Assembly: GCF_023700745.1 (NCBI RefSeq) | Contig: NZ_JAMPYG010000006.1 | Coordinates: 1-64,000, forward strand | Length of the DNA stretch: 64,000 nucleotides | Direction of reading: 5' to 3' | DNA from: Rhodoferax sp. | GTDB taxonomy: Bacteria; Pseudomonadota; Gammaproteobacteria; Burkholderiales; Burkholderiaceae_C | Shown here: positions 1 through 64,000 of the stretch, piece after piece | Layout: each line of letters begins with the position of its first letter | How positions within the stretch are numbered: position 1 is the stretch's first letter | Translations under genes and position numbers: made by a program | Notes under the pieces: generated by a model | Told to the model about the DNA's origin: nothing | The model's input: the letters and a program-made list of their open reading frames with translations, nothing else | Database searches by the model: none

Positions 1-808
1 ATTTGGGCAGGTAGTCGCCCAGGCCTTCGACTTCCAGGAAGACCGAGACGCGCTTGCCGTCAAAGACCGGGCCGTTGACCAGTTTGTAGCCGGGCACGTA
101 CTTTTGTACTTCCTTGATCATGGCGTGGATCGATTCGGTGATCTTGGCCTGATCGGGCTCAGCTTCAGTCAGGCAGTGCACGGTGTCGCGCATGATGAGC
201 GGGGGCTCGGCCGGGTTCAGGATGATGATGGCCTTGCCTTTTTTTGCACCACCGACTTTTTCCACCGCGCTGGCGGTGGTGCGGGTGAATTCGTCGATGT
301 TCTTGCGGGTGCCGGGGCCGGCCGATTTGCTGGCCACGGTGGCGACGATTTCGCCGTAGGCCACGGGCTGTACGCGGCTGATGGCGGCCACCATCGGGAT
401 GGTGGCCTGGCCACCGCAGGTGACCATGTTGACGTTCATTTCGCCTTTGCCGACGTGTTCGATGAGGTTGACCGGGGGCACGCAGAAGGGGCCGATGGCC
501 GCCGGGGTGAGGTCGATCATCAAGGCGCCCTGGGCGTTGACTTTGCGGCTGTTGTCGGCGTGCACGTAGGCGCTGGTGGCATCGAAGACGATTTGCACGG
601 CGTCGGCTTTCATGTGCGGCACCAGGCCGTCAACGCCGTCAGAGGTGGTTTTGATGCCCATTTCGCGGGCGCGTTTCAAGCCGTCGGATTCGGGGTCGAT
701 GCCGACCATCCACACCGGCTCCAGCACCGGGCTGCGTTGCAGTTTGGCCAGCAGGTCGGTGCCAATGTTGCCAGGGCCGATCAGGGCGCATTTGATTTTT
801 TGAGACAT
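1..808 (-). CDS. mhpF: Acetaldehyde dehydrogenase (acetylating), 3' end cut by window edge
   Basis: Oxidises acetaldehyde with CoA and NAD+ to acetyl-CoA, normally as the partner of 4-hydroxy-2-oxovalerate aldolase at the end of catechol meta-cleavage pathways. About 269 codons are visible of a family length near 300-315. The N-terminal Rossmann motif GPGNIGTD is at residues 11-18 and the catalytic cysteine lies in the MVTCGGQAT motif (Cys131). The ATG at 806-808 is the natural start because the [12 protein letters not shown] strand follows at once. It lies 50 bp downstream of the dctM gene on the same strand, so it is probably co-transcribed with the TRAP transporter. The aldolase gene would be expected just outside the window. 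The family (MhpF/BphJ/DmpF) is certain; which of these names fits best is not. Confidence 0.93.
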
Positions 809-858
809 GGTTTGTCCTATAGATTAAATTGGTTAAAGGGTGTGTTCTGGCCCTGGCC

Positions 859-2142
859 TTACATGCCCATCAGATTGGGGAGGAACAGCGTCAGCGATGG
901 CACGTAGGTCAGCAGGATGAGCACGACGAACATCGCGATCAGGAAGGGGAAACTACCCCTGGAGACGATTTCCAGCGTCGATCCCCCGACCCTGGCCCCT
1001 ACAAACAGGTTCACGCCGACAGGCGGTGTCACCAGGCCAATGGCCAAATTGACAATCATCACAATGCCGAAGTGCACCGGGTCTACGCCCACAGCCACTA
1101 CCACCGGCAACAGGATGGGCGTCAGGATGATGATGGCCGCCAGCGTTTCCATGAACATGCCGACAAACAACAGCAGCAGGTTGATCAGCAGCAAGATGAA
1201 CATGGGGCTGTCCGTCAGTTGCACAATGGACTCGGCAATCATGACCGGAATGCGCTCAATGGCCAGCACGCGCCCGAAGATGGTGGCGGTACCCACGATG
1301 ATCATGACGGAGGCCGAGGTCAGCGCCGAACCGGCAATGATTTTGTACAAGTCCTTGAACTGGAGTTCCTTGTAGACGAAGACGCCGACGATGAAGCCGT
1401 AAATCACGCCCACGGCGGCGGCTTCGGTTGGCGTGAAGACACCGCCATAAATGCCGCCCAGAATGATGGCCGGCACCAACAGCGCCCACTTGGCATCATT
1501 GATTGCCGCCATGATCTCCCTGCCCGTATATTTTTTGTGCGCGCCACGGTAGTTGTTCTTTTTCGATTTGTAGTAGGCCACCAGAATCAAGGACAGGCCA
1601 ATCAACAGCCCGGGGATGACACCAGCCAGGAACATTTCGCTGATTGACACGTTGGAAGAGGTGGCGTAGATCACCATCGGGATACTGGGCGGAATGATGA
1701 TGCCCATGCAACCGGCAGACGCGACCAGGCCGATCGAGAAACCCTTGGGATAACCGTCGCGCGTCATGGCAGGCAACAGAATAGTGCCGACAGCGGCCAC
1801 GGTGGCTGGACCCGAGCCGGAAATGGCTGCAAAGAACATGCAGGTCACTACGGCGATGATGGCCAGACCACCGGTGAAGCGGCCAAAAAGAACATTGCCG
1901 ACATTGAGCAAACGCTTGGACAGGCCGCCATGGCCCATCAGGTCGCCAGCCAGGATAAAGAACGGCACCGCCATCAGGGGAAATGAGTCAATTGAGGTGA
2001 CCAGGCCTTGGGCGATGAAGCTGCTGCTCACCTTGCCGCTGTATAACAGTGCCCCGGTGGCCGCCAGTCCCAGGGAAATGGCAATTGGAACGCTGGTCAG
2101 CATCAGGACGACAAAAAGCCCAAAAAGCAAAAGTGAAATCAT
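859..2142 (-). CDS. dctM: TRAP transporter large permease (DctM)
   Basis: The 427-residue DctM subunit is the main membrane channel of a tripartite ATP-independent periplasmic transporter, driving uptake of an organic acid with a sodium or proton gradient. The protein is almost entirely hydrophobic with about a dozen membrane segments. It has typical family stretches such as the GSGPATVAAVG loop near residue 110 and the TPPVG motif near residue 375. Its ATG overlaps the TGA of the small permease gene by four bases (2139-2142), a sign of translational coupling. Order and strand give an operon dctP-dctQ-dctM followed by acetaldehyde dehydrogenase. That suggests the substrate enters a pathway producing acetaldehyde and pyruvate; this is inference. 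Confidence 0.95.
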   Translation of the reverse strand: MISLLLFGLFVVLMLTSVPIAISLGLAATGALLYSGKVSSSFIAQGLVTSIDSFPLMAVPFFILAGDLMGHGGLSKRLLNVGNVLFGRFTGGLAIIAVVTCMFFAAISGSGPATVAAVGTILLPAMTRDGYPKGFSIGLVASAGCMGIIIPPSIPMVIYATSSNVSISEMFLAGVIPGLLIGLSLILVAYYKSKKNNYRGAHKKYTGREIMAAINDAKWALLVPAIILGGIYGGVFTPTEAAAVGVIYGFIVGVFVYKELQFKDLYKIIAGSALTSASVMIIVGTATIFGRVLAIERIPVMIAESIVQLTDSPMFILLLINLLLLFVGMFMETLAAIIILTPILLPVVVAVGVDPVHFGIVMIVNLAIGLVTPPVGVNLFVGARVGGSTLEIVSRGSFPFLIAMFVVLILLTYVPSLTLFLPNLMGM

Positions 2143-2621
2143 GCTTGATCTCCCTTGCGAATCATTTGTACTTCTTCAAACATCTTCTGGAGAATTCGAA
2201 AGACCACCAAGCCAAAACCTACCGTGGGAGCCATGTAGACATAACCCATGGGCAGTCCCAAGGCCGACGACTCCTGGCCAAAACTGAAGATTTTGGCGGT
2301 CAAGGCGTAACCTTCCTTCATGACCAGCGCCGCAAAGACGATGAACATGAAATACGAGAACAGGTTCACGTAACGCCGGGTCGAGACTGGCAACATGTTC
2401 GTGACGGCATCCACGCGGATGTGGGCGCCCACCTTGACGGCGTAACTCACGCCGATGTACGTGGCCCAAATGAAGCAATAGCGGGCCAGCTCCTCTGACC
2501 AGGTCAGGGACTCCCCCACCACGTAGCGCATGACGATCTGCACACCAATGAGCACGGACATGAGCGACAGCAGAAACACCAGAAGCACTTCTTCCAGATT
2601 GTTGTCAATGATTTTGAACAT
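2139..2621 (-). CDS. dctQ: TRAP transporter small permease (DctQ)
   Basis: The small membrane subunit (160 residues, four predicted membrane helices) bridges the substrate receptor and the DctM channel. The frame is open further upstream, but the ATG at 2619-2621 is preferred. It has an AAGGAAA ribosome-binding site four bases upstream and gives the usual start MFKIIDNNLEE. The segment WSEELARYCFIW around residues 46-57 is characteristic of the family. The gene is followed by dctM with a four-base ATGA overlap and preceded by the dctP receptor gene with an 80-bp gap. Confidence 0.92.
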   Translation of the reverse strand: MFKIIDNNLEEVLLVFLLSLMSVLIGVQIVMRYVVGESLTWSEELARYCFIWATYIGVSYAVKVGAHIRVDAVTNMLPVSTRRYVNLFSYFMFIVFAALVMKEGYALTAKIFSFGQESSALGLPMGYVYMAPTVGFGLVVFRILQKMFEEVQMIRKGDQA

Positions 2622-2701
2622 GTGATTTCCTTGACCCGTCAGGCGTCGCAGCAAACAGCTTGCCGCGACGCATCCGGACATGAAGAAGCGATGAAACGAA
2701 A

Positions 2702-3718
2702 TTACTTCTTGTTGACTTCAGCGAGGATCTTGTCAACGATTTCCGGGCCTACTTTTTTCTTCACCTGGTCATAGATCGGGCCCATCTTTTCCGAGAACTT
2801 GGCGAACTCTTGCGGGGTCAGGGTGGTGAAGGTCACTTTGGGCATGGCGGCTTCGGCCTTGGCATCTGCCTTCTGGGCCAGGTCACGCTGGTAAGTCTTG
2901 GCATTGTTGAATGCGGTGGCAAAGATTTTCTTGTCTTCTTCGCTGAAGCGTTTGTACACGGCCGGGTTCATCAAGACCACAAACGGCGAGTAGACGTGGT
3001 TTGTCTTTGTGATGAACTTCTGGACTTCCTGGAACTTCATGTCATAGAACAGATTGATTGGGCCTTCCTGCGCGTCAAAAGTGCCTTGTTGCAGCGCGGT
3101 GAACAGTTCACCAAAAGCCAACGGTGCGGGGTTGGAGCCAATGGCTTTCCAGGCGGCGATGTGCACCTCGTTTTCCATGGTGCGCATCTTCATGCCCTTC
3201 AAATCTTCGGGGCTCTTGATGACTTTTTTGCTGTTGGTCAACTGGCGGAAACCGTTTTCCCAGTAACCCACGCCCTGAATGCCGACCTTGCTCAGGCTGC
3301 CGAGCAGACCCTGACCGATTTCGCCATCCAGCACGCGGTAAACACTCGAACGGTCCTTGAACATGAAAGGAATGTCCATCGCAAAAAATTGCTTGTTGAA
3401 GTTGCCCAGCAAGGCGGAGGAAACAAATGCCATGTCGACATTGCCCAACTGAATGCTTTCGATCAGTTCACGTTCGCTGCCCAGTTGCGAGTTCGGAAAG
3501 ATTTCCATGCTGACACGACCCTTGGTCTTGTCCTTCAGTTCCTTGCCCAGAAACTCCAGGGCAAGGTGGCCGGTATTGGTGGCCGTAGCGGCATGCCCTA
3601 CCTTGAGCACGATGTTGTCAGCAGCCATTGCCGGGCTTGACATGCCAAAAGAGAAGGCACAGAGGCCGAGCACCATGGCAACGCGGCGCGACAGCTGTTG
3701 AGGTGATTTAAAAATCAT
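2702..3718 (-). CDS. dctP: TRAP transporter substrate-binding protein (DctP)
   Basis: Periplasmic solute receptor of 338 residues. A signal peptide is visible, with basic residues RR at 11-12, a hydrophobic core and an AMA-A cleavage site near residue 33. The mature part shows the family pattern: LELF-like helices, a FPNSQLGSERE stretch near residue 75, and RTMENEVHIAAWKAIG near 180-195 containing the arginine that normally binds the substrate carboxylate. It is the first gene of the dctPQM-mhpF operon and is divergent from a FAD oxidase gene. The shared intergenic region carries a perfect palindrome at 3782-3815, a likely regulator site. The substrate is unknown, but a carboxylate is expected for this family. 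Confidence 0.94.
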   Translation of the reverse strand: MIFKSPQQLSRRVAMVLGLCAFSFGMSSPAMAADNIVLKVGHAATATNTGHLALEFLGKELKDKTKGRVSMEIFPNSQLGSERELIESIQLGNVDMAFVSSALLGNFNKQFFAMDIPFMFKDRSSVYRVLDGEIGQGLLGSLSKVGIQGVGYWENGFRQLTNSKKVIKSPEDLKGMKMRTMENEVHIAAWKAIGSNPAPLAFGELFTALQQGTFDAQEGPINLFYDMKFQEVQKFITKTNHVYSPFVVLMNPAVYKRFSEEDKKIFATAFNNAKTYQRDLAQKADAKAEAAMPKVTFTTLTPQEFAKFSEKMGPIYDQVKKKVGPEIVDKILAEVNKK

Positions 3719-3781
3719 TTTGATTGACTCCAGGGTTGTGAAATTGGCTAAAGGTGAATCATGCTGGTTGATGATTTCATC

Positions 3782-3815
3782 GACAGAATTTTAGTTGCTG
3801 GTCTAAAATTCTGTC
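3782..3815. promoter_or_regulatory. Perfect 13+8+13 palindrome, candidate operator
   Basis: The arms GACAGAATTTTAG (3782-3794) and CTAAAATTCTGTC (3803-3815) are perfect inverted copies separated by eight bases. The element lies in the divergent gap between dctP and the FAD oxidase gene. No T tract follows on either strand, so an operator fits better than a terminator. A partial copy of one arm (AAATTCTG on the minus strand, about 6212-6219) lies upstream of the nearby IclR gene. IclR control is therefore a reasonable guess but is not shown. Confidence 0.6.
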
Positions 3816-3870
3816 AACTATTAAAACCTTCTTTCAACATGTGCAAATTAATCACCAGAAAGCTATACTT

Positions 3871-5298
3871 ATGACCTCCCATCTGACCCCCCCTGCCGAC
3901 TCGACGCCGACCGCCCCCACTGCCCCGGTGGTGGTGGCTCTCCAACAGGAACTTGGGGCAACCGAAGTTCTCACCGGCGACCAGATCAGTCCGAAATACC
4001 TGAAAGACTGGAGCGATGAACGCGGTGGCACGCCGCTGGCGCTGGTGCGGCCACGCAACACGCAGCAAGTGGCACAGGTTCTGCGCATCTGCCATGCCCA
4101 TGGGCAAGCCGTGACGCCACAAGGTGGCCTGACAGGCCTGGCTGGCGGTGCGGTTCCAAGCCAGGGCAGCGTGGTCTTGTCGCTGGAGCGCATGAGTGGC
4201 ATTACCGCCATCGACACCGGCTCGGCCACCATGACCGTGCTCGCCGGCACACCCCTGCAAGTCATCCAGGAAGCAGCACAGCAAGCAGGATTTATTTACG
4301 CGCTTGATCTGGGAGCGCGCGGCTCTTGCCAGATTGGCGGCAACCTCTCAACCAATGCGGGTGGCAATCGCGTGATCCGTTATGGCATGGCGCGGGAATT
4401 GGTACTGGGTCTGGAGGTGGTGCTGGCCGATGGCACGGTGCTGTCCATGTTGAACCAGATGGTCAAGAACAATGCGGGCCCCGACCTGAAGCATTTGTTC
4501 ATTGGTAGTGAAGGCACGCTGGGTGTCATTACCCAGGCCGTGCTGCGGCTGCACCCGGGGGTGTCCGGTGCCAACACGGCGCTGGTCGCCCTGACCGATT
4601 TTGATGCCGTGGTGCAATTCCTGCGCCATGCCCAGCAATCCCTCTCGGGCCAGGTCAGTGCTTTTGAAGTCATGTGGCCTGATTTTTACCGCGCCGCCAT
4701 AGCAGTTCCAGGCACCCGGGCGCCACTGCCCGCCCACCATCCGGTTTATGTGTTGCTGGACATGCAGGGGGCGACACCCGCAACCGAGGCGGCGCGTTTT
4801 CAGGCCATGCTGGAAGAGGCCATGGCGCAAGGCTGGGTCGTGGATGCCGCCATAGCGCAATCACATGCCGAAACGCAAGACTTCTGGGCCTTGCGTGACT
4901 CGGTGTCGGAGATGCTGCAAGTCAACGCACCAACCATCAATTTCGACCTGTCCGTGCCGATTTCCAGAATTGGAAACTGCGTTGAAAAACTCATGGCAGT
5001 CATGACGGCGCGTTTCACACACTTGAAAGTCGTTTTCTTTGGTCATGTGGGAGATGGCAACATCCATGCGGTGGTCGGCCCCATCCCGCAAGACGGCGTC
5101 ACGGAACACCAGGTGGAAGAGGCGTTCTATACCATCATTCGTGACTTCTCCGGCTCGGTGTCGGCCGAGCATGGCATTGGCTTGCACAAGAAACAGTGGC
5201 TTGGCCATAGCCGCAGTCCGGCAGAAATGGCGCTGATGAAAGTCCTGAAAAACGCCATGGATCCGGGCAATATCCTGAATCCCGGAAAAATACTGTAA
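3871..5298 (+). CDS. FAD-binding oxidase, GlcD / D-2-hydroxyacid dehydrogenase family
   Basis: Flavoprotein of 475 residues with an N-terminal PCMH-type FAD-binding domain (residues about 40-220) and a C-terminal FAD-linked oxidase domain. Family features are the PQGGLTGLAGGAVP stretch that binds the FAD pyrophosphate, a GSEGTLGV motif near residue 215, and the C-terminal HVGDGNIH and SAEHGIG motifs whose histidines and glutamate form the hydroxyacid site. Such enzymes oxidise D-2-hydroxy acids such as D-lactate, glycolate or D-2-hydroxyglutarate. The ATG at 3871 is preferred over an in-frame GTG 30 bases upstream because no ribosome site precedes the GTG. No glcE or glcF partner is adjacent, so it may work alone. 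It is divergent from dctPQM and may act on the imported acid. Confidence 0.88.
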   Translation: MTSHLTPPADSTPTAPTAPVVVALQQELGATEVLTGDQISPKYLKDWSDERGGTPLALVRPRNTQQVAQVLRICHAHGQAVTPQGGLTGLAGGAVPSQGSVVLSLERMSGITAIDTGSATMTVLAGTPLQVIQEAAQQAGFIYALDLGARGSCQIGGNLSTNAGGNRVIRYGMARELVLGLEVVLADGTVLSMLNQMVKNNAGPDLKHLFIGSEGTLGVITQAVLRLHPGVSGANTALVALTDFDAVVQFLRHAQQSLSGQVSAFEVMWPDFYRAAIAVPGTRAPLPAHHPVYVLLDMQGATPATEAARFQAMLEEAMAQGWVVDAAIAQSHAETQDFWALRDSVSEMLQVNAPTINFDLSVPISRIGNCVEKLMAVMTARFTHLKVVFFGHVGDGNIHAVVGPIPQDGVTEHQVEEAFYTIIRDFSGSVSAEHGIGLHKKQWLGHSRSPAEMALMKVLKNAMDPGNILNPGKIL

Positions 5299-5346
5299 GT
5301 CAAAAACCTGGCAGCCGCGTCATCCTGATGTGCCGGCAGCCCGTCT

Positions 5347-6123
5347 TCAGGCACGCATTCCCAACTCGGCGCTGATTTGCGCGGCCACACCCTTGACCAC
5401 GGGAATCAAGGCATGCATGCGCTCGGCATCCATGTACTCCAGGGTACTGGAAACACTGATGGCGGCCACAATCTTGCGGCTGCCATCACGCAAGGGGGCA
5501 GCGACACAGCGAATGGCGTGTACGTCTTCGCCAAGGTCAAAGGTATAGCCGCCCTGTGCATAGCCACGCATCAAGCCCAACCATTGCGCCAGCGTTGTTT
5601 CTTCACGCAACAGGGGCGCATCCCGGTGATACAGCTCTGCCCATTCTTTTTCGGTCCAGTCCAGCATCAGCGCCTTGCCCACGCCAGTCGAAATGAGCGG
5701 TTTGCGCCCACCGATACGCGAGCTGATTTCCAATGAGCGCTGGCTGGAGATCTTGTCCAGATAGATAACAGAGTCCCCCTCGATGCGTGCCAGATGCACG
5801 GTATCCAGCGTGTCGCGTGCCAGTTGTTCCAGGAAAGGGTGGGAAATCCGCGTCAGTCCGGTTTGATGGAAAGCCATGAAGCCCAGTTCCAGGACTTTTC
5901 GGCCCAAGGAATAGCCCTTGCCGCCATCTGGTTTCAGATAATGGCGCTGCAGCAGCACCGACACGATCCGGTGCGCCGTGCCGTAAGTGATACCGGTTTT
6001 TTGTGCGATGTCGGAAATACTGAGCGGCCCGTCGGCAACGGCTTCAACCACGTCGAGGCCACGCAGCAAAGTCTGGCTGGTCAAGGCTTTTTTGGTATTT
6101 TCTTTCCCGATGCTATTCGTCAA
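5347..6123 (-). CDS. IclR family transcriptional regulator
   Basis: A 258-residue regulator with an N-terminal winged helix (residues about 15-75; LRGLDVVEAVADGPLSISDI leads into the recognition helix) and a C-terminal IclR effector domain carrying the DSVIYLDKI and SSRIGGRKPL-type motifs. It is convergent with the FAD oxidase gene, with 48 bp between stops. IclR proteins usually control neighbouring catabolic or transport operons. The divergent dctP/oxidase promoter with its 34-bp palindrome is the obvious candidate target. Confidence 0.92.
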   Translation of the reverse strand: MTNSIGKENTKKALTSQTLLRGLDVVEAVADGPLSISDIAQKTGITYGTAHRIVSVLLQRHYLKPDGGKGYSLGRKVLELGFMAFHQTGLTRISHPFLEQLARDTLDTVHLARIEGDSVIYLDKISSQRSLEISSRIGGRKPLISTGVGKALMLDWTEKEWAELYHRDAPLLREETTLAQWLGLMRGYAQGGYTFDLGEDVHAIRCVAAPLRDGSRKIVAAISVSSTLEYMDAERMHALIPVVKGVAAQISAELGMRA

Positions 6124-6244
6124 TCTGACACCTCCACGTCCTTTGCCGCACGAAAAACGGCAGGCGTTGTGATTCTATGTTGCTGCCAACAAACCCAAAA
6201 ACGAGGGAAGCCAGAATTTATTGGACTCTGACCTCATTATTTTT

Positions 6245-6775
6245 TCAGCGGGTGAGCGTCTCCACCGCCAGAATCGCAGCCTGCAAGCGTGCGTCATCCT
6301 GACCCCCCACTTCAATATGGGGCACATGCATGGCTTGCAGCACGTGTTGCACCTGGCTGTGGACGGCGGCGCGCACGGCTTCGCGCTGCAGGCCATCGGG
6401 CAACCGGGCCATGTCCGGGCACAACACCAGCGTCAGCGCATAACGCGCGTGCAGGGCATGGGCGCAGTCAAAAAGTGACCGGTCCGAAAAATAATGGTCG
6501 CTGTAGACGGCCGTGAGCAGCGGTGGGCTGTCGCAAAACACATAAGCGCAGCCTGCTTGCCGGGCCTGAGTGACCACTTGTTCTTCCTGCTCAAACTGGG
6601 CCCGCATGATGCCCGCCTGCTCGTCCATCCTGGGCGTGCGGCCATTTTTTTCACAAAATGCGCGCAAATATTCGGGCACCCAGAGTCCACCAAAATGCGC
6701 CGCCAGGGCTTGCGCCAAGGTATATTTGCCGGTGCACTCGGCACCGATCAGGCAGATGAGTTGCGGGCTAGGCAT
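6245..6775 (-). CDS. AAA/P-loop protein of the NadR kinase-domain type
   Basis: A 176-residue protein resembling the ribosylnicotinamide-kinase half of NadR (AAA_28-type domain). The P-loop is GAECTGKYT at residues 11-19, with a tyrosine where the usual GKS/GKT serine or threonine sits; a threonine follows directly. A FCDSPPLLTAVYS segment around residues 80-92 matches the Walker-B-like region that follows in NadR. There is no nucleotidylyltransferase domain and no helix-turn-helix, so it is not a full NadR. Its role in nicotinamide riboside salvage is a guess. It sits downstream of serS on the same strand, separated by a short degenerate palindrome. Confidence 0.6.
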   Translation of the reverse strand: MPSPQLICLIGAECTGKYTLAQALAAHFGGLWVPEYLRAFCEKNGRTPRMDEQAGIMRAQFEQEEQVVTQARQAGCAYVFCDSPPLLTAVYSDHYFSDRSLFDCAHALHARYALTLVLCPDMARLPDGLQREAVRAAVHSQVQHVLQAMHVPHIEVGGQDDARLQAAILAVETLTR

Positions 6776-6786
6776 AAAAGCAGGAG

Positions 6787-6806
6787 GTCACTGCGTTCGC
6801 AATGAC
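6787..6806. repeat. Short degenerate palindrome, family C
   Basis: GTCACTGCG-TT-CGCAATGAC forms a nine-base stem with one mismatch between serS and the NadR-like gene. It matches the better copy at 8171-8197 in sequence, and both relate to the longer imperfect palindrome at 30151-30216. It is probably a worn copy of a dispersed extragenic palindrome. Confidence 0.5.
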
Positions 6807-6819
6807 GATCATTTTGACC

Positions 6820-8145
<1,326 letters not shown>

Positions 8146-8170
8146 TTAAAAATTGGGTTGGGTGGGGGCG

Positions 8171-8197
8171 CTGTCATTGCGAGCCGCGCAATGACAG
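8171..8197. repeat. Perfect 11-bp hairpin repeat, family C
   Basis: CTGTCATTGCG (8171-8181) and CGCAATGACAG (8187-8197) pair perfectly around a five-base loop, immediately after the ispH stop codon at 8198-8200. No T run follows on the minus strand, so it is not a classical terminator. The core TCATTGCGAG resembles widespread extragenic palindromes in proteobacteria. Degenerate relatives are at 6787-6806, 30151-30216 and about 60715-60735. Confidence 0.7.
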
Positions 8198-9169
8198 CTA
8201 TTCTTTTGCTTGGTCTTCTTCATTCTGGTTCAGGCGCAGGCCCTTGGGCAGCGGGAACTTGACGCTCTCGGGATCACCGGCCATGCGCTGAACAGACACA
8301 GCGCCCAGCGCTTTCAGGCGTTCAATCACCTGGGTTACCAAAATCTCGGGCGCCGAAGCACCGGCGGTCAAGCCGACCCGGCTGCAGCCCTCAAACCACT
8401 GCGGCTGCAGTTCGTCGGCGCTGTCAACCATGTAGCCGGGCGTGCCCAGCTTGCGCGCCACCTCGGCCAGGCGATTGCTGTTGGAGCTTGTTGGACTGCC
8501 CACCACCACCACCACATCGACCTGCGGGCTCATCAGCTTGACGGCATCCTGGCGGTTTTGTGTGGCGTAGCAAATGTCCTGCTGCTTGGGCTCGCGCACA
8601 TTCGAAAAACGGGTCTTGATAGCCGTCGCAATGGCCGCTGCGTCATCGACGCTGAGGGTGGTTTGCGTGACCACGGCCAGTTTGGCGGTCTGCGCCGGCT
8701 GAATGCATGCCACATCGGCCACATCTTCCACCAGATGAATACCGCTGTCCAACTGGCCCATGGTGCCTTCCACCTCGGGGTGGCCCTTGTGGCCGATCAT
8801 GATGAACTCGTACCCCTCTTTGGCCAGCTTGGCCACTTCCACATGCACCTTGGTCACCAGCGGACAAGTGGCATCAAAAATCTGGAAACCACGCGCAGCG
8901 GCTTCCTGTTGCACCGCCCGACTCACGCCATGGGCAGAAAAAACCAGCGTGGCACCCGCTGGCACATCATCAAGCTCTTCAATAAAAATGGCACCCTTGG
9001 CCTTCAGGTCGTTCACCACATAGGTGTTGTGCACGATCTCATGGCGCACATAAATGGGGGCGCCAAACTTGGCCAGCGCACGCTCCACAATCTCAATGGC
9101 GCGGTCCACGCCGGCGCAAAAGCCGCGTGGCTCGGCCAACAGAACCTCAACGCCTGCATTCATGTTCAT
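8198..9169 (-). CDS. ispH: 4-hydroxy-3-methylbut-2-enyl diphosphate reductase
   Basis: The last enzyme of the non-mevalonate isoprenoid pathway, an iron-sulfur reductase making IPP and DMAPP. The 323-residue protein shows [13 protein letters not shown] near residue 16, [19 protein letters not shown] and [11 protein letters not shown], which include the three cysteines holding the cluster. [10 protein letters not shown] is also present. The start overlaps the slpA stop by four bases (ATGA, 9166-9169); a second in-frame ATG two codons on is also possible. Coupling to an SlpA-type FKBP is common in proteobacteria. Confidence 0.98.
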
Positions 9170-9630
9170 AACACCCCGATCACCTGTACTTCAAACGTCA
9201 CCGGGTGCCCCGCCAGCGGGTGGTTGAAGTCAAACCGTACCGCCTCACCCTTGTCATCACTGCGAAAATCCACAATCACACCGGCAAATTCGCCTTGGCC
9301 GTCAGGTGTCACAAACTTGACCACATCCCCCACGGCGTAGGTTTCATCGGCCGCCCCCAGATCAGTGAGCTCCTTGCGCGCCATCCACTGCAGCATGTCG
9401 GGGCTGCGCGGGCCAAAAGCTTCGCCCGCCGACAATTCGATGGTGGTGCGGGTGCCCTCGGCCAGCCCGATCAGGCGTGCTTCGACCGCTGGTGCGAGTT
9501 CACCCGTGCCCAGGGTGAGCGTGGCAGGCGCGGAGGCAAAGGTATTGACCACATCACCGGCTGGACCGCTCAGACGGTAGTGCAGGGTCAAAAAAGAGCC
9601 GGGTTGAATCGTGGAACAAGTGCTTGTCAT
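9166..9630 (-). CDS. slpA: FKBP-type peptidyl-prolyl isomerase, SlpA class
   Basis: A 154-residue cytosolic FKBP/SlyD-like prolyl isomerase and chaperone. It opens with the FKBP strand [13 protein letters not shown]. It then has the [17 protein letters not shown] and [15 protein letters not shown] regions and the SlyD/SlpA insert-in-flap domain around residues 75-130, ending in [16 protein letters not shown]. The reading frame is open far upstream, but only the ATG at 9628-9630 gives a family-length protein. It is divergent from radC, and ispH follows with a four-base overlap. Confidence 0.95.
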
Positions 9631-9748
9631 GAAAATCCTGTGCGTCAGTGTCGCGATGTAGGTGGGCCGATCATGTCCTGCAATAACCCCCAGGTCAAAA
9701 TCCTCGGGGCGCTGGCATAAACTGGGTGACATTGTAAAAGCCCACACC

Positions 9749-10450
9749 ATGCCCCTCAAAGACCTGCCCCCCGATGCCCGTCCGCGTGAAAAAATGCTGG
9801 CTCGCGGCCCTGGCGCCTTAAGTGACGTGGAGTTGCTGGCGCTGCTGCTGCGCACCGGCATCAAGGGCAAAGGTGTGTTTCAACTGGCCCGGGAGTTGCT
9901 CGACATCCGGCCTGGCGCCGACGGCCAGAATGGCTTTGATGGCATTGCCGGCCTGCTCAACGCCACCGCGGACGACCTCAAGCCGGTCAAGGGACTGGGT
10001 CCGGCCAAACGTTCCGAGCTTTTGGCGGTACTGGAGCTGGCGCGCCGTGCCCTGACGCAGCGGCTGCAGGAGCGAACCGTTTTTGCCACACCAGATGCGG
10101 TCAAGCACTACCTGCAGTTGCATCTGGCGGCACGCCCCTACGAAATGTTTGCCGTCCTTTTTCTGGACGTGCAAAACCGGTTGCTGGCGATGGAAGAGCT
10201 GTTTCGTGGCACCCTGAGCCAGACCAGCGTCTATCCACGCGAGGTGGTGCTGCGCGCCCTGCACCACCAGGCCGCCGCCGTGGTGCTGTCGCACAACCAC
10301 CCCAGCGGCTCGGTGCAACCATCACGGGCCGACGAAATGCTGACGCAAACCCTGAAAACCACCTTGGCCCTGATCGACGTGCGCGTGCTCGACCACGTCA
10401 TCGTGGCCCCGGGCGAGGCGCTGTCGATGGCCGAGCGGGGCTTGCTGTGA
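9749..10450 (+). CDS. radC: RadC family JAB/MPN domain protein
   Basis: A 233-residue RadC protein. The N-terminal helix-hairpin-helix region ([17 protein letters not shown]) is followed by the JAMM metalloprotease-like motif [14 protein letters not shown] near residues 185-198, the zinc site of the MPN fold. The biochemical role of RadC is still unclear despite the old repair name. The start [15 protein letters not shown] is at 9749, although the frame is open 87 bases further up. Its TGA overlaps the GTG start of the downstream Smr gene, indicating coupling. Confidence 0.96.
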
Positions 10451-11100
10451 AGCCAGTCAAGGTCAAGGCCCTGGGCGACCTCAAGGTGGTCAAGCGCGCC
10501 ATCGCCGAACAAGCCCAACAACGCATCCTGCAGGCGAGCCAGCAGGTCAAGGCAGTCCAGCAAGCCGCCAGCGACAAGGACTTGTTCATCCGGGCGGCGG
10601 GTGCCGTCAAACCGCTGCCCGACAAGCGCAAGCTGCATCACAAACCAGCGCCAAAAATCCCGCCTGCCATGCAATACCAGCGCGATGAAAAAGCAGTTTT
10701 AAAAGAAGCCATCAGCGACGAATTTGATGTCTCAACATTGCTCGAATGCGACGAACACCTGAGCTTTCGCCGCCCCGGCATCGGCCCGGATGTGACGCGC
10801 AAGCTGCGCCGCGGCGACTGGAGCATCCAGCGCCAGATCGACCTGCACGGCCTGCGCCGCGACGACGCCCGCGAAGCCGTGAGCCTTTTTATCCGCGAAG
10901 CGCACAAACAAGGCATTCGCTGTGTGCGCGTGGTGCACGGCAAAGGTCTGGGCTCACCCGGTAAGGCTCCGGTTTTAAAAAGCCGCGTCCACAGCTGGCT
11001 GGTGCAGAAAAACGAGGTACTGGCCTTTGTGCAGGCCAAACCGGCAGATGGCGGCGCGGGCGCCCTGGTGGTGCTGCTGATGGCGTCGAAAGCGGTCTAA
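10447..11100 (+). CDS. Smr (MutS2 C-terminal) domain protein
   Basis: A 217-residue protein starting at a GTG that overlaps the radC stop. The N-terminal half is basic and probably disordered. The C-terminal Smr domain (residues about 125-215) shows the DLHGL motif and the [11 protein letters not shown] motif, both signatures of this nuclease-like domain. Stand-alone Smr proteins such as SmrA/SmrB cleave DNA or, for SmrB, mRNA on collided ribosomes. The sequence alone does not tell which applies. Confidence 0.93.
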
Positions 11101-11122
11101 AAGAACACGCTTTATTTTCCAG

Positions 11123-11758
11123 TCAGGCAATGCCGATGACCTTATGGGTTTGGATGCTCAAGCGCCACTGGGGGTGCTGCAAGCAGTATTCGATCGCCTT
11201 CTGCGTATTCTTTTTGCCTTCCAGCCCATCCATGGGCTGGAGGAAGAAGTGCTGGAAGTCGAGATCAGCAAAGCGTTCCGGCATGGCACTGGGTTGTGGG
11301 AACACCAACTTGAGTTCTGTGCCGCGCTGCAGCACCAGCTCGGCATCGGCCTTGGGGCTGACACAGATCCAGTCGAGCCCTTGCGGCGCTGGCTGTGTGC
11401 CATTGGTTTCAACGGCGATCTCAAAGCCTGCTGCATGCAGCGCGTCAACCAAGGCTTGATCCAGTTGCAGTAGCGGTTCACCCCCGGTAAAAACAACCAG
11501 TGGTTTGCCTCCCCTGCCTGCGGGCCAATGCTTGAGGACCGCCTGCGCCAGCACTTCAGCGGATGCAAACTTCCCTCCGCCGGGACCATCCGTTCCAATA
11601 AAGTCGGTGTCACAAAATTGGCAGACCGCTTTAGACCGGTCCTCTTCGCGCCCCGTCCACAAGTTGCAACCCGTGAATCTGCAAAAAACAGCCGCGCGAC
11701 CCGCTTGGCCGCCCTCGCCTTGCAAGGTGTAATAAATTTCTTTGACGGTGTATGTCAT
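11123..11758 (-). CDS. queE: 7-carboxy-7-deazaguanine synthase
   Basis: Radical SAM enzyme of 211 residues converting 6-carboxytetrahydropterin to 7-carboxy-7-deazaguanine for queuosine. The cluster motif is CX14CX2C (the cysteines of GCNLW, VCQF and FCDT), the spacing known for the Burkholderia-type enzyme and not the classical CX3CX2C. A GGEPLLQ motif and a C-terminal KVIGIA tail are present. It is the last gene of queC-queD-queE on the minus strand, three bases after the queD stop. Confidence 0.96.
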   Translation of the reverse strand: MTYTVKEIYYTLQGEGGQAGRAAVFCRFTGCNLWTGREEDRSKAVCQFCDTDFIGTDGPGGGKFASAEVLAQAVLKHWPAGRGGKPLVVFTGGEPLLQLDQALVDALHAAGFEIAVETNGTQPAPQGLDWICVSPKADAELVLQRGTELKLVFPQPSAMPERFADLDFQHFFLQPMDGLEGKKNTQKAIEYCLQHPQWRLSIQTHKVIGIA

Positions 11759-11761
11759 AAG

Positions 11762-12856
11762 TCACAACGGCAATGCCGGCCCCTCACCGCCCACAGCAAC
11801 GATGGCGCCGCAACCTCGTGTTTCGTAAAGATCCACACGGTCGAGTTGGGGGAGTTGGATGCGCGCCTTTTGGAGTATCCATGCGGCAATACTGGCAGTG
11901 TCGCAATCAGCAAGGTCTGGGATCTCATGCAATGGACGATGGTCCAAAGACTTGAAAATGGGATTGAACAGCTCTTTCACGTCCCCGAAGTCGACCGTCC
12001 AGCCCATCACCTGATCCAACGGCGCAGAAAGGTGAAGACGCAGGGTGTAGGTATGCCCATGAATCCGCCGCAACGGGCTGCCATCGGGCGCACGTTTGAG
12101 CTGCAAGGCACTGTCAAGGGTCAGTTCTTTCCAGATCCGGTAATTTTTTCCATCAAAGTTGGCGCCGCACGAACCCGTTTCAAAAACCGTGATCCAGGAA
12201 AGTTCAGGCAACTCAGGCTTGATTCGCTCCCACAACCAACTCGACAAGATTTCGCTGGTTGGATTCTGTAAGCCTGGCAAGTCGTTCAAACAGGCAAAAT
12301 CAAGTTGCCTTTGCAACGGCGCCCATACCTCGTCAAGCCGGTCGTAATCAATGCTCAGATCACGACTGCCGAGATCCTGATTGGCATGAACGATGACCTC
12401 AAACCCATGCCCATGCATGCGCCCGCATTGATGTCCTGCAGGCACATTGGGCAATCGGTGCGCTGACTGGAAAATGTATCGCCGCCAAACATGCGCGTTA
12501 CCGGCGAGGTCAAGATCGACACCTTCATGCGCCGTGCTTTGGATGCCAATTCGCTCAATCCCGGGAACCTTCAGGTTTTGGCGAACCCAGCGCGCCAGGT
12601 TTTCGTCGGTAGGTTGCGCAAGCTGCTCATTGAGCAAACGGTAATCCAGTTGTGAAATGGCCAACTCAAGGTCGGCTCGGAGCCGGTCAACTTCACCTCC
12701 CGGGAAATGTGCCCATCCTGCAGGAGGCGCGCACCTCACCGTTGCCAGAAAACTGTGTCCGTGCAAACGACGGGAACGGTGGCCTGCCGGCAGGACGTCG
12801 ACATGCCTTGCCGCCTCAAACCCGGCCGAGGCACTGAAGAGGGTCTTGACTTGCAT
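11762..12856 (-). CDS. queD: Triple T-fold QueD (6-carboxytetrahydropterin synthase) fusion
   Basis: Makes 6-carboxytetrahydropterin from dihydroneopterin triphosphate in preQ0 synthesis. QueD is usually about 120 residues; this protein has 364, with three tandem PTPS/QueD modules (about 1-123, 124-240 and 241-364). Module 2 has the zinc histidines H133, H148 and H150, the nucleophile C144 and the pterin anchor E226, but its catalytic Asp-His pair reads D186-F187. Module 3 has an intact D305-H306 and E345, yet has L251 and L262 where the first zinc His and the Cys should be. Module 1 has S28 for Cys, Y72 for His and S107 for Glu. The start at 12856 lies two bases after the queC stop; an open frame continues upstream inside queC. 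Being the only queD in a queC-D-E operon, it is presumably active. Confidence 0.93.
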   Translation of the reverse strand: MQVKTLFSASAGFEAARHVDVLPAGHRSRRLHGHSFLATVRCAPPAGWAHFPGGEVDRLRADLELAISQLDYRLLNEQLAQPTDENLARWVRQNLKVPGIERIGIQSTAHEGVDLDLAGNAHVWRRYIFQSAHRLPNVPAGHQCGRMHGHGFEVIVHANQDLGSRDLSIDYDRLDEVWAPLQRQLDFACLNDLPGLQNPTSEILSSWLWERIKPELPELSWITVFETGSCGANFDGKNYRIWKELTLDSALQLKRAPDGSPLRRIHGHTYTLRLHLSAPLDQVMGWTVDFGDVKELFNPIFKSLDHRPLHEIPDLADCDTASIAAWILQKARIQLPQLDRVDLYETRGCGAIVAVGGEGPALPL

Positions 12857-12858
12857 TT

Positions 12859-13575
12859 TCAAACCATCCCGAAACGCATGTACAGCGGGTCTTTCAGACC
12901 GGCTTCGGCAAAGCCTTTCGCGCGCAATACGCAAGAGTCACATTGACCGCAAGGCTTGCCATCTTCAGCCGGGTCATAACAACTGCTGGTTTCTGAATAG
13001 TCGACCCCCAGACGCATGCCTTCCTGTACGATTTGCGCCTTGGTCAGGCTGATCAGTGGCGTGTGTATCTTCAATTTTTGAAGGCCCTCAACGCCCGCCT
13101 TGGTCGCCAGGTTGGCCATGGTTTCGTAAGCGGCAATGTACTCCGGACGACAGTCAGGGTAACCAGAATAGTCAAGCGCATTGACGCCGATAAAGATATC
13201 CGAGGCCCCCAGGGTTTCAGCCCAGGCCAGTGCAAAGCTCAGGAAAACCGTATTTCGAGCCGGAACATAAGTAACCGGTATGCCGCCTGACATGTCAACG
13301 GCAGTCCGGCCCTTGGGCACAGCGATATCTGCCGTAAGCGCGGAGCCACCAAACTCACGAAGATCGATTTGCGCCACGACATGTTTTGCCACGCCTTGGG
13401 AACGCGCCACAGATTCAGCAGCAACCAATTCCTGGATATGGCGTTGCCCATAGCGAAAACTCAGTGCATAAGGCTCGAAACCCTGCTCTTTTGCGATGGC
13501 CAGAACCGTTGTCGAGTCCAGCCCGCCACTGAGTAAAACGACAGCTCTGGGCCTTGAGGACAGCGCATTCGTCAT
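12859..13575 (-). CDS. queC: 7-cyano-7-deazaguanine synthase
   Basis: ATP-dependent enzyme of 238 residues that turns 7-carboxy-7-deazaguanine into preQ0. The N-terminal PP-loop [13 protein letters not shown] (residues about 16-28) binds ATP. Four cysteines in the C-terminal [12 protein letters not shown] segment bind zinc. It is the first gene of queC-queD-queE. No preQ1 riboswitch could be recognised in the short leader, which begins just after the terminator of the upstream tRNA gene. Confidence 0.98.
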
Positions 13576-13639
13576 TTAAATGATCTCCAATAGAACCAAA
13601 AAACGGCAACCATGGCAAAAACAAACGCCAGAAAGAAGA

Positions 13640-13671
13640 AAGGACTTAGAGCATTTCTACTCTAAGTCCTT
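13640..13671 (-). terminator. Rho-independent terminator of tRNA-Arg
   Basis: AAGGACTTAGAG (13640-13651) and CTCTAAGTCCTT (13660-13671) form a perfect 12-bp stem with an eight-base loop. On the minus strand a T-rich stretch (TTTCTTCTTTC) follows. It starts nine bases after the CCA end of the tRNA gene and separates it from queC. Confidence 0.85.
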
Positions 13672-13679
13672 GATTCATT

Positions 13680-13756
13680 TGGTGCGGCTGGCAGGAATTG
13701 AACCCACGACCCTCTGGTTCGTAGCCAGATACTCTATCCAACTGAGCTACAGCCGC
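13680..13756 (-). tRNA. tRNA-Arg (anticodon ACG)
   Basis: The 77-base sequence folds into a normal cloverleaf: a seven-base acceptor stem GCGGCTG/CAGCCGC, a D arm, an anticodon stem TCTGG/CCAGA with loop CTACGAA (anticodon ACG, read with inosine for CGN codons), a T arm with GGTTCAATT, and an encoded CCA end at 13680-13682. It stands alone between a haemoglobin gene and queC and has its own terminator. Confidence 0.97.
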
Positions 13757-13806
13757 TGAGCTGTGTATTCTAGCAAGGAAAAAGTCTGTTTCTCGTGTTT
13801 TCTTGC

Positions 13807-14241
13807 TCAGGACGCAGAAAAATTTGGTATTTTTTGCGCTTCCGCCTGATTGCGCATCCAGTCCGCCGTCTGAAAAAACGACTGGTTCAGACGCTCGCGC
13901 AACCCGGAAGGCACACCGGTCTCGGTCATGGCCTGGTCCATGCACGCCAGCCATTGGTCGCGCTCGACCACGCCGACCTTGAACGGCATGTGCCGCGCTT
14001 TCAGGCGCGGGTGGCCAAAACGGTCGGTGTAGTGTTGCGGGCCGCCAAGCCAACCGCACAGGAACCAGAACAACTTTTGCCGCGCATCGTCGAGCACCGA
14101 GCCATGCACGACACGCAACTCGGCGTAACGCGGCTCCAGGTCCATCAGGTCATAAAAACGCTCGACCAGGGCGTGCACGCGCTCTTCGCCACCGATCCAC
14201 GCGAACGGGGTGTCAAAGGCTGGTTTCTCTTCAATATTCAT
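13807..14241 (-). CDS. Group II truncated haemoglobin
   Basis: A 144-residue 2-on-2 globin of the trHbO (YjbI) class, thought to handle oxygen, nitric oxide or oxidative stress. Visible features are the FYDLMD helix B region, the FLCGWLGGPQHYTDRFGHPRLKARH segment holding the proximal histidine and the group II tryptophan-glycine pattern, and an RDQWLACMDQAM helix G. The start at 14241 gives MNIEEKP; an alternative ATG three codons upstream exists. It is followed downstream by tRNA-Arg on the same strand. Confidence 0.93.
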   Translation of the reverse strand: MNIEEKPAFDTPFAWIGGEERVHALVERFYDLMDLEPRYAELRVVHGSVLDDARQKLFWFLCGWLGGPQHYTDRFGHPRLKARHMPFKVGVVERDQWLACMDQAMTETGVPSGLRERLNQSFFQTADWMRNQAEAQKIPNFSAS

Positions 14242-14337
14242 TGATCGCAAATTTTACGGGAAGCAGTCATAGCGAACGACCAGCATGATTTGTTGGACGA
14301 AACCGTATTTCAAGCCTTCAGGCGCGGGCGTCAGCAG

Positions 14338-14976
14338 CTATTTCTTGATAGCCAACGATGTTGCGGAGCGCATCACCGCGGCGGTGCGCGTTTCCACGCC
14401 TAACTTGACGTAGATATGCTCCAGGTGTTTTTGCACGGTGCGTGGACTGATAGAAAGCAACGCCGCGATCTCCGCATCGGTTTTGCCGCACGCCAGCCAA
14501 TACATCACCTCGCCTTCGCGCGTCGTCAGGCCCGACGGGCTCACGGCTGGCGCCTGCACCGGACTCGGCAGCACACTGTCGCCAGACGGTGTGGCAACCC
14601 CCTTGCGCGCGTGGCGATACAGGAAAGCAAGATGCGGGCGCACCAATTCGAGCCGCTCACGGTCGCGCTCGCTGAAATCAAGTCTGCGCCGGTTCAGCAC
14701 CACGCTCACCAGCGTGTGCAGATCACTGAAAAGCGGCATCGCAATCGCATACTCAAGCCGGCTGCGCCGATAGTCGTCGCCATAGAGTGCGCTGACCAGC
14801 TGGCGGTGGCCGGTGAACAAATCGCAAACCGAGAGCGTCGTCAATTCGCTGGCCACATAGTCGCCCAGCTCTGTTACCACTGCGCGCGCAAAGCTGTTGA
14901 GATTTCCCGCCTGCGTCTCAATCCGCGCCAACAACTGCAAAGCATTGGCAAAGTCGTTTCGGGTGAGGTGGGTCAT
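14338..14976 (-). CDS. LuxR-family transcriptional regulator
   Basis: A 212-residue regulator with a C-terminal LuxR/FixJ helix-turn-helix (residues about 145-205: LTTREGEVMYWLACGKTDAE, then SPRTVQKHLEHIYVKLGVETR). The N-terminal part has a GAF-like pattern but no receiver-domain aspartate pocket, so it is not a classical response regulator. The start at 14976 is supported by GAGGAGC at the right distance. Its target is unknown. The nearest gene, divergent, is a small DUF1059 protein. Confidence 0.88.
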   Translation of the reverse strand: MTHLTRNDFANALQLLARIETQAGNLNSFARAVVTELGDYVASELTTLSVCDLFTGHRQLVSALYGDDYRRSRLEYAIAMPLFSDLHTLVSVVLNRRRLDFSERDRERLELVRPHLAFLYRHARKGVATPSGDSVLPSPVQAPAVSPSGLTTREGEVMYWLACGKTDAEIAALLSISPRTVQKHLEHIYVKLGVETRTAAVMRSATSLAIKK

Positions 14977-15243
14977 GCTGCTGCTCCTCAAGAATCATGC
15001 ATACGCATTGCTGCGTATTGATGCTTTGCCATGGCTGCTTCAGGATGTCAATGTGGGCGGTCCTTTTGTGATTCAGTGTAGATACAGCGCCTGTCCGATG
15101 CAAGCTCGCCCGCACGGATGAAGTCAAGGGGAACAATCTGCACGCCCGCTTCGCGCGCAGAAGGTGGGGCCATGTCTGGATGTCCAAACCGGCGAGACAC
15201 CTTTCAACCTGATTGACGAAGCTCAACCCTGAAAGGAAACATC

Positions 15244-15462
15244 ATGTCACGCAAATACATCGATTGCCGCGAATACCCCAGCACCATGAACTGCACCGTC
15301 GCGTTGTCGGCCGACAACGACCAGGAACTGCTGGAGGCCGCCGTGCAGCATGCGGTGGCCATCCACAGCCATACCGACACGCCAGAGCTGCGCAAGCAGC
15401 TGGCATCCATGTTCAAGTCGGGAACGGCGCCGCTGACGGTAGCGGACGCCAAGACGGTCTAG
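15244..15462 (+). CDS. Small DUF1059 protein
   Basis: A 72-residue soluble protein beginning SRKYIDCREYPSTMNC with two cysteines near the N terminus, followed by an alternating strand and helix pattern (ADNDQELLEAAVQHAVAIH). It belongs to the DUF1059 family, described as a predicted small metal-binding protein of unknown function. A clear ribosome site (AAAGGAAAC) precedes the ATG. It stands alone, divergent from the LuxR regulator. The 200 bases after it hold no gene. Confidence 0.85.
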   Translation: MSRKYIDCREYPSTMNCTVALSADNDQELLEAAVQHAVAIHSHTDTPELRKQLASMFKSGTAPLTVADAKTV

Positions 15463-15661
15463 AGGCGACTATCGTCGGTGCGCAACGAGGCGTGCAGATG
15501 GCAACAGTGGCTGCCATGACGGGATGGTGCGCAGCGGCCAGTAGGGCACGGTCAGCCATGAGGGTGCAGGTGTGGATTTTTACACGAGCTAACTAGGTTA
15601 ATGACATCGGCTTCTGGCACATGTCAATCATGCTCAAAAGCTACAAATCAAGTAGCAGCCA

Positions 15662-18181
15662 TCACTGCGCCGCGCTGCGCAGCGTCTGCACTACCGGGCG
15701 ATTCAGCACTTCGCGCAGCCCCCACCAGCCGGCGGCCAACGCCAGCACGGCACCGGCCAGCGCGCCCAGCACCGGCACCCACAGCGACACCACCCAGTCA
15801 AATTCAAAGACATACCGCGCCAGCGCCCAGCCCACCGCACTGGCCACGATGGAGGCCAGAAAGCCAGCCAGCAAACCCACGCCAGCCAGTTCCAGGCGCT
15901 GCACCTGACGCAACAGGCTGGCGCGTGCGCCGACGGCGCGCATGATGGCGTATTCACGGGCGCGCTCCTCGCGCGTGGCGGTCACAGCGGCAAACAGCAC
16001 CACCAGACCGGCGGCCAGGGCAAAGGCAAACAAAAACTCCACCGCGCCAATCACCTGGTCGAGCACGCGCTGGATCTGGGCAATGGTGGCGGTCATGTTG
16101 ACGCTGGTGATGTTGGGAAACTGGCGTACCAGGGCGGCATCAAAACCGGTCGTCTCGGGCGCCTTGAACGCGCTCATGTAGGTGGCAGGAACACCTTCGA
16201 GCTTGTCGACCGGGTACATGACAAAAAAGTTGGCCCGCATCGAGGCCCAGTCCACCTTGCGCAGCGAGGTGATTTTTGACACGGTTTGCATACCACCCAC
16301 GTCAAAGCCCAGCGTGTCGCCAAGCTTGAGGCCCAGGGTGTCGGCAATACCTTGCTCAACGCTGATGGCGCCGGCCTCGTTGGCCTGCCAGCGCCCCGCC
16401 ACCACCACGTTCTGGTTCGGTTGGGTGGCACTGTGCGACAGGTTGAACTCGCGGTCCACCAGGCGCTGGGCGCGCTCATCGGGGTAATCCTCGGGGCTTA
16501 CGTTGCGCCCGTTCACTGACACCAGACGGCCCCGGATCATGGGGAACCAGTCAAACTGGGCCACGCCTGCGTCTTTCAGGGCCTGCGTGAACGCCGGACC
16601 CTGCTCGGGCATGACATTGATGACAAATCGATTGGGCGCGCCGGGCGGCGAGGCCGCACGCCAGCTGCTGATCAGATCGGTGCGCAGCAGCACCAGCAGC
16701 ACCAGCGCCAGCAAGCCCACCGCCAGACTGCTGACTTGCACCACGGCAAACGCCGGGCGTGCCGCAATCTGGCGCGTGGCCAGCACCACGGCCGTGGGCG
16801 CCGTGGCATCGTTGACAACCGCGCGCAGCAGCTTGACAGCCAGCCAACTCAAGCCGGCGAACAGCAGCGTCGCCACCGCAAAGCCACCGACGGCAATCAG
16901 ACCGAGCTTGAGGTCGCTGCTGGCCGCCAGCAGCAAGGCAGCAAAACCCGCGACACCTAATCCCAGCACCATGAGGGAAGCTGGTTTGAGCCCGCCCACG
17001 TCACGGCGAATCACGCGCAGCGGCGGCACCTGCGCCAACTGCAACACAGGCGGCAGGCCAAAGGCCAGCAACAGCGTCAGCCCCATGCCCAGGCCAAACA
17101 GCACCGGCCAGATGCCCGGTGCGGGCAAACCAGACTCAACCAGACCCGCGAGCAAGGCAACGAAACCATAGTGCACCAGAAAACCCAGCAACACGCCCAA
17201 GGCGCTGGCCAGCAAGCCGACCAGCACAAATTCAAAACTGTAAGCCGCAGCAATGGTGCGCTGCGGCAAGCCCAGCACGCGCAGCATGGCGCAGTCGTCC
17301 AGATGGCTGGCGGCAAAACCACGGGCGGCCAGCGCCACCGCCACCGCGCTCAGCAGGGCCGCCAGCAGGGCCACCAGGTTCAGGAACTTTTCAGCCCGCG
17401 ACAGCGTGGTGCTGAGTTCGGGGCGGCCGCCCTCCAGCGCCTCCACCCTGGCGCCGCGCACGGCGCGCGACTCGACCTGCGCTTGCGCCCAGTCGACAAA
17501 CATCTGCACCGCACGGTCCTCGCCCGCCACCGCCAGGCGGTAACGCAAGCGGCTGGCGGGCTGGATCAGGCCGGTCGCCTGCACATCAGCATGGTTGATC
17601 ATGACCCTCGGCGCAAAATTCATGAAGCCGGCGCCACGGTCGGGTTCATTGACGATGATGCGGTTGACTTTAAAAGTGCTGTCACCCAGCAGCAGATCGC
17701 CCCCGAGCGGCACTTCAAGCGCGTCCAGCAAGGCGGCATCGACCCAGGCCTGACCGGGCTGGGGGATGTCGCTGGTCAAGGCCCCGTTTGAAGCTGGCTG
17801 CTCGCTCACGCGCATACGCCCGCGCAGGGGGTAGCCCTCGGTCACCACCTTGAGCGACACCAGCTTGATGCTGCCACCAGCCAGCTCGGGCGCGCGCGCC
17901 ATGGTCGGAAAACTCAGGTTGATGGTCTGCTGCAAACCCAGGGCCCTGACTTGCGCCAGAAAGGCCTCAGGAATCGGGTTGTCGCTGGACACCACGGCAT
18001 CGCCGCCCATCAACTGGCGCGCATCGCGCTGCAAGCCGCCCTTGAGCCGGTCGGCAAAAAAACTCACCGCCGTGAGCGCCGCCACCGCCAGCGTCACGGC
18101 CACCATCAACAAACGTAGCTCACCGGCGCGTAAATCGCGCGTGAGGGAGCGCCAGCCCAATTGCAAAAATGAAATCTTCAT
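15662..18181 (-). CDS. FtsX-family ABC transporter permease (YbbP-like)
   Basis: A large permease of 839 residues with the layout of YbbP-type proteins: one N-terminal membrane helix, a periplasmic MacB-like domain, then groups of helices around residues 255-420 and 460-490 and a final FtsX-type triplet at about 700-830. Such proteins pair with an ABC ATPase to release lipoproteins or act on envelope substrates. No ATPase gene is adjacent, so its partner lies elsewhere or outside the window. The start at 18181 (MKISFLQLGWRSL) is preferred over an ATG six codons upstream. Confidence 0.9.
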   Translation of the reverse strand: MKISFLQLGWRSLTRDLRAGELRLLMVAVTLAVAALTAVSFFADRLKGGLQRDARQLMGGDAVVSSDNPIPEAFLAQVRALGLQQTINLSFPTMARAPELAGGSIKLVSLKVVTEGYPLRGRMRVSEQPASNGALTSDIPQPGQAWVDAALLDALEVPLGGDLLLGDSTFKVNRIIVNEPDRGAGFMNFAPRVMINHADVQATGLIQPASRLRYRLAVAGEDRAVQMFVDWAQAQVESRAVRGARVEALEGGRPELSTTLSRAEKFLNLVALLAALLSAVAVALAARGFAASHLDDCAMLRVLGLPQRTIAAAYSFEFVLVGLLASALGVLLGFLVHYGFVALLAGLVESGLPAPGIWPVLFGLGMGLTLLLAFGLPPVLQLAQVPPLRVIRRDVGGLKPASLMVLGLGVAGFAALLLAASSDLKLGLIAVGGFAVATLLFAGLSWLAVKLLRAVVNDATAPTAVVLATRQIAARPAFAVVQVSSLAVGLLALVLLVLLRTDLISSWRAASPPGAPNRFVINVMPEQGPAFTQALKDAGVAQFDWFPMIRGRLVSVNGRNVSPEDYPDERAQRLVDREFNLSHSATQPNQNVVVAGRWQANEAGAISVEQGIADTLGLKLGDTLGFDVGGMQTVSKITSLRKVDWASMRANFFVMYPVDKLEGVPATYMSAFKAPETTGFDAALVRQFPNITSVNMTATIAQIQRVLDQVIGAVEFLFAFALAAGLVVLFAAVTATREERAREYAIMRAVGARASLLRQVQRLELAGVGLLAGFLASIVASAVGWALARYVFEFDWVVSLWVPVLGALAGAVLALAAGWWGLREVLNRPVVQTLRSAAQ

Positions 18182-18269
18182 GCTGCAACGATAGCGCACC
18201 CGGCGACAAGGCGGCGCCGGACGGGCTCAGCAACCCGACGCCGCGGGCGTGTTTGCACGATTCTGAAAC

Positions 18270-18321
18270 CTTGCGGGTCAGACCACTCGCAGCGCGACGT
18301 GCTCTGACCCCAACTGATTAA
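18270..18321 (-). repeat. Polar palindromic repeat A, copy 1
   Basis: Stem arms GGGTCAGA (18275-18282) and TCTGACCC (18303-18310) enclose a second small stem (TCGC/GCGA). On the minus strand the element begins with CTTAATCAGTTG, and the TAA inside this flank is the stop codon of fdhD. Copies 2 and 3 are at 24511-24560 and 50651-50704, in the same orientation relative to the upstream gene. Confidence 0.8.
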
Positions 18322-19163
18322 GTTGGCATCGCAATACGCGTTCCTGCGAGTTCGGGCTGCAACACCAGGCGACTGGCCCCGCTGTAGCAGAGAAAGCGCT
18401 TGTTGGTGGCCCGCCCAATGGCACACAGGCCCAGACGCTGTGCCACCTCCAGCCCCATTTGTGTGATGCCACTGCGCGACACCACGATCGGCACCCCCAT
18501 TTGCGCCGATTTGATGACCATTTCGCTGGTCAAGCGCCCGGTGGTATAAAAAACCTTGTCAGCGCCAGACATCTTTTCTTCCGGGTTCATCCACATCCAG
18601 CCGGCAATCGTGTCAATGGCGTTGTGCCGGCCCACGTCTTCGATAAAAACCAGCATGTCTGCGCCATGAAACAGCGCACAGCCATGCACCGAACCCGACG
18701 ATTTGTAGGTGGTTTCCTGCAGCCGGATGGCGTTGACGATGCCGTACAGATCGGTTTGCGAAAGCGTGGCAGCGGGCAGAGTAAGGCGGTCCACCTCGGC
18801 CATCAGGTCGCCAAAGACACTGCCCTGGCCGCAACCGGTGGTCACGACCCGTTTGGCAGTGCGCGTCTCGATGTCTGAAATGCCCTGGCGGGTTTTGACC
18901 GCAGCAGCACCCACCTCCCAGTCCACGGTGATGGAGTCAACCTCGGCCACGCTGGCCACCAGCCGCTGGTTGCGCAGGAAGCCCAGCACCAGCAGTTCGG
19001 GTTGCGCACCCAGTGTCATGAGCGTGACCAGTTCACGCTTGTCCACGTACACGGTGAGCGCACGCTCGGCCGGGACGGACACGGTATCAGTGTCGCCAAA
19101 CTCGTTGACGACCAACACCTCGCGGGTGAGCGGCGCGCGCGCCTGGGTAAGACGGGGCAGCAA
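18318..19163 (-). CDS. fdhD: Formate dehydrogenase accessory sulfurtransferase
   Basis: Carries sulfur to the molybdenum/tungsten bis-MGD cofactor so that formate dehydrogenase becomes active. The 281-residue protein begins at TTG (19161-19163), two bases after the preceding stop, and has the TTGCGQGS cysteine region (Cys111) followed by the ALFHGADMLVFIEDVGRHNA core. Only one cysteine is seen where E. coli FdhD has a Cys-X2-Cys pair. Its stop codon lies inside a dispersed palindromic repeat. It is the last gene of the formate dehydrogenase operon. Confidence 0.95.
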   Translation of the reverse strand: MLPRLTQARAPLTREVLVVNEFGDTDTVSVPAERALTVYVDKRELVTLMTLGAQPELLVLGFLRNQRLVASVAEVDSITVDWEVGAAAVKTRQGISDIETRTAKRVVTTGCGQGSVFGDLMAEVDRLTLPAATLSQTDLYGIVNAIRLQETTYKSSGSVHGCALFHGADMLVFIEDVGRHNAIDTIAGWMWMNPEEKMSGADKVFYTTGRLTSEMVIKSAQMGVPIVVSRSGITQMGLEVAQRLGLCAIGRATNKRFLCYSGASRLVLQPELAGTRIAMPT

Positions 19164-19165
19164 GT

Positions 19166-19453
19166 TCAGGAATTCTGCGGTGGGGCAGGAACAAACGGCC
19201 CGGGGTCAACACAAGCGCTGGCCGGGGCTGCGCCCTTGGCCGTGCTCTTCATGTAATGCGCCACCACCCGATCCTGCGCCTTGCACAACAGGAAACTTTC
19301 CACCTTGCCGGCCCAGGCGGCTTTGGCTGCGGCCTCGGCCGCCTTGGCCTTGGCCTCATCCGAGAGTTCCGGCGCTGGCAACTTGGCAGCCACCACTGAG
19401 CTCAGCAAGGCCAGCACGGCGGCAGTACACAGGGTTTTCATCATCTTTGTCAT
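19166..19453 (-). CDS. Small exported protein of the formate dehydrogenase operon
   Basis: A 95-residue protein with a Sec signal peptide (MTKMMKTLCTAAVLALLSSV, cleavage near VAA-KLP). It has an alanine/lysine-rich helix, two cysteines in the mature part (LLCK and SACVDP) and a proline-rich end. I do not recognise a named family. The position between the cytochrome b subunit and fdhD, with a GGAGAC ribosome site, shows it belongs to this operon. A periplasmic assembly or electron-transfer role is possible but unsupported. Confidence 0.8.
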   Translation of the reverse strand: MTKMMKTLCTAAVLALLSSVVAAKLPAPELSDEAKAKAAEAAAKAAWAGKVESFLLCKAQDRVVAHYMKSTAKGAAPASACVDPGPFVPAPPQNS

Positions 19454-19472
19454 AGAAGTGTCTCCAGACCTC

Positions 19473-20651
19473 TCAAGCTTGAACCGCATTGCCCGCCCGC
19501 GCCGATGCGGCGGCACCAGGGCTGCGCTGCGCCGGGATTCTGCCGGCCTTGATGTCATCCAGCCAGAGCTTGTGGTGTTGTTCGGCCCAGATTTCGTCCA
19601 CATAACCCGTCTTCATGCCTTCATAAGCGCCCTTGGTTCCCAGTGTACCGAGGTAAATGTGGCCCATCATCATGACCAGCATCAGCAAATTGGACACCGA
19701 GTGGACCATGTGGGCGATTTGCATGGTGCCGCGGTCATAGCTGAGGCCGGGCAACAACTTGTCCATCGCCAGACCGGACACGACCACCGTGATGCCCAGC
19801 ACAAAGACCCCGCCCCAGAACACCACTTTTTCACCCGCGTTGTAGCGGCCCGAGTCAATTTCATGGCCCGAAAAAATACCACCACCTTTGAGCAACCAGG
19901 CCAGGTCGCCCTTGGCCGGCAGGTTGTCGCGCATGAAAGTGACGATCACAACCAGCAAGGACACCGCAAACAGCGGCCCGGCAAAATTGTGCGCATTTTT
20001 AAGGACATAGGTCAGCCAGCCAAACAGGGTGGCGCCCATGACCGGGAGCAGGAAAAACTTGCCAAAGGCCATCACCAGCCCGGATACCGCCAGGGTGATA
20101 AAAGCCGCCACATTGGCCCAGTGCGCTGAGCGCTCGAAAACAGAGAAACGTTCAATCAGACGCCCGGTCGGCTCCCCATGGACCTTGATGGGGCCCACCT
20201 TGACATGAAACAGGACAATCGCACCCAGCACGATCAACAGCAGCGAGCCACCATAGGGAATCAGCCAGTTGTTGCGCACCTGACGCCAGGCTTCGCCGGC
20301 ATTGGTCAGGCGCGAGCCGGGGTATTGCACGAAGGGCTGGATCAGCACCCCGGCTTCGGGTGCCTCGGATTTTGGCAAGCTGCTGTAGCCCGCCACACCC
20401 GAGTTCACCTGACGCCACATGGGTGCGTTGTTGCCGGGTTGAACCTTCGCGCGTTCGCCATTGGTCTGGCTGGCGTAGCCGGGTTCTTCGCTGGCATCGG
20501 GCTTGACGTCCAGGATGTTCTGGCTCTGGATGCCGGAGATGGCGGTTGCAGGCACTGCAGGTGGTGCGGCAACGCTTGCTGGTGCGGTTTGCGCCACGGC
20601 AGCACTCCAGCACAGGGCCATTGCGACAACGACTGAAAAGGCTTTGATCAT
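19473..20651 (-). CDS. fdhC: Formate dehydrogenase cytochrome b556 (gamma) subunit
   Basis: Anchors the enzyme in the membrane and passes electrons from formate to quinone. The 392-residue protein has a cleavable N-terminal signal, then an unusual periplasmic extension of about 130 residues before the core. Four membrane helices follow, with haem-ligand candidates in RSAHWANV, NAHNFAGP, HMVHSVSN and MGHIYLG, ending in GMKTGYVDEIWAEQHH. The start at 20651 has an AGGAGGC ribosome site. The order catalytic, Fe-S, lipoprotein, gamma subunit is the usual one for this type. Confidence 0.94.
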   Translation of the reverse strand: MIKAFSVVVAMALCWSAAVAQTAPASVAAPPAVPATAISGIQSQNILDVKPDASEEPGYASQTNGERAKVQPGNNAPMWRQVNSGVAGYSSLPKSEAPEAGVLIQPFVQYPGSRLTNAGEAWRQVRNNWLIPYGGSLLLIVLGAIVLFHVKVGPIKVHGEPTGRLIERFSVFERSAHWANVAAFITLAVSGLVMAFGKFFLLPVMGATLFGWLTYVLKNAHNFAGPLFAVSLLVVIVTFMRDNLPAKGDLAWLLKGGGIFSGHEIDSGRYNAGEKVVFWGGVFVLGITVVVSGLAMDKLLPGLSYDRGTMQIAHMVHSVSNLLMLVMMMGHIYLGTLGTKGAYEGMKTGYVDEIWAEQHHKLWLDDIKAGRIPAQRSPGAAASARAGNAVQA

Positions 20652-20665
20652 GTTCGGCCTCCTGC

Positions 20666-20887
20666 TCAATTCATTCGGGTGTAGTCGTTCTGGCCGTACT
20701 GGTTGCGGGCTTTTAGATGCGACTCCCAACTGGCCTTGTCACCTTGTTTCCAGTCTTGATTGGCAAACGGCTGGCCGGTACCGGTGAAAGCTGCGCTGTC
20801 TTTTTTGCTACTCTCAAGAACCTGCGGTTTGTCGCCACAGGCCATTAGACCGGCCACCAGAACGACCGAAAAAATGGCGCGTTTCAT
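20666..20887 (-). CDS. Small lipoprotein of the formate dehydrogenase operon
   Basis: A 73-residue protein with a lipoprotein signal (MKRAIFSVVLVAGLMACGDK; lipobox GLMAC, Cys17). The mature part is polar, with a DWKQGDKASWESHLKARNQY stretch and aromatic residues near the end. The ATG overlaps the stop of the Fe-S subunit gene by four bases, so it is translated together with the enzyme. Function unknown; being anchored in the envelope next to the membrane subunit it may help assembly. Confidence 0.82.
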   Translation of the reverse strand: MKRAIFSVVLVAGLMACGDKPQVLESSKKDSAAFTGTGQPFANQDWKQGDKASWESHLKARNQYGQNDYTRMN

Positions 20888-21516
20888 GATTTCGCTCCTT
20901 CTGGTGCAGCCACGCCGGGTTGGCCTGCCTGTTTGGACCCGTAAGCCGTGCCCCAGCCCCACACTTCAGCGCCCTTGCCACGGCGCAGCACCCGGTTGCG
21001 GAAGATATCGGCCACCACATCGCCGTCGCCGGCAAGCAGCGCTTTGGTCGAGCACATTTCGGCGCAGGCAGGCAACTTGCCCTCGGCCAGCCGGTTGCGG
21101 CCATATTTCTCGAACTCGGCCTGGCTGCCGTTGGCTTCGGGGCCGCCCGCGCAAAACGTGCACTTGTCCATCTTGCCGCGCACGCCGAAGGTACCTTGGC
21201 TGGGGAACTGCGGCGCGCCAAACGGGCAGGCGTAACTGCAGTAGCCGCAGCCGATGCACACGTCCTTGTCGTGCAGCACCACACCCTCATCGGTGCGGTA
21301 AAAGCAGTTGACCGGGCACACCGCCATGCAGGGGGCATCACTGCAGTGCATGCACGCCACCGAGATCGATTTCTCACCGGGCACGCCGTCGTTGAGGGTA
21401 ACCACGCGGCGCCGGTTCACGCCCCAGGGCACTTCGTGTTCGTTCTTGCAGGCAGTGACGCAACCGTTGCATTCAATACAGCGCTCGGCGTCGCAGACAA
21501 ATTTCATTCGTGCCAT
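20884..21516 (-). CDS. fdhB: Formate dehydrogenase iron-sulfur (beta) subunit
   Basis: A 210-residue ferredoxin-like subunit that carries electrons from the catalytic subunit to the cytochrome b. Four cluster motifs are visible: CIECNGCVTACKNE (near residue 13), CMHCSDAPCMAVCPV, CIGCGYCSYACPF, and split cysteines in KCTFCAGGP with CAEMC. There is no C-terminal membrane anchor like that of E. coli FdnH, so attachment relies on the gamma subunit. It follows the alpha gene by 10 bp and overlaps the lipoprotein gene by four bases. Confidence 0.96.
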   Translation of the reverse strand: MARMKFVCDAERCIECNGCVTACKNEHEVPWGVNRRRVVTLNDGVPGEKSISVACMHCSDAPCMAVCPVNCFYRTDEGVVLHDKDVCIGCGYCSYACPFGAPQFPSQGTFGVRGKMDKCTFCAGGPEANGSQAEFEKYGRNRLAEGKLPACAEMCSTKALLAGDGDVVADIFRNRVLRRGKGAEVWGWGTAYGSKQAGQPGVAAPEGAKS

Positions 21517-21526
21517 GTTGTGCTCC

Positions 21527-24484
21527 TTATGCGCGTTCCACGTTACACACTGTGGTTTTGGTTTCCTGCATCATGGTCACGCTGTCGTAACCATAGGTGG
21601 TGGCCGTGTTGACGGCTTCGCCGCGCACGACGGGTGCCGCACCAGAAGGGTAATAAGCCAGCATGTCAGCCCCCTGCCAACGTCCCGAGAAGTGGAAAGG
21701 CAGGAACACCGTGTCGGGCCCGACGCGCTCGGTCACCAGCGCCTGCACGTTGATGCGTGCCCCAGTGGGTGTGGACACCCAGGCGCGCTCACCATTGCGA
21801 ATGCCCTTGTCGGCTGCCACCTTGGGATTGATCTCGATGAACATCTCCTGCTGCAACTCGGCCAGCCAGGGGTTGGAGCGGGTTTCTTCGCCGCCCCCCT
21901 CGTACTCGGTCAGGCGGCCCGAGGTCATGATGAACGGGAACTTCTCGTGCACCTTGTCGGCCATCGCTTTGTCCTGCACCGTCTTGTACAGCGTGGGCAG
22001 GCGCCAGAAGGCTTTTTTGTCGTCGTGCGTCGGGTACTTGGCCACCAGGTCGGGGCGAATGCCGTACAGCGGCTCACGGTGTTTGGGGATGGCGTCGGGG
22101 AAATTCCACACCACAGCCCTCGCCTTGGCGTTGCCAAAAGGATGGCAACCATGCACCTTGAGCACCACGCGCTGAATACCGCCCGACAGGTCGGTCTTCC
22201 AGTTCTTGCCTTCCGCAGCCACTTTTTCGGCGTCGGTCAGATCGTCCCACCAACCCAGCTTTTTGAGCAGCACATGGTCGAACTCGGGGTAGCCCGTGGT
22301 GATGTCGGCGCCCAGCGAATGCGAGCCGTCTTCAGCCAGCAGGTTGACGCCGTCTTTTTCAACGCCAAAGTTGGCGCGGAAGTTGCCGCCGCCGTCCATG
22401 ACATGTTTGGAGGTGTCATAGAGGTTGGGCGAACCCGGATGCTTCAACTCTGGTGTGCCGTAGCAGGGCCAGGGCAAACCGAAGTAATCGCCGGTGAAGT
22501 CGTAGCCGGTTTCCTTGTCCTTGCCGCCTTTGGCACGCAGGGTTTTGATGTCAAACAGGTGCATGTTGCGCATGTGCGCTTTCAGGCGCTCCGGGCTCTG
22601 GCCGGTGTAGCCGATGGTCCAGGTGGCTTTGTTGATTTCGCGCAGGATGTCTTCCGGCGCCGGCTCGTCCATGCCGTTGACCTTTTGCATCTTGTAATTG
22701 ACCGAGAGCTCCTTGCCAAAGCCCAGCTTGTCGGCGAACTGCTGCATGATCATATGGTCGGAGCGGCTTTCCCACAGCGGCTCGATGACTTTTTCGCGCC
22801 ACTGGAGGGAGCGGTTCGAGGCCGTCACCGAACCACTGGTCTCGAACTGGGTGGCTGCCGGCAGGAGGTAGACGGCACGGTTCGGGTTCAGGTCTTCGGG
22901 CTTGCCAGGCATGGCCGCCATGGCCGCCGTGGCCGACGGATACGGGTCGACCACCACCAGCAAGTCCAGCTTGTCCATGGCCCGTTTCATCTCCAGACCA
23001 CGGGTTTGTGAGTTGGGCGCGTGGCCCCAGTAGAAAACGCCACGCAGGTTGCTGTCCTGGTCGATGAGCTCGTTTTTTTCGAGCACGCCGTCGATCCAGC
23101 GTGACACCGTGATACCGGGCTTGGTCATCATGGCCGGCGTGGCGAACTGCTTCTTGATCCACTCGAAGTCCACGCCCCAGACCTTGGCAAAGTGCTTCCA
23201 GGAGCCTTCTGCGATGCCATAGTAGCCGGGCAGCGAGTCAGGGTTGGGGCCGACGTCGGTGGCACCCTGCACGTTGTCGTGACCGCGGAAGATGTTGGTG
23301 CCGCCGCCGCTCTTGCCGACATTACCCAGCGCCAGCTGCAAAATGCACGAGGCACGCACCATGGCGTTGCCAATGGTGTGCTGGGTCTGCCCCATGCACC
23401 AGACCAGCGTGCTGGGGCGGTTCTCGGCCATCATGCGCGCCACACGCAGCATCTGCTCTGGTTTGACACCGCAGACCTCCTCTACCTTGTCGGGGGTCCA
23501 GTTGGACATCACATCTTCGCGCACTTTCTCCATGCCGTAGACCCGGTCATTGATGTACTGCTTGTCTTCCCAGCCGTTTTGAAAGACGTGGTACAGCACG
23601 CCAAACAAAAAGGCGATGTCGGAGCCGGAGCGGATGCGCACGTACTCATCGGCCTTGGCCGCCGTGCGGGTGAAACGCGGGTCCACCACGATCATCTTGG
23701 TGCCGGTTTCCTTGGCGTGCAGCATGTGCAGCATGCTGACCGGGTGCGCCTCAGCGGCGTTCGATCCAATGTACAAGGCGCACTTGCTGTTTTGCATGTC
23801 GTTGTACGAATTGGTCATGGCGCCATAACCCCAGGTGTTGGCCACGCCAGCCACCGTGGTGCTGTGGCAGATGCGCGCCTGGTGGTCGCAGTTGTTGGTG
23901 CCCCAGAAGCTGACAAACTTGCGCAACAGGTAGGCCTGTTCGTTGTTGTGTTTGCTTGACCCGACAAAATAGACGCTGTCCGGGCCGCTGGCTTTTTTCA
24001 GCTCCAGCATCCTGGCGCTGATCTCGTTCAAAGCCGTGTCCCAACTGATGCGCTGGTACTTGCCATTGACCAGTTTCATCGGGTAACGCAGGCGGAACTC
24101 GCCATGACCGTGCTCACGCAGGGCAGCGCCCTTGGCGCAGTGCGCGCCGAGGTTGATAGGCGAATCAAACACCGGCTCCTGGCGCACCCATACGCCGTTT
24201 TCAACCACAGCATCCACCGCACAGCCCACCGAGCAGTGGGTACAGACCGTGCGCCTGATCTCGATCTTGCCTTCACCCACCGCCACATTGCCTGTGGCAG
24301 CACCGGCTTTTTTAACCAGCGCCAGTTGCGAAGCCGCCAGCCCGACACCCACCCCCAGCCCCGAACGACGCAAAAAAGCACGCCGGTCCATGGTGGGCAA
24401 AGCTTGCGACAAGCCACGCCGCAGGCTGTGCACAAAGGGCGTACGCGCTGCACCCGGGCGATCAGATTTCTTGGTTAACAACAT
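21527..24484 (-). CDS. fdhA: Periplasmic formate dehydrogenase catalytic (alpha) subunit, Cys type
   Basis: Molybdo- or tungstoenzyme of 985 residues oxidising formate to CO2. A twin-arginine signal (DRRAFLRRSGLG, residues 33-44) sends it folded to the periplasm. C81, C84, C88 and C116 hold the proximal 4Fe-4S cluster. The metal ligand is Cys206, followed by His207, in ARICHSTTV, so this is a cysteine and not a selenocysteine enzyme. The C-terminal domain (MTSGRLTEYEGGGEETRSN onward) binds the second pterin. The ATG at 24484 has a GGAGAC ribosome site; residue 32 is a possible but less likely start. The TAT-target peptide gene lies upstream, with repeat A copy 2 between them. Confidence 0.97.
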   Translation of the reverse strand: MLLTKKSDRPGAARTPFVHSLRRGLSQALPTMDRRAFLRRSGLGVGVGLAASQLALVKKAGAATGNVAVGEGKIEIRRTVCTHCSVGCAVDAVVENGVWVRQEPVFDSPINLGAHCAKGAALREHGHGEFRLRYPMKLVNGKYQRISWDTALNEISARMLELKKASGPDSVYFVGSSKHNNEQAYLLRKFVSFWGTNNCDHQARICHSTTVAGVANTWGYGAMTNSYNDMQNSKCALYIGSNAAEAHPVSMLHMLHAKETGTKMIVVDPRFTRTAAKADEYVRIRSGSDIAFLFGVLYHVFQNGWEDKQYINDRVYGMEKVREDVMSNWTPDKVEEVCGVKPEQMLRVARMMAENRPSTLVWCMGQTQHTIGNAMVRASCILQLALGNVGKSGGGTNIFRGHDNVQGATDVGPNPDSLPGYYGIAEGSWKHFAKVWGVDFEWIKKQFATPAMMTKPGITVSRWIDGVLEKNELIDQDSNLRGVFYWGHAPNSQTRGLEMKRAMDKLDLLVVVDPYPSATAAMAAMPGKPEDLNPNRAVYLLPAATQFETSGSVTASNRSLQWREKVIEPLWESRSDHMIMQQFADKLGFGKELSVNYKMQKVNGMDEPAPEDILREINKATWTIGYTGQSPERLKAHMRNMHLFDIKTLRAKGGKDKETGYDFTGDYFGLPWPCYGTPELKHPGSPNLYDTSKHVMDGGGNFRANFGVEKDGVNLLAEDGSHSLGADITTGYPEFDHVLLKKLGWWDDLTDAEKVAAEGKNWKTDLSGGIQRVVLKVHGCHPFGNAKARAVVWNFPDAIPKHREPLYGIRPDLVAKYPTHDDKKAFWRLPTLYKTVQDKAMADKVHEKFPFIMTSGRLTEYEGGGEETRSNPWLAELQQEMFIEINPKVAADKGIRNGERAWVSTPTGARINVQALVTERVGPDTVFLPFHFSGRWQGADMLAYYPSGAAPVVRGEAVNTATTYGYDSVTMMQETKTTVCNVERA

Positions 24485-24510
24485 GGAAGTCTCCGAAAAA
24501 ATTGGGTTCT

Positions 24511-24560
24511 TTGTGGGTCAGACCACTCGCAAAGCGATGTGCTCTGACCCCAACTGATTA
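24511..24560 (-). repeat. Polar palindromic repeat A, copy 2
   Basis: Same element as at 18270-18321. GGGTCAGA is at 24515-24522 and TCTGACCC at 24543-24550. The flank on the minus strand reads TTTAATCAGTTG, and its TAA is the stop codon of the TAT-target gene. It sits between that gene and fdhA within the operon. Confidence 0.8.
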
Positions 24561-24764
24561 AACCCGCGCGGTCTGGTAATAGTGCTTGACATGCTCGCTC
24601 AGAGCGTAGCCGCCGCCCTTTTCAGGCTTGGTCCGGGTCAGCGCAGCGGCTTCAGGCACCGCTTGAACTGCCGGCAAAACGCTCACCGCGGCAGCAAGCG
24701 CACCCGCGGTACCCGCACCGGCAAACAGGGTGCGCCGTGACAGTCTGGAGGGGGATGAAGGCAT
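24558..24764 (-). CDS. Formate dehydrogenase region TAT target protein
   Basis: A 68-residue protein that is mostly a twin-arginine signal (SRLSRRTLFAGAG, residues 6-18) followed by a short tail YALSEHVKHYYQTARV. It matches the small TAT-signal family named for its position beside formate dehydrogenases. The aromatic-basic tail is its conserved part. It may act as an export or maturation helper; this is not established. A GGAGAC ribosome site precedes the ATG. It is the first gene of the operon in this half. Its usual upstream neighbours (TorD chaperone, polyferredoxin, DUF3306) are found instead at 60.8-64 kb. Confidence 0.9.
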   Translation of the reverse strand: MPSSPSRLSRRTLFAGAGTAGALAAAVSVLPAVQAVPEAAALTRTKPEKGGGYALSEHVKHYYQTARV

Positions 24765-25020
24765 GAGAAGTCTCCTCGGGTGAAATACTTATGAACACAA
24801 CGACATAGCTTTGATAAGGGTCAATCTAACAACATCCGTGCTGCTGTTCAAGGGGGAAAACCCCAGCCTAGACTTGAACCAAAGAACGATTCATGATTTT
24901 TCTCAACGCCTGGTCATTTATGCAAGTACTCCCGACACCCGTCTGCCGCAAGGCAAATGTGACGCCTTGCGGCAAGGGCCCGGCTGGCGCTGATGCAGCG
25001 TACTGTCCTATACTTTGCAA

Positions 25021-25719
25021 ATGAACCAAACCGTACATTTACCGCCCAAGAAAACACACACAATCCAAATGGCCGACGCAAAACCGTCAGCGCGGGCGCT
25101 CACCCGCACCAACGACCCGGAGCGCACCATGGCGGGGATTCTGGAAATAGCCACTGTCGAATTCGCCAAGAAAGGGCTGGACGGGGCACGCATTGACGAG
25201 ATTGCCGCGGCCACAAAGACCAGCAAGCGCATGATTTACTACTACTTCAGCAGCAAGGAAGGTTTGTACCGGGCTGTACTGGAGGACATGTACCGCCGCA
25301 TGCGAAGCATCGAATCAAGTTTGCATCTGACCGATTTACCGCCCGTGGAAGCGCTGCAAAAACTGGTGGGCTTTACTTTCGACCATCACCATGACAACGA
25401 GAACTTCATCCGCCTGGTGATGTCAGAAAACATGCAGCGCGGCGCCTACCTGTCGCAAAGCAAAAGCATTCAGGGCCTTAACGTGCCTGCCATTGCAGCC
25501 ATCCAGGAGTTGTACGACCGGGGTGTGGCGTCCGGGGTATTTCGCGCCGGACTCGACCCGGTCGATATTCATGCGTCCATCTCGGCGTTGACATTTTTCA
25601 ATGTCTCCAACCAGCATACCTTTGGCCTGATTTTCAATCACGATCCAGCGTCACCCAAAGCCATTGCCGTGCGTCGAAAAAACATCATCGACATGGTGCT
25701 CCGGTTCATGCTCGCCTGA
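25021..25719 (+). CDS. TetR family transcriptional regulator
   Basis: A 232-residue repressor with an N-terminal TetR helix-turn-helix (ILEIATVEFAKKGLDGARID, then AAATKTSKRMIYYYFSSKEG; residues about 40-85) and an all-helical ligand domain. It precedes a TRAP transporter operon on the same strand. Two perfect palindromes at 25762-25781 and 25789-25802 lie between them and are likely operator sites. A TTG two codons upstream and an ATG 16 codons downstream are other possible starts; none has a good ribosome site. Confidence 0.92.
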   Translation: MNQTVHLPPKKTHTIQMADAKPSARALTRTNDPERTMAGILEIATVEFAKKGLDGARIDEIAAATKTSKRMIYYYFSSKEGLYRAVLEDMYRRMRSIESSLHLTDLPPVEALQKLVGFTFDHHHDNENFIRLVMSENMQRGAYLSQSKSIQGLNVPAIAAIQELYDRGVASGVFRAGLDPVDIHASISALTFFNVSNQHTFGLIFNHDPASPKAIAVRRKNIIDMVLRFMLA

Positions 25720-25761
25720 GCAGGTTCAATTTATCGCACGGCGAACTGGGTTTTTTGCAGA

Positions 25762-25781
25762 AATTAGGGTAAACCCTAATT
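25762..25781. promoter_or_regulatory. Perfect 20-bp palindrome upstream of the TRAP operon
   Basis: AATTAGGGT (25762-25770) and ACCCTAATT (25773-25781) are exact inverted copies with two bases between. It lies 55 bp upstream of the dctQ start and 40 bp after the TetR stop. The compact symmetry is typical for a dimeric repressor site. Confidence 0.6.
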
Positions 25782-25788
25782 ATCAAAA

Positions 25789-25802
25789 ACTAACCAGTTA
25801 GT
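25789..25802. promoter_or_regulatory. ACTAAC-CA-GTTAGT palindrome, candidate TetR operator
   Basis: Six-base arms ACTAAC and GTTAGT are separated by two bases, within the short gap before dctQ and 7 bp after the larger palindrome. The form (arms spaced by two) is common for TetR-family operators, and the regulator gene is directly upstream. Binding is inferred only. Confidence 0.55.
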
Positions 25803-25835
25803 ACATTAATGCAATAGCATGTTCTGGAGACACAT

Positions 25836-26411
25836 ATGGTTCAAAAATTAATTGGGCGCTATTGCCAGTTGATGACGATGATCATCGTCATCTGCTTGGG
25901 CGTCATGGTGCTGATGGTGTTTGGCAACGTGGTGATGCGTTACGCCTTTAACTCCGGCATTGCGGTGTCCGAAGAATTGTCGCGATGGCTGTTCCTGTGG
26001 TTGATCTTTCTGGGGGCAAGCATTGCGGTGCATGAGCAGGCCCACATGGGCAGCGACATGGTGTTGGAACTGCTGCCAGCCAAGCTGCAAAAAGTGGCTG
26101 TGGTGGTCGGCCAGTTGCTGATGCTATGGGCGACCTGGCTGATTTTCTCTGGCAGTTTGGCGCAAACAAAGATCAATTGGGACGTGCAGGCCCCCGTGAC
26201 CGAATACTCCATGGCCTGGGTCTACAGCACTGGGGTGGTGTTTGCGGTTTCCACCGGGCTCATGCTGCTCAGTGACATGTGGTTCACGCTGCGCGGCCAA
26301 CTCACCCCGGTACAGCTCCGTAAAGCGCACCATGCTGCCGAGCTGGCACAGTTTGAAGTCGAGGCACGTGCCGCCGAAGCACAGAACGCCAAATCGACGT
26401 CCACCCACTGA
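25836..26411 (+). CDS. dctQ: TRAP transporter small permease (DctQ)
   Basis: Second small TRAP permease in the window, 191 residues with four membrane helices and the family segment VSEELSRWLFLWLIFLG near residues 44-60. The C-terminal tail of about 35 residues is rich in alanine and glutamate. A GGAGA ribosome site precedes the ATG. It opens an operon with dctM (13 bp downstream) and dctP, followed by dehydroquinase-like and shikimate-dehydrogenase-like genes. Confidence 0.93.
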   Translation: MVQKLIGRYCQLMTMIIVICLGVMVLMVFGNVVMRYAFNSGIAVSEELSRWLFLWLIFLGASIAVHEQAHMGSDMVLELLPAKLQKVAVVVGQLLMLWATWLIFSGSLAQTKINWDVQAPVTEYSMAWVYSTGVVFAVSTGLMLLSDMWFTLRGQLTPVQLRKAHHAAELAQFEVEARAAEAQNAKSTSTH

Positions 26412-26424
26412 TACGGAGCTTTCA

Positions 26425-27705
26425 ATGACCATTGCCATTTTCCTAGCCGCCTTGATCGGGGCGGTTGCGCTCGGTATTCCGATTGCCTATTCCCTGTTAC
26501 TTTCCGGTGTTGCCCTGATGGTGCATCTGGGTAATTTTGACGCCCAAATTCTGGCGCAAAACGTGCTCGAAGGCGCCAACAGCTTCCCGCTGCTGGCCGT
26601 GCCTTTCTTCATGCTGGCCGGTGAAATCATGAACGTTGGCGGCTTGTCGCGGCGCATTGTGGACCTGGCGATTGCCCTGGTCGGCCATGTGCGTGGTGGC
26701 CTGGGTTACGTGACCATCATCGCGGCCTGTCTGATGGCCTCGCTGTCGGGCTCGGCGGTGGCTGACACGGCCGCGCTGACCGCCTTGTTGCTGCCCATGA
26801 TGGTGCGTGCCGGCCACCAGAAGGCCCGCTCGGGCGGTCTGATCGCCTCGGCCGGCATCATTGCCCCGATCATCCCCCCATCGATCCCGTTCGTGATCTT
26901 TGGTGTCACTGCCAACGTCTCCATCGGCAAGCTGTTTCTGGCAGGTATCGTGCCCGGCCTCATGATGGGCATCGCCTGTGCGATTGCCTGGTGGCTCACG
27001 GCACGCGCCGAAGCCGTGGTGACCCCACCCAAAGCCACGCGCGCCAACCTGGTCAAGGCCTTCCGCGAGTCGACCTGGGCGCTGGTGTTACCGCTCATCG
27101 TCCTGGTCGGTTTGAAGTTTGGTGTCTTCACGCCGACCGAAGCCGCCGTGGTGGCTGCTGTCTACGCCTTCTTTGTGGCGACCGTGGTGTACCGCGAATT
27201 GAGCCTGAAGCAGTTGTACGAGGTGTTTGCGGCTTCGGCCAAAACCACCGCCGTCATCATGTTCATGGTGGCAGCTGCAGCAGTCAGTGCCTGGCTGATT
27301 GCCGTGGCCGACCTGCCGGGACAACTCATCGGCATCCTGGAACCCTTCATGCAAAGCCCCACCACCTTGCTGTGCATTTTGATGCTGGTGCTGCTGCTGG
27401 TCGGCATGGTGATGGACCTGACGCCGACCATCCTGATTCTGGCACCGGTGATGGTGCCGGTGGTCAAGGCCGCAGGCATTGACCCGGTGTACTTTGGCGT
27501 ACTGTTTGTGCTGGTGGGCGTCATTGGCTTGGTCACGCCGCCCGTGGGCACGGTGCTTAATGTGGTGGCCGGTGTCGGCAAGATGAAGATGGACCAGGTG
27601 GCACGTGGTGTCATGCCGTTCCTGATCGCCGACGTGATTGTTTTATTCCTGCTGGTGTTCTTCCCGGCCCTCGTGCTGGCGCCCCTGGAATTCTTCTACA
27701 AATGA
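26425..27705 (+). CDS. dctM: TRAP transporter large permease (DctM)
   Basis: Channel subunit of 426 residues with the usual array of about a dozen helices. The SLSGSAVADTAALTALL stretch near residue 105 and the VTPPVGTVLNVV segment near residue 370 are family marks. The ATG at 26425 with a GGAG ribosome site gives the standard N terminus MTIAIFLAALIG. It shares general layout but clearly not close sequence with the first DctM at 859-2142, so this is a separate system and not a recent duplication. Confidence 0.95.
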   Translation: MTIAIFLAALIGAVALGIPIAYSLLLSGVALMVHLGNFDAQILAQNVLEGANSFPLLAVPFFMLAGEIMNVGGLSRRIVDLAIALVGHVRGGLGYVTIIAACLMASLSGSAVADTAALTALLLPMMVRAGHQKARSGGLIASAGIIAPIIPPSIPFVIFGVTANVSIGKLFLAGIVPGLMMGIACAIAWWLTARAEAVVTPPKATRANLVKAFRESTWALVLPLIVLVGLKFGVFTPTEAAVVAAVYAFFVATVVYRELSLKQLYEVFAASAKTTAVIMFMVAAAAVSAWLIAVADLPGQLIGILEPFMQSPTTLLCILMLVLLLVGMVMDLTPTILILAPVMVPVVKAAGIDPVYFGVLFVLVGVIGLVTPPVGTVLNVVAGVGKMKMDQVARGVMPFLIADVIVLFLLVFFPALVLAPLEFFYK

Positions 27706-27790
27706 TTTTCCCGGGTTGTTGCGGTGCTGGGCACGCCACCACTTCAACCCCTTTAACGGCGTCCCGATTGCACTGTAGATGGAGAGACAA

Positions 27791-28798
27791 ATGAAACGAC
27801 TCGTACTTAAATCGCTCGTTGCCGCCGTAGCCCTGGCCGCTTTCGGCATGGCCTCTGCGCAGGACATCAGGGAGCGCACGTTCAAGTTCGCCACCAATGG
27901 CGCAGGCGAGCACCCCTCGGTGGCTGGCATGAAAAAATTCTCGGAGCTGGTGGCGGCCAAGTCGGGTGGCAAGATGCAGGTCAAGATGTTCGTCGGCGGC
28001 ATCCTCGGCAGCGACCAGGCCAACATTTCGGCCATCCAGGGCGGTACGCTGGAAATGGCTGTCATGAATACCGGTATTCTGGCCAGCGTGGCCAAGGAAC
28101 TGGCGATTTTCGACTTTCCGTTCCTGTTCGCCAACAACAAGGAATCTGACGCGCTGGTGGATGGCCCGGTGGGCAAGAAACTGCACCAGAAACTCGAAGC
28201 CAAAGGCCTGATCGGCTTGTCGTACTGGGAGCTGGGTTACCGCGAGATCACCAACAGCAAGCGTCCACTGCTCAAGGTGGAAGACATTGAGGGCCTGAAA
28301 CTGCGCGTGATCCCGAACCCGATCAACGTGGCTTGGGTCAAGGCGCTGGGCGCCAACCCGACCCCGCTGCCCTTCCCCGAGGTGTACAGCGCCTTGGAGC
28401 AAAAAGCCATTGACGGTCAGGAAAACCCGGTGTCGGTGATTGCCACCAGCAAGTTCTGGGAAGTCCAGAAGTACATGACGATGACCAATCACCAGTACAA
28501 CCCGCAGTCGGTGATCTTCAGCAAGAAGATCTGGGACAGTCTGAGCCCGGCCGAACGCAAAATTCTGGATGACTCGGCCGACGAGGCGACCAAGTACCAG
28601 CGCGAACAGGCGCGTGCTGCAGTGGCCGTGAACATGGAGCTGTTGAAGAAAAATGGCATGGCCGTGTCGGAGTTTGCACCGGCTGAAGTGGCCAAGCTGC
28701 GCGAGAAGATGAAACCGGTGATTGCCCAGTTCAGCGCCAACGTGGGCGAAGAGACGGTGGCGGAAGTCCAGGCCGAATTGGCCAAGATGCGCAAATAA
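27791..28798 (+). CDS. dctP: TRAP transporter substrate-binding protein (DctP)
   Basis: A 335-residue periplasmic receptor with a signal peptide ending at MASA-QD. The LRVIPNPINVAWVKALGANP segment contains the conserved arginine expected to grip a carboxylate. A GGAGAG ribosome site precedes the ATG at 27791. It follows dctM after 85 bp and is followed by a 10-bp hairpin and then the dehydroquinase-like gene. The ligand is probably the substrate of the downstream shikimate-type enzymes; this is inference. Confidence 0.94.
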   Translation: MKRLVLKSLVAAVALAAFGMASAQDIRERTFKFATNGAGEHPSVAGMKKFSELVAAKSGGKMQVKMFVGGILGSDQANISAIQGGTLEMAVMNTGILASVAKELAIFDFPFLFANNKESDALVDGPVGKKLHQKLEAKGLIGLSYWELGYREITNSKRPLLKVEDIEGLKLRVIPNPINVAWVKALGANPTPLPFPEVYSALEQKAIDGQENPVSVIATSKFWEVQKYMTMTNHQYNPQSVIFSKKIWDSLSPAERKILDDSADEATKYQREQARAAVAVNMELLKKNGMAVSEFAPAEVAKLREKMKPVIAQFSANVGEETVAEVQAELAKMRK

Positions 28799-28805
28799 GG
28801 GTGTC

Positions 28806-28835
28806 ATGACCAGCGTCCCAAGAGGCGCTGGTCAT
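28806..28835 (+). other. Intercistronic hairpin between dctP and aroQ-like gene
   Basis: ATGACCAGCG (28806-28815) and CGCTGGTCAT (28826-28835) form a perfect 10-bp stem with a 10-base loop, eight bases after the dctP stop. No T run follows directly, so it may stabilise the dctP message and allow more receptor than downstream enzyme, a common arrangement. Confidence 0.55.
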
Positions 28836-28873
28836 CCATGTGCTCATCTTTTTACAACTTCACAGGAAATTTC

Positions 28874-29320
28874 ATGCGAGTTCTCATGCTGCACGGCATC
28901 AACCACAACATGTTTGGCAAGCGCGACCCCAAGCAGTACGGCACCATCACGCTCGACGAGATCAATGCCTCGTTGAGCGCGCTCGGCCAGGAACTGGGTG
29001 TCGAGGTCCAGGCTTACCAGACCAACTGTGAAGGCGAGATGTGCGAGCGCATCCACCAGGGCTACCAGGACGGTGTCGATGCCGTGCTGATCAATGCCGG
29101 CGCCTGGACGCATTACTCCTATGGCATTCGTGACGCGCTGGCCATCCTGACCTGCCCGGTCGTGGAGTTGCACATGTCCAACATCCATGCGCGCGAGGAA
29201 TTCCGCCACCACTCGGTGTTCGGCGAAATCGTCATGGGCCAGATTTGTGGTTTTGGCGTGGACAGTTATCTGCTGGCCTTGCGCGCTGGCGTGTCGGCTG
29301 CAAAGGCTGCAAAAAAATGA
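28874..29320 (+). CDS. aroQ: Type II 3-dehydroquinate dehydratase-like protein
   Basis: A 148-residue protein of the flavodoxin-like dehydroquinase family. The catalytic loop RDPKQYG (family REPxxYG) keeps its tyrosine. The INAGAWTHYSYGIRDAL and VVELHMSNIHAREEFRHHS segments keep the His and Arg of the active site. The N-terminal HGINHNMFG differs from the usual GPNLNLLG. It is coupled by a four-base overlap to a shikimate-dehydrogenase-like gene and lies behind a TRAP transporter, so a catabolic role is likelier than aromatic amino acid synthesis. A type I enzyme (aroD) is encoded at 55238-56020. Confidence 0.9.
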   Translation: MRVLMLHGINHNMFGKRDPKQYGTITLDEINASLSALGQELGVEVQAYQTNCEGEMCERIHQGYQDGVDAVLINAGAWTHYSYGIRDALAILTCPVVELHMSNIHAREEFRHHSVFGEIVMGQICGFGVDSYLLALRAGVSAAKAAKK

Positions 29321-30147
29321 AGATCGACGGCAATACCGAAATCATTGCGCACATCGGTTTCCCGACCTTCGCATTCAAGGCCCCGAAAATCTACAACCCC
29401 TGGTTTGAAGCCTCCGGCATCAACGCCATCGTGGTGCCCATGGGCTGCCAGGCGGCCGACTACCCCGATTTTTTGCGCACCGTCTTCAAGCTGGTCAACA
29501 TCCGCGGCGCCCTCATCACCATGCCGCACAAGGTGACCACCGTGGGCCTGCTCGACGAAGTGCTGTCGACGGCGGCCATCGCCGGCTCGTGCAACGCGGT
29601 GCGTCGCCTGGCCGATGGTCGCTTGCAGGGCGACATGTTTGACGGTGAAGGCTTCGTCCGCGGCCTCAAGCGCAAGGGCTTCGACCCCAAAGGCCGCCGC
29701 ACCCTGGTGGTGGGCGCCGGTGGTGTCGGTTGCGCCATTGCCGCCTCGCTGGCTGCTGCGGGCGTGCTGGAAATGGATCTGTTCGATGTCCATGACGAAG
29801 CCGCAACCGGCCTGGCCCAGCGCCTGGTACAACACTACCCGAGCATGTCGGTACGCACCGGCTCCAAGGACCCGGCGGGTTACGAACTGCTGGTGAACGC
29901 CACCCCGATGGGCATGAACGACGGCGACCCGCTGCCGGTCGACATGGCGCGGGTGGACCCGTCCACCTTCGTCGGTGAAGTGGTCATGAAAACCGACATG
30001 ACCGCCTTTTTGAAAGCCGCGCAGGCACGGGGTTGCCGCATTCAGATCGGCTCGGACATGCTGTTTGAGCAGATTCCGGCCTACCTGGAATTTTTTGGCT
30101 ACCCCAGCACCACGCCCGAAGCCCTGCGTGCCGTGGCGCAAACATGA
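29317..30147 (+). CDS. Shikimate dehydrogenase-like oxidoreductase (catabolic paralogue 1)
   Basis: A 276-residue AroE-fold enzyme with an N-terminal substrate domain and an NAD(P) domain (VVGAGGVGCAIAASLAAAG). The catalytic lysine is in ITMPHK and the catalytic aspartate in MFDGEGF (family NTDGxG). The two serines that bind the shikimate carboxylate in AroE (HSKS region) are replaced in FPTFAFKAPKIYN. A substrate other than shikimate is therefore likely. The ATG at 29317 overlaps the aroQ-like stop. Confidence 0.88.
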   Translation: MKIDGNTEIIAHIGFPTFAFKAPKIYNPWFEASGINAIVVPMGCQAADYPDFLRTVFKLVNIRGALITMPHKVTTVGLLDEVLSTAAIAGSCNAVRRLADGRLQGDMFDGEGFVRGLKRKGFDPKGRRTLVVGAGGVGCAIAASLAAAGVLEMDLFDVHDEAATGLAQRLVQHYPSMSVRTGSKDPAGYELLVNATPMGMNDGDPLPVDMARVDPSTFVGEVVMKTDMTAFLKAAQARGCRIQIGSDMLFEQIPAYLEFFGYPSTTPEALRAVAQT

Positions 30148-30150
30148 ATC

Positions 30151-30216
30151 CGTGATGGCGAACCAAGTGAAGCAATCCATCAACACATGGACTGCCGCGC
30201 TTCGCTCACAGTGACG
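30151..30216. repeat. Long imperfect palindrome, family C
   Basis: The two halves around AAGCAATCCATCAACACATGG are imperfect inverted copies (CGTGATGGCGAACCAAGTGA on the left against CGCTTCGCTCACAGTGACG on the right). They resemble the widespread extragenic palindrome with cores TCATTGCGAGC and GAAGCAATCCA. It fills most of the gap between the shikimate-dehydrogenase-like gene and the lyase gene. It is degraded, so its age is probably considerable. Confidence 0.6.
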
Positions 30217-30250
30217 AGATACATTTGTTAAACGTATTGGAAGCAACACC

Positions 30251-31183
30251 ATGACCCAACCCACCACCCCAGATGTCCTGATCTCTGAAGTCGGCCCGCG
30301 CGACGGCTTGCAATCGGTCAAGGCGACCATGCCCACCGCCGACAAATTTCGCTGGATCGACGCACTGGTGACCGCTGGCCTGCGCGAAATCGAGGTCTGC
30401 TCGTTCGTTCCGCCGAAGCTGTTACCACAAATGGCCGATGCGGCCGAGGTGGTGCGTCACGCCCTGCAATACCCCGGTGTCACGGTGATGGCGCTGGTGC
30501 CCAATTTGCGTGGTGCTGAGGCGGCCTTGAAGTCGGGCGTGCACAAGCTCACCATCCCGTGCTCGGCCAGCGAAGCGCATTCCCTGGCCAACGTGCGCAA
30601 GAGCCGCAAGGACATGGTCGAGGAAGTGCGCGCCATCGTGCACCTGCGCGACGAGATCGCGCCGGGGGTCAAGATCGAAGCGGGTCTCTCGACCGCCTTT
30701 GGCTGCACCATCCAGGGTGAAGTGACCGACGACGATGTGGTCTGGATGGCCGAACAGGTGGTCGCTGCCGGGGTCGACGAAGCCGGTTTGTCCGACACCA
30801 CCGGCATGGCCAACCCGGCCCAGGTGCGCCGTCTCTTCAACAAGGTGCGCGCAGCCATTGGCGACAAGACCGGCGCCGCCCACATGCACAACACGCGTGG
30901 CCTGGGCCTGGCCAATTGCCTGGCAGCCTATGACGTGGGCGTGCGCACCTTTGATGCGTCGCTGGGTGGCCTGGGCGGCTGCCCTTATGCGCCCGGCGCC
31001 TCCGGCAACGTGGTCACCGAAGACCTGGTCTTCATGTTCGAGGCCATGGGCATCAGCACCGGTGTCGACATTGAAAAACTCATCGCCGCCCGGGAACCCC
31101 TGATGGCCGGCCTGCCGGGCGAACCGGTCTACGGCATGACACCACTGGCCGGCCTGCCCAAAAACTGGAAACTGGCGGCTTGA
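30251..31183 (+). CDS. Hydroxymethylglutaryl-CoA lyase family enzyme
   Basis: A 310-residue TIM-barrel lyase of the HMG-CoA lyase family, cleaving a 3-hydroxyacyl-CoA to acetyl-CoA or a similar product plus a keto compound. The substrate motif EVGPRDGLQ is at residues 14-22. The metal-binding HMHNTRGLG is near 215. The signature GLGGCPYAPGASGN with the catalytic cysteine is near 240. Whether the substrate is HMG-CoA itself or an analogue from the local pathway cannot be told. Confidence 0.93.
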   Translation: MTQPTTPDVLISEVGPRDGLQSVKATMPTADKFRWIDALVTAGLREIEVCSFVPPKLLPQMADAAEVVRHALQYPGVTVMALVPNLRGAEAALKSGVHKLTIPCSASEAHSLANVRKSRKDMVEEVRAIVHLRDEIAPGVKIEAGLSTAFGCTIQGEVTDDDVVWMAEQVVAAGVDEAGLSDTTGMANPAQVRRLFNKVRAAIGDKTGAAHMHNTRGLGLANCLAAYDVGVRTFDASLGGLGGCPYAPGASGNVVTEDLVFMFEAMGISTGVDIEKLIAAREPLMAGLPGEPVYGMTPLAGLPKNWKLAA

Positions 31184-31231
31184 CGCAAGGACAGCCACCG
31201 GCCCGGGTCCGCCCTCCTGCAGAAGCTGCGG

Positions 31232-31259
31232 CTTGTGGGAGCGGCGCCCTCGCCGCGAA
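31232..31259 (+). repeat. REP-like hairpin, family B copy 1
   Basis: TGTGGGAGCGGCG-CCCT-CGCCGCGAA has a six-base stem GCGGCG/CGCCGC with a CCCT loop. It lies in the gap before the AEC carrier gene. It resembles the GTAGGAGCGGC-type REP sequences of pseudomonads. Further copies are at 56108, 56150, 56194 and 58650. Confidence 0.75.
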
Positions 31260-31278
31260 GGATTGAGGCGAAAGCCCC

Positions 31279-32151
31279 ATGCTCCTGCGCATCGTCAGCA
31301 TCGTCTTCCCGATCTTCATCATTGTGATGATCGGCTTTACCTATGGGCGCAAGCACCGGCCTGACATGCAGGTGGCCAACAGCCTCAACATTTCGGTGTT
31401 TTTGCCGGCGCTGTTTTTTTCGGCGCTGGCGGGCAAATCGTTCAATCTGGCAGACCACATTCCCATCGCCCTGGGCTGCGCCGTCGTGGTGCTGGGATCG
31501 GGTGTCCTGACCTGGCTCGTGGCCCGGCTGCTCGGCATGGACCCCAGGACCCTGGTGCCGCCGTCCATGTTCAACAACGTTGGCAACATGGGTCTGCCCT
31601 TGCTGCTGCTGACCTTTGGCGAACAGACGCTGGGGGCCGCCGTGGTGCTGATGCTGGTGGTGACGGTGTTGCAGTTCACCGTGGGCATCTGGCTGCTGAG
31701 TGGGCGTTTCAATGCAACAATGCTCTGGCGTGAACCTTTGCTGGCAGCCGCCGGTGTCGGTATTTTTGTCAGCCTGAGCGGCCTGACGGTGTGGCCACCG
31801 CTAATGGTCGCTGCCAGGATGCTCGGTGACATTGCCCTGGGTCTGATGATTTTTTCTCTTGGTGTACGCTTGTCGTCCGCCCACCTGGGTGCCTGGCGCA
31901 CCGGTCTGGTGGGCGCCTGCGTGACACCGCTCACCGGCATGCTGGTGGCCTGGGCATTTGGTCTGATGACCGGCTTGAGCCTGCTGGAGCAAGATATGCT
32001 GTTTGTCTTTGGTGCGCTGCCGCCAGCGGTGTCGAGCTTTATCATTGCCGAACGCTACCAGCAGGAACCCGACAAGGTGGCCAGCATTGTCATCATCGGC
32101 AATGCGGCAGCGCTGTTTTTTATCCCCCTGGCGCTCGCGCTGCGCCTGTAA
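31279..32151 (+). CDS. AEC (auxin efflux carrier) family transporter
   Basis: A 290-residue membrane protein with about ten helices in two inverted halves, family AEC/malonate-type carriers. The first helices (LLRIVSIVFPIFIIVMIGF) and the PPSMFNNVGNMGLPLLLL segment with its conserved asparagine are typical. It may export or exchange an organic acid. It lies downstream of the lyase with a REP-like hairpin in between, and upstream of a thioesterase by 15 bp. Another AEC carrier is at 36544-37482. Confidence 0.88.
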   Translation: MLLRIVSIVFPIFIIVMIGFTYGRKHRPDMQVANSLNISVFLPALFFSALAGKSFNLADHIPIALGCAVVVLGSGVLTWLVARLLGMDPRTLVPPSMFNNVGNMGLPLLLLTFGEQTLGAAVVLMLVVTVLQFTVGIWLLSGRFNATMLWREPLLAAAGVGIFVSLSGLTVWPPLMVAARMLGDIALGLMIFSLGVRLSSAHLGAWRTGLVGACVTPLTGMLVAWAFGLMTGLSLLEQDMLFVFGALPPAVSSFIIAERYQQEPDKVASIVIIGNAAALFFIPLALALRL

Positions 32152-32166
32152 CCGGAGCCCCTCCCC

Positions 32167-32658
32167 ATGGATTTGCCGATTCACCAGCTGTCGATGACGG
32201 TGCTGATGACCCCCGACACCGCCAATTTTTCCGGCAACGTGCATGGCGGCACCATTTTGAAATTGTTGGATCAGGTGGCCTTTGCCTGCGCCAGCCGCTA
32301 CGCCGGACGCTACGTGGTCACGCTCAGCGTCGACCAGGTGATGTTTCGCCAGCCGATTCATGTCGGCGAGCTGGTCACCTTTTTGTCGTCGGTGAACCAC
32401 ACAGGTTCTTCGTCGATGGAGATCGGCATCAAGGTGATTGCCGAGAACATCCAGAACCGCGTGGTGCGCCACGTCAACAGTTGCTTCTTCACCATGGTGG
32501 CGGTCGATGATGACAAAAAACCGGCACTCGTGACCCCGCTGCAACCCACCACGCCTGACGAACTGCGCCGCCATGCTGCCGCTGAACTGCGCAAACAGAT
32601 GCGCCGCGAGATGGAACAGCGCTTTGCCGCGACCCGGACCAGCCCGGAATCCACCTGA
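32167..32658 (+). CDS. Acyl-CoA thioesterase (hotdog fold)
   Basis: A 163-residue cytoplasmic thioesterase hydrolysing acyl-CoA to free acid and CoA. The MTPDTANFSGNVHGGTILKL segment and the following helix DQVAFACASRYAG are characteristic of the BACH/YciA-type hotdog domain, and the asparagine/aspartate region lies at residues 20-36. The C terminus is a charged helix. In the operon it could release the acyl product or relieve CoA sequestration. Confidence 0.9.
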   Translation: MDLPIHQLSMTVLMTPDTANFSGNVHGGTILKLLDQVAFACASRYAGRYVVTLSVDQVMFRQPIHVGELVTFLSSVNHTGSSSMEIGIKVIAENIQNRVVRHVNSCFFTMVAVDDDKKPALVTPLQPTTPDELRRHAAAELRKQMRREMEQRFAATRTSPEST

Positions 32659-32669
32659 TTGGTAACCCC

Positions 32670-33506
32670 ATGACATCCCTGCACAACCCCATGATCGACT
32701 GCCACGTCCACATCTTTGACCCGGACCGTTTTCCCTATGCGCCAGACACCTGGTATCGCCCGGCCGCTGGCGAGACCGGCACGGCGATCCAGCTGGGGCA
32801 TGTGCTTGATGCCCACGGTGTCTCGCACGCACTGATCGTCGGACCCAACTCGGGCTACGGTCTGGACAACCGTTGCCTGCTGGACGCGCTGGCACAGGGC
32901 AAGGGACGCTTCAAGGGCGTGGCCGTGGTGCGCAATGACGCCAGTCGTGCCGAGTTGCAGGACCTGCAGGCGGCGGGCGTGGTAGGCGTGGCCATGAACG
33001 TGGCGTTGCTCGGTGTGGATTTTTACCGCGACACCGGGCCACTGCTGCAGCATTTGCGCGATCTGGGCCTGTGGGCGCAGGTGCAGGTGCAGGCCGATGA
33101 CCTGGTGGCCCTGAAACCCTTGCTGCAGGACAGCGGTGCCCAGCTGCTGTTCGACCACTGCGGCCGCCCGGACCCGAAGGCGGGCGTGGGCCAGGCCGGC
33201 TTTACAGCCTTGCTGTCCCTGGCAGAGACCGGGCGTGCCTGCGTCAAGCTGTCCAGCCTGGCCAAATGCAGCACCCTGCCCTATCCTTACCCGGATGCGT
33301 GGCCTTATGTGCAGGCGCTGCTGCAGGCCTACACACCACAGGCCCTGGTGTGGGCCTCCGACTGGCCGTTTCTACGGGCACCGGCGCGCATCGACTATGG
33401 CCCGTTGCTGGCATTGTTTGCACAACTGGTACCCGATGCCACCGACCGTCAAGCCATCGGGTATGACACCCCGCGCCGCTTGTTCGGGTTTGCAGAGTCG
33501 CTGTAG
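32670..33506 (+). CDS. Amidohydrolase family protein, LigI-like (2-pyrone-4,6-dicarboxylate hydrolase type)
   Basis: A 278-residue TIM-barrel hydrolase. The N-terminal metal-type motif DCHVHIFDPDRFPY, the FDHCGRP strand near residue 168 and the WASDWPF motif near residue 230 are those of the LigI/amidohydrolase_2 family, which opens lactone rings of pyrone dicarboxylates in protocatechuate 4,5-cleavage. The exact substrate here is not certain. It abuts the HAD gene directly. Confidence 0.85.
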   Translation: MTSLHNPMIDCHVHIFDPDRFPYAPDTWYRPAAGETGTAIQLGHVLDAHGVSHALIVGPNSGYGLDNRCLLDALAQGKGRFKGVAVVRNDASRAELQDLQAAGVVGVAMNVALLGVDFYRDTGPLLQHLRDLGLWAQVQVQADDLVALKPLLQDSGAQLLFDHCGRPDPKAGVGQAGFTALLSLAETGRACVKLSSLAKCSTLPYPYPDAWPYVQALLQAYTPQALVWASDWPFLRAPARIDYGPLLALFAQLVPDATDRQAIGYDTPRRLFGFAESL

Positions 33507-34202
33507 ATGACAAAAAAACAAGCCCATCATGACCGCCATCCCATGGTGAAAAACAACATTCAGGCTGTCATTTTTGACTGCGACGGCACACTGGTAGACA
33601 GCGAAGTGCCGAGCATGGACGTGTTGCACGCCCATGCCCGTGCGCTGGGCCTTGACTTCACGCGTGAACAGGCCCACCAGCAGTTTCGCGGTGTGCGCAT
33701 GGCCGATTGCATAACCTGGATTGGCGCGCAACTGCAGCACAAGCCGGATGGTTTTGAACTGGATTTCGCGCGCAGTGTCCGCACTGCGCAGGCTGAGCGC
33801 TTCAATGAAGGTCTGGCGGTCATTCCTGGCGCATTCGAGTTGCTGGAGACGCTGAAGATTCCGTTTTGCGTGGCCACCAATGGACCACGGGAAAAAGCTG
33901 AACTGACACTGGGCCTCACAGGTTTGCTCGGGTTTTTCCCGGACCGCCTGTTCAGCGCCTATGAAGTGGGCATCTACAAGCCTGATCCGGGCCTGTTTTT
34001 GCATGCTGCCAGGGCCATGGGCGTGGCGCCGCAATACTGTGCTGTGGTCGAGGACAGCCTGCCGGGCATCCAGGCGGGTCTGGCGGCCGGGATGCAGGTT
34101 TATGCACTGCTTCCTCCCGATGCATTGAGTCCGGACGTCGCGCAGCAGGTTCGCCTCATCAAGGATTTGGCCGAATTGAATTTCCAGGAGCCTGCCCAGT
34201 GA
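33507..34202 (+). CDS. HAD family hydrolase (phosphoglycolate/beta-phosphoglucomutase type)
   Basis: A HAD-superfamily phosphatase, 231 residues from the ATG at 33507 or 219 from the ATG at 33543. The shorter form fits the family better, because DCDGTLVDSE (motif I, nucleophile Asp) should be near the N terminus. Motif II lies in CVATNGPREK, and VVEDSLPGIQAGLAAG holds motif IV. A cap domain lies at residues about 30-95. The stop overlaps the GTG of the next gene. Substrate unknown. Confidence 0.88.
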   Translation: MTKKQAHHDRHPMVKNNIQAVIFDCDGTLVDSEVPSMDVLHAHARALGLDFTREQAHQQFRGVRMADCITWIGAQLQHKPDGFELDFARSVRTAQAERFNEGLAVIPGAFELLETLKIPFCVATNGPREKAELTLGLTGLLGFFPDRLFSAYEVGIYKPDPGLFLHAARAMGVAPQYCAVVEDSLPGIQAGLAAGMQVYALLPPDALSPDVAQQVRLIKDLAELNFQEPAQ

Positions 34203-34957
34203 ATGCGGACCTGTATTTCTGGCTGGCGGGCTGCGCGGCCCTGCTCGTTGGTCTTTCCAAGGGCGGTCTGCCCGCTGTTGGCATGTTGGCCGTTCCGGTG
34301 TTGTCCCTGCTGATGTCACCGGTAAAAGCTGCCGTCTTGCTGCTCCCCATCTTCGTCATTTCCGATGTCGTTGGCATCTGGCTGTACCGGCGTGACTACA
34401 GTGCAGCCAACCTCCGCATCCTGATCCCGGCAGGCGTCTTCGGTGTGCTGGTCGGATGGCTGACCGCCTCCCTCGTTTCGGACATGGCCATCACGTTTCT
34501 GATTGGTGTTGTGGGGGTGGCGTTTTGCCTGAATGTGTGGCTGCGCAAACAAGACAATGCGCCGGCACAGCCCGCAGATACCGTCAAGGGCTGGTTCTGG
34601 GGCAGCCTGGCAGGCTTTACCAGCTTTATTTCGCATGCCGGTGCCCCGCCCTTTCAGGTGTACATGCTGCCGCAAAAATTACCAAAAACAGAATTCGCCG
34701 GGACTGCCACCATCGTCTTTGCAGTGATCAACGCCGCCAAAATTCTTCCTTATCAGAATTTGCGGCCCTATTCGGGCGAGACCCTGTGGAGCGCTGCCGT
34801 GTTGATTCCGTTTGCCCTGATCGGAACCGTTTGCGGCGCCTATCTGACGCGGCGCATGGCCGATGTCTGGTTTTACCGGATCGTACAGATCAGTTTGTTC
34901 GCGGTGTCACTCAAACTCATCTTCGATGCCTTGCAGAGTTACCTCGGCTTGACCTGA
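34199..34957 (+). CDS. TauE/SafE family membrane permease
   Basis: A 252-residue membrane protein with about eight helices and the GLSKGGLPAVGMLAVPVLS stretch at residues 18-37, a hallmark of TauE/SafE (sulfite/sulfonate or organic anion export). It starts with GTG overlapping the HAD stop by four bases. Its end overlaps the end of the convergent antiporter gene by 41 bases. Known relatives export sulfite, sulfoacetate or organic anions; the substrate here is open. Confidence 0.88.
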   Translation: MNADLYFWLAGCAALLVGLSKGGLPAVGMLAVPVLSLLMSPVKAAVLLLPIFVISDVVGIWLYRRDYSAANLRILIPAGVFGVLVGWLTASLVSDMAITFLIGVVGVAFCLNVWLRKQDNAPAQPADTVKGWFWGSLAGFTSFISHAGAPPFQVYMLPQKLPKTEFAGTATIVFAVINAAKILPYQNLRPYSGETLWSAAVLIPFALIGTVCGAYLTRRMADVWFYRIVQISLFAVSLKLIFDALQSYLGLT

Positions 34958-36446
34958 CCTGCTCTGTTGGCATTGGCAGCTTCAGACCAACGGTTTTGAC
35001 GACGCCGTCTGACATGGTGCGCACACTCAATTCAGCACTGTCCAACGCCATGTGGTCACCCACCACCAGCGGCCGCCTGATGGCCTGGGTAAGCCAGGCA
35101 TCGACGCTCAGATCAGCATCATCCGGTGCCTGCAGACCGTAAAAGTCGCAAACATCTGCCACCCTGGTGTTGGCCTGGAGCGTGAAGTCGCCAAACACGG
35201 CCCGCACGGCAGACGTGTCGTTTTGATCGGGCAGCGCCACGCCCATCCTGTGGGCCAGCCAGCCGATCGTGCTGCCCTGCAACAACAACGAAGCGAGTAC
35301 CACCACAAAAGCCACATTGAAGATGATTCGTGCCTCGGGCAAGCCGGCCATGAAAGGAAAGATCGCCAGCACAATCGGCACCGCCCCGCGCAAACCAACC
35401 CAGGCGATATAGGCGATTTCCTTCAGGCTAAAGCGCAAGGGGGCCAGGCACAAGCCAACCGCCAGCGGCCGGGCAATGAACATCAGCACGGCGGCCACGC
35501 CCAGGGCCGGCCAGACGAATCCTTCGATCTCCGAGGGGGTCACCAGCAGACCCAGCAGCACAAACATCAGTGCCTGGGACAACCAGGCATAGCCGTCGAG
35601 CGCGGACAACGCCGATTGAACAATGCCCGGCACCCTTCGGTTCAAGACAATACCCAGCAGGTAAACCGCCAGAAAACCCGAGCCGCCGACCCAGGTGGCA
35701 AAGGCAAAGGTTGCCAGGCCTGCCATGGCCAGCAGCAGTGCAATGACGGCCCCGGAAGCTTCCAATTCGTAAATGCGGGGCAAGCCCCCGGCAAAAATCC
35801 GCCCAATCCCCACGCCGAGCAGCGCGCCCCAGGCAAACTGCTTGAGCAGCGACCAGGCGATGACGCTGAACGTCAGATCAGCGGCGGCGCCAGTGGCTGC
35901 AACTGAAGCCAGTCCAATCAGGGTGAGTGTCAGATACACCGCCATCGGGTCATTCATGCCGGACTCGATCTCCAGCGTGGTGGCCACCCGTTCGCTCAAT
36001 TGCACGCCGGACGTCTTGAGCAGAGAAAAAACAGCCGCCGCGTCGGTCGAGCCGACGATGGCGCCCAGCAACAGGGCATTGGTCCAGCTCAGCCTGAGCA
36101 GGTAGACTGCGGCAACGGCAGTGAGGCCTGCCGTCAGCAGCACGCCCAGCGAGGCGAGCACCAGGGCCGGCTTCAGACCGGTGCGAAATCGTGGGTAATC
36201 GGTGCGAAGACCACCATCAAGCAAGATGATGACCAGCGCAATATTGCCCACCCAGAAACTCAGGCGGTAGTCGCTGAACTCCCAGCCGCCCGGCCCATCA
36301 ACGCCGGCCAGTATCCCGGTCACCAGAAAAGCCAGCAGAAATGAGAACCCAGCCTTTTTCGAGAACACACCAACCAGCACGCTGATAAAAATCAGCGCAG
36401 AAGCACCGAGCAAGGGCAGGCTTAGAAAATCGAGGTTCAGGTTCAT
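34917..36446 (-). CDS. CPA1-type cation/proton antiporter (NhaP2-like)
   Basis: A 509-residue antiporter with 12-13 helices (residues 1-400) and a cytoplasmic C-terminal domain of about 110 residues resembling the TrkA-C/CorC-type regulatory end of NhaP2/CvrA. The GSTDAAAVFSLL and ESGMNDPMAVYLT motifs contain the aspartates of the ion site. It probably exchanges K+ or Na+ for H+. The ATG at 36446 is used; an open frame continues nine codons up. It follows the AEC gene on the minus strand, probably as the end of the tct operon. Confidence 0.92.
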   Translation of the reverse strand: MNLNLDFLSLPLLGASALIFISVLVGVFSKKAGFSFLLAFLVTGILAGVDGPGGWEFSDYRLSFWVGNIALVIILLDGGLRTDYPRFRTGLKPALVLASLGVLLTAGLTAVAAVYLLRLSWTNALLLGAIVGSTDAAAVFSLLKTSGVQLSERVATTLEIESGMNDPMAVYLTLTLIGLASVAATGAAADLTFSVIAWSLLKQFAWGALLGVGIGRIFAGGLPRIYELEASGAVIALLLAMAGLATFAFATWVGGSGFLAVYLLGIVLNRRVPGIVQSALSALDGYAWLSQALMFVLLGLLVTPSEIEGFVWPALGVAAVLMFIARPLAVGLCLAPLRFSLKEIAYIAWVGLRGAVPIVLAIFPFMAGLPEARIIFNVAFVVVLASLLLQGSTIGWLAHRMGVALPDQNDTSAVRAVFGDFTLQANTRVADVCDFYGLQAPDDADLSVDAWLTQAIRRPLVVGDHMALDSAELSVRTMSDGVVKTVGLKLPMPTEQVRSSRGNSARHRR

Positions 36447-36543
36447 CGTGCCATGGATTATCCATGTGCACATCCTGCGGAGAACAGGTCAGCCTGGTTG
36501 ATCCACGGACAAAACCTGGGGTGAAAAACCAGGCTTGACGCGC

Positions 36544-37482
36544 CTACCCCAGCAGCCAAATCAAGCAGCTCAGGCTGAAAAACGACGCCATGGTGGTCAC
36601 CAGCAGCGCGGCAGCACCCAGATTTTCCTTGCCATAGCTTTGCGCCAGAATCGGGTAGATGCCCATCATCGGCATGGCAGCCAGCAGCACGGCGGCCATG
36701 CGCAAGGAGGGCTCCAGCGCGGCCAGGCCCATCATCGGCAACGCCATGACCGCAGCAAACACGGCCAGCGGATGCAACACCAGTTTGCCAAACGCAATCG
36801 GCATGATCTGCTGCCCCAGGCCAGCCAGGGGCAGGCCGACCAGGGTGCCGCCAATCACAAACAGGGACAGTCCGGCACTGGACAAGGCAAACAGATTGAT
36901 GGCGCGCAGCACCGGCTCCGGCAACTGCCAGCGCATCACCGACACCAGCACCCCGGCCGCCAACCCAATGATGAGCGGGTTCACGGCCAGCCGCTTCAAG
37001 GACTGGAACACCACCACCGTCCAATGGCCGGCTTCGCCGCGACTGCGTTCGGCCAGTGCCAGCAGCAGCGGGATCACCAGCAGATTTTCAATCAGCATGT
37101 TGAGCGCCAGCGCCACCGCAGCAACCGGAGCCACCAACAGCAGCAAAATGGGGTAACCGACAAAGCCGCTGTTGGAACAGGTCATGCCCATGACCACAAC
37201 CACGCTGTCCGTTGGGCCAAGCCCCTTTCGTTTGCCCCACAGCAAGCCCAGGGCAATCAACACCAGCGTCCCCGCCAGATAAGCCAGCACATAGCTGGCG
37301 TTCAGGATTTCGCCGATCTGGCGCTGTGACAAAGCGTTGAACAACATGGCAGGCAAGGCCAGCTTGATGACAAACTGGCCAAACACGCGCATGTCGGCCC
37401 GCGTGAACAAGCCGCCGCGGGTGGTCGCATACCCCAGCGCGATCGCCATGTAAATGGGGCCGGTGATGGCCAGGATGGGCAT
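36544..37482 (-). CDS. AEC family transporter (second copy in window)
   Basis: A 312-residue membrane carrier with about ten helices. VMGMTCSNSGFVGYPILLLL carries the conserved asparagine/glycine pattern of the family. It starts at ATG 37480-37482, sharing one base with the TGA of the PcaB-like gene (TGATG), hence translational coupling. The frame is open far upstream but that part is only a shadow of the lyase gene. A carrier for pathway intermediates or product export is plausible. Confidence 0.9.
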   Translation of the reverse strand: MPILAITGPIYMAIALGYATTRGGLFTRADMRVFGQFVIKLALPAMLFNALSQRQIGEILNASYVLAYLAGTLVLIALGLLWGKRKGLGPTDSVVVVMGMTCSNSGFVGYPILLLLVAPVAAVALALNMLIENLLVIPLLLALAERSRGEAGHWTVVVFQSLKRLAVNPLIIGLAAGVLVSVMRWQLPEPVLRAINLFALSSAGLSLFVIGGTLVGLPLAGLGQQIMPIAFGKLVLHPLAVFAAVMALPMMGLAALEPSLRMAAVLLAAMPMMGIYPILAQSYGKENLGAAALLVTTMASFFSLSCLIWLLG

Positions 37483-38681
37483 CACAAGGAATGCCGCAAG
37501 GCCTTGACCTGGCTTCGGGTCAGCTCGCTTGCCTGATGCAGCAGTTCCGGGGCGAACCGTACTTTGACTTCTTTGGCAGGCAGGCTGGCGCGCACCGCCT
37601 CCAGGTTGGAGCGCATGCGCTGGGGCTCGGCGCGCAAACCGGCCACCAGTTGGGCCACAGCGTGTGTGATGCTTTGGCTGGCCGACAGCAAAGCGGGCCA
37701 CTGCGCCAATTGGGCTTGCCAGTTGCCCAGCGCGTTGCCATGTTGCTGCGACAAGGTAGCCAGCAACCCGGCCACCTGTTGCGGCACCCGCTGCGCAGCC
37801 ACCTGCGCCACCATGCACAGCAGGCTGGTCGCGACCGGTGGCGCCGGCTTGGCACCGGGTACCGCAGCCAGGGCGACGTCAAGCTGCGTCAGCTCGCCCA
37901 GCTCAAACTGTGTCAGGTGGGCCATCTCGAACGCGATCCTCCTGAGGTTGCACACCAGCAGTCCCAAGGCACAGGCCAATGCCACGGTTTGGTCGTGCCC
38001 GCCATCTCCGGCAAAAGGCGGAGTCTGGAGCTGCAACTCGGTGGCCATCAAAGACATCACCTGAGGGCCCTTGCCCTGCATGTCGGCCAGCGTTGTCAGG
38101 GCATGACCCAGATGCAGGCGCAAGGCCTGCTCGCTGGCAGCTTGCAGCTGTTGCTGGTTGCGTACCAAAGGCACAGCCCATTGGCTGCAGGTCAATCCAA
38201 AGCTGGTGATAGTGGCGGCCTGCAACGGACTGCGCGCCAGCATCACGTCGCTTTCATGGCGCACCGCCAGCGTCAGCAACGTCTCAATGGTTTTGCCAAG
38301 GTCCGTTTCAATATGTTTGAGCACGTCGCGCATGACCAGCACCAGGGCGGTATCCACCAGTTCCTGATCGCTGCAGCCAAAGTGCACCCAGACAGCCGCG
38401 CCCGGGTTGAACAAGGCCACCGTCTCACGCAGGCTGGCCACCAGCGGTGTCGCCAGGCAAAGTGTGCGTCGACTCTCGCGTACCAGTTTGGGGACATCAA
38501 ACAACTCGACCTTGCAGGTGCCAATGATCGACTGGGCTGCGTCCTGCGGCAGCAAACCGGCACTGGCTTGTGCCCGCACCAGCGCAGCCTCAAAACGCAA
38601 CATGGCTTCGATGACGGCACGGTCACCCAGTGCCTCGGAAACCTCCGGGGTGGCTACAAAGCTCTCGAACAGACTGCTCAT
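37482..38681 (-). CDS. PcaB-like fumarase/aspartase-superfamily protein with degenerate signature loop
   Basis: A 399-residue helical protein related to 3-carboxy-cis,cis-muconate cycloisomerase. The N-terminal half is recognisable (SSLFESFVATPEVSEALGD; MLARSPLQAATITSFGL). The superfamily signature GSSxMPxKxNP, which carries the mobile loop and catalytic serine, is replaced by ALAAVPGAKPAPPVA. The catalytic function may be lost or altered. It sits between a TIM-barrel gene (14 bp) and an AEC gene (1-base overlap), so it remains under operon control and has no stop or frameshift. Confidence 0.78.
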   Translation of the reverse strand: MSSLFESFVATPEVSEALGDRAVIEAMLRFEAALVRAQASAGLLPQDAAQSIIGTCKVELFDVPKLVRESRRTLCLATPLVASLRETVALFNPGAAVWVHFGCSDQELVDTALVLVMRDVLKHIETDLGKTIETLLTLAVRHESDVMLARSPLQAATITSFGLTCSQWAVPLVRNQQQLQAASEQALRLHLGHALTTLADMQGKGPQVMSLMATELQLQTPPFAGDGGHDQTVALACALGLLVCNLRRIAFEMAHLTQFELGELTQLDVALAAVPGAKPAPPVATSLLCMVAQVAAQRVPQQVAGLLATLSQQHGNALGNWQAQLAQWPALLSASQSITHAVAQLVAGLRAEPQRMRSNLEAVRASLPAKEVKVRFAPELLHQASELTRSQVKALRHSL

Positions 38682-38695
38682 GAAACCTCAAAAAA

Positions 38696-39586
38696 TTAAA
38701 CAGTCAACGACCTTCGCAAGCGGATCTGGTTGGGCAGAGGTACCGAGCGTTGCAATACGTCCTGGCCCAACCACAAGGCAGAGCCCCTGGCACGCTGCGC
38801 CACATGGTGTGGCGGCATGGCTGCGTAGTCGCCATTGAAAGCAGCCAGGTTGTAGCTGCCCCGGTAACCCAAGCCGTGCAGGCTGGTAACCAGCGCGGCC
38901 AATGCCACGCGATATGTGCCATCGCCAGGGAGTACGCGCAGGGGCTGGGCGGGCAGCCTGGACTGTACCAACAGGTCGGTCAATTGCACCAGAAACAGCC
39001 TGTCGGCATCGAGCATTTCCAGGTCGGCCAGCAGATCGTCTTGCGACAAATTGGCAGTCAGCACATTCTCACTGTCCAGGCTCAACCCCAGGTTGGGCAT
39101 GTCGGCCTCGCATACCAGATCCCAGGCCTGTAAATAGGTTTGCGCCATGGCTGCACCGGTCCAGCCATGGTAGGCAATTTTGATGTTCAAGGGAATCGCC
39201 AGCATGGCCAACTGGCGCAGGTTACGCACCAGGGTTGGGGTGTCGTCCGTGGCGGGTGCCAGGCGCGAGGCTGGCAACACCAGCAGCGGGCAGTCCATCG
39301 CCTGACACAGCATGAGCATCGACTTGGCCAGGTCGAGTTTGAAAATGTGCAGCGGGCCGCTCAGGCCTTCAAAATCGCAATCGGCCTGAAAACCGGACAC
39401 GCACAGGCCGCTGGCTTGCACGCTGGCGACGGCGGCATCCACCCCGTCAGGGTGGTTCACCAGATCCTGGGCACAGAGTGTGATCTGTGAAAATCCGGCC
39501 TCACGCACAGCGCGAAGTTTGGCGGTCAATGAACCCGCCAGCGCGCGGCTGTCCATGCTGAAATCGTTCATGTTGGCGTTGTTCAT
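38696..39586 (-). CDS. Xylose-isomerase-like TIM-barrel protein, 3-dehydroshikimate dehydratase type
   Basis: A 296-residue protein of the AP-endonuclease-2/sugar isomerase TIM-barrel family. QITLCAQDL, GFQADCDFEGL, IAYHGWTG and LGLSLDSENV follow the strand pattern with candidate metal ligands. The N-terminal domain of QuiC-type 3-dehydroshikimate dehydratases has this fold. It begins five bases after the HPPD-like gene. In QuiC proteins the TIM and HPPD-like parts are fused in the order TIM then HPPD; here they are two genes in the opposite order. Confidence 0.78.
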   Translation of the reverse strand: MNNANMNDFSMDSRALAGSLTAKLRAVREAGFSQITLCAQDLVNHPDGVDAAVASVQASGLCVSGFQADCDFEGLSGPLHIFKLDLAKSMLMLCQAMDCPLLVLPASRLAPATDDTPTLVRNLRQLAMLAIPLNIKIAYHGWTGAAMAQTYLQAWDLVCEADMPNLGLSLDSENVLTANLSQDDLLADLEMLDADRLFLVQLTDLLVQSRLPAQPLRVLPGDGTYRVALAALVTSLHGLGYRGSYNLAAFNGDYAAMPPHHVAQRARGSALWLGQDVLQRSVPLPNQIRLRRSLTV

Positions 39587-39591
39587 GACGG

Positions 39592-40488
39592 TCAGCCGCG
39601 CTGGTCGTGAACAATCTCGAAGCTGACACTGCCAAGCCAGGTTTTGCTCAAGGCCCCGCGCTCACTGGTCTGCACACTGGGCGACGACACAAACTCGACA
39701 CCGCGCCGGCTCAATTCGGCCACGGTCGCCAGCACATCAGCGCTGCCCAGGCCAATGCGGTGCAGGCCCTCGTCGTCTTCCACATCAAGCACGCTTGCTT
39801 CGGGCTCGATCAGTTGAATGTAAAAGCGCGACGCCGGTGGACAGGGGCTGCACAAAATACGGCCCTTGGGCAGGATGCCAAAGCGCTGCTCGGCAGGTAG
39901 TGGCGAAAAGCCCAAGAGTTCACGGTAAAACTCGGTCCAGTCTTCGGAGCGGTCATTGCCGATGTACTGCACGATGCCAAAAAAATGCAGACCGGCAGTG
40001 GCCGGCGGGTGCTGGTCAACACCGGGAATGGGCGTGAAATCGACATCGTAGATCGAGAACTGTTTGTGCCGGTCGACAAAATAAATGCGGCTGGTACCGA
40101 CGCCGTGGATGGCCGGTATGTTGAGTTCCATCACCTCGACATGGGTCGGCACACCCCAGGCGCCCCGCTCCAACGCGCGGCGATAGGCAGTGGCTGCGTC
40201 CCGCACGCGCAGGGCCATGGCGGATATGACCGGTTTGTCACTTAAAGGCGAGCCCTTGGCATGGGCGTTGACAATGACGTTGATGCCCCCCTGGCGGTAC
40301 AGCAGCACCTCACGCGAACGGTGCCGGGCCACCGGCTTGAAACCCATGGTTTCCAGCACCTGGCCCAGCGCCTGCGGCTTGGCTGTGGCGTACTCGATGA
40401 ACTCGATGCCTTCCAGACCCAGCGGGTTGTCGCCTTCGACGATTTGCTCGCGGTCGGTGCCGGGTGTGATCAGGGTGACTGCCGTCAT
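39592..40488 (-). CDS. 4-hydroxyphenylpyruvate dioxygenase-like VOC protein
   Basis: A 298-residue protein with two vicinal-oxygen-chelate modules. GLEGIEFIEYATAKPQALGQ starts the first and HFFGIVQYIGNDRSEDWTEF (with the metal histidine pattern) the second; RFYIQLIEPEA and ALSKTWLGSVSFEIVHDQ lie near the end. It is shorter than true HPPD (about 350-360). It corresponds to the C-terminal half of QuiC-type 3-dehydroshikimate dehydratases, where this part is thought not to be catalytic. The ATG at 40488 has AGGAAT upstream. It lies in the operon behind tctA. Confidence 0.82.
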   Translation of the reverse strand: MTAVTLITPGTDREQIVEGDNPLGLEGIEFIEYATAKPQALGQVLETMGFKPVARHRSREVLLYRQGGINVIVNAHAKGSPLSDKPVISAMALRVRDAATAYRRALERGAWGVPTHVEVMELNIPAIHGVGTSRIYFVDRHKQFSIYDVDFTPIPGVDQHPPATAGLHFFGIVQYIGNDRSEDWTEFYRELLGFSPLPAEQRFGILPKGRILCSPCPPASRFYIQLIEPEASVLDVEDDEGLHRIGLGSADVLATVAELSRRGVEFVSSPSVQTSERGALSKTWLGSVSFEIVHDQRG

Positions 40489-40519
40489 GGTGGTATTCCT
40501 CAAAAATGAATCACAGCCA

Positions 40520-42019
40520 TTATGCCGATACACGACCCCGCAAACGCTGCCACCAACGGGTTTGACTGATGATGGTGAATGTCAACGCAGCCAAAATGAT
40601 GGCCGACAGCGGCGAGGTAAAAAACTCACCGGCAAACTGCCCCACATTGCCCTCGGCCGAGATCATGGCCTGGCGGTAGGACGAGTCCATCAGCGGACCC
40701 AGAATCATGCCCAGAATGATGGGTCCGACCTGGAAACCATACATTTTGAAGACATAACCCACCACGCCAAAACCCAGCATCCAGTAGACATCGGCCGGGT
40801 TGTTGTTGATGGCGTAGGCACCCACGGCAGACAACATCAGAATCAACGGCAGCAGCAGCGGTTTGGGGGTTTCCACAATCTTGGCAAAAATCTTGATGCC
40901 GGTCAGACCAAACACCAGCAGGAAGCAGTTGGCCAGCGTCAGCGCACCCACCTGAAACCAGAACAGGTGCGGTGTCTCGATCATCAGCATGGGACCGGGC
41001 TTGAGCCCGTGGATGTACATGGCGCCAATGATCACGGCCGTCACCGCATCGCCGGGAATTCCCAGCGTCATCATCGGGATGTAGGCACCGGGTACCGCCG
41101 CGTTGTTGGCCGATTCGGGCGCCACCAGGCCTTCATAAGCACCTTCGCCAAAGGGACTGGAGGGATTCTTGACGGTGCGCTTGGCGTGGTCATACGCCAT
41201 CAGCGCGGCAATGTCGCCGCCGGCACCCGGCAAGGCGCCCACCACCACACCAATGCCCGAGGTGCGGGTGGCCAGCGGCAGGTATTTTTTGACCAGATGC
41301 CAGGGCGGAATGATTTTGCTGACGTTTTGCTTGATCGCCTTGAGGTGCAGTTCGTGCAATTGCACCAGCACTTCGGCCACACCAAAAAAGCCGATCATGG
41401 CGGCCACATACGAGATGCCGGCCGTAAGCTGCAGGCTGCCAAAGGTGAAACGGGGTTCGGCCGTCATCGGGTCCAGGCCCACGGAGCCAATCAGCACGCC
41501 GACCGCGCCGGCAAAAATACCCTTGGCCAGCGACCCGCCCGACAAGCTGCCCACCAGCAAGATGCCCCAGATGGCGAGCATCAGATAATCACGCGGCGCA
41601 AATTTGAGCGCCAGTGACGCCACCGCAGGTGCGGCAATCGCCAGGGCCAGGATACCGACAAAACCGCCAAAGACCGAAACAATGGTGGTCAGGCCAATCG
41701 CCGCACCGGCCTCGCCGCGCTTGGCCAGCGGGTAACCATCGAGCCCAGTGGCAATGGCCGAGGGCGCGCCCGGGATGTTGAGCAGAATGGAGCTGCGCGA
41801 GCCACCATACACGCCGCCCAGGTAAATACCGGCAATCACCGCCAGCGCCGAATTGATGTCCCACTTGAAAGTGAACGAAATCAGGATCGACACCGCCATG
41901 GTCACCGACAGCCCCGGAATGGCGCCGATATAGATACCGGCAAAGGTGCCGGCTGCAATCAGACCCAACAGACTGGGATCGACCCAGGACATGAAAAAAT
42001 AACCCAGTGCTTCATTCAT
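40520..42019 (-). CDS. tctA: Tripartite tricarboxylate transporter permease (TctA)
   Basis: Large membrane subunit of 499 residues with about 12 helices. GTFAGIYIGAIPGLSVTMAV at the start and GGVYGGSRSSILLNIPGAPS at about residues 60-80 are the two repeated glycine-rich motifs of the family; the PGAGGDIAALMAYDHAKR segment near 260 is the second copy. The ATG at 42019 overlaps the tctB stop by four bases. The open frame further up is part of tctB. Confidence 0.95.
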   Translation of the reverse strand: MNEALGYFFMSWVDPSLLGLIAAGTFAGIYIGAIPGLSVTMAVSILISFTFKWDINSALAVIAGIYLGGVYGGSRSSILLNIPGAPSAIATGLDGYPLAKRGEAGAAIGLTTIVSVFGGFVGILALAIAAPAVASLALKFAPRDYLMLAIWGILLVGSLSGGSLAKGIFAGAVGVLIGSVGLDPMTAEPRFTFGSLQLTAGISYVAAMIGFFGVAEVLVQLHELHLKAIKQNVSKIIPPWHLVKKYLPLATRTSGIGVVVGALPGAGGDIAALMAYDHAKRTVKNPSSPFGEGAYEGLVAPESANNAAVPGAYIPMMTLGIPGDAVTAVIIGAMYIHGLKPGPMLMIETPHLFWFQVGALTLANCFLLVFGLTGIKIFAKIVETPKPLLLPLILMLSAVGAYAINNNPADVYWMLGFGVVGYVFKMYGFQVGPIILGMILGPLMDSSYRQAMISAEGNVGQFAGEFFTSPLSAIILAALTFTIISQTRWWQRLRGRVSA

Positions 42020-42516
42020 TTGAAAACTCCCACCAGCCATGTGCCAGAGGGCAACACCACAGAAAAAATGGTCTGAAAAATCAGGTACACCACCGCCAGG
42101 CTCAGGGCACTGACCCACAGGTTAAGAAACAGCTTGCGGCTGCCCAGCAGCCACATCGAAACCACCAGGAACACATACGATGAAAGCAAAAAGCCGGCGC
42201 GCTCCAGGATGAACATGTAGCTGGCAATCGCAATGACGAATTGCACCAGCACGCCGGGCGTGATCTGGCGCACAAATTGCCGCCAGATCGACTCGCCCTC
42301 GACACCCGGCAAGGGCGCCATGCGAACGGTTTCAGCCGCCGCAATCAGGCCGGCGATCAACATCACAGCCGCGGCAAACATCGGAAACGCGCCGGCTGAA
42401 GTAAACGATTCGAATTTCGAAATACTGTAGGCCTGCCACAGCATGAAAAAGCTGAACGCGATCAGCACGAACGAAAAAGCCAGCTCCCCGGGGAGTCGGC
42501 GACGGCTTGTATGCAT
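42016..42516 (-). CDS. tctB: Tripartite tricarboxylate transporter small permease (TctB)
   Basis: A 166-residue subunit with four membrane helices, typical for TctB. The ATG at 42516 has a GGAGAC ribosome site and gives MHTSRRRLPGELAFSFVLI. It is encoded between the receptor gene tctC (66 bp upstream) and tctA (four-base overlap downstream). Confidence 0.92.
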   Translation of the reverse strand: MHTSRRRLPGELAFSFVLIAFSFFMLWQAYSISKFESFTSAGAFPMFAAAVMLIAGLIAAAETVRMAPLPGVEGESIWRQFVRQITPGVLVQFVIAIASYMFILERAGFLLSSYVFLVVSMWLLGSRKLFLNLWVSALSLAVVYLIFQTIFSVVLPSGTWLVGVFK

Positions 42517-42582
42517 GGTGTCTCCTGGTGTACTTGCTTGGCGCGGACCGGGCCGGCACAAGGCCAGCCCGGATTCACGCCC

Positions 42583-43572
42583 TTACGGCTTGGCAATGCC
42601 CAAAGAAGCCGGGTCAACTTTGGCCACGCCGACTTCCTGGTAGGTCCAGGAGGTCACGGATTGCCATTTCTTCAGGAAGGCCTCAGCCTCGGCGCCCGAG
42701 ATGTTCATCGTCACATTGCCGCGGTCTTTCATGAAGGCGGTGAATTTGGGGTCACTGGCGGCTTTCTTGAAGGCGGCGGTCAGCTTGGCCTTGGCGGCTT
42801 CAGGCACGTCTTTTTTCACAAACACGCCATAGAACGGACCCCAGGGCAGGTATTTGCCAAGGCCGGGCAAAGCATCGGTGATGGGGGGTGTGCCTTCATA
42901 CGCTTCGGAGCTGATGGCAGCCAGCGCTTTCAGGCGGCCAGCCTTGATGTGCTCGGCCGCTGCACCGACGCCGACAAACATGAAGTCAACGTGACCGCCC
43001 AGCAGAGCGGTCACACCGGGGCCGTCGCCGGCAAAGGGAACCGGTGTCGTGGGGAACTTGGCCACGGTGGAGATCATGGAGCTCACGGTGAAAGGCAGAC
43101 CGCCGGTACCGGTCGAGCCTTGCTTGATCTTGCCGGGATTGGCCTGCACGTCGTTCAACAGGTCCTTGAAGGTCTTCCAGGGCTTGTCCACCGTGGTCAC
43201 GGCCAGCACATTGCCGCGGCCAATGATGTTGACCGGATAAAACTTGGAGTAGTCCAGGTCGCTGATGCCAAGAATGGGGTGAATCTGCGGATTTTCGGCG
43301 CCAATCAGCAGGGTGTAGCCGTCAGAGGCCTGCTGGTTGACAAAGTTGGTGGCAATGGCACCCACGCCGCCGGCCTTGTTCTGCAGCACAATTTTCTTGC
43401 CCAGGGCTTCTTCAGCCAGAGGCACCAGCGAGCGCGCCACCACGTCAGTGGCGCCACCTGCGCCCCACTGGATGATGCCGGACAGTTCGCGGTCAGGGTA
43501 GGTCTGGGCTTGACCCAGGGTTGAAATCAGGGCCAGTGCGGCGCTGGCAAGCAGTTGACGACGTAAGTTCAT
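42583..43572 (-). CDS. tctC: Tripartite tricarboxylate transporter substrate-binding protein (Bug/TctC)
   Basis: A 329-residue periplasmic Bug receptor with signal peptide (cleavage near GQA-QTYP). The GGATDVVARSLVPL loop and the NKAGGVGAIATNFV loop are the two ligand-binding stretches of Bug proteins. Bug receptors of Burkholderiales bind many carboxylates and aromatics. It lies 39 bp after the shikimate-dehydrogenase-like gene, so both are likely produced together and the ligand may be the dehydrogenase substrate. Confidence 0.94.
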   Translation of the reverse strand: MNLRRQLLASAALALISTLGQAQTYPDRELSGIIQWGAGGATDVVARSLVPLAEEALGKKIVLQNKAGGVGAIATNFVNQQASDGYTLLIGAENPQIHPILGISDLDYSKFYPVNIIGRGNVLAVTTVDKPWKTFKDLLNDVQANPGKIKQGSTGTGGLPFTVSSMISTVAKFPTTPVPFAGDGPGVTALLGGHVDFMFVGVGAAAEHIKAGRLKALAAISSEAYEGTPPITDALPGLGKYLPWGPFYGVFVKKDVPEAAKAKLTAAFKKAASDPKFTAFMKDRGNVTMNISGAEAEAFLKKWQSVTSWTYQEVGVAKVDPASLGIAKP

Positions 43573-43611
43573 GGAAGTGTCTCCTCGGTTAAAAAAATGT
43601 GGGCGTTTGCC

Positions 43612-44571
43612 TCACGGGGTTACAAAAAATGGCCTGGAAGCCTGGCTTATTTCATCCAGCAAGGTCTGTGGATAAATCTGTTGCCGGATGGTAGCGGTGT
43701 CCTGGCGCAGGGCAGCGGCAATGTCGGTGAAGCCAAAAAAGTCCAGGTACAGGTGCGCTTGCTGGATCAGCATCTCAAAGCCCGGCTCGGCATGCAGGCC
43801 CCGGGTCCGGGCCGCACGGACCACCGGGGTCGGGTAGTTTTTCATCACAATGTCCACCAGCGCGGCATGCGGTTCCAGGCGTGCCACATCGCAAGGTAAG
43901 GGGTCAGTGGCCCGCAGGCCCAGGGGCGAGGCATTCACCACCAGGTCAAATCCGGCGGGATCGCTGCTGGTGACCGCAAGCAGTTGGGCGGTATCGGTGG
44001 CTTGCAGCCGGGCAACGACCTCGGCGGCCTTGCCGGGGGCGGGATCAAAAAAAGCGACACTTGATGCGCTGCCGCTGGCACGGGGCTGCACCAGAGAAGC
44101 ACCAATGGCTGCAGCAGCGCCACCCGCGCCCACCATCAGCACCTTTTTGCCGGCATAAGGAATGTCAAAGTAATCCAGCGAACAGACAAACCCCTCGCCA
44201 TCGAACAAACCGCCTTCAAGGGAGCCATCGTCATTGCGCCGGATAGCATTAACGGCGCCGGCCAGGCGGGCCAGATCACTACAGCTGTCAAGCACCGCCA
44301 TGACCGGTACCTTGTGCGGAATCGTCAGCCACATGCCTTTGATATTTTTCGCCAGAAAAGCCGCTTTGACGAAGGCATGCAGGTGTTGCGGTGCCACTTG
44401 AACCGGCACCAGCACGGCATCTCTGCCAAAGCGTGCAAACAAGGGGTTGAATATTTCGGGGGCCAACACCTGCTCAATGGGGTCGCCCAAAATGAGATAG
44501 ACATCGGTGTCGCCATGGACTGGCGGCATGGATGCCACTTTAATGAGAGGGTTGTTGCGTTGATCGTTCAT
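43612..44571 (-). CDS. Shikimate dehydrogenase-like oxidoreductase (catabolic paralogue 2)
   Basis: A 319-residue AroE-fold enzyme. The catalytic lysine is in LTIPHK, the aspartate in LFDGEGF, and the NADP-type loop in LMVGAGGAAAAIGASL. The carboxylate-binding serines are lost (GDPIEQVLAPEIFN in place of GNPIxHSxSP), as in paralogue 1, to which it is more similar than to the AroE at 53500-54327. It opens the tct operon and is divergent from a PcaR-type regulator across a region with paired CGATAAA boxes. A later ATG (residue 15) is also possible as start. Confidence 0.88.
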   Translation of the reverse strand: MNDQRNNPLIKVASMPPVHGDTDVYLILGDPIEQVLAPEIFNPLFARFGRDAVLVPVQVAPQHLHAFVKAAFLAKNIKGMWLTIPHKVPVMAVLDSCSDLARLAGAVNAIRRNDDGSLEGGLFDGEGFVCSLDYFDIPYAGKKVLMVGAGGAAAAIGASLVQPRASGSASSVAFFDPAPGKAAEVVARLQATDTAQLLAVTSSDPAGFDLVVNASPLGLRATDPLPCDVARLEPHAALVDIVMKNYPTPVVRAARTRGLHAEPGFEMLIQQAHLYLDFFGFTDIAAALRQDTATIRQQIYPQTLLDEISQASRPFFVTP

Positions 44572-44632
44572 AATCTTGTTTCCGACTGAACTTTAGCCAT
44601 TTAAAACTTCGTCAAACAAGCAAATATCTTAT

Positions 44633-44676
44633 TTTCGTACGATAAATGAACTTCAATAATCGATAAACGTACGAAA
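44633..44676. promoter_or_regulatory. Candidate PcaR/IclR-type operator in the divergent promoter
   Basis: Inverted arms TTTCGTACG (44633-44641) and CGTACGAAA (44668-44676) enclose direct repeats CGATAAA at 44640-44646 and 44661-44667. The direct repeats are offset by 21 bp, two helical turns. The block lies midway between the tct operon and the regulator gene, so it could control both. A further CGATAAA box is at 60535-60541 before the ThDP enzyme gene. Confidence 0.6.
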
Positions 44677-44726
44677 TTCGGGTAACCACTTAGTCCATTT
44701 TGTTTCCATCCAACCCAGCAAACAAT

Positions 44727-45524
44727 ATGACAAGCCTTGTTTCATCCCAAAAAGTGGCGCCGGGAGCCGCCCTCGACAAGCGCGACTGGATTGCCGGTCT
44801 GGAAAAAGGCCTGTCGATCATTGAAGCTTTTGACGATGCCAACCCGCGCATGACCGCCAGCCAGGCCGGTGCGCGCTGCGCCATGACGCGCACGGCGGCG
44901 CGGCGCTACCTGCTGACTCTGGTTTACCTCGGTTATGTGGCCACCGACGGCAAGATGTTCTGGCTGACACCCCGCGTGCTGCGCCTGGGTCAGTCCTACC
45001 TTGAATCCGCCCGCCTGCCGCGCATCGTGCAACCCTTTTTGCAGCGCGTCACCTCCGGCACACAGGAGATTGCCTACGTGAGCGTGATGGACGGCGACGA
45101 CGTGGTGTACATCGCACGCAACGGCTCCACGCGCAGCATGAACACCGGCGTGGTGCTGGGCTCGCGCGTGCAGGCGCAAGTCACGGCGGCCGGCATGTTG
45201 ATGCTGGCGCTGCGCGACCCCGAATGGCTGGAGAACTGGCTGGCCCACCACGAACTCAAGGCCTACACCAGCTACACCATCAACAACAAGGACAGGCTGC
45301 GCATCGAGCTGGCGCGTATCCGCCAGCGCGGCTGGGCCATTTCAGAGCAGCAACTGGAGCTGACCTACCGCGGTGTGGCCGTGCCGCTGATTGACCGCAA
45401 GGGGGACCTGGTGGGGGCGCTGAATGTGACCATGCCGATGGGCCACGAGAGCAGTGAAGACGCGGTGGCACGCGTGCTGCCGGTGCTGATGGAAACCTCC
45501 CGGGCCATGCGCAATCTGATTTGA
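44727..45524 (+). CDS. IclR-family regulator, PcaR/PcaU/PobR type
   Basis: A 265-residue regulator. RDWIAGLEKGLSIIEAFDD leads into a winged helix with RTAARRYLLTLVYLGYVATD. The C-terminal effector domain follows (EIAYVSVMDGDDVVYIARN). The subfamily controls beta-ketoadipate and p-hydroxybenzoate genes in response to aromatic or related acids. It is divergent from the tct operon. The ATG at 44727 is used; an upstream TTG is possible. The FUSC gene follows 36 bp downstream. Confidence 0.92.
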   Translation: MTSLVSSQKVAPGAALDKRDWIAGLEKGLSIIEAFDDANPRMTASQAGARCAMTRTAARRYLLTLVYLGYVATDGKMFWLTPRVLRLGQSYLESARLPRIVQPFLQRVTSGTQEIAYVSVMDGDDVVYIARNGSTRSMNTGVVLGSRVQAQVTAAGMLMLALRDPEWLENWLAHHELKAYTSYTINNKDRLRIELARIRQRGWAISEQQLELTYRGVAVPLIDRKGDLVGALNVTMPMGHESSEDAVARVLPVLMETSRAMRNLI

Positions 45525-45560
45525 CAAGCAGGTGCAAGCCCGGCATTCCCCCATCTGACC

Positions 45561-47774
45561 ATGCAGCCACACCGCAACTTTGAACGCTACCAGCGCGATG
45601 CCTTGCGCATCGCGCTGAGCCATTACGTGACCAATGGTCTGTCGGCAGCGCTGGGTTTGCTGCTCATCTCGGGCTGCATTCACCTGCTGCTGGGGCCCTT
45701 TGCCGCAGCCGCCGCCTCGGTGGGCGTGGTGGTGTGTATTCCGCCGGATCAACCCGCCCCGAAACGCGGCAAGTTCTGGCAACTGCTGCCGGCCTTTGTG
45801 ATTGGCCTGCCGCTCTTTTATGCGGTGCAGGTGCTGCATGCCGCCCCCATTCTGCTCGGCCTGTTACTGGTGCCCGCCAGCTTTCTGGCGTTTCTGGCCG
45901 GAGGCTGGGGCAACCGCGGCTTGCCGATTTCAGTGTCAGTCATGTTTGCCATGGTGTTCTCGATGGCGGTGCCTGACCATACCAACAGTACCACCAACCT
46001 GGCCACCTGCCTTTATTTCACGCTGGGTGCCGTGTCCTACCTGGTCTGGGCGACGCTGGCCAACGCGGTGCTCAATGCCCGCTACCGCGTGCAAATGCTG
46101 GCCGATACCCTGTTCGCCCTGGCCAAGCTGATGCGCTCCCAGGCACAGCAATTCACCCCAGCGAAAGAGGCTGAAAAAGCCAGGCGCGCGCCGCTGATCG
46201 GCACACTGCTGCAACAGCAGGCAGCGCTGGCCGACCAGTTGCAGGCAGCACGCAATATTTTGCTGGAGTCCCCCAGCACCACGCGCCGCCAGCAACTGGC
46301 CGACATGCTGATCGGGGTGCTGGACATGCGCGACCACCTGCTGGTCTGCAATCTGGACCTCGACACGCTCAGAAACCACCCCGGCCATGAACCGGTGCTG
46401 CGCACCCTGAGCGACGTCCTGGAGGCGCTGGCACAGGAAATTGACGCGCTGGCCGATGCCCTGATGCGCGGGCGCACGCCTATGCTGTTTGCCAGCCACC
46501 GCCCGCAGCTCGAAAACCTGCAATGGGGCCATGAGGGCACGGTACCAGCCGATGGGACGCCGCCCGCCATATTGGCCATGGGCATGTCAAGCCGCATTGG
46601 CCACCTGAATGACGACAGCTTGCGGCTGCTGGCCCTGGCACGCGGCGAACTGGCGCCCAATGTGGGTCTGGTGCGTACCAACTGGCAATTGTTCGTCAGC
46701 CCCACCGTCTGGTCCTGGGAACCCTTTTATGCACTCTGGCGCTGGAACGCCCCGCCCCTGCGCCACGCCATCCGGGCGGCACTGGCCATCGGCACGGCTT
46801 ACGCGGTCTCGCTGGTTTTGCCCTGGGGCAGCCATGATTACTGGATACTGGTCACCATCGTGGTGGTGCTGCGCGGCAGCCTGGCCCAAACGCTGGAGCG
46901 GCGCAACAGCCGCGCCATGGGTACGCTGATCGGCTGCGTGCTGGCGGGCCTGCTGCTGTACGCGCACATCACCCCGCTGCTGGTGCTGCTCATGGTCACG
47001 TTGGCACAAGCCCTGGCCCACGCCTTTGCGATCAGGAAATACCTGGTCACGGCCATCGCCGCCACGGTGTTGGGCTTGCTGCAAGTGCAGATGCTCAACG
47101 CCGGGCCGAGCCCGGTCTTTGATGTGGTGGAGCGCATGGCAGACACCCTGATCGGGGTCGCGATTGCCTGGGCTTTCAGCTATGTGCTGCCGTCCTGGGA
47201 GCGTGGCCAGATTGCCGCCCTGGTCAAACGTGCCCTGGCCGCGCAGGCACGACATGCGCGCGTGGCCTTGGGGCTCTGGCAGTTGCAGGCGGTGGACAAC
47301 GCGCCCGAGCTGCAATGGCGGCTGGCACGGCGCGAGGCTTTTGACAGCCTCTCGGCCCTGGTGCAGGCAACCCAGCGCTCCTTGTCCGAGCCACGTGCCG
47401 TGCGTCCACCGCTGGTGCCGCTGGGGCGCTTGCTGGCCCTGAGCTACCAGCTACTGGCCCAGCTGACCACGGTCAAGACCATGCTGCTGTTGCAACGTGA
47501 ACGCCTGACACCCCATGAGGTTGACCTGCCATTGCAACAGACGGCACACACCATCGAAGCCGCTCTTGAGGCACGGTCTGCACTGGCGCAGACCGACCTA
47601 CCGGCCACCGCTGCGCTCGAATGGTCGGTGCTGGGCGACCCTTTTGATGGCGACCTCAGTCCTTGGCTGCTGCGCCGCCTGCGCCTGGCCGAAAGCATTG
47701 CACTGGAATTGCGCAGCCATGCGGATCAGGTGGTGCGTAAACTCGCCGCGGCAAACACCGCAAAACACCCTTGA
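45561..47774 (+). CDS. FUSC family membrane protein (YccS-like)
   Basis: A 737-residue protein with two blocks of five or six membrane helices (about residues 15-175 and 405-540), each followed by a soluble helical domain. This is the FUSC/aromatic acid exporter pattern also seen in AaeB and YccS. The segment WGSHDYWILVTIVVVLRGSL before the second block is typical. It may export aromatic or related acids when they accumulate, which suits its position behind a PcaR-type regulator. Confidence 0.88.
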   Translation: MQPHRNFERYQRDALRIALSHYVTNGLSAALGLLLISGCIHLLLGPFAAAAASVGVVVCIPPDQPAPKRGKFWQLLPAFVIGLPLFYAVQVLHAAPILLGLLLVPASFLAFLAGGWGNRGLPISVSVMFAMVFSMAVPDHTNSTTNLATCLYFTLGAVSYLVWATLANAVLNARYRVQMLADTLFALAKLMRSQAQQFTPAKEAEKARRAPLIGTLLQQQAALADQLQAARNILLESPSTTRRQQLADMLIGVLDMRDHLLVCNLDLDTLRNHPGHEPVLRTLSDVLEALAQEIDALADALMRGRTPMLFASHRPQLENLQWGHEGTVPADGTPPAILAMGMSSRIGHLNDDSLRLLALARGELAPNVGLVRTNWQLFVSPTVWSWEPFYALWRWNAPPLRHAIRAALAIGTAYAVSLVLPWGSHDYWILVTIVVVLRGSLAQTLERRNSRAMGTLIGCVLAGLLLYAHITPLLVLLMVTLAQALAHAFAIRKYLVTAIAATVLGLLQVQMLNAGPSPVFDVVERMADTLIGVAIAWAFSYVLPSWERGQIAALVKRALAAQARHARVALGLWQLQAVDNAPELQWRLARREAFDSLSALVQATQRSLSEPRAVRPPLVPLGRLLALSYQLLAQLTTVKTMLLLQRERLTPHEVDLPLQQTAHTIEAALEARSALAQTDLPATAALEWSVLGDPFDGDLSPWLLRRLRLAESIALELRSHADQVVRKLAAANTAKHP

Positions 47775-47799
47775 CTCGGAAAACTCAGGATCAAAAACC

Positions 47800-48597
47800 A
47801 TGGATTTAAAACTTCAGAACCAGCATGTGCTGATCACCGGCGCAAGCAAGGGCATCGGCCTGGCCTGTGCCCGGCTGTTTCTTCAGGAAGGCGCGCAAGT
47901 GACGCTGGTGGCACGGGACATGGCGCGCCTGGAGGCCGCCAGGGCGACGCTGTTGCGCGACGCGCCCGCTGCCAGCGGCCGTATTACCATCATCGGTGCT
48001 GACCTGAAAGACCCGGTGCAGGCCAGCGCGATGGTGGACCAAGCCCAGCACCAGGGTGGCCCGGTTGACGTGTTGGTCAACTGCGCCGGTGCCGCACAGC
48101 GCACACCGCCGGCCGAACTCACGGCCCAGCGCTGGCTTGATGCCATGCAAGCCAAATACTTCACCTACATCCATGTCATGGATCCGCTGATCAAACAGAT
48201 GGCCGAGCGCGGCCAAGGCGTGATTGTCAACGTGGTCGGCATGGGCGGCAAGGTGGCCAGCCCGATCCATTTGCCGGGCGGCTCGGCCAACGCCGCGCTG
48301 ATGCTGGCCAGTGTTGGCCTGGCCAACGCCTACGCGCGCCAGGGCGTGCGGGTCAATGTGGTCAACCCGGGGCTGACGCTGACCGAACGGCTGCAGGAAG
48401 GCCTGGTCGCCGATGCCCGGCTGCAACACATCAGCACCGAGGAAGCCCTGACGCTGGCCCATGCGCACTTGCCCTTGGGGCGCATTGCCGAGCCCGAAGA
48501 AATCGCCAACGCGGTGGTGTTTCTGGCTTCGTCCCGGGCGAGCTACATCAATGGCGCGGTGTTGTCGATGGACGGCGGCCTGACGCCGATGGTCTAG
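47800..48597 (+). CDS. SDR-fold protein lacking the usual catalytic tetrad
   Basis: A 265-residue Rossmann protein with the cofactor motif TGASKGIG (residues 13-20), NCAGA, and a normal end (GRIAEPEEIANAVVFLASSR, then GAVLSMDGGL). The usual catalytic residues are absent: Ser is replaced in VNVVGMGGK, and the YxxxK motif reads GGSAN. It may bind NAD(P) but use another chemistry, or act as a non-catalytic partner. It follows the FUSC gene by 25 bp. Confidence 0.85.
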   Translation: MDLKLQNQHVLITGASKGIGLACARLFLQEGAQVTLVARDMARLEAARATLLRDAPAASGRITIIGADLKDPVQASAMVDQAQHQGGPVDVLVNCAGAAQRTPPAELTAQRWLDAMQAKYFTYIHVMDPLIKQMAERGQGVIVNVVGMGGKVASPIHLPGGSANAALMLASVGLANAYARQGVRVNVVNPGLTLTERLQEGLVADARLQHISTEEALTLAHAHLPLGRIAEPEEIANAVVFLASSRASYINGAVLSMDGGLTPMV

Positions 48598-48600
48598 CCC

Positions 48601-49527
48601 TCACACCACCGAGGTGTCCAGCGCATAAGGCCCCTTTTGGAGCTGGCTGATGATCTGCTGCGTGCACACGCGCAGCTTGGCTGACTGGCTTGTCCGGCTG
48701 GCGGTCACGGCCCAGACATTGGCGCTTTGGTTGTATTGCGGCAGCACCCGCACCAAGGTCCCTTGCTGCAGGTCAGGTGCCACGTCCCAGCTCGCCAACG
48801 GGATGATGCCCAGGCCCTGGCAGGCCCAGGTGCGCACCACATCGGCCTGGTTGGAGCCCATCGAGCCCGTCACCTTGACGGTTTCCGGGCCATTGGGCCC
48901 TTGCAAGCGCCAGACGCCAAAAGTCTGGTGGCGTTCGCGGTACAACAGGCAGTCGTGACTGGCCAGATCGGCCAGTGATTTTGGTTGGCCGCGGCGCGCC
49001 AGGTAGTCGGGTGCCGCGCACAGCACCCGCACGTTGTTGGCCACCGGATGCGCCACCAGATGCGGTTCGGTGACTTCACCCATGCGAACGTCAATGTCAA
49101 AGCCTTCGCCCAGCAGGTCCACCCGGCGGTCCATCACTTCCAGCCAGATGTCCAGCTCAGGGTAGGCACGCCGCATGTCCGCCAGGATCGGGGCCAGGTG
49201 GTGACGGCCCAGGCGCAGACTGGTGCTGATGCGCAAGGGCCCTGCCGGCAAGGCGTGCGCACCTGCAACACCCTGGTTGAGTTCATCCGCGGCGTCCAGC
49301 ACCTTGCGCGCCCAGCCATACGCCGTTTCCCCGGCTTCACTGATCAACACCCGCCGGGTTGTGCGGTGAAACAGCACCACACCCAGGGCTTTCTCCAGAT
49401 TGGCGACACGCTTGGTGACGTAAGCAGGCGAAATGCCGAGTTCGGTGGCGGCACCCACAAAACTTGAGCGCCGAGCGACTTGGCAAAACACACGCAAGTC
49501 GGTCATATCCCATTGATTGTTCATCAT
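48601..49527 (-). CDS. LysR family transcriptional regulator
   Basis: A 308-residue regulator with an N-terminal winged helix (DLRVFCQVARRSSFVGAATE, then SPAYVTKRVANLEKALGVVL) and a substrate-binding domain. It is divergent from the Gfo/Idh gene across an AT-rich 85-bp gap (TTAATTGTCAATG and similar) suited to a LysR site, and convergent with the SDR gene with three bases between stops. The likely target is the operon from 49613 onward. Confidence 0.93.
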   Translation of the reverse strand: MMNNQWDMTDLRVFCQVARRSSFVGAATELGISPAYVTKRVANLEKALGVVLFHRTTRRVLISEAGETAYGWARKVLDAADELNQGVAGAHALPAGPLRISTSLRLGRHHLAPILADMRRAYPELDIWLEVMDRRVDLLGEGFDIDVRMGEVTEPHLVAHPVANNVRVLCAAPDYLARRGQPKSLADLASHDCLLYRERHQTFGVWRLQGPNGPETVKVTGSMGSNQADVVRTWACQGLGIIPLASWDVAPDLQQGTLVRVLPQYNQSANVWAVTASRTSQSAKLRVCTQQIISQLQKGPYALDTSVV

Positions 49528-49612
49528 TGGTTAATTGTCAATGTAGTTTTAAATGAATTGTATTTTTATTTGTTCACAGTAAAGTTCCACCACTCCAAGG
49601 AAACGCAAACCC

Positions 49613-50695
49613 ATGAACAAAATTCGCATTGCCATTGCCGGCGCAGGCACCATCGGCCAGGCCCATATAGCCGTGGCGCAAGGCAGCCCGGACTGCACGC
49701 TGAGCGCCATTGTTGACCCGTCGCCGGCGGCGGTCGCGGTTGCCAAGGCGGCGAAGGTGCCGCTGTTTACTTCTTTGGACGAGCTGCTGGCCACCGGGCG
49801 CCCTGATGGCGTGTTGCTGGCCACACCCAACCACCTGCATGTGCCGCAGGCCCTGCAGTGCATCGAGGCCGGTCTGCCGATTCTGCTGGAAAAACCGATC
49901 GCCACCACCGTGGCCCAGGGTGAACAGCTGCTGAAGGTGGTGAATGCCACCGGTGCCAAGGTGCTGATCGGACACCACCGCGCCCACAGCCCGATCATGG
50001 CCAAGGCCAAAGAGGTGGTGCAGTCGGGCCAGCTCGGTCAACTGGTGGCCGTCGTGGGCAGTGCCACATTTTTCAAGCCGGACGATTACTTTGACAGTGC
50101 CCCGTGGCGGCGGGAGCTGGGCGCGGGCCCGATTTTGATCAACATGATCCACGAGGTGCACAACCTGCGCATGCTGTGCGGCGACATTGTGGCGGTGCAG
50201 GCCTTTGCCAGCCATGCCACACGCGGCTTTGCCGTGGAGGACAGCGTGGCCATCAACCTGCGTTTTGCCAGTGGCGTGTTGGGCAGCTTCATGCTGTCCG
50301 ACACTGCGGCCTGCGCCCGCAGCTGGGAACAAACCTCGCAGGAAAACAAGGCCTACGCGAGCTACGACGACGAAGACTGCTACGTGATCAGCGGCACCAA
50401 CGGCACGCTGTCGGTACCGACCATGCGCCTGAAGACCTATGCCCGCCCCGAGGACCGCTCGTGGTGGAAAGAATTCGAAGTGGGTACCGTGGGCATGGTG
50501 CGCGAAGACCCGCTCAAGCACCAGATGGCGCACTTTTGCGCTGTCATTCGCGGCGAGGCCGAGCCCCTGGTCAGCGCCCGCGATGGCCTGGAGAACCTGC
50601 GCGTCACGGAAGCCATTGCCAACGCGGCCAAAACCGGCCAGACCATTCATCTTAGTCAGTTGGGGTCAGAGCACGTCGCTGTGCGAATGCTCTGA
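49613..50695 (+). CDS. Gfo/Idh/MocA family dehydrogenase
   Basis: A 360-residue NAD(P)-dependent enzyme with GAGTIGQAHIAVAQ at residues 9-22, the EKPIATTV motif near residue 95, and the HEVHNLRML segment near 180 containing the catalytic histidine position. Relatives oxidise sugars and cyclitols such as inositol. The natural C terminus seems to be around GQTIHL. The final 12 or so residues (SQLGSEHVAVRML) and the stop are encoded by palindromic repeat A copy 3. It is divergent from a LysR regulator and starts a run with acyl-CoA dehydrogenase, CoA-transferase and aroE. Confidence 0.9.
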   Translation: MNKIRIAIAGAGTIGQAHIAVAQGSPDCTLSAIVDPSPAAVAVAKAAKVPLFTSLDELLATGRPDGVLLATPNHLHVPQALQCIEAGLPILLEKPIATTVAQGEQLLKVVNATGAKVLIGHHRAHSPIMAKAKEVVQSGQLGQLVAVVGSATFFKPDDYFDSAPWRRELGAGPILINMIHEVHNLRMLCGDIVAVQAFASHATRGFAVEDSVAINLRFASGVLGSFMLSDTAACARSWEQTSQENKAYASYDDEDCYVISGTNGTLSVPTMRLKTYARPEDRSWWKEFEVGTVGMVREDPLKHQMAHFCAVIRGEAEPLVSARDGLENLRVTEAIANAAKTGQTIHLSQLGSEHVAVRML

Positions 50696-50704
50696 CCCGC
50701 AAAG
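50651..50704 (+). repeat. Polar palindromic repeat A, copy 3
   Basis: Flank CTTAGTCAGTTG is followed by GGGTCAGAGCA (50663-50673) and its exact inverse TGCTCTGACCC (50688-50698), with an inner stem TCGC/GCGA. It is the most symmetric copy. Here the repeat overlaps the 3' end of the Gfo/Idh gene: the flank has TAG out of frame, so translation continues to a TGA inside the right arm. Confidence 0.8.
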
Positions 50705-50731
50705 TATCACAAACCAACCGGAGACCCAGTC

Positions 50732-51892
50732 ATGGACTTTTCCCTCAACGACGAACAAAAAATGATGATCGACACCCTGCGTCGCTTCATCGCCGAAGAA
50801 CTGCACCCGCTTGAAGACGAACTGGAAGACCAAGGTTTCCTGGCCAGGGAAAAAGCCATGGCGGTGTTTGAAAAATCCCGTGAACTCGGTCTGTATGCGC
50901 TGAACATGCCGGCCGAACTGGGCGGTGGCGGTTTATCGGTGCTGGACCGCATCATTTGCGAAGAGCAGTTTGGCCATACTTCCGACTACCTGATCCGCCG
51001 CGCCTTCGGCAATGTGTACGAACCCCTGCTGGAATGCAAGGGTGCGCAGGTGGACCGCTGGCTCAAACCGACGGTGGCGGGTGCGCGCACCTGCTCGATT
51101 GCCATCACCGAATCGGGTGCCGGCTCCGATGCGGCAGGCATCAAGACGAACGCCCGCAAGACCGAGTCCGGCTGGGTGCTCAATGGCAGCAAGTGCTTCA
51201 TCAGCGACGGCGAGTGGAGCGACTTCTTTCTGGTATCGGCCAAGACCGGCGAAAAAGAAATTTCCATGTTCATGGTCGACAAGGGTCTGCCCGGCTTCGA
51301 GATCGGCAAGGACCAGAAGATGATGGGCCTGCGCGGCACCCCGCACCTGGAACTGTTTTTTGACGATGTAGTGCTGGAGGACGAGAGCTTGCTGGGCGCA
51401 CAGGGCCAGGGTTTCAAGTTGGCCATGGGCGCGCTCAACGTGGTACGGCTGGCACAGGTGGGCGCCCGCGCGGTAGGCAAGGCCAGCCATGTGCTCGAAT
51501 TGATGCTGGATTACGTCAACGAGCGCAAACAGTTCGGTCAGAAAATTGGCGACTTCCAGATGGTGCAACAGCAGATTGCCGACAGCGTGATCGAGGTCAA
51601 CGCGGCCCGCTGGATGGTCTACCAGGCCGCCTGGATGCTGGACCAGGGGTTTGATGCGCGTGAGCAGATTGCCATGGTCAAGGTGCTGGCCGCCGAGACG
51701 CTGGGTAAAGTGGTGGACCGCGCGGTGCAGCTCTTTGGCGGCATGGGCTTTTGCAAGGAGCTGCCGATCGAGCGCTACTACCGCGATGCGCGTGTCTACC
51801 GCATCTTTGACGGCACCAGCGAAATCCACCGCACCGTGGTGGCCAGGACGGCCATGAAAAAAGGTGCCGTGCTGTTTGACGTGCACCGTTAA
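50732..51892 (+). CDS. Acyl-CoA dehydrogenase
   Basis: A 386-residue FAD enzyme introducing an alpha-beta double bond into an acyl-CoA. The FAD/substrate motif AITESGAGSD is near residue 127, and the C-terminal signature (QLFGGMGFCKELPIERYYRD) holds the final helical domain. Length is standard. It stands 36 bp after the Gfo/Idh gene and 18 bp before a CoA-transferase. This suggests activation of an acid to its CoA ester by the transferase and oxidation by this enzyme. Chain or ring specificity is unknown. Confidence 0.94.
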   Translation: MDFSLNDEQKMMIDTLRRFIAEELHPLEDELEDQGFLAREKAMAVFEKSRELGLYALNMPAELGGGGLSVLDRIICEEQFGHTSDYLIRRAFGNVYEPLLECKGAQVDRWLKPTVAGARTCSIAITESGAGSDAAGIKTNARKTESGWVLNGSKCFISDGEWSDFFLVSAKTGEKEISMFMVDKGLPGFEIGKDQKMMGLRGTPHLELFFDDVVLEDESLLGAQGQGFKLAMGALNVVRLAQVGARAVGKASHVLELMLDYVNERKQFGQKIGDFQMVQQQIADSVIEVNAARWMVYQAAWMLDQGFDAREQIAMVKVLAAETLGKVVDRAVQLFGGMGFCKELPIERYYRDARVYRIFDGTSEIHRTVVARTAMKKGAVLFDVHR

Positions 51893-51910
51893 GCGCAGGA
51901 CCGACACACC

Positions 51911-53503
51911 ATGAGCAACTCCAAATTCATGACGGCAGCACAGGCCGCAGAACTCATCAACGACAACGATACGGTTGGCCTGATGGGCGGTGGCGGTGGA
52001 CTGATGGAAGCCACCTGCCTGTTCGAGGCGGTGCAGGCACGTTTTTTTGGCACACAAACACCGCGCGATCTCACGGTGGTGCACGCGCTGGGCATAGGCG
52101 ACAAAAAAACCAAGGGCATGAACTGTTTCGCCCATGAGGGACTGGTCAAAAAGGTCATTGGCGGCCACTGGGTCTGGTCACCCACCATGCAGAAACTGGC
52201 GCAGGACGAAAAGATCGAGGCCTACATCCTCCCCGGCGGCGTCTCCAGCCAGTTGCTGCGCGAAATCGGTGCCGGTCGGCCCGGCTTGTTCACCCATGTG
52301 GGGCTGGGCACAGTGTGCGATCCGCGCCAGGGCGGTGGCCGCATGAACGCCTCGGCCAAGGACGATCTGGCGGAAGTGGTGCAGATGGACGGGCGCGAGT
52401 ACCTGCGCTACAAGCCGTTTCCGGTCAACGTGGCGCTGGTGCGCGCCAGCGCCGCCGACGAAGACGGCAACATCAGTTTTGAGCACGAGGTCGCCAACGT
52501 CGACGCGCAGTCGCTGGCGCTGGCCGCACGCAACAGCGGTGGCAAGGTGATTGTGCAGGTCCGTGAACGCCTCCCCAAGGGGGCGCTGAAGGCGCGCGAG
52601 GTGCGCATTCCGTCGGCCTGGGTCGATGCCATCGTGGTCGATCCGCAGCAAAAAGCCAGCTACGACATTGACTTCGACCCGGCCCTGAGCGGCGAGCTGA
52701 CGGGCGCAGCCCGTGACCGCAGCGAGGCTGCCGACCATGCGGCAGAAAAAGCGGCGGCCAACGTCGCTTTCAGCGAGCGCCAGGCGGTGGCCCGCCGCGC
52801 CGCGCTGGAGCTATTCAACACCGGCAAGGCGCGCCCGGTCGTCAACTACGGCGTGGGTGTGCCCGACGCCGTGGCCAAGCTGATTGCCGCACGCGGCGAG
52901 CAGCACCGCATTTACCAGACCATCGAACACGGCACCTACGGCGGCACCCTGATGGATGGTGTGCTGTTTGGCTATGCCCGCAACGCCACCGCCATGCTCG
53001 ACGCCGCCACGCAGTTCGACTTTTACGCCGGCGGTGGCCTGGATGTCGCCTTTTTGGGCTTTGGTGAGTTTGATGCGCAGGGCAACGTCAACGTCAGCAA
53101 ATTGGGCGGCCTGACGGTGGGGCCGGGCGGCTTTATCGACATTGCCCAGAACGCCCGCAAAGTGGTGTTTTGCGGCACCATGGCCGCCAAGGGTGTCCAG
53201 CTCCGGACCGGTGACGGCCAGATGCGTGTGCTGCAACAGGGCGCCATCAAAAAGCTGCTGCCCCAGGTGGAACAAATTACTTTTAGCGGCAGTGAGGCGC
53301 TCAAGCGCGGCCAGACCGTGCTGTTCCTGACCGAACGCGCCAGCTTCCGGCTCACTGCCCTGGGCGTCGAGCTGTTTGAAATCGCCCCGGGCATTGACTT
53401 GCAGCGCGACGTGCTGGAGCAGATGGCCTTTGTGCCTCGGCTGAGCCCCGCGCTGGCCGTCATGCCGGCCGATTTGTTTACTGCCAACACCAACGCATCA
53501 TGA
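51911..53503 (+). CDS. Family I CoA-transferase (fused alpha-beta, propionate/acetate type)
   Basis: A 530-residue transferase containing both subunits in one chain. The alpha part (about 1-270) has VGLMGGGGGLMEATCLFEAV and the AYILPGGVSSQLLREIGAG stretch. The beta part (about 300-530) contains TIEHGTYGG, where the glutamate is the expected covalent catalytic residue. It moves CoA between acids, for example from acetyl-CoA to a pathway acid. Its TGA overlaps the ATG of aroE by four bases. Confidence 0.92.
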   Translation: MSNSKFMTAAQAAELINDNDTVGLMGGGGGLMEATCLFEAVQARFFGTQTPRDLTVVHALGIGDKKTKGMNCFAHEGLVKKVIGGHWVWSPTMQKLAQDEKIEAYILPGGVSSQLLREIGAGRPGLFTHVGLGTVCDPRQGGGRMNASAKDDLAEVVQMDGREYLRYKPFPVNVALVRASAADEDGNISFEHEVANVDAQSLALAARNSGGKVIVQVRERLPKGALKAREVRIPSAWVDAIVVDPQQKASYDIDFDPALSGELTGAARDRSEAADHAAEKAAANVAFSERQAVARRAALELFNTGKARPVVNYGVGVPDAVAKLIAARGEQHRIYQTIEHGTYGGTLMDGVLFGYARNATAMLDAATQFDFYAGGGLDVAFLGFGEFDAQGNVNVSKLGGLTVGPGGFIDIAQNARKVVFCGTMAAKGVQLRTGDGQMRVLQQGAIKKLLPQVEQITFSGSEALKRGQTVLFLTERASFRLTALGVELFEIAPGIDLQRDVLEQMAFVPRLSPALAVMPADLFTANTNAS

Positions 53504-54327
53504 CCGACCTTTATGCCGTGATCGGCAACCCCATCAGCCAGACCAAATCGCCGTTCATCCATGGGCTGTACGCCAAGGCCTGCGACCAGGACATGGCCTA
53601 CACCGCTCTGGAGGGACCGCTTGGCGGCTTCGCCAGCGCGGTCGATGCTTTTCGCGGCGCGGGCGGGCGCGGCCTGAACGTGACCGTGCCGTTCAAGATG
53701 GACGCCTGCGCCTACGCCACCACGCTGTCCGGGCGGGCGCGTCTGGCCGGGGCGGTCAACGCGCTGAAGTTCGAGGGCGACCAGGTCTGGGGAGAAAACT
53801 TTGACGGCGTGGGTCTGGTGCGTGACGTGACGCACAACCTGGGCCTTGCGCTGCGCAACAAGCGCGTGCTGCTGCTGGGTGCGGGTGGTGCCGCGCGCGG
53901 CGCCTTGCTGCCCTTTCTGCACGAACAGCCGGCCAGCCTGACCATCGCCAATCGCACGCTGTCCAAAGCGGTCACACTGGCGGCAGAGGTCGCCGCTCAG
54001 GCGCAGGTCACGGCTTGCGGCTACGCCGACCTGGAGGGACAAGCGTTTGATCTGGTGTTCAACGCCACGTCGGCCAGTTTGCGCGGTGAACTGCCCCCCG
54101 TGCCCGCCAGTGTTTTTGCACCAGGCAGTCTGGCTTACGAGTTGGCCTATGGCAAGGGCTTGACGCCGTTTTTGCGGCTGGCAAGTGACGCCGGTGTGAC
54201 TCAGCTTGCCGATGGTGTCGGCATGTTGGCCGAACAGGCCGCAGAGGCATTTTTATGGTGGCGCGGCGTGCGACCTGACACCCGGCCGGTCATGGCGCAG
54301 TTGACGGTGCCCCTGTCCGGGTCGTAA
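53500..54327 (+). CDS. aroE: Shikimate dehydrogenase (AroE type)
   Basis: A 275-residue enzyme converting 3-dehydroshikimate to shikimate with NADPH, or the reverse in catabolism. It is the most canonical of three AroE-family proteins here. GNPISQTKSPFIH keeps Ser/Thr at the carboxylate site, NVTVPFK holds the catalytic lysine, the aspartate lies in NFDGVG (usual NTDGxG), and GVGMLAEQAAEAF closes the protein. It is translationally coupled to the CoA-transferase, unusual for a biosynthetic gene, so it may serve catabolism or have been recruited into this operon. Confidence 0.92.
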   Translation: MTDLYAVIGNPISQTKSPFIHGLYAKACDQDMAYTALEGPLGGFASAVDAFRGAGGRGLNVTVPFKMDACAYATTLSGRARLAGAVNALKFEGDQVWGENFDGVGLVRDVTHNLGLALRNKRVLLLGAGGAARGALLPFLHEQPASLTIANRTLSKAVTLAAEVAAQAQVTACGYADLEGQAFDLVFNATSASLRGELPPVPASVFAPGSLAYELAYGKGLTPFLRLASDAGVTQLADGVGMLAEQAAEAFLWWRGVRPDTRPVMAQLTVPLSGS

Positions 54328-54385
54328 CGCCACCTCTCGACGCGGTCAGGCAAGGCAGCGCCTCGAAGTCGAACGCGATCAGTAG

Positions 54386-54961
54386 CTACTGAAACAATTT
54401 GTCCACCTGGAAGATGGTCAGGAAACCCATGACGGCGAAGATCCCTGCTGCAATGGCGTGAACCAACTTCATCGGGATCCTGGCGGCAAACTTGTTGCCA
54501 ACGAACACGGCGGGTACGTCGGCCACCAGCATGCCCAAGGTGGTTCCCGCAATCACCAGCAAAGGCGCGCCATAGTGGGCAGCCAGGGCGACCGTGGCAA
54601 TCTGCGTTTTGTCACCCATTTCTGCCAGGAAGAAGGTGACCAGGGTCGCGCCGAACACGCCAAGATGCTTGGCCACCTGCGTCTCCTCCTCCTCGATCTT
54701 GTCGGGGATCAGGGTCCAGATGGCCATGCCAATGAATGAGCCGCCAAGAATCCAGCGCATCACCTCCGGGCTGACCACCGAGGTAATCCAGGCACCCAGC
54801 GCACCCGCCAAGCCATGATTCACCAGCGTGGCCACCAGGATACCGGCAATGATGGGAAGGGGCTTCTTGAAGCGTGCCGCCAGGATGAAGGCAAGCAGTT
54901 GGGTCTTGTCGCCGATTTCAGCGAGGGCGACGACACCCGTAGAGATAAATAAGGCTTCCAT
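54386..54961 (-). CDS. GDT1/UPF0016 family manganese exporter
   Basis: A 191-residue membrane protein with six helices in two repeats, each carrying the ExGDKT motif (EIGDKTQLLAF near residue 12 and EMGDKTQIATV near 120). The acidic residues of these motifs are thought to bind Mn2+ or Ca2+. Bacterial members (MneA type) export manganese. The ATG at 54961 is preceded by a long leader containing a yybP-ykoY manganese riboswitch at about 55033-55140, which directly supports this role. Confidence 0.93.
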   Translation of the reverse strand: MEALFISTGVVALAEIGDKTQLLAFILAARFKKPLPIIAGILVATLVNHGLAGALGAWITSVVSPEVMRWILGGSFIGMAIWTLIPDKIEEEETQVAKHLGVFGATLVTFFLAEMGDKTQIATVALAAHYGAPLLVIAGTTLGMLVADVPAVFVGNKFAARIPMKLVHAIAAGIFAVMGFLTIFQVDKLFQ

Positions 54962-55032
54962 GAGGGGTTCCAGGGCCGGACAAAAAACAATGACCATGGC
55001 GCCTCCCCGGCCAAACCGGAAGCAACATGGTC

Positions 55033-55140
55033 AAAGGTCTTGTCAAGTTTGAAACCGCTTGCGCCATGGTCAAACGATGACCAAGTATGTTGACGCAAGC
55101 CCCTTCGAAGGGCTCGAAAGGAGACTACTCCCCAGTGACG
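55033..55140 (-). ncRNA. yybP-ykoY manganese riboswitch
   Basis: On the minus strand the leader shows GGGGAGTAG (complement of 55125-55133), a seven-base stem GCTTGCG/CGCAAGC (55094-55100 with 55057-55063), an internal ACATACT loop, an inner hairpin TGGTCA/TGACCA, and the 3' AAGACCTTT element (complement of about 55033-55041). These are the conserved parts of the yybP-ykoY motif, in the usual order. It sits 70 bases upstream of the GDT1-type exporter start. In high Mn2+ it would turn expression on. Confidence 0.85.
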
Positions 55141-55237
55141 GTCGGATTTTAACTGACAAAATCAGCGATCCGGCCCGACGCTGTTTGAAGATCCGTTCGG
55201 CCCATGGCCAACACCGGATCTGAACGTCAAGGAACGC

Positions 55238-56020
55238 TTACTTGCCGCCAATCGACTTCTGCAAGATCGCCAGCACCGTGTTCAGGTCTTCAATCGGTAC
55301 CTGACCCGGTGCCGAGCTGCTGGCGCCGACGGCGAACGTCAGGCTGGAACCAAAGGCCCAGCCAAACAGGCGCGTCATGGCGCCATAAGGCCCCATCGAC
55401 ATGCTGATCAGCGGAATGCGCAGTTTTTTGCTGGCTTCGCGGGTGGCGGTCAGCAGCGTCAGCACATCGTCGAGGTCGCGTGGCATCACTGCTACCTTGG
55501 CCACGTCAGCCCCCAACTGGTCGGCGGCCAGGAACTTGGCCACCAGCGTCTCCATCCCCGGCGTGAAAGAGAAATTGTGGAACGACAGCACCAGCTTGAT
55601 GTTGTTGGCCTTGGCTGCCGCACGCACCCGCACGATATTGGCGGCGTCGTTGGCCATTTCGTAGTCGATCAGGTCGATGCATTGACTCTCGCAGACCGCC
55701 GTGTACATGGCAATCACCTGGTCTTCGTTCAACGCGATTTTTTCGCCGCCCTCAAGGGTGGAACGGCGGGTGAACAACACGGGGATGTTGCCCGCGGCCT
55801 GCTTGATGGCACGCGCCGTGGCAATGACGGCAGCGCTGTCACCAATGGCTTCAAAAAAGTCAACCCGCCATTCCAGCACGTCGGGCTGCTTGGGCAGCAC
55901 CACGGCCAGTTCAGCCAGCAGCTGTTCCTGTGTACGGCCGACCAGCGGGGTGCAGATCAGCGGAAATTTTCCGCCGGCGATGGGTTGTCCGTGCAATTCA
56001 ATGGGTCTGGATGTTTGCAT
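55238..56020 (-). CDS. aroD: 3-dehydroquinate dehydratase, type I
   Basis: A 260-residue class I dehydroquinase forming a Schiff base. The catalytic His is in LSFHNFS (near residue 143), the Schiff-base lysine in AKVAVMP (near 170), and EWRVDFFE binds the substrate. The start at 56020 is chosen because GGAGC lies at the right distance; an ATG four codons upstream overlaps that site. Type I enzymes serve either synthesis or quinate breakdown. Together with the type II copy at 28874 the genome has both kinds. Confidence 0.95.
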   Translation of the reverse strand: MQTSRPIELHGQPIAGGKFPLICTPLVGRTQEQLLAELAVVLPKQPDVLEWRVDFFEAIGDSAAVIATARAIKQAAGNIPVLFTRRSTLEGGEKIALNEDQVIAMYTAVCESQCIDLIDYEMANDAANIVRVRAAAKANNIKLVLSFHNFSFTPGMETLVAKFLAADQLGADVAKVAVMPRDLDDVLTLLTATREASKKLRIPLISMSMGPYGAMTRLFGWAFGSSLTFAVGASSSAPGQVPIEDLNTVLAILQKSIGGK

Positions 56021-56107
56021 GTTTTGCTCCATTAATAAAAAAAGCCTGCCAGCGCCCTGAGGGCACAAGCAGGCACTTTAACGCGATATGGCCTGAAGGA
56101 GCTGCAC

Positions 56108-56136
56108 CCTGTGGGAGCGGCGCCCTCGCCGCGAAT
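56108..56136 (+). repeat. REP-like hairpin, family B copy 2
   Basis: TGTGGGAGCGGCG-CCCT-CGCCGCGAA is identical in its core to copy 1 at 31232. It lies upstream of aroD and faces two inverted relatives at 56150 and 56194, giving a cluster like a bacterial interspersed mosaic element. Confidence 0.8.
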
Positions 56137-56149
56137 ACCCCCTGAACAG

Positions 56150-56180
56150 CCTTCGGCCCGAGGGCGGGCCTTCCACAAAG
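56150..56180 (-). repeat. REP-like hairpin, family B variant with changed stem
   Basis: Read on the minus strand: TTTGTGGAAGGCCCG-CCCT-CGGGCCGAAG. The head GTGG and the CCCT loop match the other copies, but the stem is GGCCCG/CGGGCC in place of GCGGCG/CGCCGC. Both strands of the stem have changed together, so pairing is kept. Confidence 0.7.
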
Positions 56181-56193
56181 GCAGGCCCCCACG

Positions 56194-56218
56194 CGCTGCG
56201 AGGGCGCCGCTCCTACAA
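56194..56218 (-). repeat. REP-like hairpin, family B copy 3
   Basis: On the minus strand it reads TTGTAGGAGCGGCG-CCCT-CGCAGCG. The stem has one change (CGCAGC for CGCCGC). It lies 12 bp from the stop codon of the aldehyde dehydrogenase gene. Confidence 0.75.
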
Positions 56219-56230
56219 ATTGCAGCACTT

Positions 56231-57700
56231 TCAGCAGGCGCTGGCCATGTCCTCGGCGGTGAAATCGCCTTCTTCCAGGGCCGGATCATAGAACTCGCCA
56301 AACAGCTCCTGGTCAGAGGGGCGGTCTTCCTTGATCGGCACCGACACCCAGGTGGTGTTCATGTAGTGCTTGAGGCTCACGTTTTCGCTGATCACGTTGC
56401 CGCCCCAGGTACCGCAGCCCAGGCTGGAGGTCATCGGCATGCCGTTGTTGAAGGCGCCCGCGTTGGCCTTGCTTTGTGGCTGGCGCACCATCATGCGGCT
56501 CACCGGCGCGGCCATCGCCAGCTGGTGGATGTGCTCGGGGTTGAAGGAATAGATGCCGCAGGAGTGGCCCTTGCCGCCCACGTTGTAAATGCCGCGCATC
56601 ATGCTCAGGGCTTCGTCAAACGTGCCGTACTTGTAAACCGCCAGCAGCGTGGTGAGCTTCTCACCCGAGTAGGGGTAGGCTTTGCCGATGCCGTCACCGC
56701 GCACGATGATGAACTTGCGGTCGGCCGGGATGCTGAAACCAGCGGCCTCGGCCAGCTTTTGCGGTGCCACGGCCACGGTGTCGGCCAGGCGATGACCTTC
56801 GTCGTCCCACATGGCTTTGCGCAGCTTGGCTTTTTCTTCGTCATTGGCCAGGTAGCCGCCTTCTTTCTGCAACTGCGCCAGCATCGCGTCAAAAATCGAT
56901 TCCTGGATGATCAGGTTGCCGTCGGCCGAGCAGCCCGAGCCAAAGTCGGAGGTCTTGCTCAAACGGGTGTTCAGCGCAGCTTCCTCGATGTTGGCGGTCT
57001 CGTCGATCACCATGGTCGAGTTGCCGGCGCCCACGCCGTATGCCGGGGTGCCGGAGCTGTAGGCGGCACGCACCATGGGCTGACCGCCGGTGGCGATCAC
57101 CAGGTCGGCTTCGGCCATCAGGGCTTGCGACATCGGGATATTCACCTTGGTCAGGCATTGCAGCAGGTCAGCCGGTGCGCCTTCGCGTTCCAGCGCTTCG
57201 CGCATCAGGCGAACGGTCTCAAAACTGGTCTTCTTGGCACGCGGGTGCGGCGAGAAGATGACGGCATCACGTGCCTTGATGGCGTAGATGGCGTTGCCAG
57301 CGGGGGTCAGGTCGGGGTTGGTGGTGGGCACGATGCAAGCCACGACGCCGGCGGGTTTGCCGTATTTGACGATGCCTTTTTCAGGGATTTCCTCGATGAT
57401 GCCCACGCTCTTCTGGCGCAGCGCATCACGCAGGATGCCACGGATTTTCAGGCGCTTGCCCATGCGGCTGTCCGGGTCGCCCAAGCGGCTCTCGGCAATG
57501 CCTTGCGCCACCAGATTGGTGAAGGTCTTCTTGTTGGCCACGGCCCAGGCCACCGCCTGGCACAGGCGGTCAACACGAGCCTGGTCGTAGGTTTCGATGA
57601 TGGCCAGTGCGGCGCGGGCGCGGGCAAAGGCGTTGTCGAGTTCTTCGCGCTGTTCGGCGTTGATCTCGGTCTTTTTGAGTTCGGGCGGAATATTGCTCAT
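56231..57700 (-). CDS. CoA-acylating aldehyde dehydrogenase (SauS/EutE-like)
   Basis: A 489-residue aldehyde dehydrogenase. The catalytic cysteine is in GSGCSADGNLII, preceded by VIATGGQPMVRAAYSSG and the CIVPTTNP nucleotide-binding segment near residue 120. This set is typical of acylating enzymes of the EutE/sulfoacetaldehyde dehydrogenase (SauS) group, which turn an aldehyde and CoA into an acyl-CoA. The substrate cannot be fixed; no other sulfoacetate gene is near. The ATG at 57700 has GGAGAT upstream. Order on the minus strand is ThDP enzyme, TIM barrel, this gene, aroD. Confidence 0.88.
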   Translation of the reverse strand: MSNIPPELKKTEINAEQREELDNAFARARAALAIIETYDQARVDRLCQAVAWAVANKKTFTNLVAQGIAESRLGDPDSRMGKRLKIRGILRDALRQKSVGIIEEIPEKGIVKYGKPAGVVACIVPTTNPDLTPAGNAIYAIKARDAVIFSPHPRAKKTSFETVRLMREALEREGAPADLLQCLTKVNIPMSQALMAEADLVIATGGQPMVRAAYSSGTPAYGVGAGNSTMVIDETANIEEAALNTRLSKTSDFGSGCSADGNLIIQESIFDAMLAQLQKEGGYLANDEEKAKLRKAMWDDEGHRLADTVAVAPQKLAEAAGFSIPADRKFIIVRGDGIGKAYPYSGEKLTTLLAVYKYGTFDEALSMMRGIYNVGGKGHSCGIYSFNPEHIHQLAMAAPVSRMMVRQPQSKANAGAFNNGMPMTSSLGCGTWGGNVISENVSLKHYMNTTWVSVPIKEDRPSDQELFGEFYDPALEEGDFTAEDMASAC

Positions 57701-57778
57701 GGTGGATCTCCTGTAGGGTGGTAGGTAGGTTAAGGATGCGTCCTTGCGATGCAACCAACAAGTGGTACTGCTCGCGTC

Positions 57779-58582
57779 TCAATCCAGGTGCGCCTGTGCG
57801 GTTTTCAGGGCCCGGCGGGCGTATTCTTCAAAACCGATTTCAGCAGCCAGCGCGTCACCCGGAATTTCCAGGCAGTAGGTGATCGGGTCAGGCAGGCAGG
57901 CCAGGATATCTTTCACGCCAAAGTCGCCATCACCAGGGAAGTAGCGCAGGCTGCGGGCTTCGTGCAGGATGCTGTCCATGCCGGGGGCGATGGTTCTGGG
58001 GCCGTCGCACACGTGGGCAAAGTGGAACCATTCACGCGGCAGGACTTTCAGCGCTTCCAGGCTGGAATTGGAGCGAAAGAAATGCAGCATGTCAACCAAC
58101 ATGCCGGCGTTGTCACGCTTGACGGTGTTGAGCACGGTGGTCGCTGTTTCCAGGTTGCCGGTCTCGGTCCACCACGGAAATTCCAGGCTGACGGTGATGC
58201 CCAGCGGCTTGGCGTAATCACACAGCTTGGCAAAACGCTCGTGGGCACGCTCGCGATTGGGATCGGGCAATTGGCAAATGACGTGGTGCGCGCCCAGCTC
58301 CGCCGTGGCTTCCAGCATCGGAATATAGCTCTCGGCATCGTGGCTGGGGTCCATGCGGGCCAGCTCAACGTCCCACACCTTGACGCCTGTGGCAGCCAGT
58401 CTGGCTTTGGTGGCGGCCATGGCCGTCTTGCTGGTGATGATGGGGTACAGCGGCTCGGCATCGGTGACCCGACTTAGACGCAGACCCACAAAGTCGTAGC
58501 CGGTTTTGGCAGCCACTTCAATCAAATCCACCGGAGGCAGCGCCATGGCTGTCAGGTGGGCCAGTGAGTAATCGTGTTTCAT
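57779..58582 (-). CDS. Xylose-isomerase-like TIM-barrel enzyme
   Basis: A 267-residue AP-endonuclease-2-fold protein related to sugar epimerases, IolE/IolI and AsbF/QuiC-type dehydratases. Candidate metal ligands lie in VSLEFPWW (Glu), GMLVDMLHF (Asp/His), HFAHVCDG (His) and YCLEIPGD (Glu), the usual four-ligand layout. It sits between the ThDP enzyme and the acylating aldehyde dehydrogenase genes. An isomerase or dehydratase step on the ring substrate is likely. Confidence 0.85.
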   Translation of the reverse strand: MKHDYSLAHLTAMALPPVDLIEVAAKTGYDFVGLRLSRVTDAEPLYPIITSKTAMAATKARLAATGVKVWDVELARMDPSHDAESYIPMLEATAELGAHHVICQLPDPNRERAHERFAKLCDYAKPLGITVSLEFPWWTETGNLETATTVLNTVKRDNAGMLVDMLHFFRSNSSLEALKVLPREWFHFAHVCDGPRTIAPGMDSILHEARSLRYFPGDGDFGVKDILACLPDPITYCLEIPGDALAAEIGFEEYARRALKTAQAHLD

Positions 58583-58649
58583 AATGATTTTTTGATTTGA
58601 TTTTTTGCAGGCGTCGCGCGCTCACGACAAGGCTGCTGGTGTGCGGGCC

Positions 58650-58677
58650 TTCGCGGCGGGGGCGCCGCTCCTACAAA
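58650..58677 (-). repeat. REP-like hairpin, family B copy 4
   Basis: On the minus strand it reads TTGTAGGAGCGGCG-CCCC-CGCCGCGAA with a six-base stem and CCCC loop. It fills the gap between the ThDP enzyme gene and the TIM-barrel gene. Confidence 0.78.
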
Positions 58678-58688
58678 GACAGAAGGAC

Positions 58689-60479
58689 TTATTTGACCTG
58701 TCCTCCCGCCGCAGCGATGGCGCTGGTATCGGCGTGGTGCACTTTCTTGCCGGGCGAGTAGATGTCCATGATGTTCCAGTGGCCAGCGGTCTCGACCGGC
58801 GCGTTTTGCATGGCCACGTCGATGACAAACGGGCGCTTGGCGGCCATGGCCTTTTCCAGCGCGGGTTTGAATTCGTCCGCCGAAGTCACACGCACACCTT
58901 CGGCACCGTAGGCCCGGGCGATGGCCGCAAAGTCGGCCTGGAACGGTGCGCCGTCCTTGAAGAACAGCGTGCCGACGGTCGTGCCGTAGTGCGCCAGTTG
59001 CAGCCCGGCAATGGTGCCGAAGGCGCAGTTGTTCATGATCACCCAGATGACAGGCACATTGCTTTCCACCGCGGTGGCCAGCATGGCCGGGTTCTGGCCA
59101 AAACCGCCGTCACCCACCAGCGACACCACCACACGGTCCGGGCAGGCCAGCTTGGCACCAATGGCTGCCGGTGCACCAAAACCCATGGTGGCGAAACCAC
59201 CGGGGGTCAGGATGCTGCCCGGGGTGTAGATGTCGAACTGCTGACCCACGCCATTCTTGTTCCAGCCCACGTCGGTGGTGATGATGACGTCACGCGGCAG
59301 GACCGCACGGGCATCGGCCAGAATGCGCTCGGGGCGCATCGGGAAGGCCTGGCTTTGCTGGGCAGCCACCAGACCGGCCTTGAAGGTGCTGCGGTTGACA
59401 GCCATCTCGGCTTTCAGTGCATCATTCCTGAAACCCTGCGGATAGCGCTGTTTGGCGACACGGTTCAAGACTTTCAACGCCTGCTTGAGGTCGGCCACGG
59501 CACCGATCTGGACCGGGTAATTGCGGCCGATTTCGCTGGGGTCGATGTCGATGTGGATCAGCTTGGTCTTGGTGAAGTCAAAGGTGTACTCGTTTTCCCA
59601 GGAGCTGCAATCGGCTTCGGCAAAACGCGTGCCCAGGCCGAACACCAGGTCCGCATGGAGGCACTTGTCATTGATGAACTGGGTGCCCCAGAAGCCGGTC
59701 ATACCCAAAATGAAGGGATGGTCGTCCGGCAGCACACCCTTGCCCATCAGGCTGTGCGACACCGGCAGGCTCATGTGATTGACAAACTCTTCGAGCTCGG
59801 CCGTGGCATTGGCCAGCACCACGCCGCCACCGACGTGGAGCTGAGGACGCTTGGCGGCCACCAGGGCCTCGATGATTTGCGTGGCGACCTCGTCGTCAAT
59901 CGACGGCGTGTGCAACTTCTTGGTGTGCAGCTTCAGTTTGGCAAACAGTTCAACGTCCACTTCCTTGGAGAAAATGTCCATCGGCACCGACACCAGCACC
60001 GGGCCGGGACGGCCGCTCTCGGCCAGCTGGAAGGCTTTTTCCAGGATTTCGGGGAACAGGTCGGGGCGCTCGACACGCCAGACGCGCTTGCAGAACGGGC
60101 GGTAGATTTCCGACTGTGCTGCGTCCGCATGCAGGTTGACTTCCTGGTGCGGGTGCTTGCCATAGTAGTGGCTTGGCACGTCACCGGCAATGACCACCAT
60201 CGGCACCGAATCCAGCGCCGCATTGGCGACACCGGTGGAGGCGTTGGTCAGGCCGGGGCCGAGGTGGCTCAGGACCACCGCAGTGGTTTTTTTGGCGCGG
60301 GCGTAACCGTCGGCGGCATGGGCAGCCACCTGCTCGTGGCGGGTGTTGATGAATTTGATGCTGCTTTTTTCCAGCGCTGTCAGCACAGCAATGTTGGTAT
60401 GGCCGCAGAGGCCAAAAAGGTACTCAACGCCGCGGTCTTCAAGGTACTTGACCAGTTGGTGCGAAATCAGATCCTGCAT
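58689..60479 (-). CDS. Thiamine-diphosphate-dependent enzyme, acetolactate synthase superfamily
   Basis: A 596-residue ThDP enzyme. The N-terminal PYR domain has the catalytic Glu in INTRHEQVAAHAADGYARA (residue about 49). The middle domain spans about 195-330. The C-terminal PP domain has the metal motif GDGGFGQNPAMLATAVESN with NNCAFGT. It is not a clear acetolactate synthase, because no small subunit is present and the context is catabolic. Relatives include cyclohexane-1,2-dione hydrolase and the inositol enzyme IolD, which open carbocyclic rings; which reaction applies is open. The promoter region contains PcaR-like boxes. A GGAGAC ribosome site precedes the ATG. Confidence 0.85.
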   Translation of the reverse strand: MQDLISHQLVKYLEDRGVEYLFGLCGHTNIAVLTALEKSSIKFINTRHEQVAAHAADGYARAKKTTAVVLSHLGPGLTNASTGVANAALDSVPMVVIAGDVPSHYYGKHPHQEVNLHADAAQSEIYRPFCKRVWRVERPDLFPEILEKAFQLAESGRPGPVLVSVPMDIFSKEVDVELFAKLKLHTKKLHTPSIDDEVATQIIEALVAAKRPQLHVGGGVVLANATAELEEFVNHMSLPVSHSLMGKGVLPDDHPFILGMTGFWGTQFINDKCLHADLVFGLGTRFAEADCSSWENEYTFDFTKTKLIHIDIDPSEIGRNYPVQIGAVADLKQALKVLNRVAKQRYPQGFRNDALKAEMAVNRSTFKAGLVAAQQSQAFPMRPERILADARAVLPRDVIITTDVGWNKNGVGQQFDIYTPGSILTPGGFATMGFGAPAAIGAKLACPDRVVVSLVGDGGFGQNPAMLATAVESNVPVIWVIMNNCAFGTIAGLQLAHYGTTVGTLFFKDGAPFQADFAAIARAYGAEGVRVTSADEFKPALEKAMAAKRPFVIDVAMQNAPVETAGHWNIMDIYSPGKKVHHADTSAIAAAGGQVK

Positions 60480-60497
60480 TTTTGTCTCCTGATATGA

Positions 60498-60825
60498 ATG
60501 AACTGTGTTGTCTTTGAGAAGTGACCCAAACGTGCGATAAACAGATAAATCCCAAAAAGTCTCGCTACTTTATCTATTTCACAAAAAAATTTTGAACTAA
60601 ATTGTTCATAGTCGTTCGTTAATCGCTCATTATTGTTCGATTAATGAATCAAATAAGGGTTTATACCTAATCACGATGGCTTTCACCGCGCCTCGCCATG
60701 ACGGTGCTGTGGCGGTCACTGGGTTCGCAATGGCGCTGATCTTTTACGTGAATCAAGCCTCCGCAGAAGCTTATCCAACCAGCCCTTGCGGGTGGTCAAT
60801 CAGGATATGGACGTGTCAGGTCAAG
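60498..60825. promoter_or_regulatory. 328-bp intergenic region upstream of the ThDP enzyme gene
   Basis: No gene is visible. The part nearest the ThDP gene is AT-rich and holds a CGTGCGATAAAC box (60531-60542) and the paired GTTCG boxes described separately. Further on, around 60715-60735, GTCACTGGG and CGCAATGGC resemble a worn family C palindrome. The rest up to the TorD-type gene end at 60826 shows nothing recognisable and contains no integrase-like or IS sequence. Confidence 0.6.
60614..60645 (-). promoter_or_regulatory. Paired PcaR-like boxes
   Basis: GTTCGTTAAT (60614-60623, continuing to GCTC at 60628) and GTTCGATTAAT (60635-60645) are direct repeats offset by 21 bp. The first 15 bases agree at 13 positions with the PcaR box as I remember it (GTTCGATAATCGCAC). 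They lie about 135-165 bp upstream of the ThDP gene start. The PcaR-type regulator at 44727-45524 is the natural candidate binder. Confidence 0.55.
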
Positions 60826-61452
60826 CTAGGCTGACAACATGTCGAAGCCTTGTGCCTCGACACTCGCAAAGGCACGGGTCAGCTCTGCCAACGCCGAATA
60901 AAAACGCGCTTTGGGGTGCTGTTGAATGGCATCGCACATCTGCCCCACCCAAGGCTGCAGATGGACGGCAAAAAAGGCTTGCTGACGCGCCAGGTTGGCC
61001 ACCGCCACATCGTCACCGGCAATCAGGTAACGCATCACCTCGCACAGGTAGGCGATATGGTCTTCGGTGTCCGACATGGCTTCATCCCGCGCCAAACCCA
61101 GGCTATTGAGTTCGGTGCGCAAGCGTGCCAGTGGTTTTTCGTTGAGGAATCCGCTCAGGTAATGCGAGCCATACAGGTAGACCTCGGGCTTGCCAACACC
61201 GCCAAACAGGGCGTTGTACTCATCGGCCATGTCGTCATCGCCCAACTCGCGGGCCAGCCCGACCAGGGTGCGCCAGGGGGCCTCCAGAAAGCCGCCAGCC
61301 GCTGGTGACTCGGTGACGGCCACACGCACATTCGCCAACAATTGCGGGCTGGGTGGCGCATAGTACAGCTGGGCCAGCAGACCATACAACTCGGCCCGGG
61401 CCGTTTCCTCGTCGAGCGCGCTGCTCGTGGCAGTTTCTGGCAATGGCATCAT
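60826..61452 (-). CDS. TorD/DmsD-family chaperone for formate dehydrogenase
   Basis: A 208-residue all-helical TorD-family protein. ETARAELYGLLAQLYYAPP opens it and the DDDMADEYNALFGG segment near residues 71-84 is the conserved family loop; HIAYLCEVMRYLI follows at about 130. Such chaperones bind the TAT signal of a molybdoenzyme until the cofactor is in. Its start overlaps the polyferredoxin stop by four bases. The enzyme it most likely serves, FdhA with its TAT signal, is 36 kb away at 21527-24484. Confidence 0.9.
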   Translation of the reverse strand: MMPLPETATSSALDEETARAELYGLLAQLYYAPPSPQLLANVRVAVTESPAAGGFLEAPWRTLVGLARELGDDDMADEYNALFGGVGKPEVYLYGSHYLSGFLNEKPLARLRTELNSLGLARDEAMSDTEDHIAYLCEVMRYLIAGDDVAVANLARQQAFFAVHLQPWVGQMCDAIQQHPKARFYSALAELTRAFASVEAQGFDMLSA

Positions 61453-63551
61453 GATTCGAGATCCGTGATTTTGATTTCGTTGTCGGCCGAATAAATGTCG
61501 ATGACGCGGCAGTCACCGCACATTTTCAGCCGCTCCAGCGCCGCGCCCTGGAACATGCTGTGACCCGCCAATTTGCCCAACATGCCCTCGATCGCCTTGA
61601 GCGTGCCAAAGGGTTTGCCGCAGCGCACGCAGGCGTAGGGCTGCATCTCGTTGAGCACCACATGCGCCTTGCGCCGTGTGTCGAGATTGAGCCGGGGCAC
61701 CAGACTGAGTGCTTTTTCCGGACAGGTTGCGACACACAGGCCGCACTGCACACAATTTTTCTCAATAAAACGAAGCTGCGGCGCCTGGGCGTTGTCGGCC
61801 AGTGCGCTGGCCGGGCAGGCATTGACGCAGCTCAGGCACAGCGTGCAGCTGTCCTTGTTGATGGCCAGACCGCCCAGCGGCGAAGCACTGGCTGGCAAGG
61901 CAATGCACTCAGCGCCGGGCTTGGGCGCGTGGCTGATCAGGTGGTCCAGCGCCAGCTCCAGCGTGGCGCGTTTGTCCAGCTGAACCGCAAAACCAGCATG
62001 GCGCGCCGGGGCCTGCGCGGGAGCCGCTCGCAAGTCGCGGTCGAGCGCCGCCAGGTCGCGCGCATCGCGCACCTGCAGTAGTTTGAAATGTTCGCCGGCG
62101 TAGCCCAGTCCGGTCAGGATCGCCTGGGCCACGGCCATCTGCGCGCGCAACGCCTCGGCATACTGCGGTGCTTCCTCGTCGGTCAGCAGCAGCCAGACCT
62201 GACTTGCACCATAGGCCACGGCGCTCAGCCACAGCTCCAGGCCGGTCGATGCCGTGTGCCACAGTGCCACCGGCAGCACGCGCGCAGGCACGCCATGGGT
62301 GCCATCCTTTTGGCCCTTTTCCAGTTGCGCGGCGCGGCCCAGGTCGCCCAGCAGGCGCGCCCCCAAGCCCTGGCTGTGCAACAGCAGCGCGGCGTCCTTG
62401 CCGCCGCTGCGCTGGTAAGTGGCCAGCAGCGTTTTGAACTTAACGCCCTGGTCGCTGGCGCGCGGGTAAGCGAAGCCCATGGCCCCGGTCGGGCACACCG
62501 TGCTGCAGGTGCCGCACCCTACGCACAAGTTGGGGTTCACCTTGATTTGTTGACGCTTGAAATCACTGCTGATGGCACTGGCCGAACAGACGTCGATGCA
62601 GGCCGTGCAGCCCAGCTTGTCGTTGCGGCTGTGGGCGCAGAGCTTTTGCCGGTAGCTGAAGAACTTCGGTTTTTCGAACTCGCCGACCAGCTCGCGCCAG
62701 GCCAGCAGCGCGGTCACATCGCGCCCGTTCCAATGCAGGTAACCCTGCGGCTTGGCATGCTGGCTGAATGCGGGCGTTGGCCGCAAGTCCAGCACGAGGT
62801 CAAAGCTGTCGGTATGGCTTTGCGGCGCGCGGTTGAAGTCGATGGCACCGGCCACCTTGCACACCTTGACGCAGACGCGGTTGGCATCGCAAGCCTGCAG
62901 GTCGATCTGGTAGTCCAGGCCAATGGCGTCTTCGGGGCAGACAGCCAAGCAGGCATTGCAACGGGTGCACAGGTCCAGATCGATCGGATTGTTTTGCTGC
63001 CAGTTCAGCTCGAACGCGCCGAGCCAGCCTGTCAGTGACTGGATCTGGCCACCGAGCACCGGGTAACGCCGCTCCTGCGCCGCGCCCAGGTCGCCGGCGC
63101 CTTGTGTGAACAGGGTGACATCCAACGCATCACCCAGCAAGCCGGCCGCCAGCTCCGCCGCCCCCAGCTCACCAATCACCAGGGCCCGCCCGGCACTCTG
63201 GTAGCTGACGGTGGCCACAGGTTCGGGTTCAGGCAGATGCGCCGCCGCCAGCAGGGCGGCGATCTTGGGGCTGGCCTGGGTCGCGTCGCGGCTCCAGCCA
63301 CCGGTTTCGCGGATGTTGACGAATCTGATCGGTGTGCTCAATTTGGCCTGGTCAGCCAGTTCGTTGAACAAGCGGGTTTCCTGGGTGCAGGCCACCACCA
63401 GTTCCCCGCCCTGACCGGCCGCTTGCAGGAACTCAGCGGCCTGGCGGCGGCACAGGCTCGAATGCAGGGTCAGCGGCTCGTTCAGGCTCGCACTCAGGGC
63501 CTGCGGGTCGAGCGGCATGGTCCGGTTGCAGTCGCAAATCAGTGTGGTCAT
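61449..63551 (-). CDS. Polyferredoxin with HdrA-like N-terminal part
   Basis: A 700-residue iron-sulfur protein. Six ferredoxin-type motifs are visible: C195-C205, C221-C231, C315-C322, C343-C353, C569-C579 and C600-C610. C641/C644 and C678/C681 form a final zinc-ribbon-like pair. The N terminus (C6, C8, C34, C55) and the ALVIGELGAAELAAGLL strand resemble the start and a worn Rossmann motif of HdrA. Residues about 420-495 resemble an MvhD-like domain. It probably carries electrons to or from formate dehydrogenase. The start ATG at 63551 lies inside the end of the DUF3306 gene. Confidence 0.85.
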   Translation of the reverse strand: MTTLICDCNRTMPLDPQALSASLNEPLTLHSSLCRRQAAEFLQAAGQGGELVVACTQETRLFNELADQAKLSTPIRFVNIRETGGWSRDATQASPKIAALLAAAHLPEPEPVATVSYQSAGRALVIGELGAAELAAGLLGDALDVTLFTQGAGDLGAAQERRYPVLGGQIQSLTGWLGAFELNWQQNNPIDLDLCTRCNACLAVCPEDAIGLDYQIDLQACDANRVCVKVCKVAGAIDFNRAPQSHTDSFDLVLDLRPTPAFSQHAKPQGYLHWNGRDVTALLAWRELVGEFEKPKFFSYRQKLCAHSRNDKLGCTACIDVCSASAISSDFKRQQIKVNPNLCVGCGTCSTVCPTGAMGFAYPRASDQGVKFKTLLATYQRSGGKDAALLLHSQGLGARLLGDLGRAAQLEKGQKDGTHGVPARVLPVALWHTASTGLELWLSAVAYGASQVWLLLTDEEAPQYAEALRAQMAVAQAILTGLGYAGEHFKLLQVRDARDLAALDRDLRAAPAQAPARHAGFAVQLDKRATLELALDHLISHAPKPGAECIALPASASPLGGLAINKDSCTLCLSCVNACPASALADNAQAPQLRFIEKNCVQCGLCVATCPEKALSLVPRLNLDTRRKAHVVLNEMQPYACVRCGKPFGTLKAIEGMLGKLAGHSMFQGAALERLKMCGDCRVIDIYSADNEIKITDLES

Positions 63552-64000
63552 GGTGAGGGTCCGGATCTTGTGGTGGAGTCATGCCCACCGCTGGAGGTGC
63601 AGGCATGGCCGAACTGGCGGGCGGTATTGACTCAGAAACTGGCATTTGTTCTTCGTCGTCAAACAACTTGAGAAACTTGGCGCTGGCCATCTGGCGCAAC
63701 ATGGCAGCGGGCATGGGGTCGGGCCGGGAATAGTCGTCGATGTAAATGTCCAAGCCGTCCATCACGTTGTAATGCGGATCGGTAAAAAGCTTTTTCATGG
63801 CAGCGTTGCGCACCTCGGGCGCCACGTCACGCGCAAGAAAAGGGGCAAAGTTGCTGTCAGCGCGCAAGGCCTGCACATCGACCAGTGTCGGGACTGGCGC
63901 CGGCGCACACTCCTGAGCTTGCGGCCTTGAGGTTTCAGGCACTGAACCAGTCTCAGTCTCAGTTTCAGTTTCAGCGACCCAAACACGCTGGTCGATGGGT
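63433..64000 (-). CDS. DUF3306 family protein, 5' end cut by window edge
   Basis: The frame is open to the right edge, so the N terminus is missing; 188 codons are visible. The part VDVQALRADSNFAPFLARDV, followed by VRNAAMKKLFTDPHYNVMDG and LDIYIDDYSRPDP, is the conserved core of DUF3306, a protein encoded in many formate dehydrogenase accessory clusters. A Thr-Glu repeat comes from 4.5 copies of a six-base unit (63948-63974). The last 40 codons overlap the polyferredoxin gene by 119 bases and are proline-rich. Function unknown. Confidence 0.82.
   Translation of the reverse strand, partial: PIDQRVWVAETETETETGSVPETSRPQAQECAPAPVPTLVDVQALRADSNFAPFLARDVAPEVRNAAMKKLFTDPHYNVMDGLDIYIDDYSRPDPMPAAMLRQMASAKFLKLFDDEEQMPVSESIPPASSAMPAPPAVGMTPPQDPDPHHDHTDLRLQPDHAARPAGPECEPERAADPAFEPVPPPGR

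Follow-up and report, generated by a model that had tools for sequence, protein, structure and literature searches.

The 364-residue open reading frame on the minus strand of the window (the whole 64,000-nucleotide stretch of Rhodoferax sp. DNA analyzed here), with its ATG at 12856 and its stop at 11762-11764, very probably encodes a functional QueD in which three modules fused into one chain form a single composite active site, located at the interface of modules 2 and 3. As the original prediction had proposed, the modules show losses that complement one another; the pattern holds in all 145 fused proteins compared, and together with the finding of no other PTPS gene in the genome it supports one composite site per chain. 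Three stretches of the protein match the Pfam PTPS model (whole-protein E = 7.3e-54), and at 151.1 bits the protein lies above the equivalog cut-off of 89.25 for TIGR03367, QueD (PTPS-I); against the broader subfamily model TIGR00039 it scores 111.2 bits, below the cut-off of 125.5. The features concerned are the following, in window coordinates.

11762..12856, minus strand: fused three-module QueD, 364 aa (ORF translation, Pfam PTPS, TIGR03367)
12503..12856, minus strand: module 1, residues 1-118, without the Cys, the first zinc His and the Glu, His32-Gly33-His34 being kept
12755..12763, minus strand: His32-Gly33-His34 of module 1 (145/145)
12146..12502, minus strand: module 2, residues 119-237, predicted zinc/Cys/PTSE/Glu half-site (Pfam PTPS and conservation)
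12458..12460, minus strand: His133, first zinc ligand by homology (145/145)
12425..12427, minus strand: Cys144, catalytic Cys of the CxxxHGH motif (145/145; motif per PMC5041015)
12407..12415, minus strand: His148-Gly-His150, second and third zinc ligands by homology (145/145)
12251..12262, minus strand: Pro199-Thr-Ser-Glu202, the canonical PTSE segment (145/145 in module 2)
12179..12181, minus strand: Glu226, pterin-anchoring Glu by homology (145/145)
11789..12145, minus strand: module 3, residues 238-356, predicted GWxxDF and Asp-His half-site (conservation)
11987..12004, minus strand: Gly285-Trp286-x-x-Asp289-Phe290, the canonical GWxxDF (Trp286 and Asp289 145/145)
11939..11944, minus strand: Asp305-His306, putative catalytic pair (145/145)
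12859..13575, minus strand: queC (TIGR00364, 204 bits against a cut-off of 150), 2 bases upstream of the start codon
11123..11758, minus strand: queE (TIGR04508, 364 bits against a cut-off of 240), 3 bases downstream of the stop codon

The three PTPS matches and the 364-residue frame agree with the prediction of three QueD modules in one chain, and all of the residues that it named (His133, Cys144, His148, His150, Phe187, Glu226, Leu251, Leu262, Asp305-His306, and Glu345) occupy the positions it gave them. In stand-alone QueD/PTPS-I proteins a chain is a single module that carries the whole residue set; here there are three modules and one set, and, unlike in the stand-alone members, no single module of the window protein carries the complete catalytic set. 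CxxxHGH and the three zinc histidines, which are QueD features, are present in module 2 only, and the Asp-His pair and the anchoring Glu are present but split, with Asp305-His306 in module 3 and Glu226 in module 2; both statements hold for 145/145. In the window protein the motif reads SRRLHGH in module 1, CGRMHGH in module 2, and LRRIHGH in module 3. A PTPS-III (folate) identity was rejected because ExxHGH, the PTPS-III counterpart of the QueD motif CxxxHGH (PMC5041015), is absent from all three. Two of the earlier readings stand in part: module 1 had been said to lack Cys, His, and Glu, and the Cys and Glu are indeed gone, as is the first zinc His (Arg17), but His32 and His34 are still there; and Phe187 does replace the catalytic His of module 2 in the window protein but not universally, as 49/145 have His187.

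The 145 distinct fused proteins comprise the window protein, 91 from loci L005-L113, and 25, 17, and 11 from wider searches, and they span the window's own order, other orders of its class, and lineages beyond the class. We excluded L001-L004, which are the window's own gene, 18 loci that duplicate others exactly, the unfused L145 and L158, L172-L174 (repeats of fused genes already counted), and L175-L176 (own gene, a repeat), and 16 more full-length places in the family search, which have no locus, also lie outside the set; one alignment placed the window protein alongside 73 of the 80 loci L034-L113. Because relatives were gathered by overall similarity, invariance at particular residues was not built in, and very divergent members may have been missed. 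Seven residues (His133, Cys144, His148, His150, Glu226, Asp305, and His306) are invariant in 145/145 at a minimum pairwise identity of 33%, so the alignment of homologues that had been suggested as a check shows the complementary losses to be kept family-wide. A second zinc/Cys set was found in 0/145. The identical architecture of 145 distinct proteins also led us to reject a sequencing or assembly artifact. Glu345, which had been counted among the residues that module 3 keeps, does exist in the window protein, but it is Glu in only 125/145, as compared to 145/145 for Glu226; with Glu226 as the one that is strictly conserved, the protein can probably do without Glu345. In module 1 the equivalent position falls on Gln106 or Ser107 according to how the module is aligned, and there is no Glu at residues 105-108 of that module in any of the 145.

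Comparison with stand-alone QueD, for which 14 of 18 stand-alone QueD-like sequences served as the canonical columns (the 4 with Arg as first zinc His were tabulated separately), indicates that the partition is wider than first seen, PTSE and Glu going with module 2 and the segment from GWxxDF to Asp-His with module 3. Module 2 has kept the zinc/Cys loop, the NPTSE segment, and the Glu and has mostly lost Asp-His; in module 3, where the first zinc His, the Cys, and PTSE are gone, Asp-His remains, and so does the Glu at 0.86. PTSE is universal in module 2 (1.00) and rare or missing in module 3 (0-0.11), and the G, W, and D of GWxxDF are found at 0.99-1.00 in module 3 and at 0.01, 0.01, and 0.88, respectively, in module 2. 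We read this to mean that module 2 would have kept the part that acts on its own subunit's zinc and module 3 the part that reaches the neighbor. In module 1, whose alignment to canonical QueD is less certain, the Pro, Thr, and Glu of PTSE persist in 85-94% (0.85-0.94), beyond what a bare spacer would need, and this counts against that module being purely a spacer.

The ratio dN/dS was taken from two close relatives with unsaturated dS, seven other comparisons being partly or wholly saturated; against L034 and L035 it was 0.15 and 0.09 for module 1, 0.06 and 0.03 for module 2, and 0.03 and 0.05 for module 3, which indicates purifying selection on every module. A recent pseudogene was rejected on these values (0.03-0.15 in all modules), and, in view of the same range together with the 145/145 conservation, the residue pattern is not the product of chance or decay. 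A quick tree was built from 81 module rows, with six long PTPS as the root; in it, modules 1, 2, and 3 each formed one group (SH-aLRT 100, 80, and 100, respectively), nested among stand-alone QueD; because 45 of the 78 forks are open and modules 1 and 3 have long stems, a single origin of each module is suggested rather than shown.

We thus envision the gene product as the host's QueD, a presumed 6-carboxytetrahydropterin synthase, in which the three fused modules would stand in for the three separate subunits that normally make up the homotrimeric ring and in which selection after the fusion would have retained one complete active site per chain. Module 2 would give the zinc triad His133/His148/His150, the catalytic Cys144, PTSE, and the pterin-anchoring Glu226, while module 3, as the next round the ring, would contribute Asp305-His306 and the GWxxDF scaffold, with Cys144 and His306 predicted to be in contact; module 1 would close the ring, in a role that is probably mainly structural. 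In work of Nar from 1994, Cys42 and Glu133 are said to lie in one PTPS subunit and His89 in another, an assignment that agrees with Cys144 and Glu226 both being in module 2. PTPS relatives are hexamers with six sites, whereas fused QueD has one residue set per three-module chain; two chains may stack head to head like PTPS trimers, which would leave two sites instead of six. According to PMC7546909, two trimers join head to head in PTPS and hold six zinc sites, every one of them lying where three adjacent monomers meet; the premise that a PTPS site is shared between subunits is supported by the title of Burgisser 1995, which names an 'intersubunit catalytic triad' (as cited in PMC7546909 and PMC2229834).

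The AlphaFold2 model of the single chain (74 sequences; pLDDT 91.9, pTM 0.89) has three beta-beta-alpha-alpha-beta-beta units, matching the T-fold, and its inter-module joints are 3-residue turns that lead from the last strand of one unit to the first strand of the next. Foldseek ranked P. aeruginosa 2oba and E. coli QueD 4ntk highest (target-length TM 0.92-0.94); with these the fused protein shares the fold, CxxxHGH, the zinc triad, Asp-His, the Glu, and the queC/queE context. Uricase also consists of tandem T-folds in one chain, but its ring geometry differs and it is not known to have such a zinc site; the Foldseek match to uricases (4mb8 and 8oih) is far weaker (TM <=0.40, rmsd 7-13 A, 7-11% identity over 272-331 columns). 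With regard to covariation, a first mean-field run was discarded because shared loop deletions dominated it; in the gap-free analysis the strand control, pooled over three interfaces, was clear (0.55 vs -0.08). Of nine strand pairings tested, the one that joins the end of module 2 to the start of module 3 (its first strand with the last of module 2) showed covariation matched by 1.2% of null windows, and the two other expected pairings, ring closure included, did not rise over the null (18% and 61%). For the site itself, the zinc/Cys loop and the GW/Asp-His region covary only slightly more toward the next module than in reverse, at a level reached in 17% of null windows. Strand order alone leaves the Asp-His donor undecided, and the argument for direction rests on the conservation pattern: in a ring of modules 1, 2, and 3 every site would draw its Asp-His from the same side, the next module or the previous one, and we favor module 3 as the donor because only the 'next' rule completes a site in all 145.

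Alternatively, the composite site could be formed between two chains, with module 2 of one facing module 3 of the other, or its module 2 in some relatives. The PTPS hexamer, in which the sites are reported to sit where three neighboring monomers of the head-to-head assembly meet (PMC7546909), would be in keeping with this, as would the lack of a covariation signal for ring closure within the chain and the 25/145 relatives in which module 2 alone holds the full canonical set of all seven residues, but the short hairpin-like linkers and the single-chain pTM in the predicted model favor a ring within one chain, as does the covariation between the adjoining strands of modules 2 and 3, and we consider an inter-chain site unlikely. 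It is more doubtful still that module 2 takes its Asp-His from module 1, the previous in the ring, with Asp305-His306 retained for structure. Strand order by itself does not settle the direction, and module 1 also has Asp-His in 47/145 (module 2 does in the 25/145 just mentioned), but the complete pair is missing from module 1 in 98/145, the window included, whereas the module 3 pair is present in 145/145, along with the Trp and Asp of GWxxDF, and module 3 is the sole holder in 73/145. A 'previous' rule would need the module 1 pair, which is complete in only those 47, and would give no evident reason for the module 3 pair to be invariant.

A further alternative is that the protein is a degraded or regulatory pseudo-enzyme and that preQ0 comes from uptake or another enzyme; each module of the window protein does by itself lack some catalytic residues. 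Against this stand the strict conservation, the low dN/dS, and the genomic context. Both neighbors exceed their NCBIfam cut-offs, placing the gene between queC and queE as originally read, and a PF01242 search of the genome (3.21 Mb, 94.58% complete) returned three matches, all inside this gene. Another intact queD in the genome would have argued against the composite site, and neither that nor a second PTPS was found in this search of the 94.58% complete assembly, which also has queF, queA, tgt, and GTP cyclohydrolase I. We thus give a pseudo-enzyme very little weight, slightly less than we give module 1 as the donor. Least credible of all is another pterin product, e.g., 6-hydroxymethyldihydropterin for folate (PTPS-III): PTPS paralogues do switch product via changes at the Cys (PMC5041015 and PMC2229834, the latter treating the role of the PTPS Cys), but module 2 has CxxxHGH without the Glu of ExxHGH, that Glu is missing from modules 1 and 3 too, and the gene order is with queC and queE.

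Returning to the single-chain ring with its site between modules 2 and 3, module 1 has the first zinc His in 0/145 and the Cys in 4/145, yet its His-Gly-His is invariant. We mention as a tentative and rather doubtful extension that, in a one-site ring, the other modules were freed for new roles and that the module 1 His-Gly-His may bind a regulator, a second metal, or QueE/QueC. If the proposed arrangement is true, the fusion made a symmetric homotrimer into an asymmetric ring in which two of three sites were given up and the third was split, and the family would be a natural experiment on which parts of a QueD/PTPS subunit work in the neighbor's site, with the direction of contact predicted purely from sequence. 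Annotation tools that proceed module by module could label these modules dead.

By analogy, we regard bimodular QueF (V. cholerae, E. coli) as the nearest precedent. According to PMC5372742, this T-fold enzyme of the same pathway has tandem T-folds, with its motif and its catalytic Cys and Glu in separate domains that are joined as an interdomain site. It differs in having two modules, no central tunnel, and another reaction, fused QueD having three modules and a zinc site; if our reading is right, the queuosine T-fold enzymes would have taken this road twice. Among the matches listed, the titles and abstract openings of the open-licence literature yielded no description of a fused, tandem, or pseudo-trimeric QueD, which is no proof of absence, and the main text of PMC5041015 uses neither the word tandem nor the word trimer.

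Among the relatives retrieved, Rhodoferax assemblies come closest, at 95-96% identity. The related-locus search gave 355 stretches encoding a relative, of which 80 were kept; queE lies downstream on the same strand in 70 of these 80 (no more than 300 bases away in 65, some 1.7 kb away in 5) and queC upstream in 13, counts that are lower bounds because some contigs end early. Within the family, 45 of 250 genomes, the window's own among them, gave full-length matches, at 46 places in all, and the fused gene occurs in 12 further families of the order. In the class draw it was found in 19 of 369 genomes, 17 of them outside the order, and in the phylum draw in 14 of 398, 11 of them outside the class, with at most 5 candidates scored per genome in both alignment searches; such low counts imply that most genomes there are without the fused gene. 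It was present in 24 of 25 chosen genomes, 23 of the 24 having no PTPS match outside a fused gene, although these 25 were picked from genomes with more than one PTPS match and so give no frequency. The exception, G264, has a fused QueD and a separate single-module PTPS (L171 / L145), the latter in a 180-aa frame. Two fused copies occur in a single genome in G349 (L151 and L170) and in G160. On plasmids, no fused copy was recognized among the best 15 of 172 matching records, and the four matches with >80% coverage among those listed consist of ~360-400-base stretches matched repeatedly.

The stand-alone QueD-like proteins with Arg for the first zinc His are encoded at L121, L129, L133, and L140 (G413, G533, G475, and G446, respectively; one family of the order) and still have the Cys, HGH, Asp-His, and Glu. 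Such a gene is the sole PF01242 match in G533 and G446, and neither queC nor queE was found in the 3.3 kb fetched around it. No riboswitch was found near the operon in the window with Rfam at gathering scores; a tRNA gene lies closely upstream of queC (13683-13756, minus strand), and a manganese riboswitch (yybP-ykoY, 108.9 bits) lies at 54965-55145 on the minus strand.
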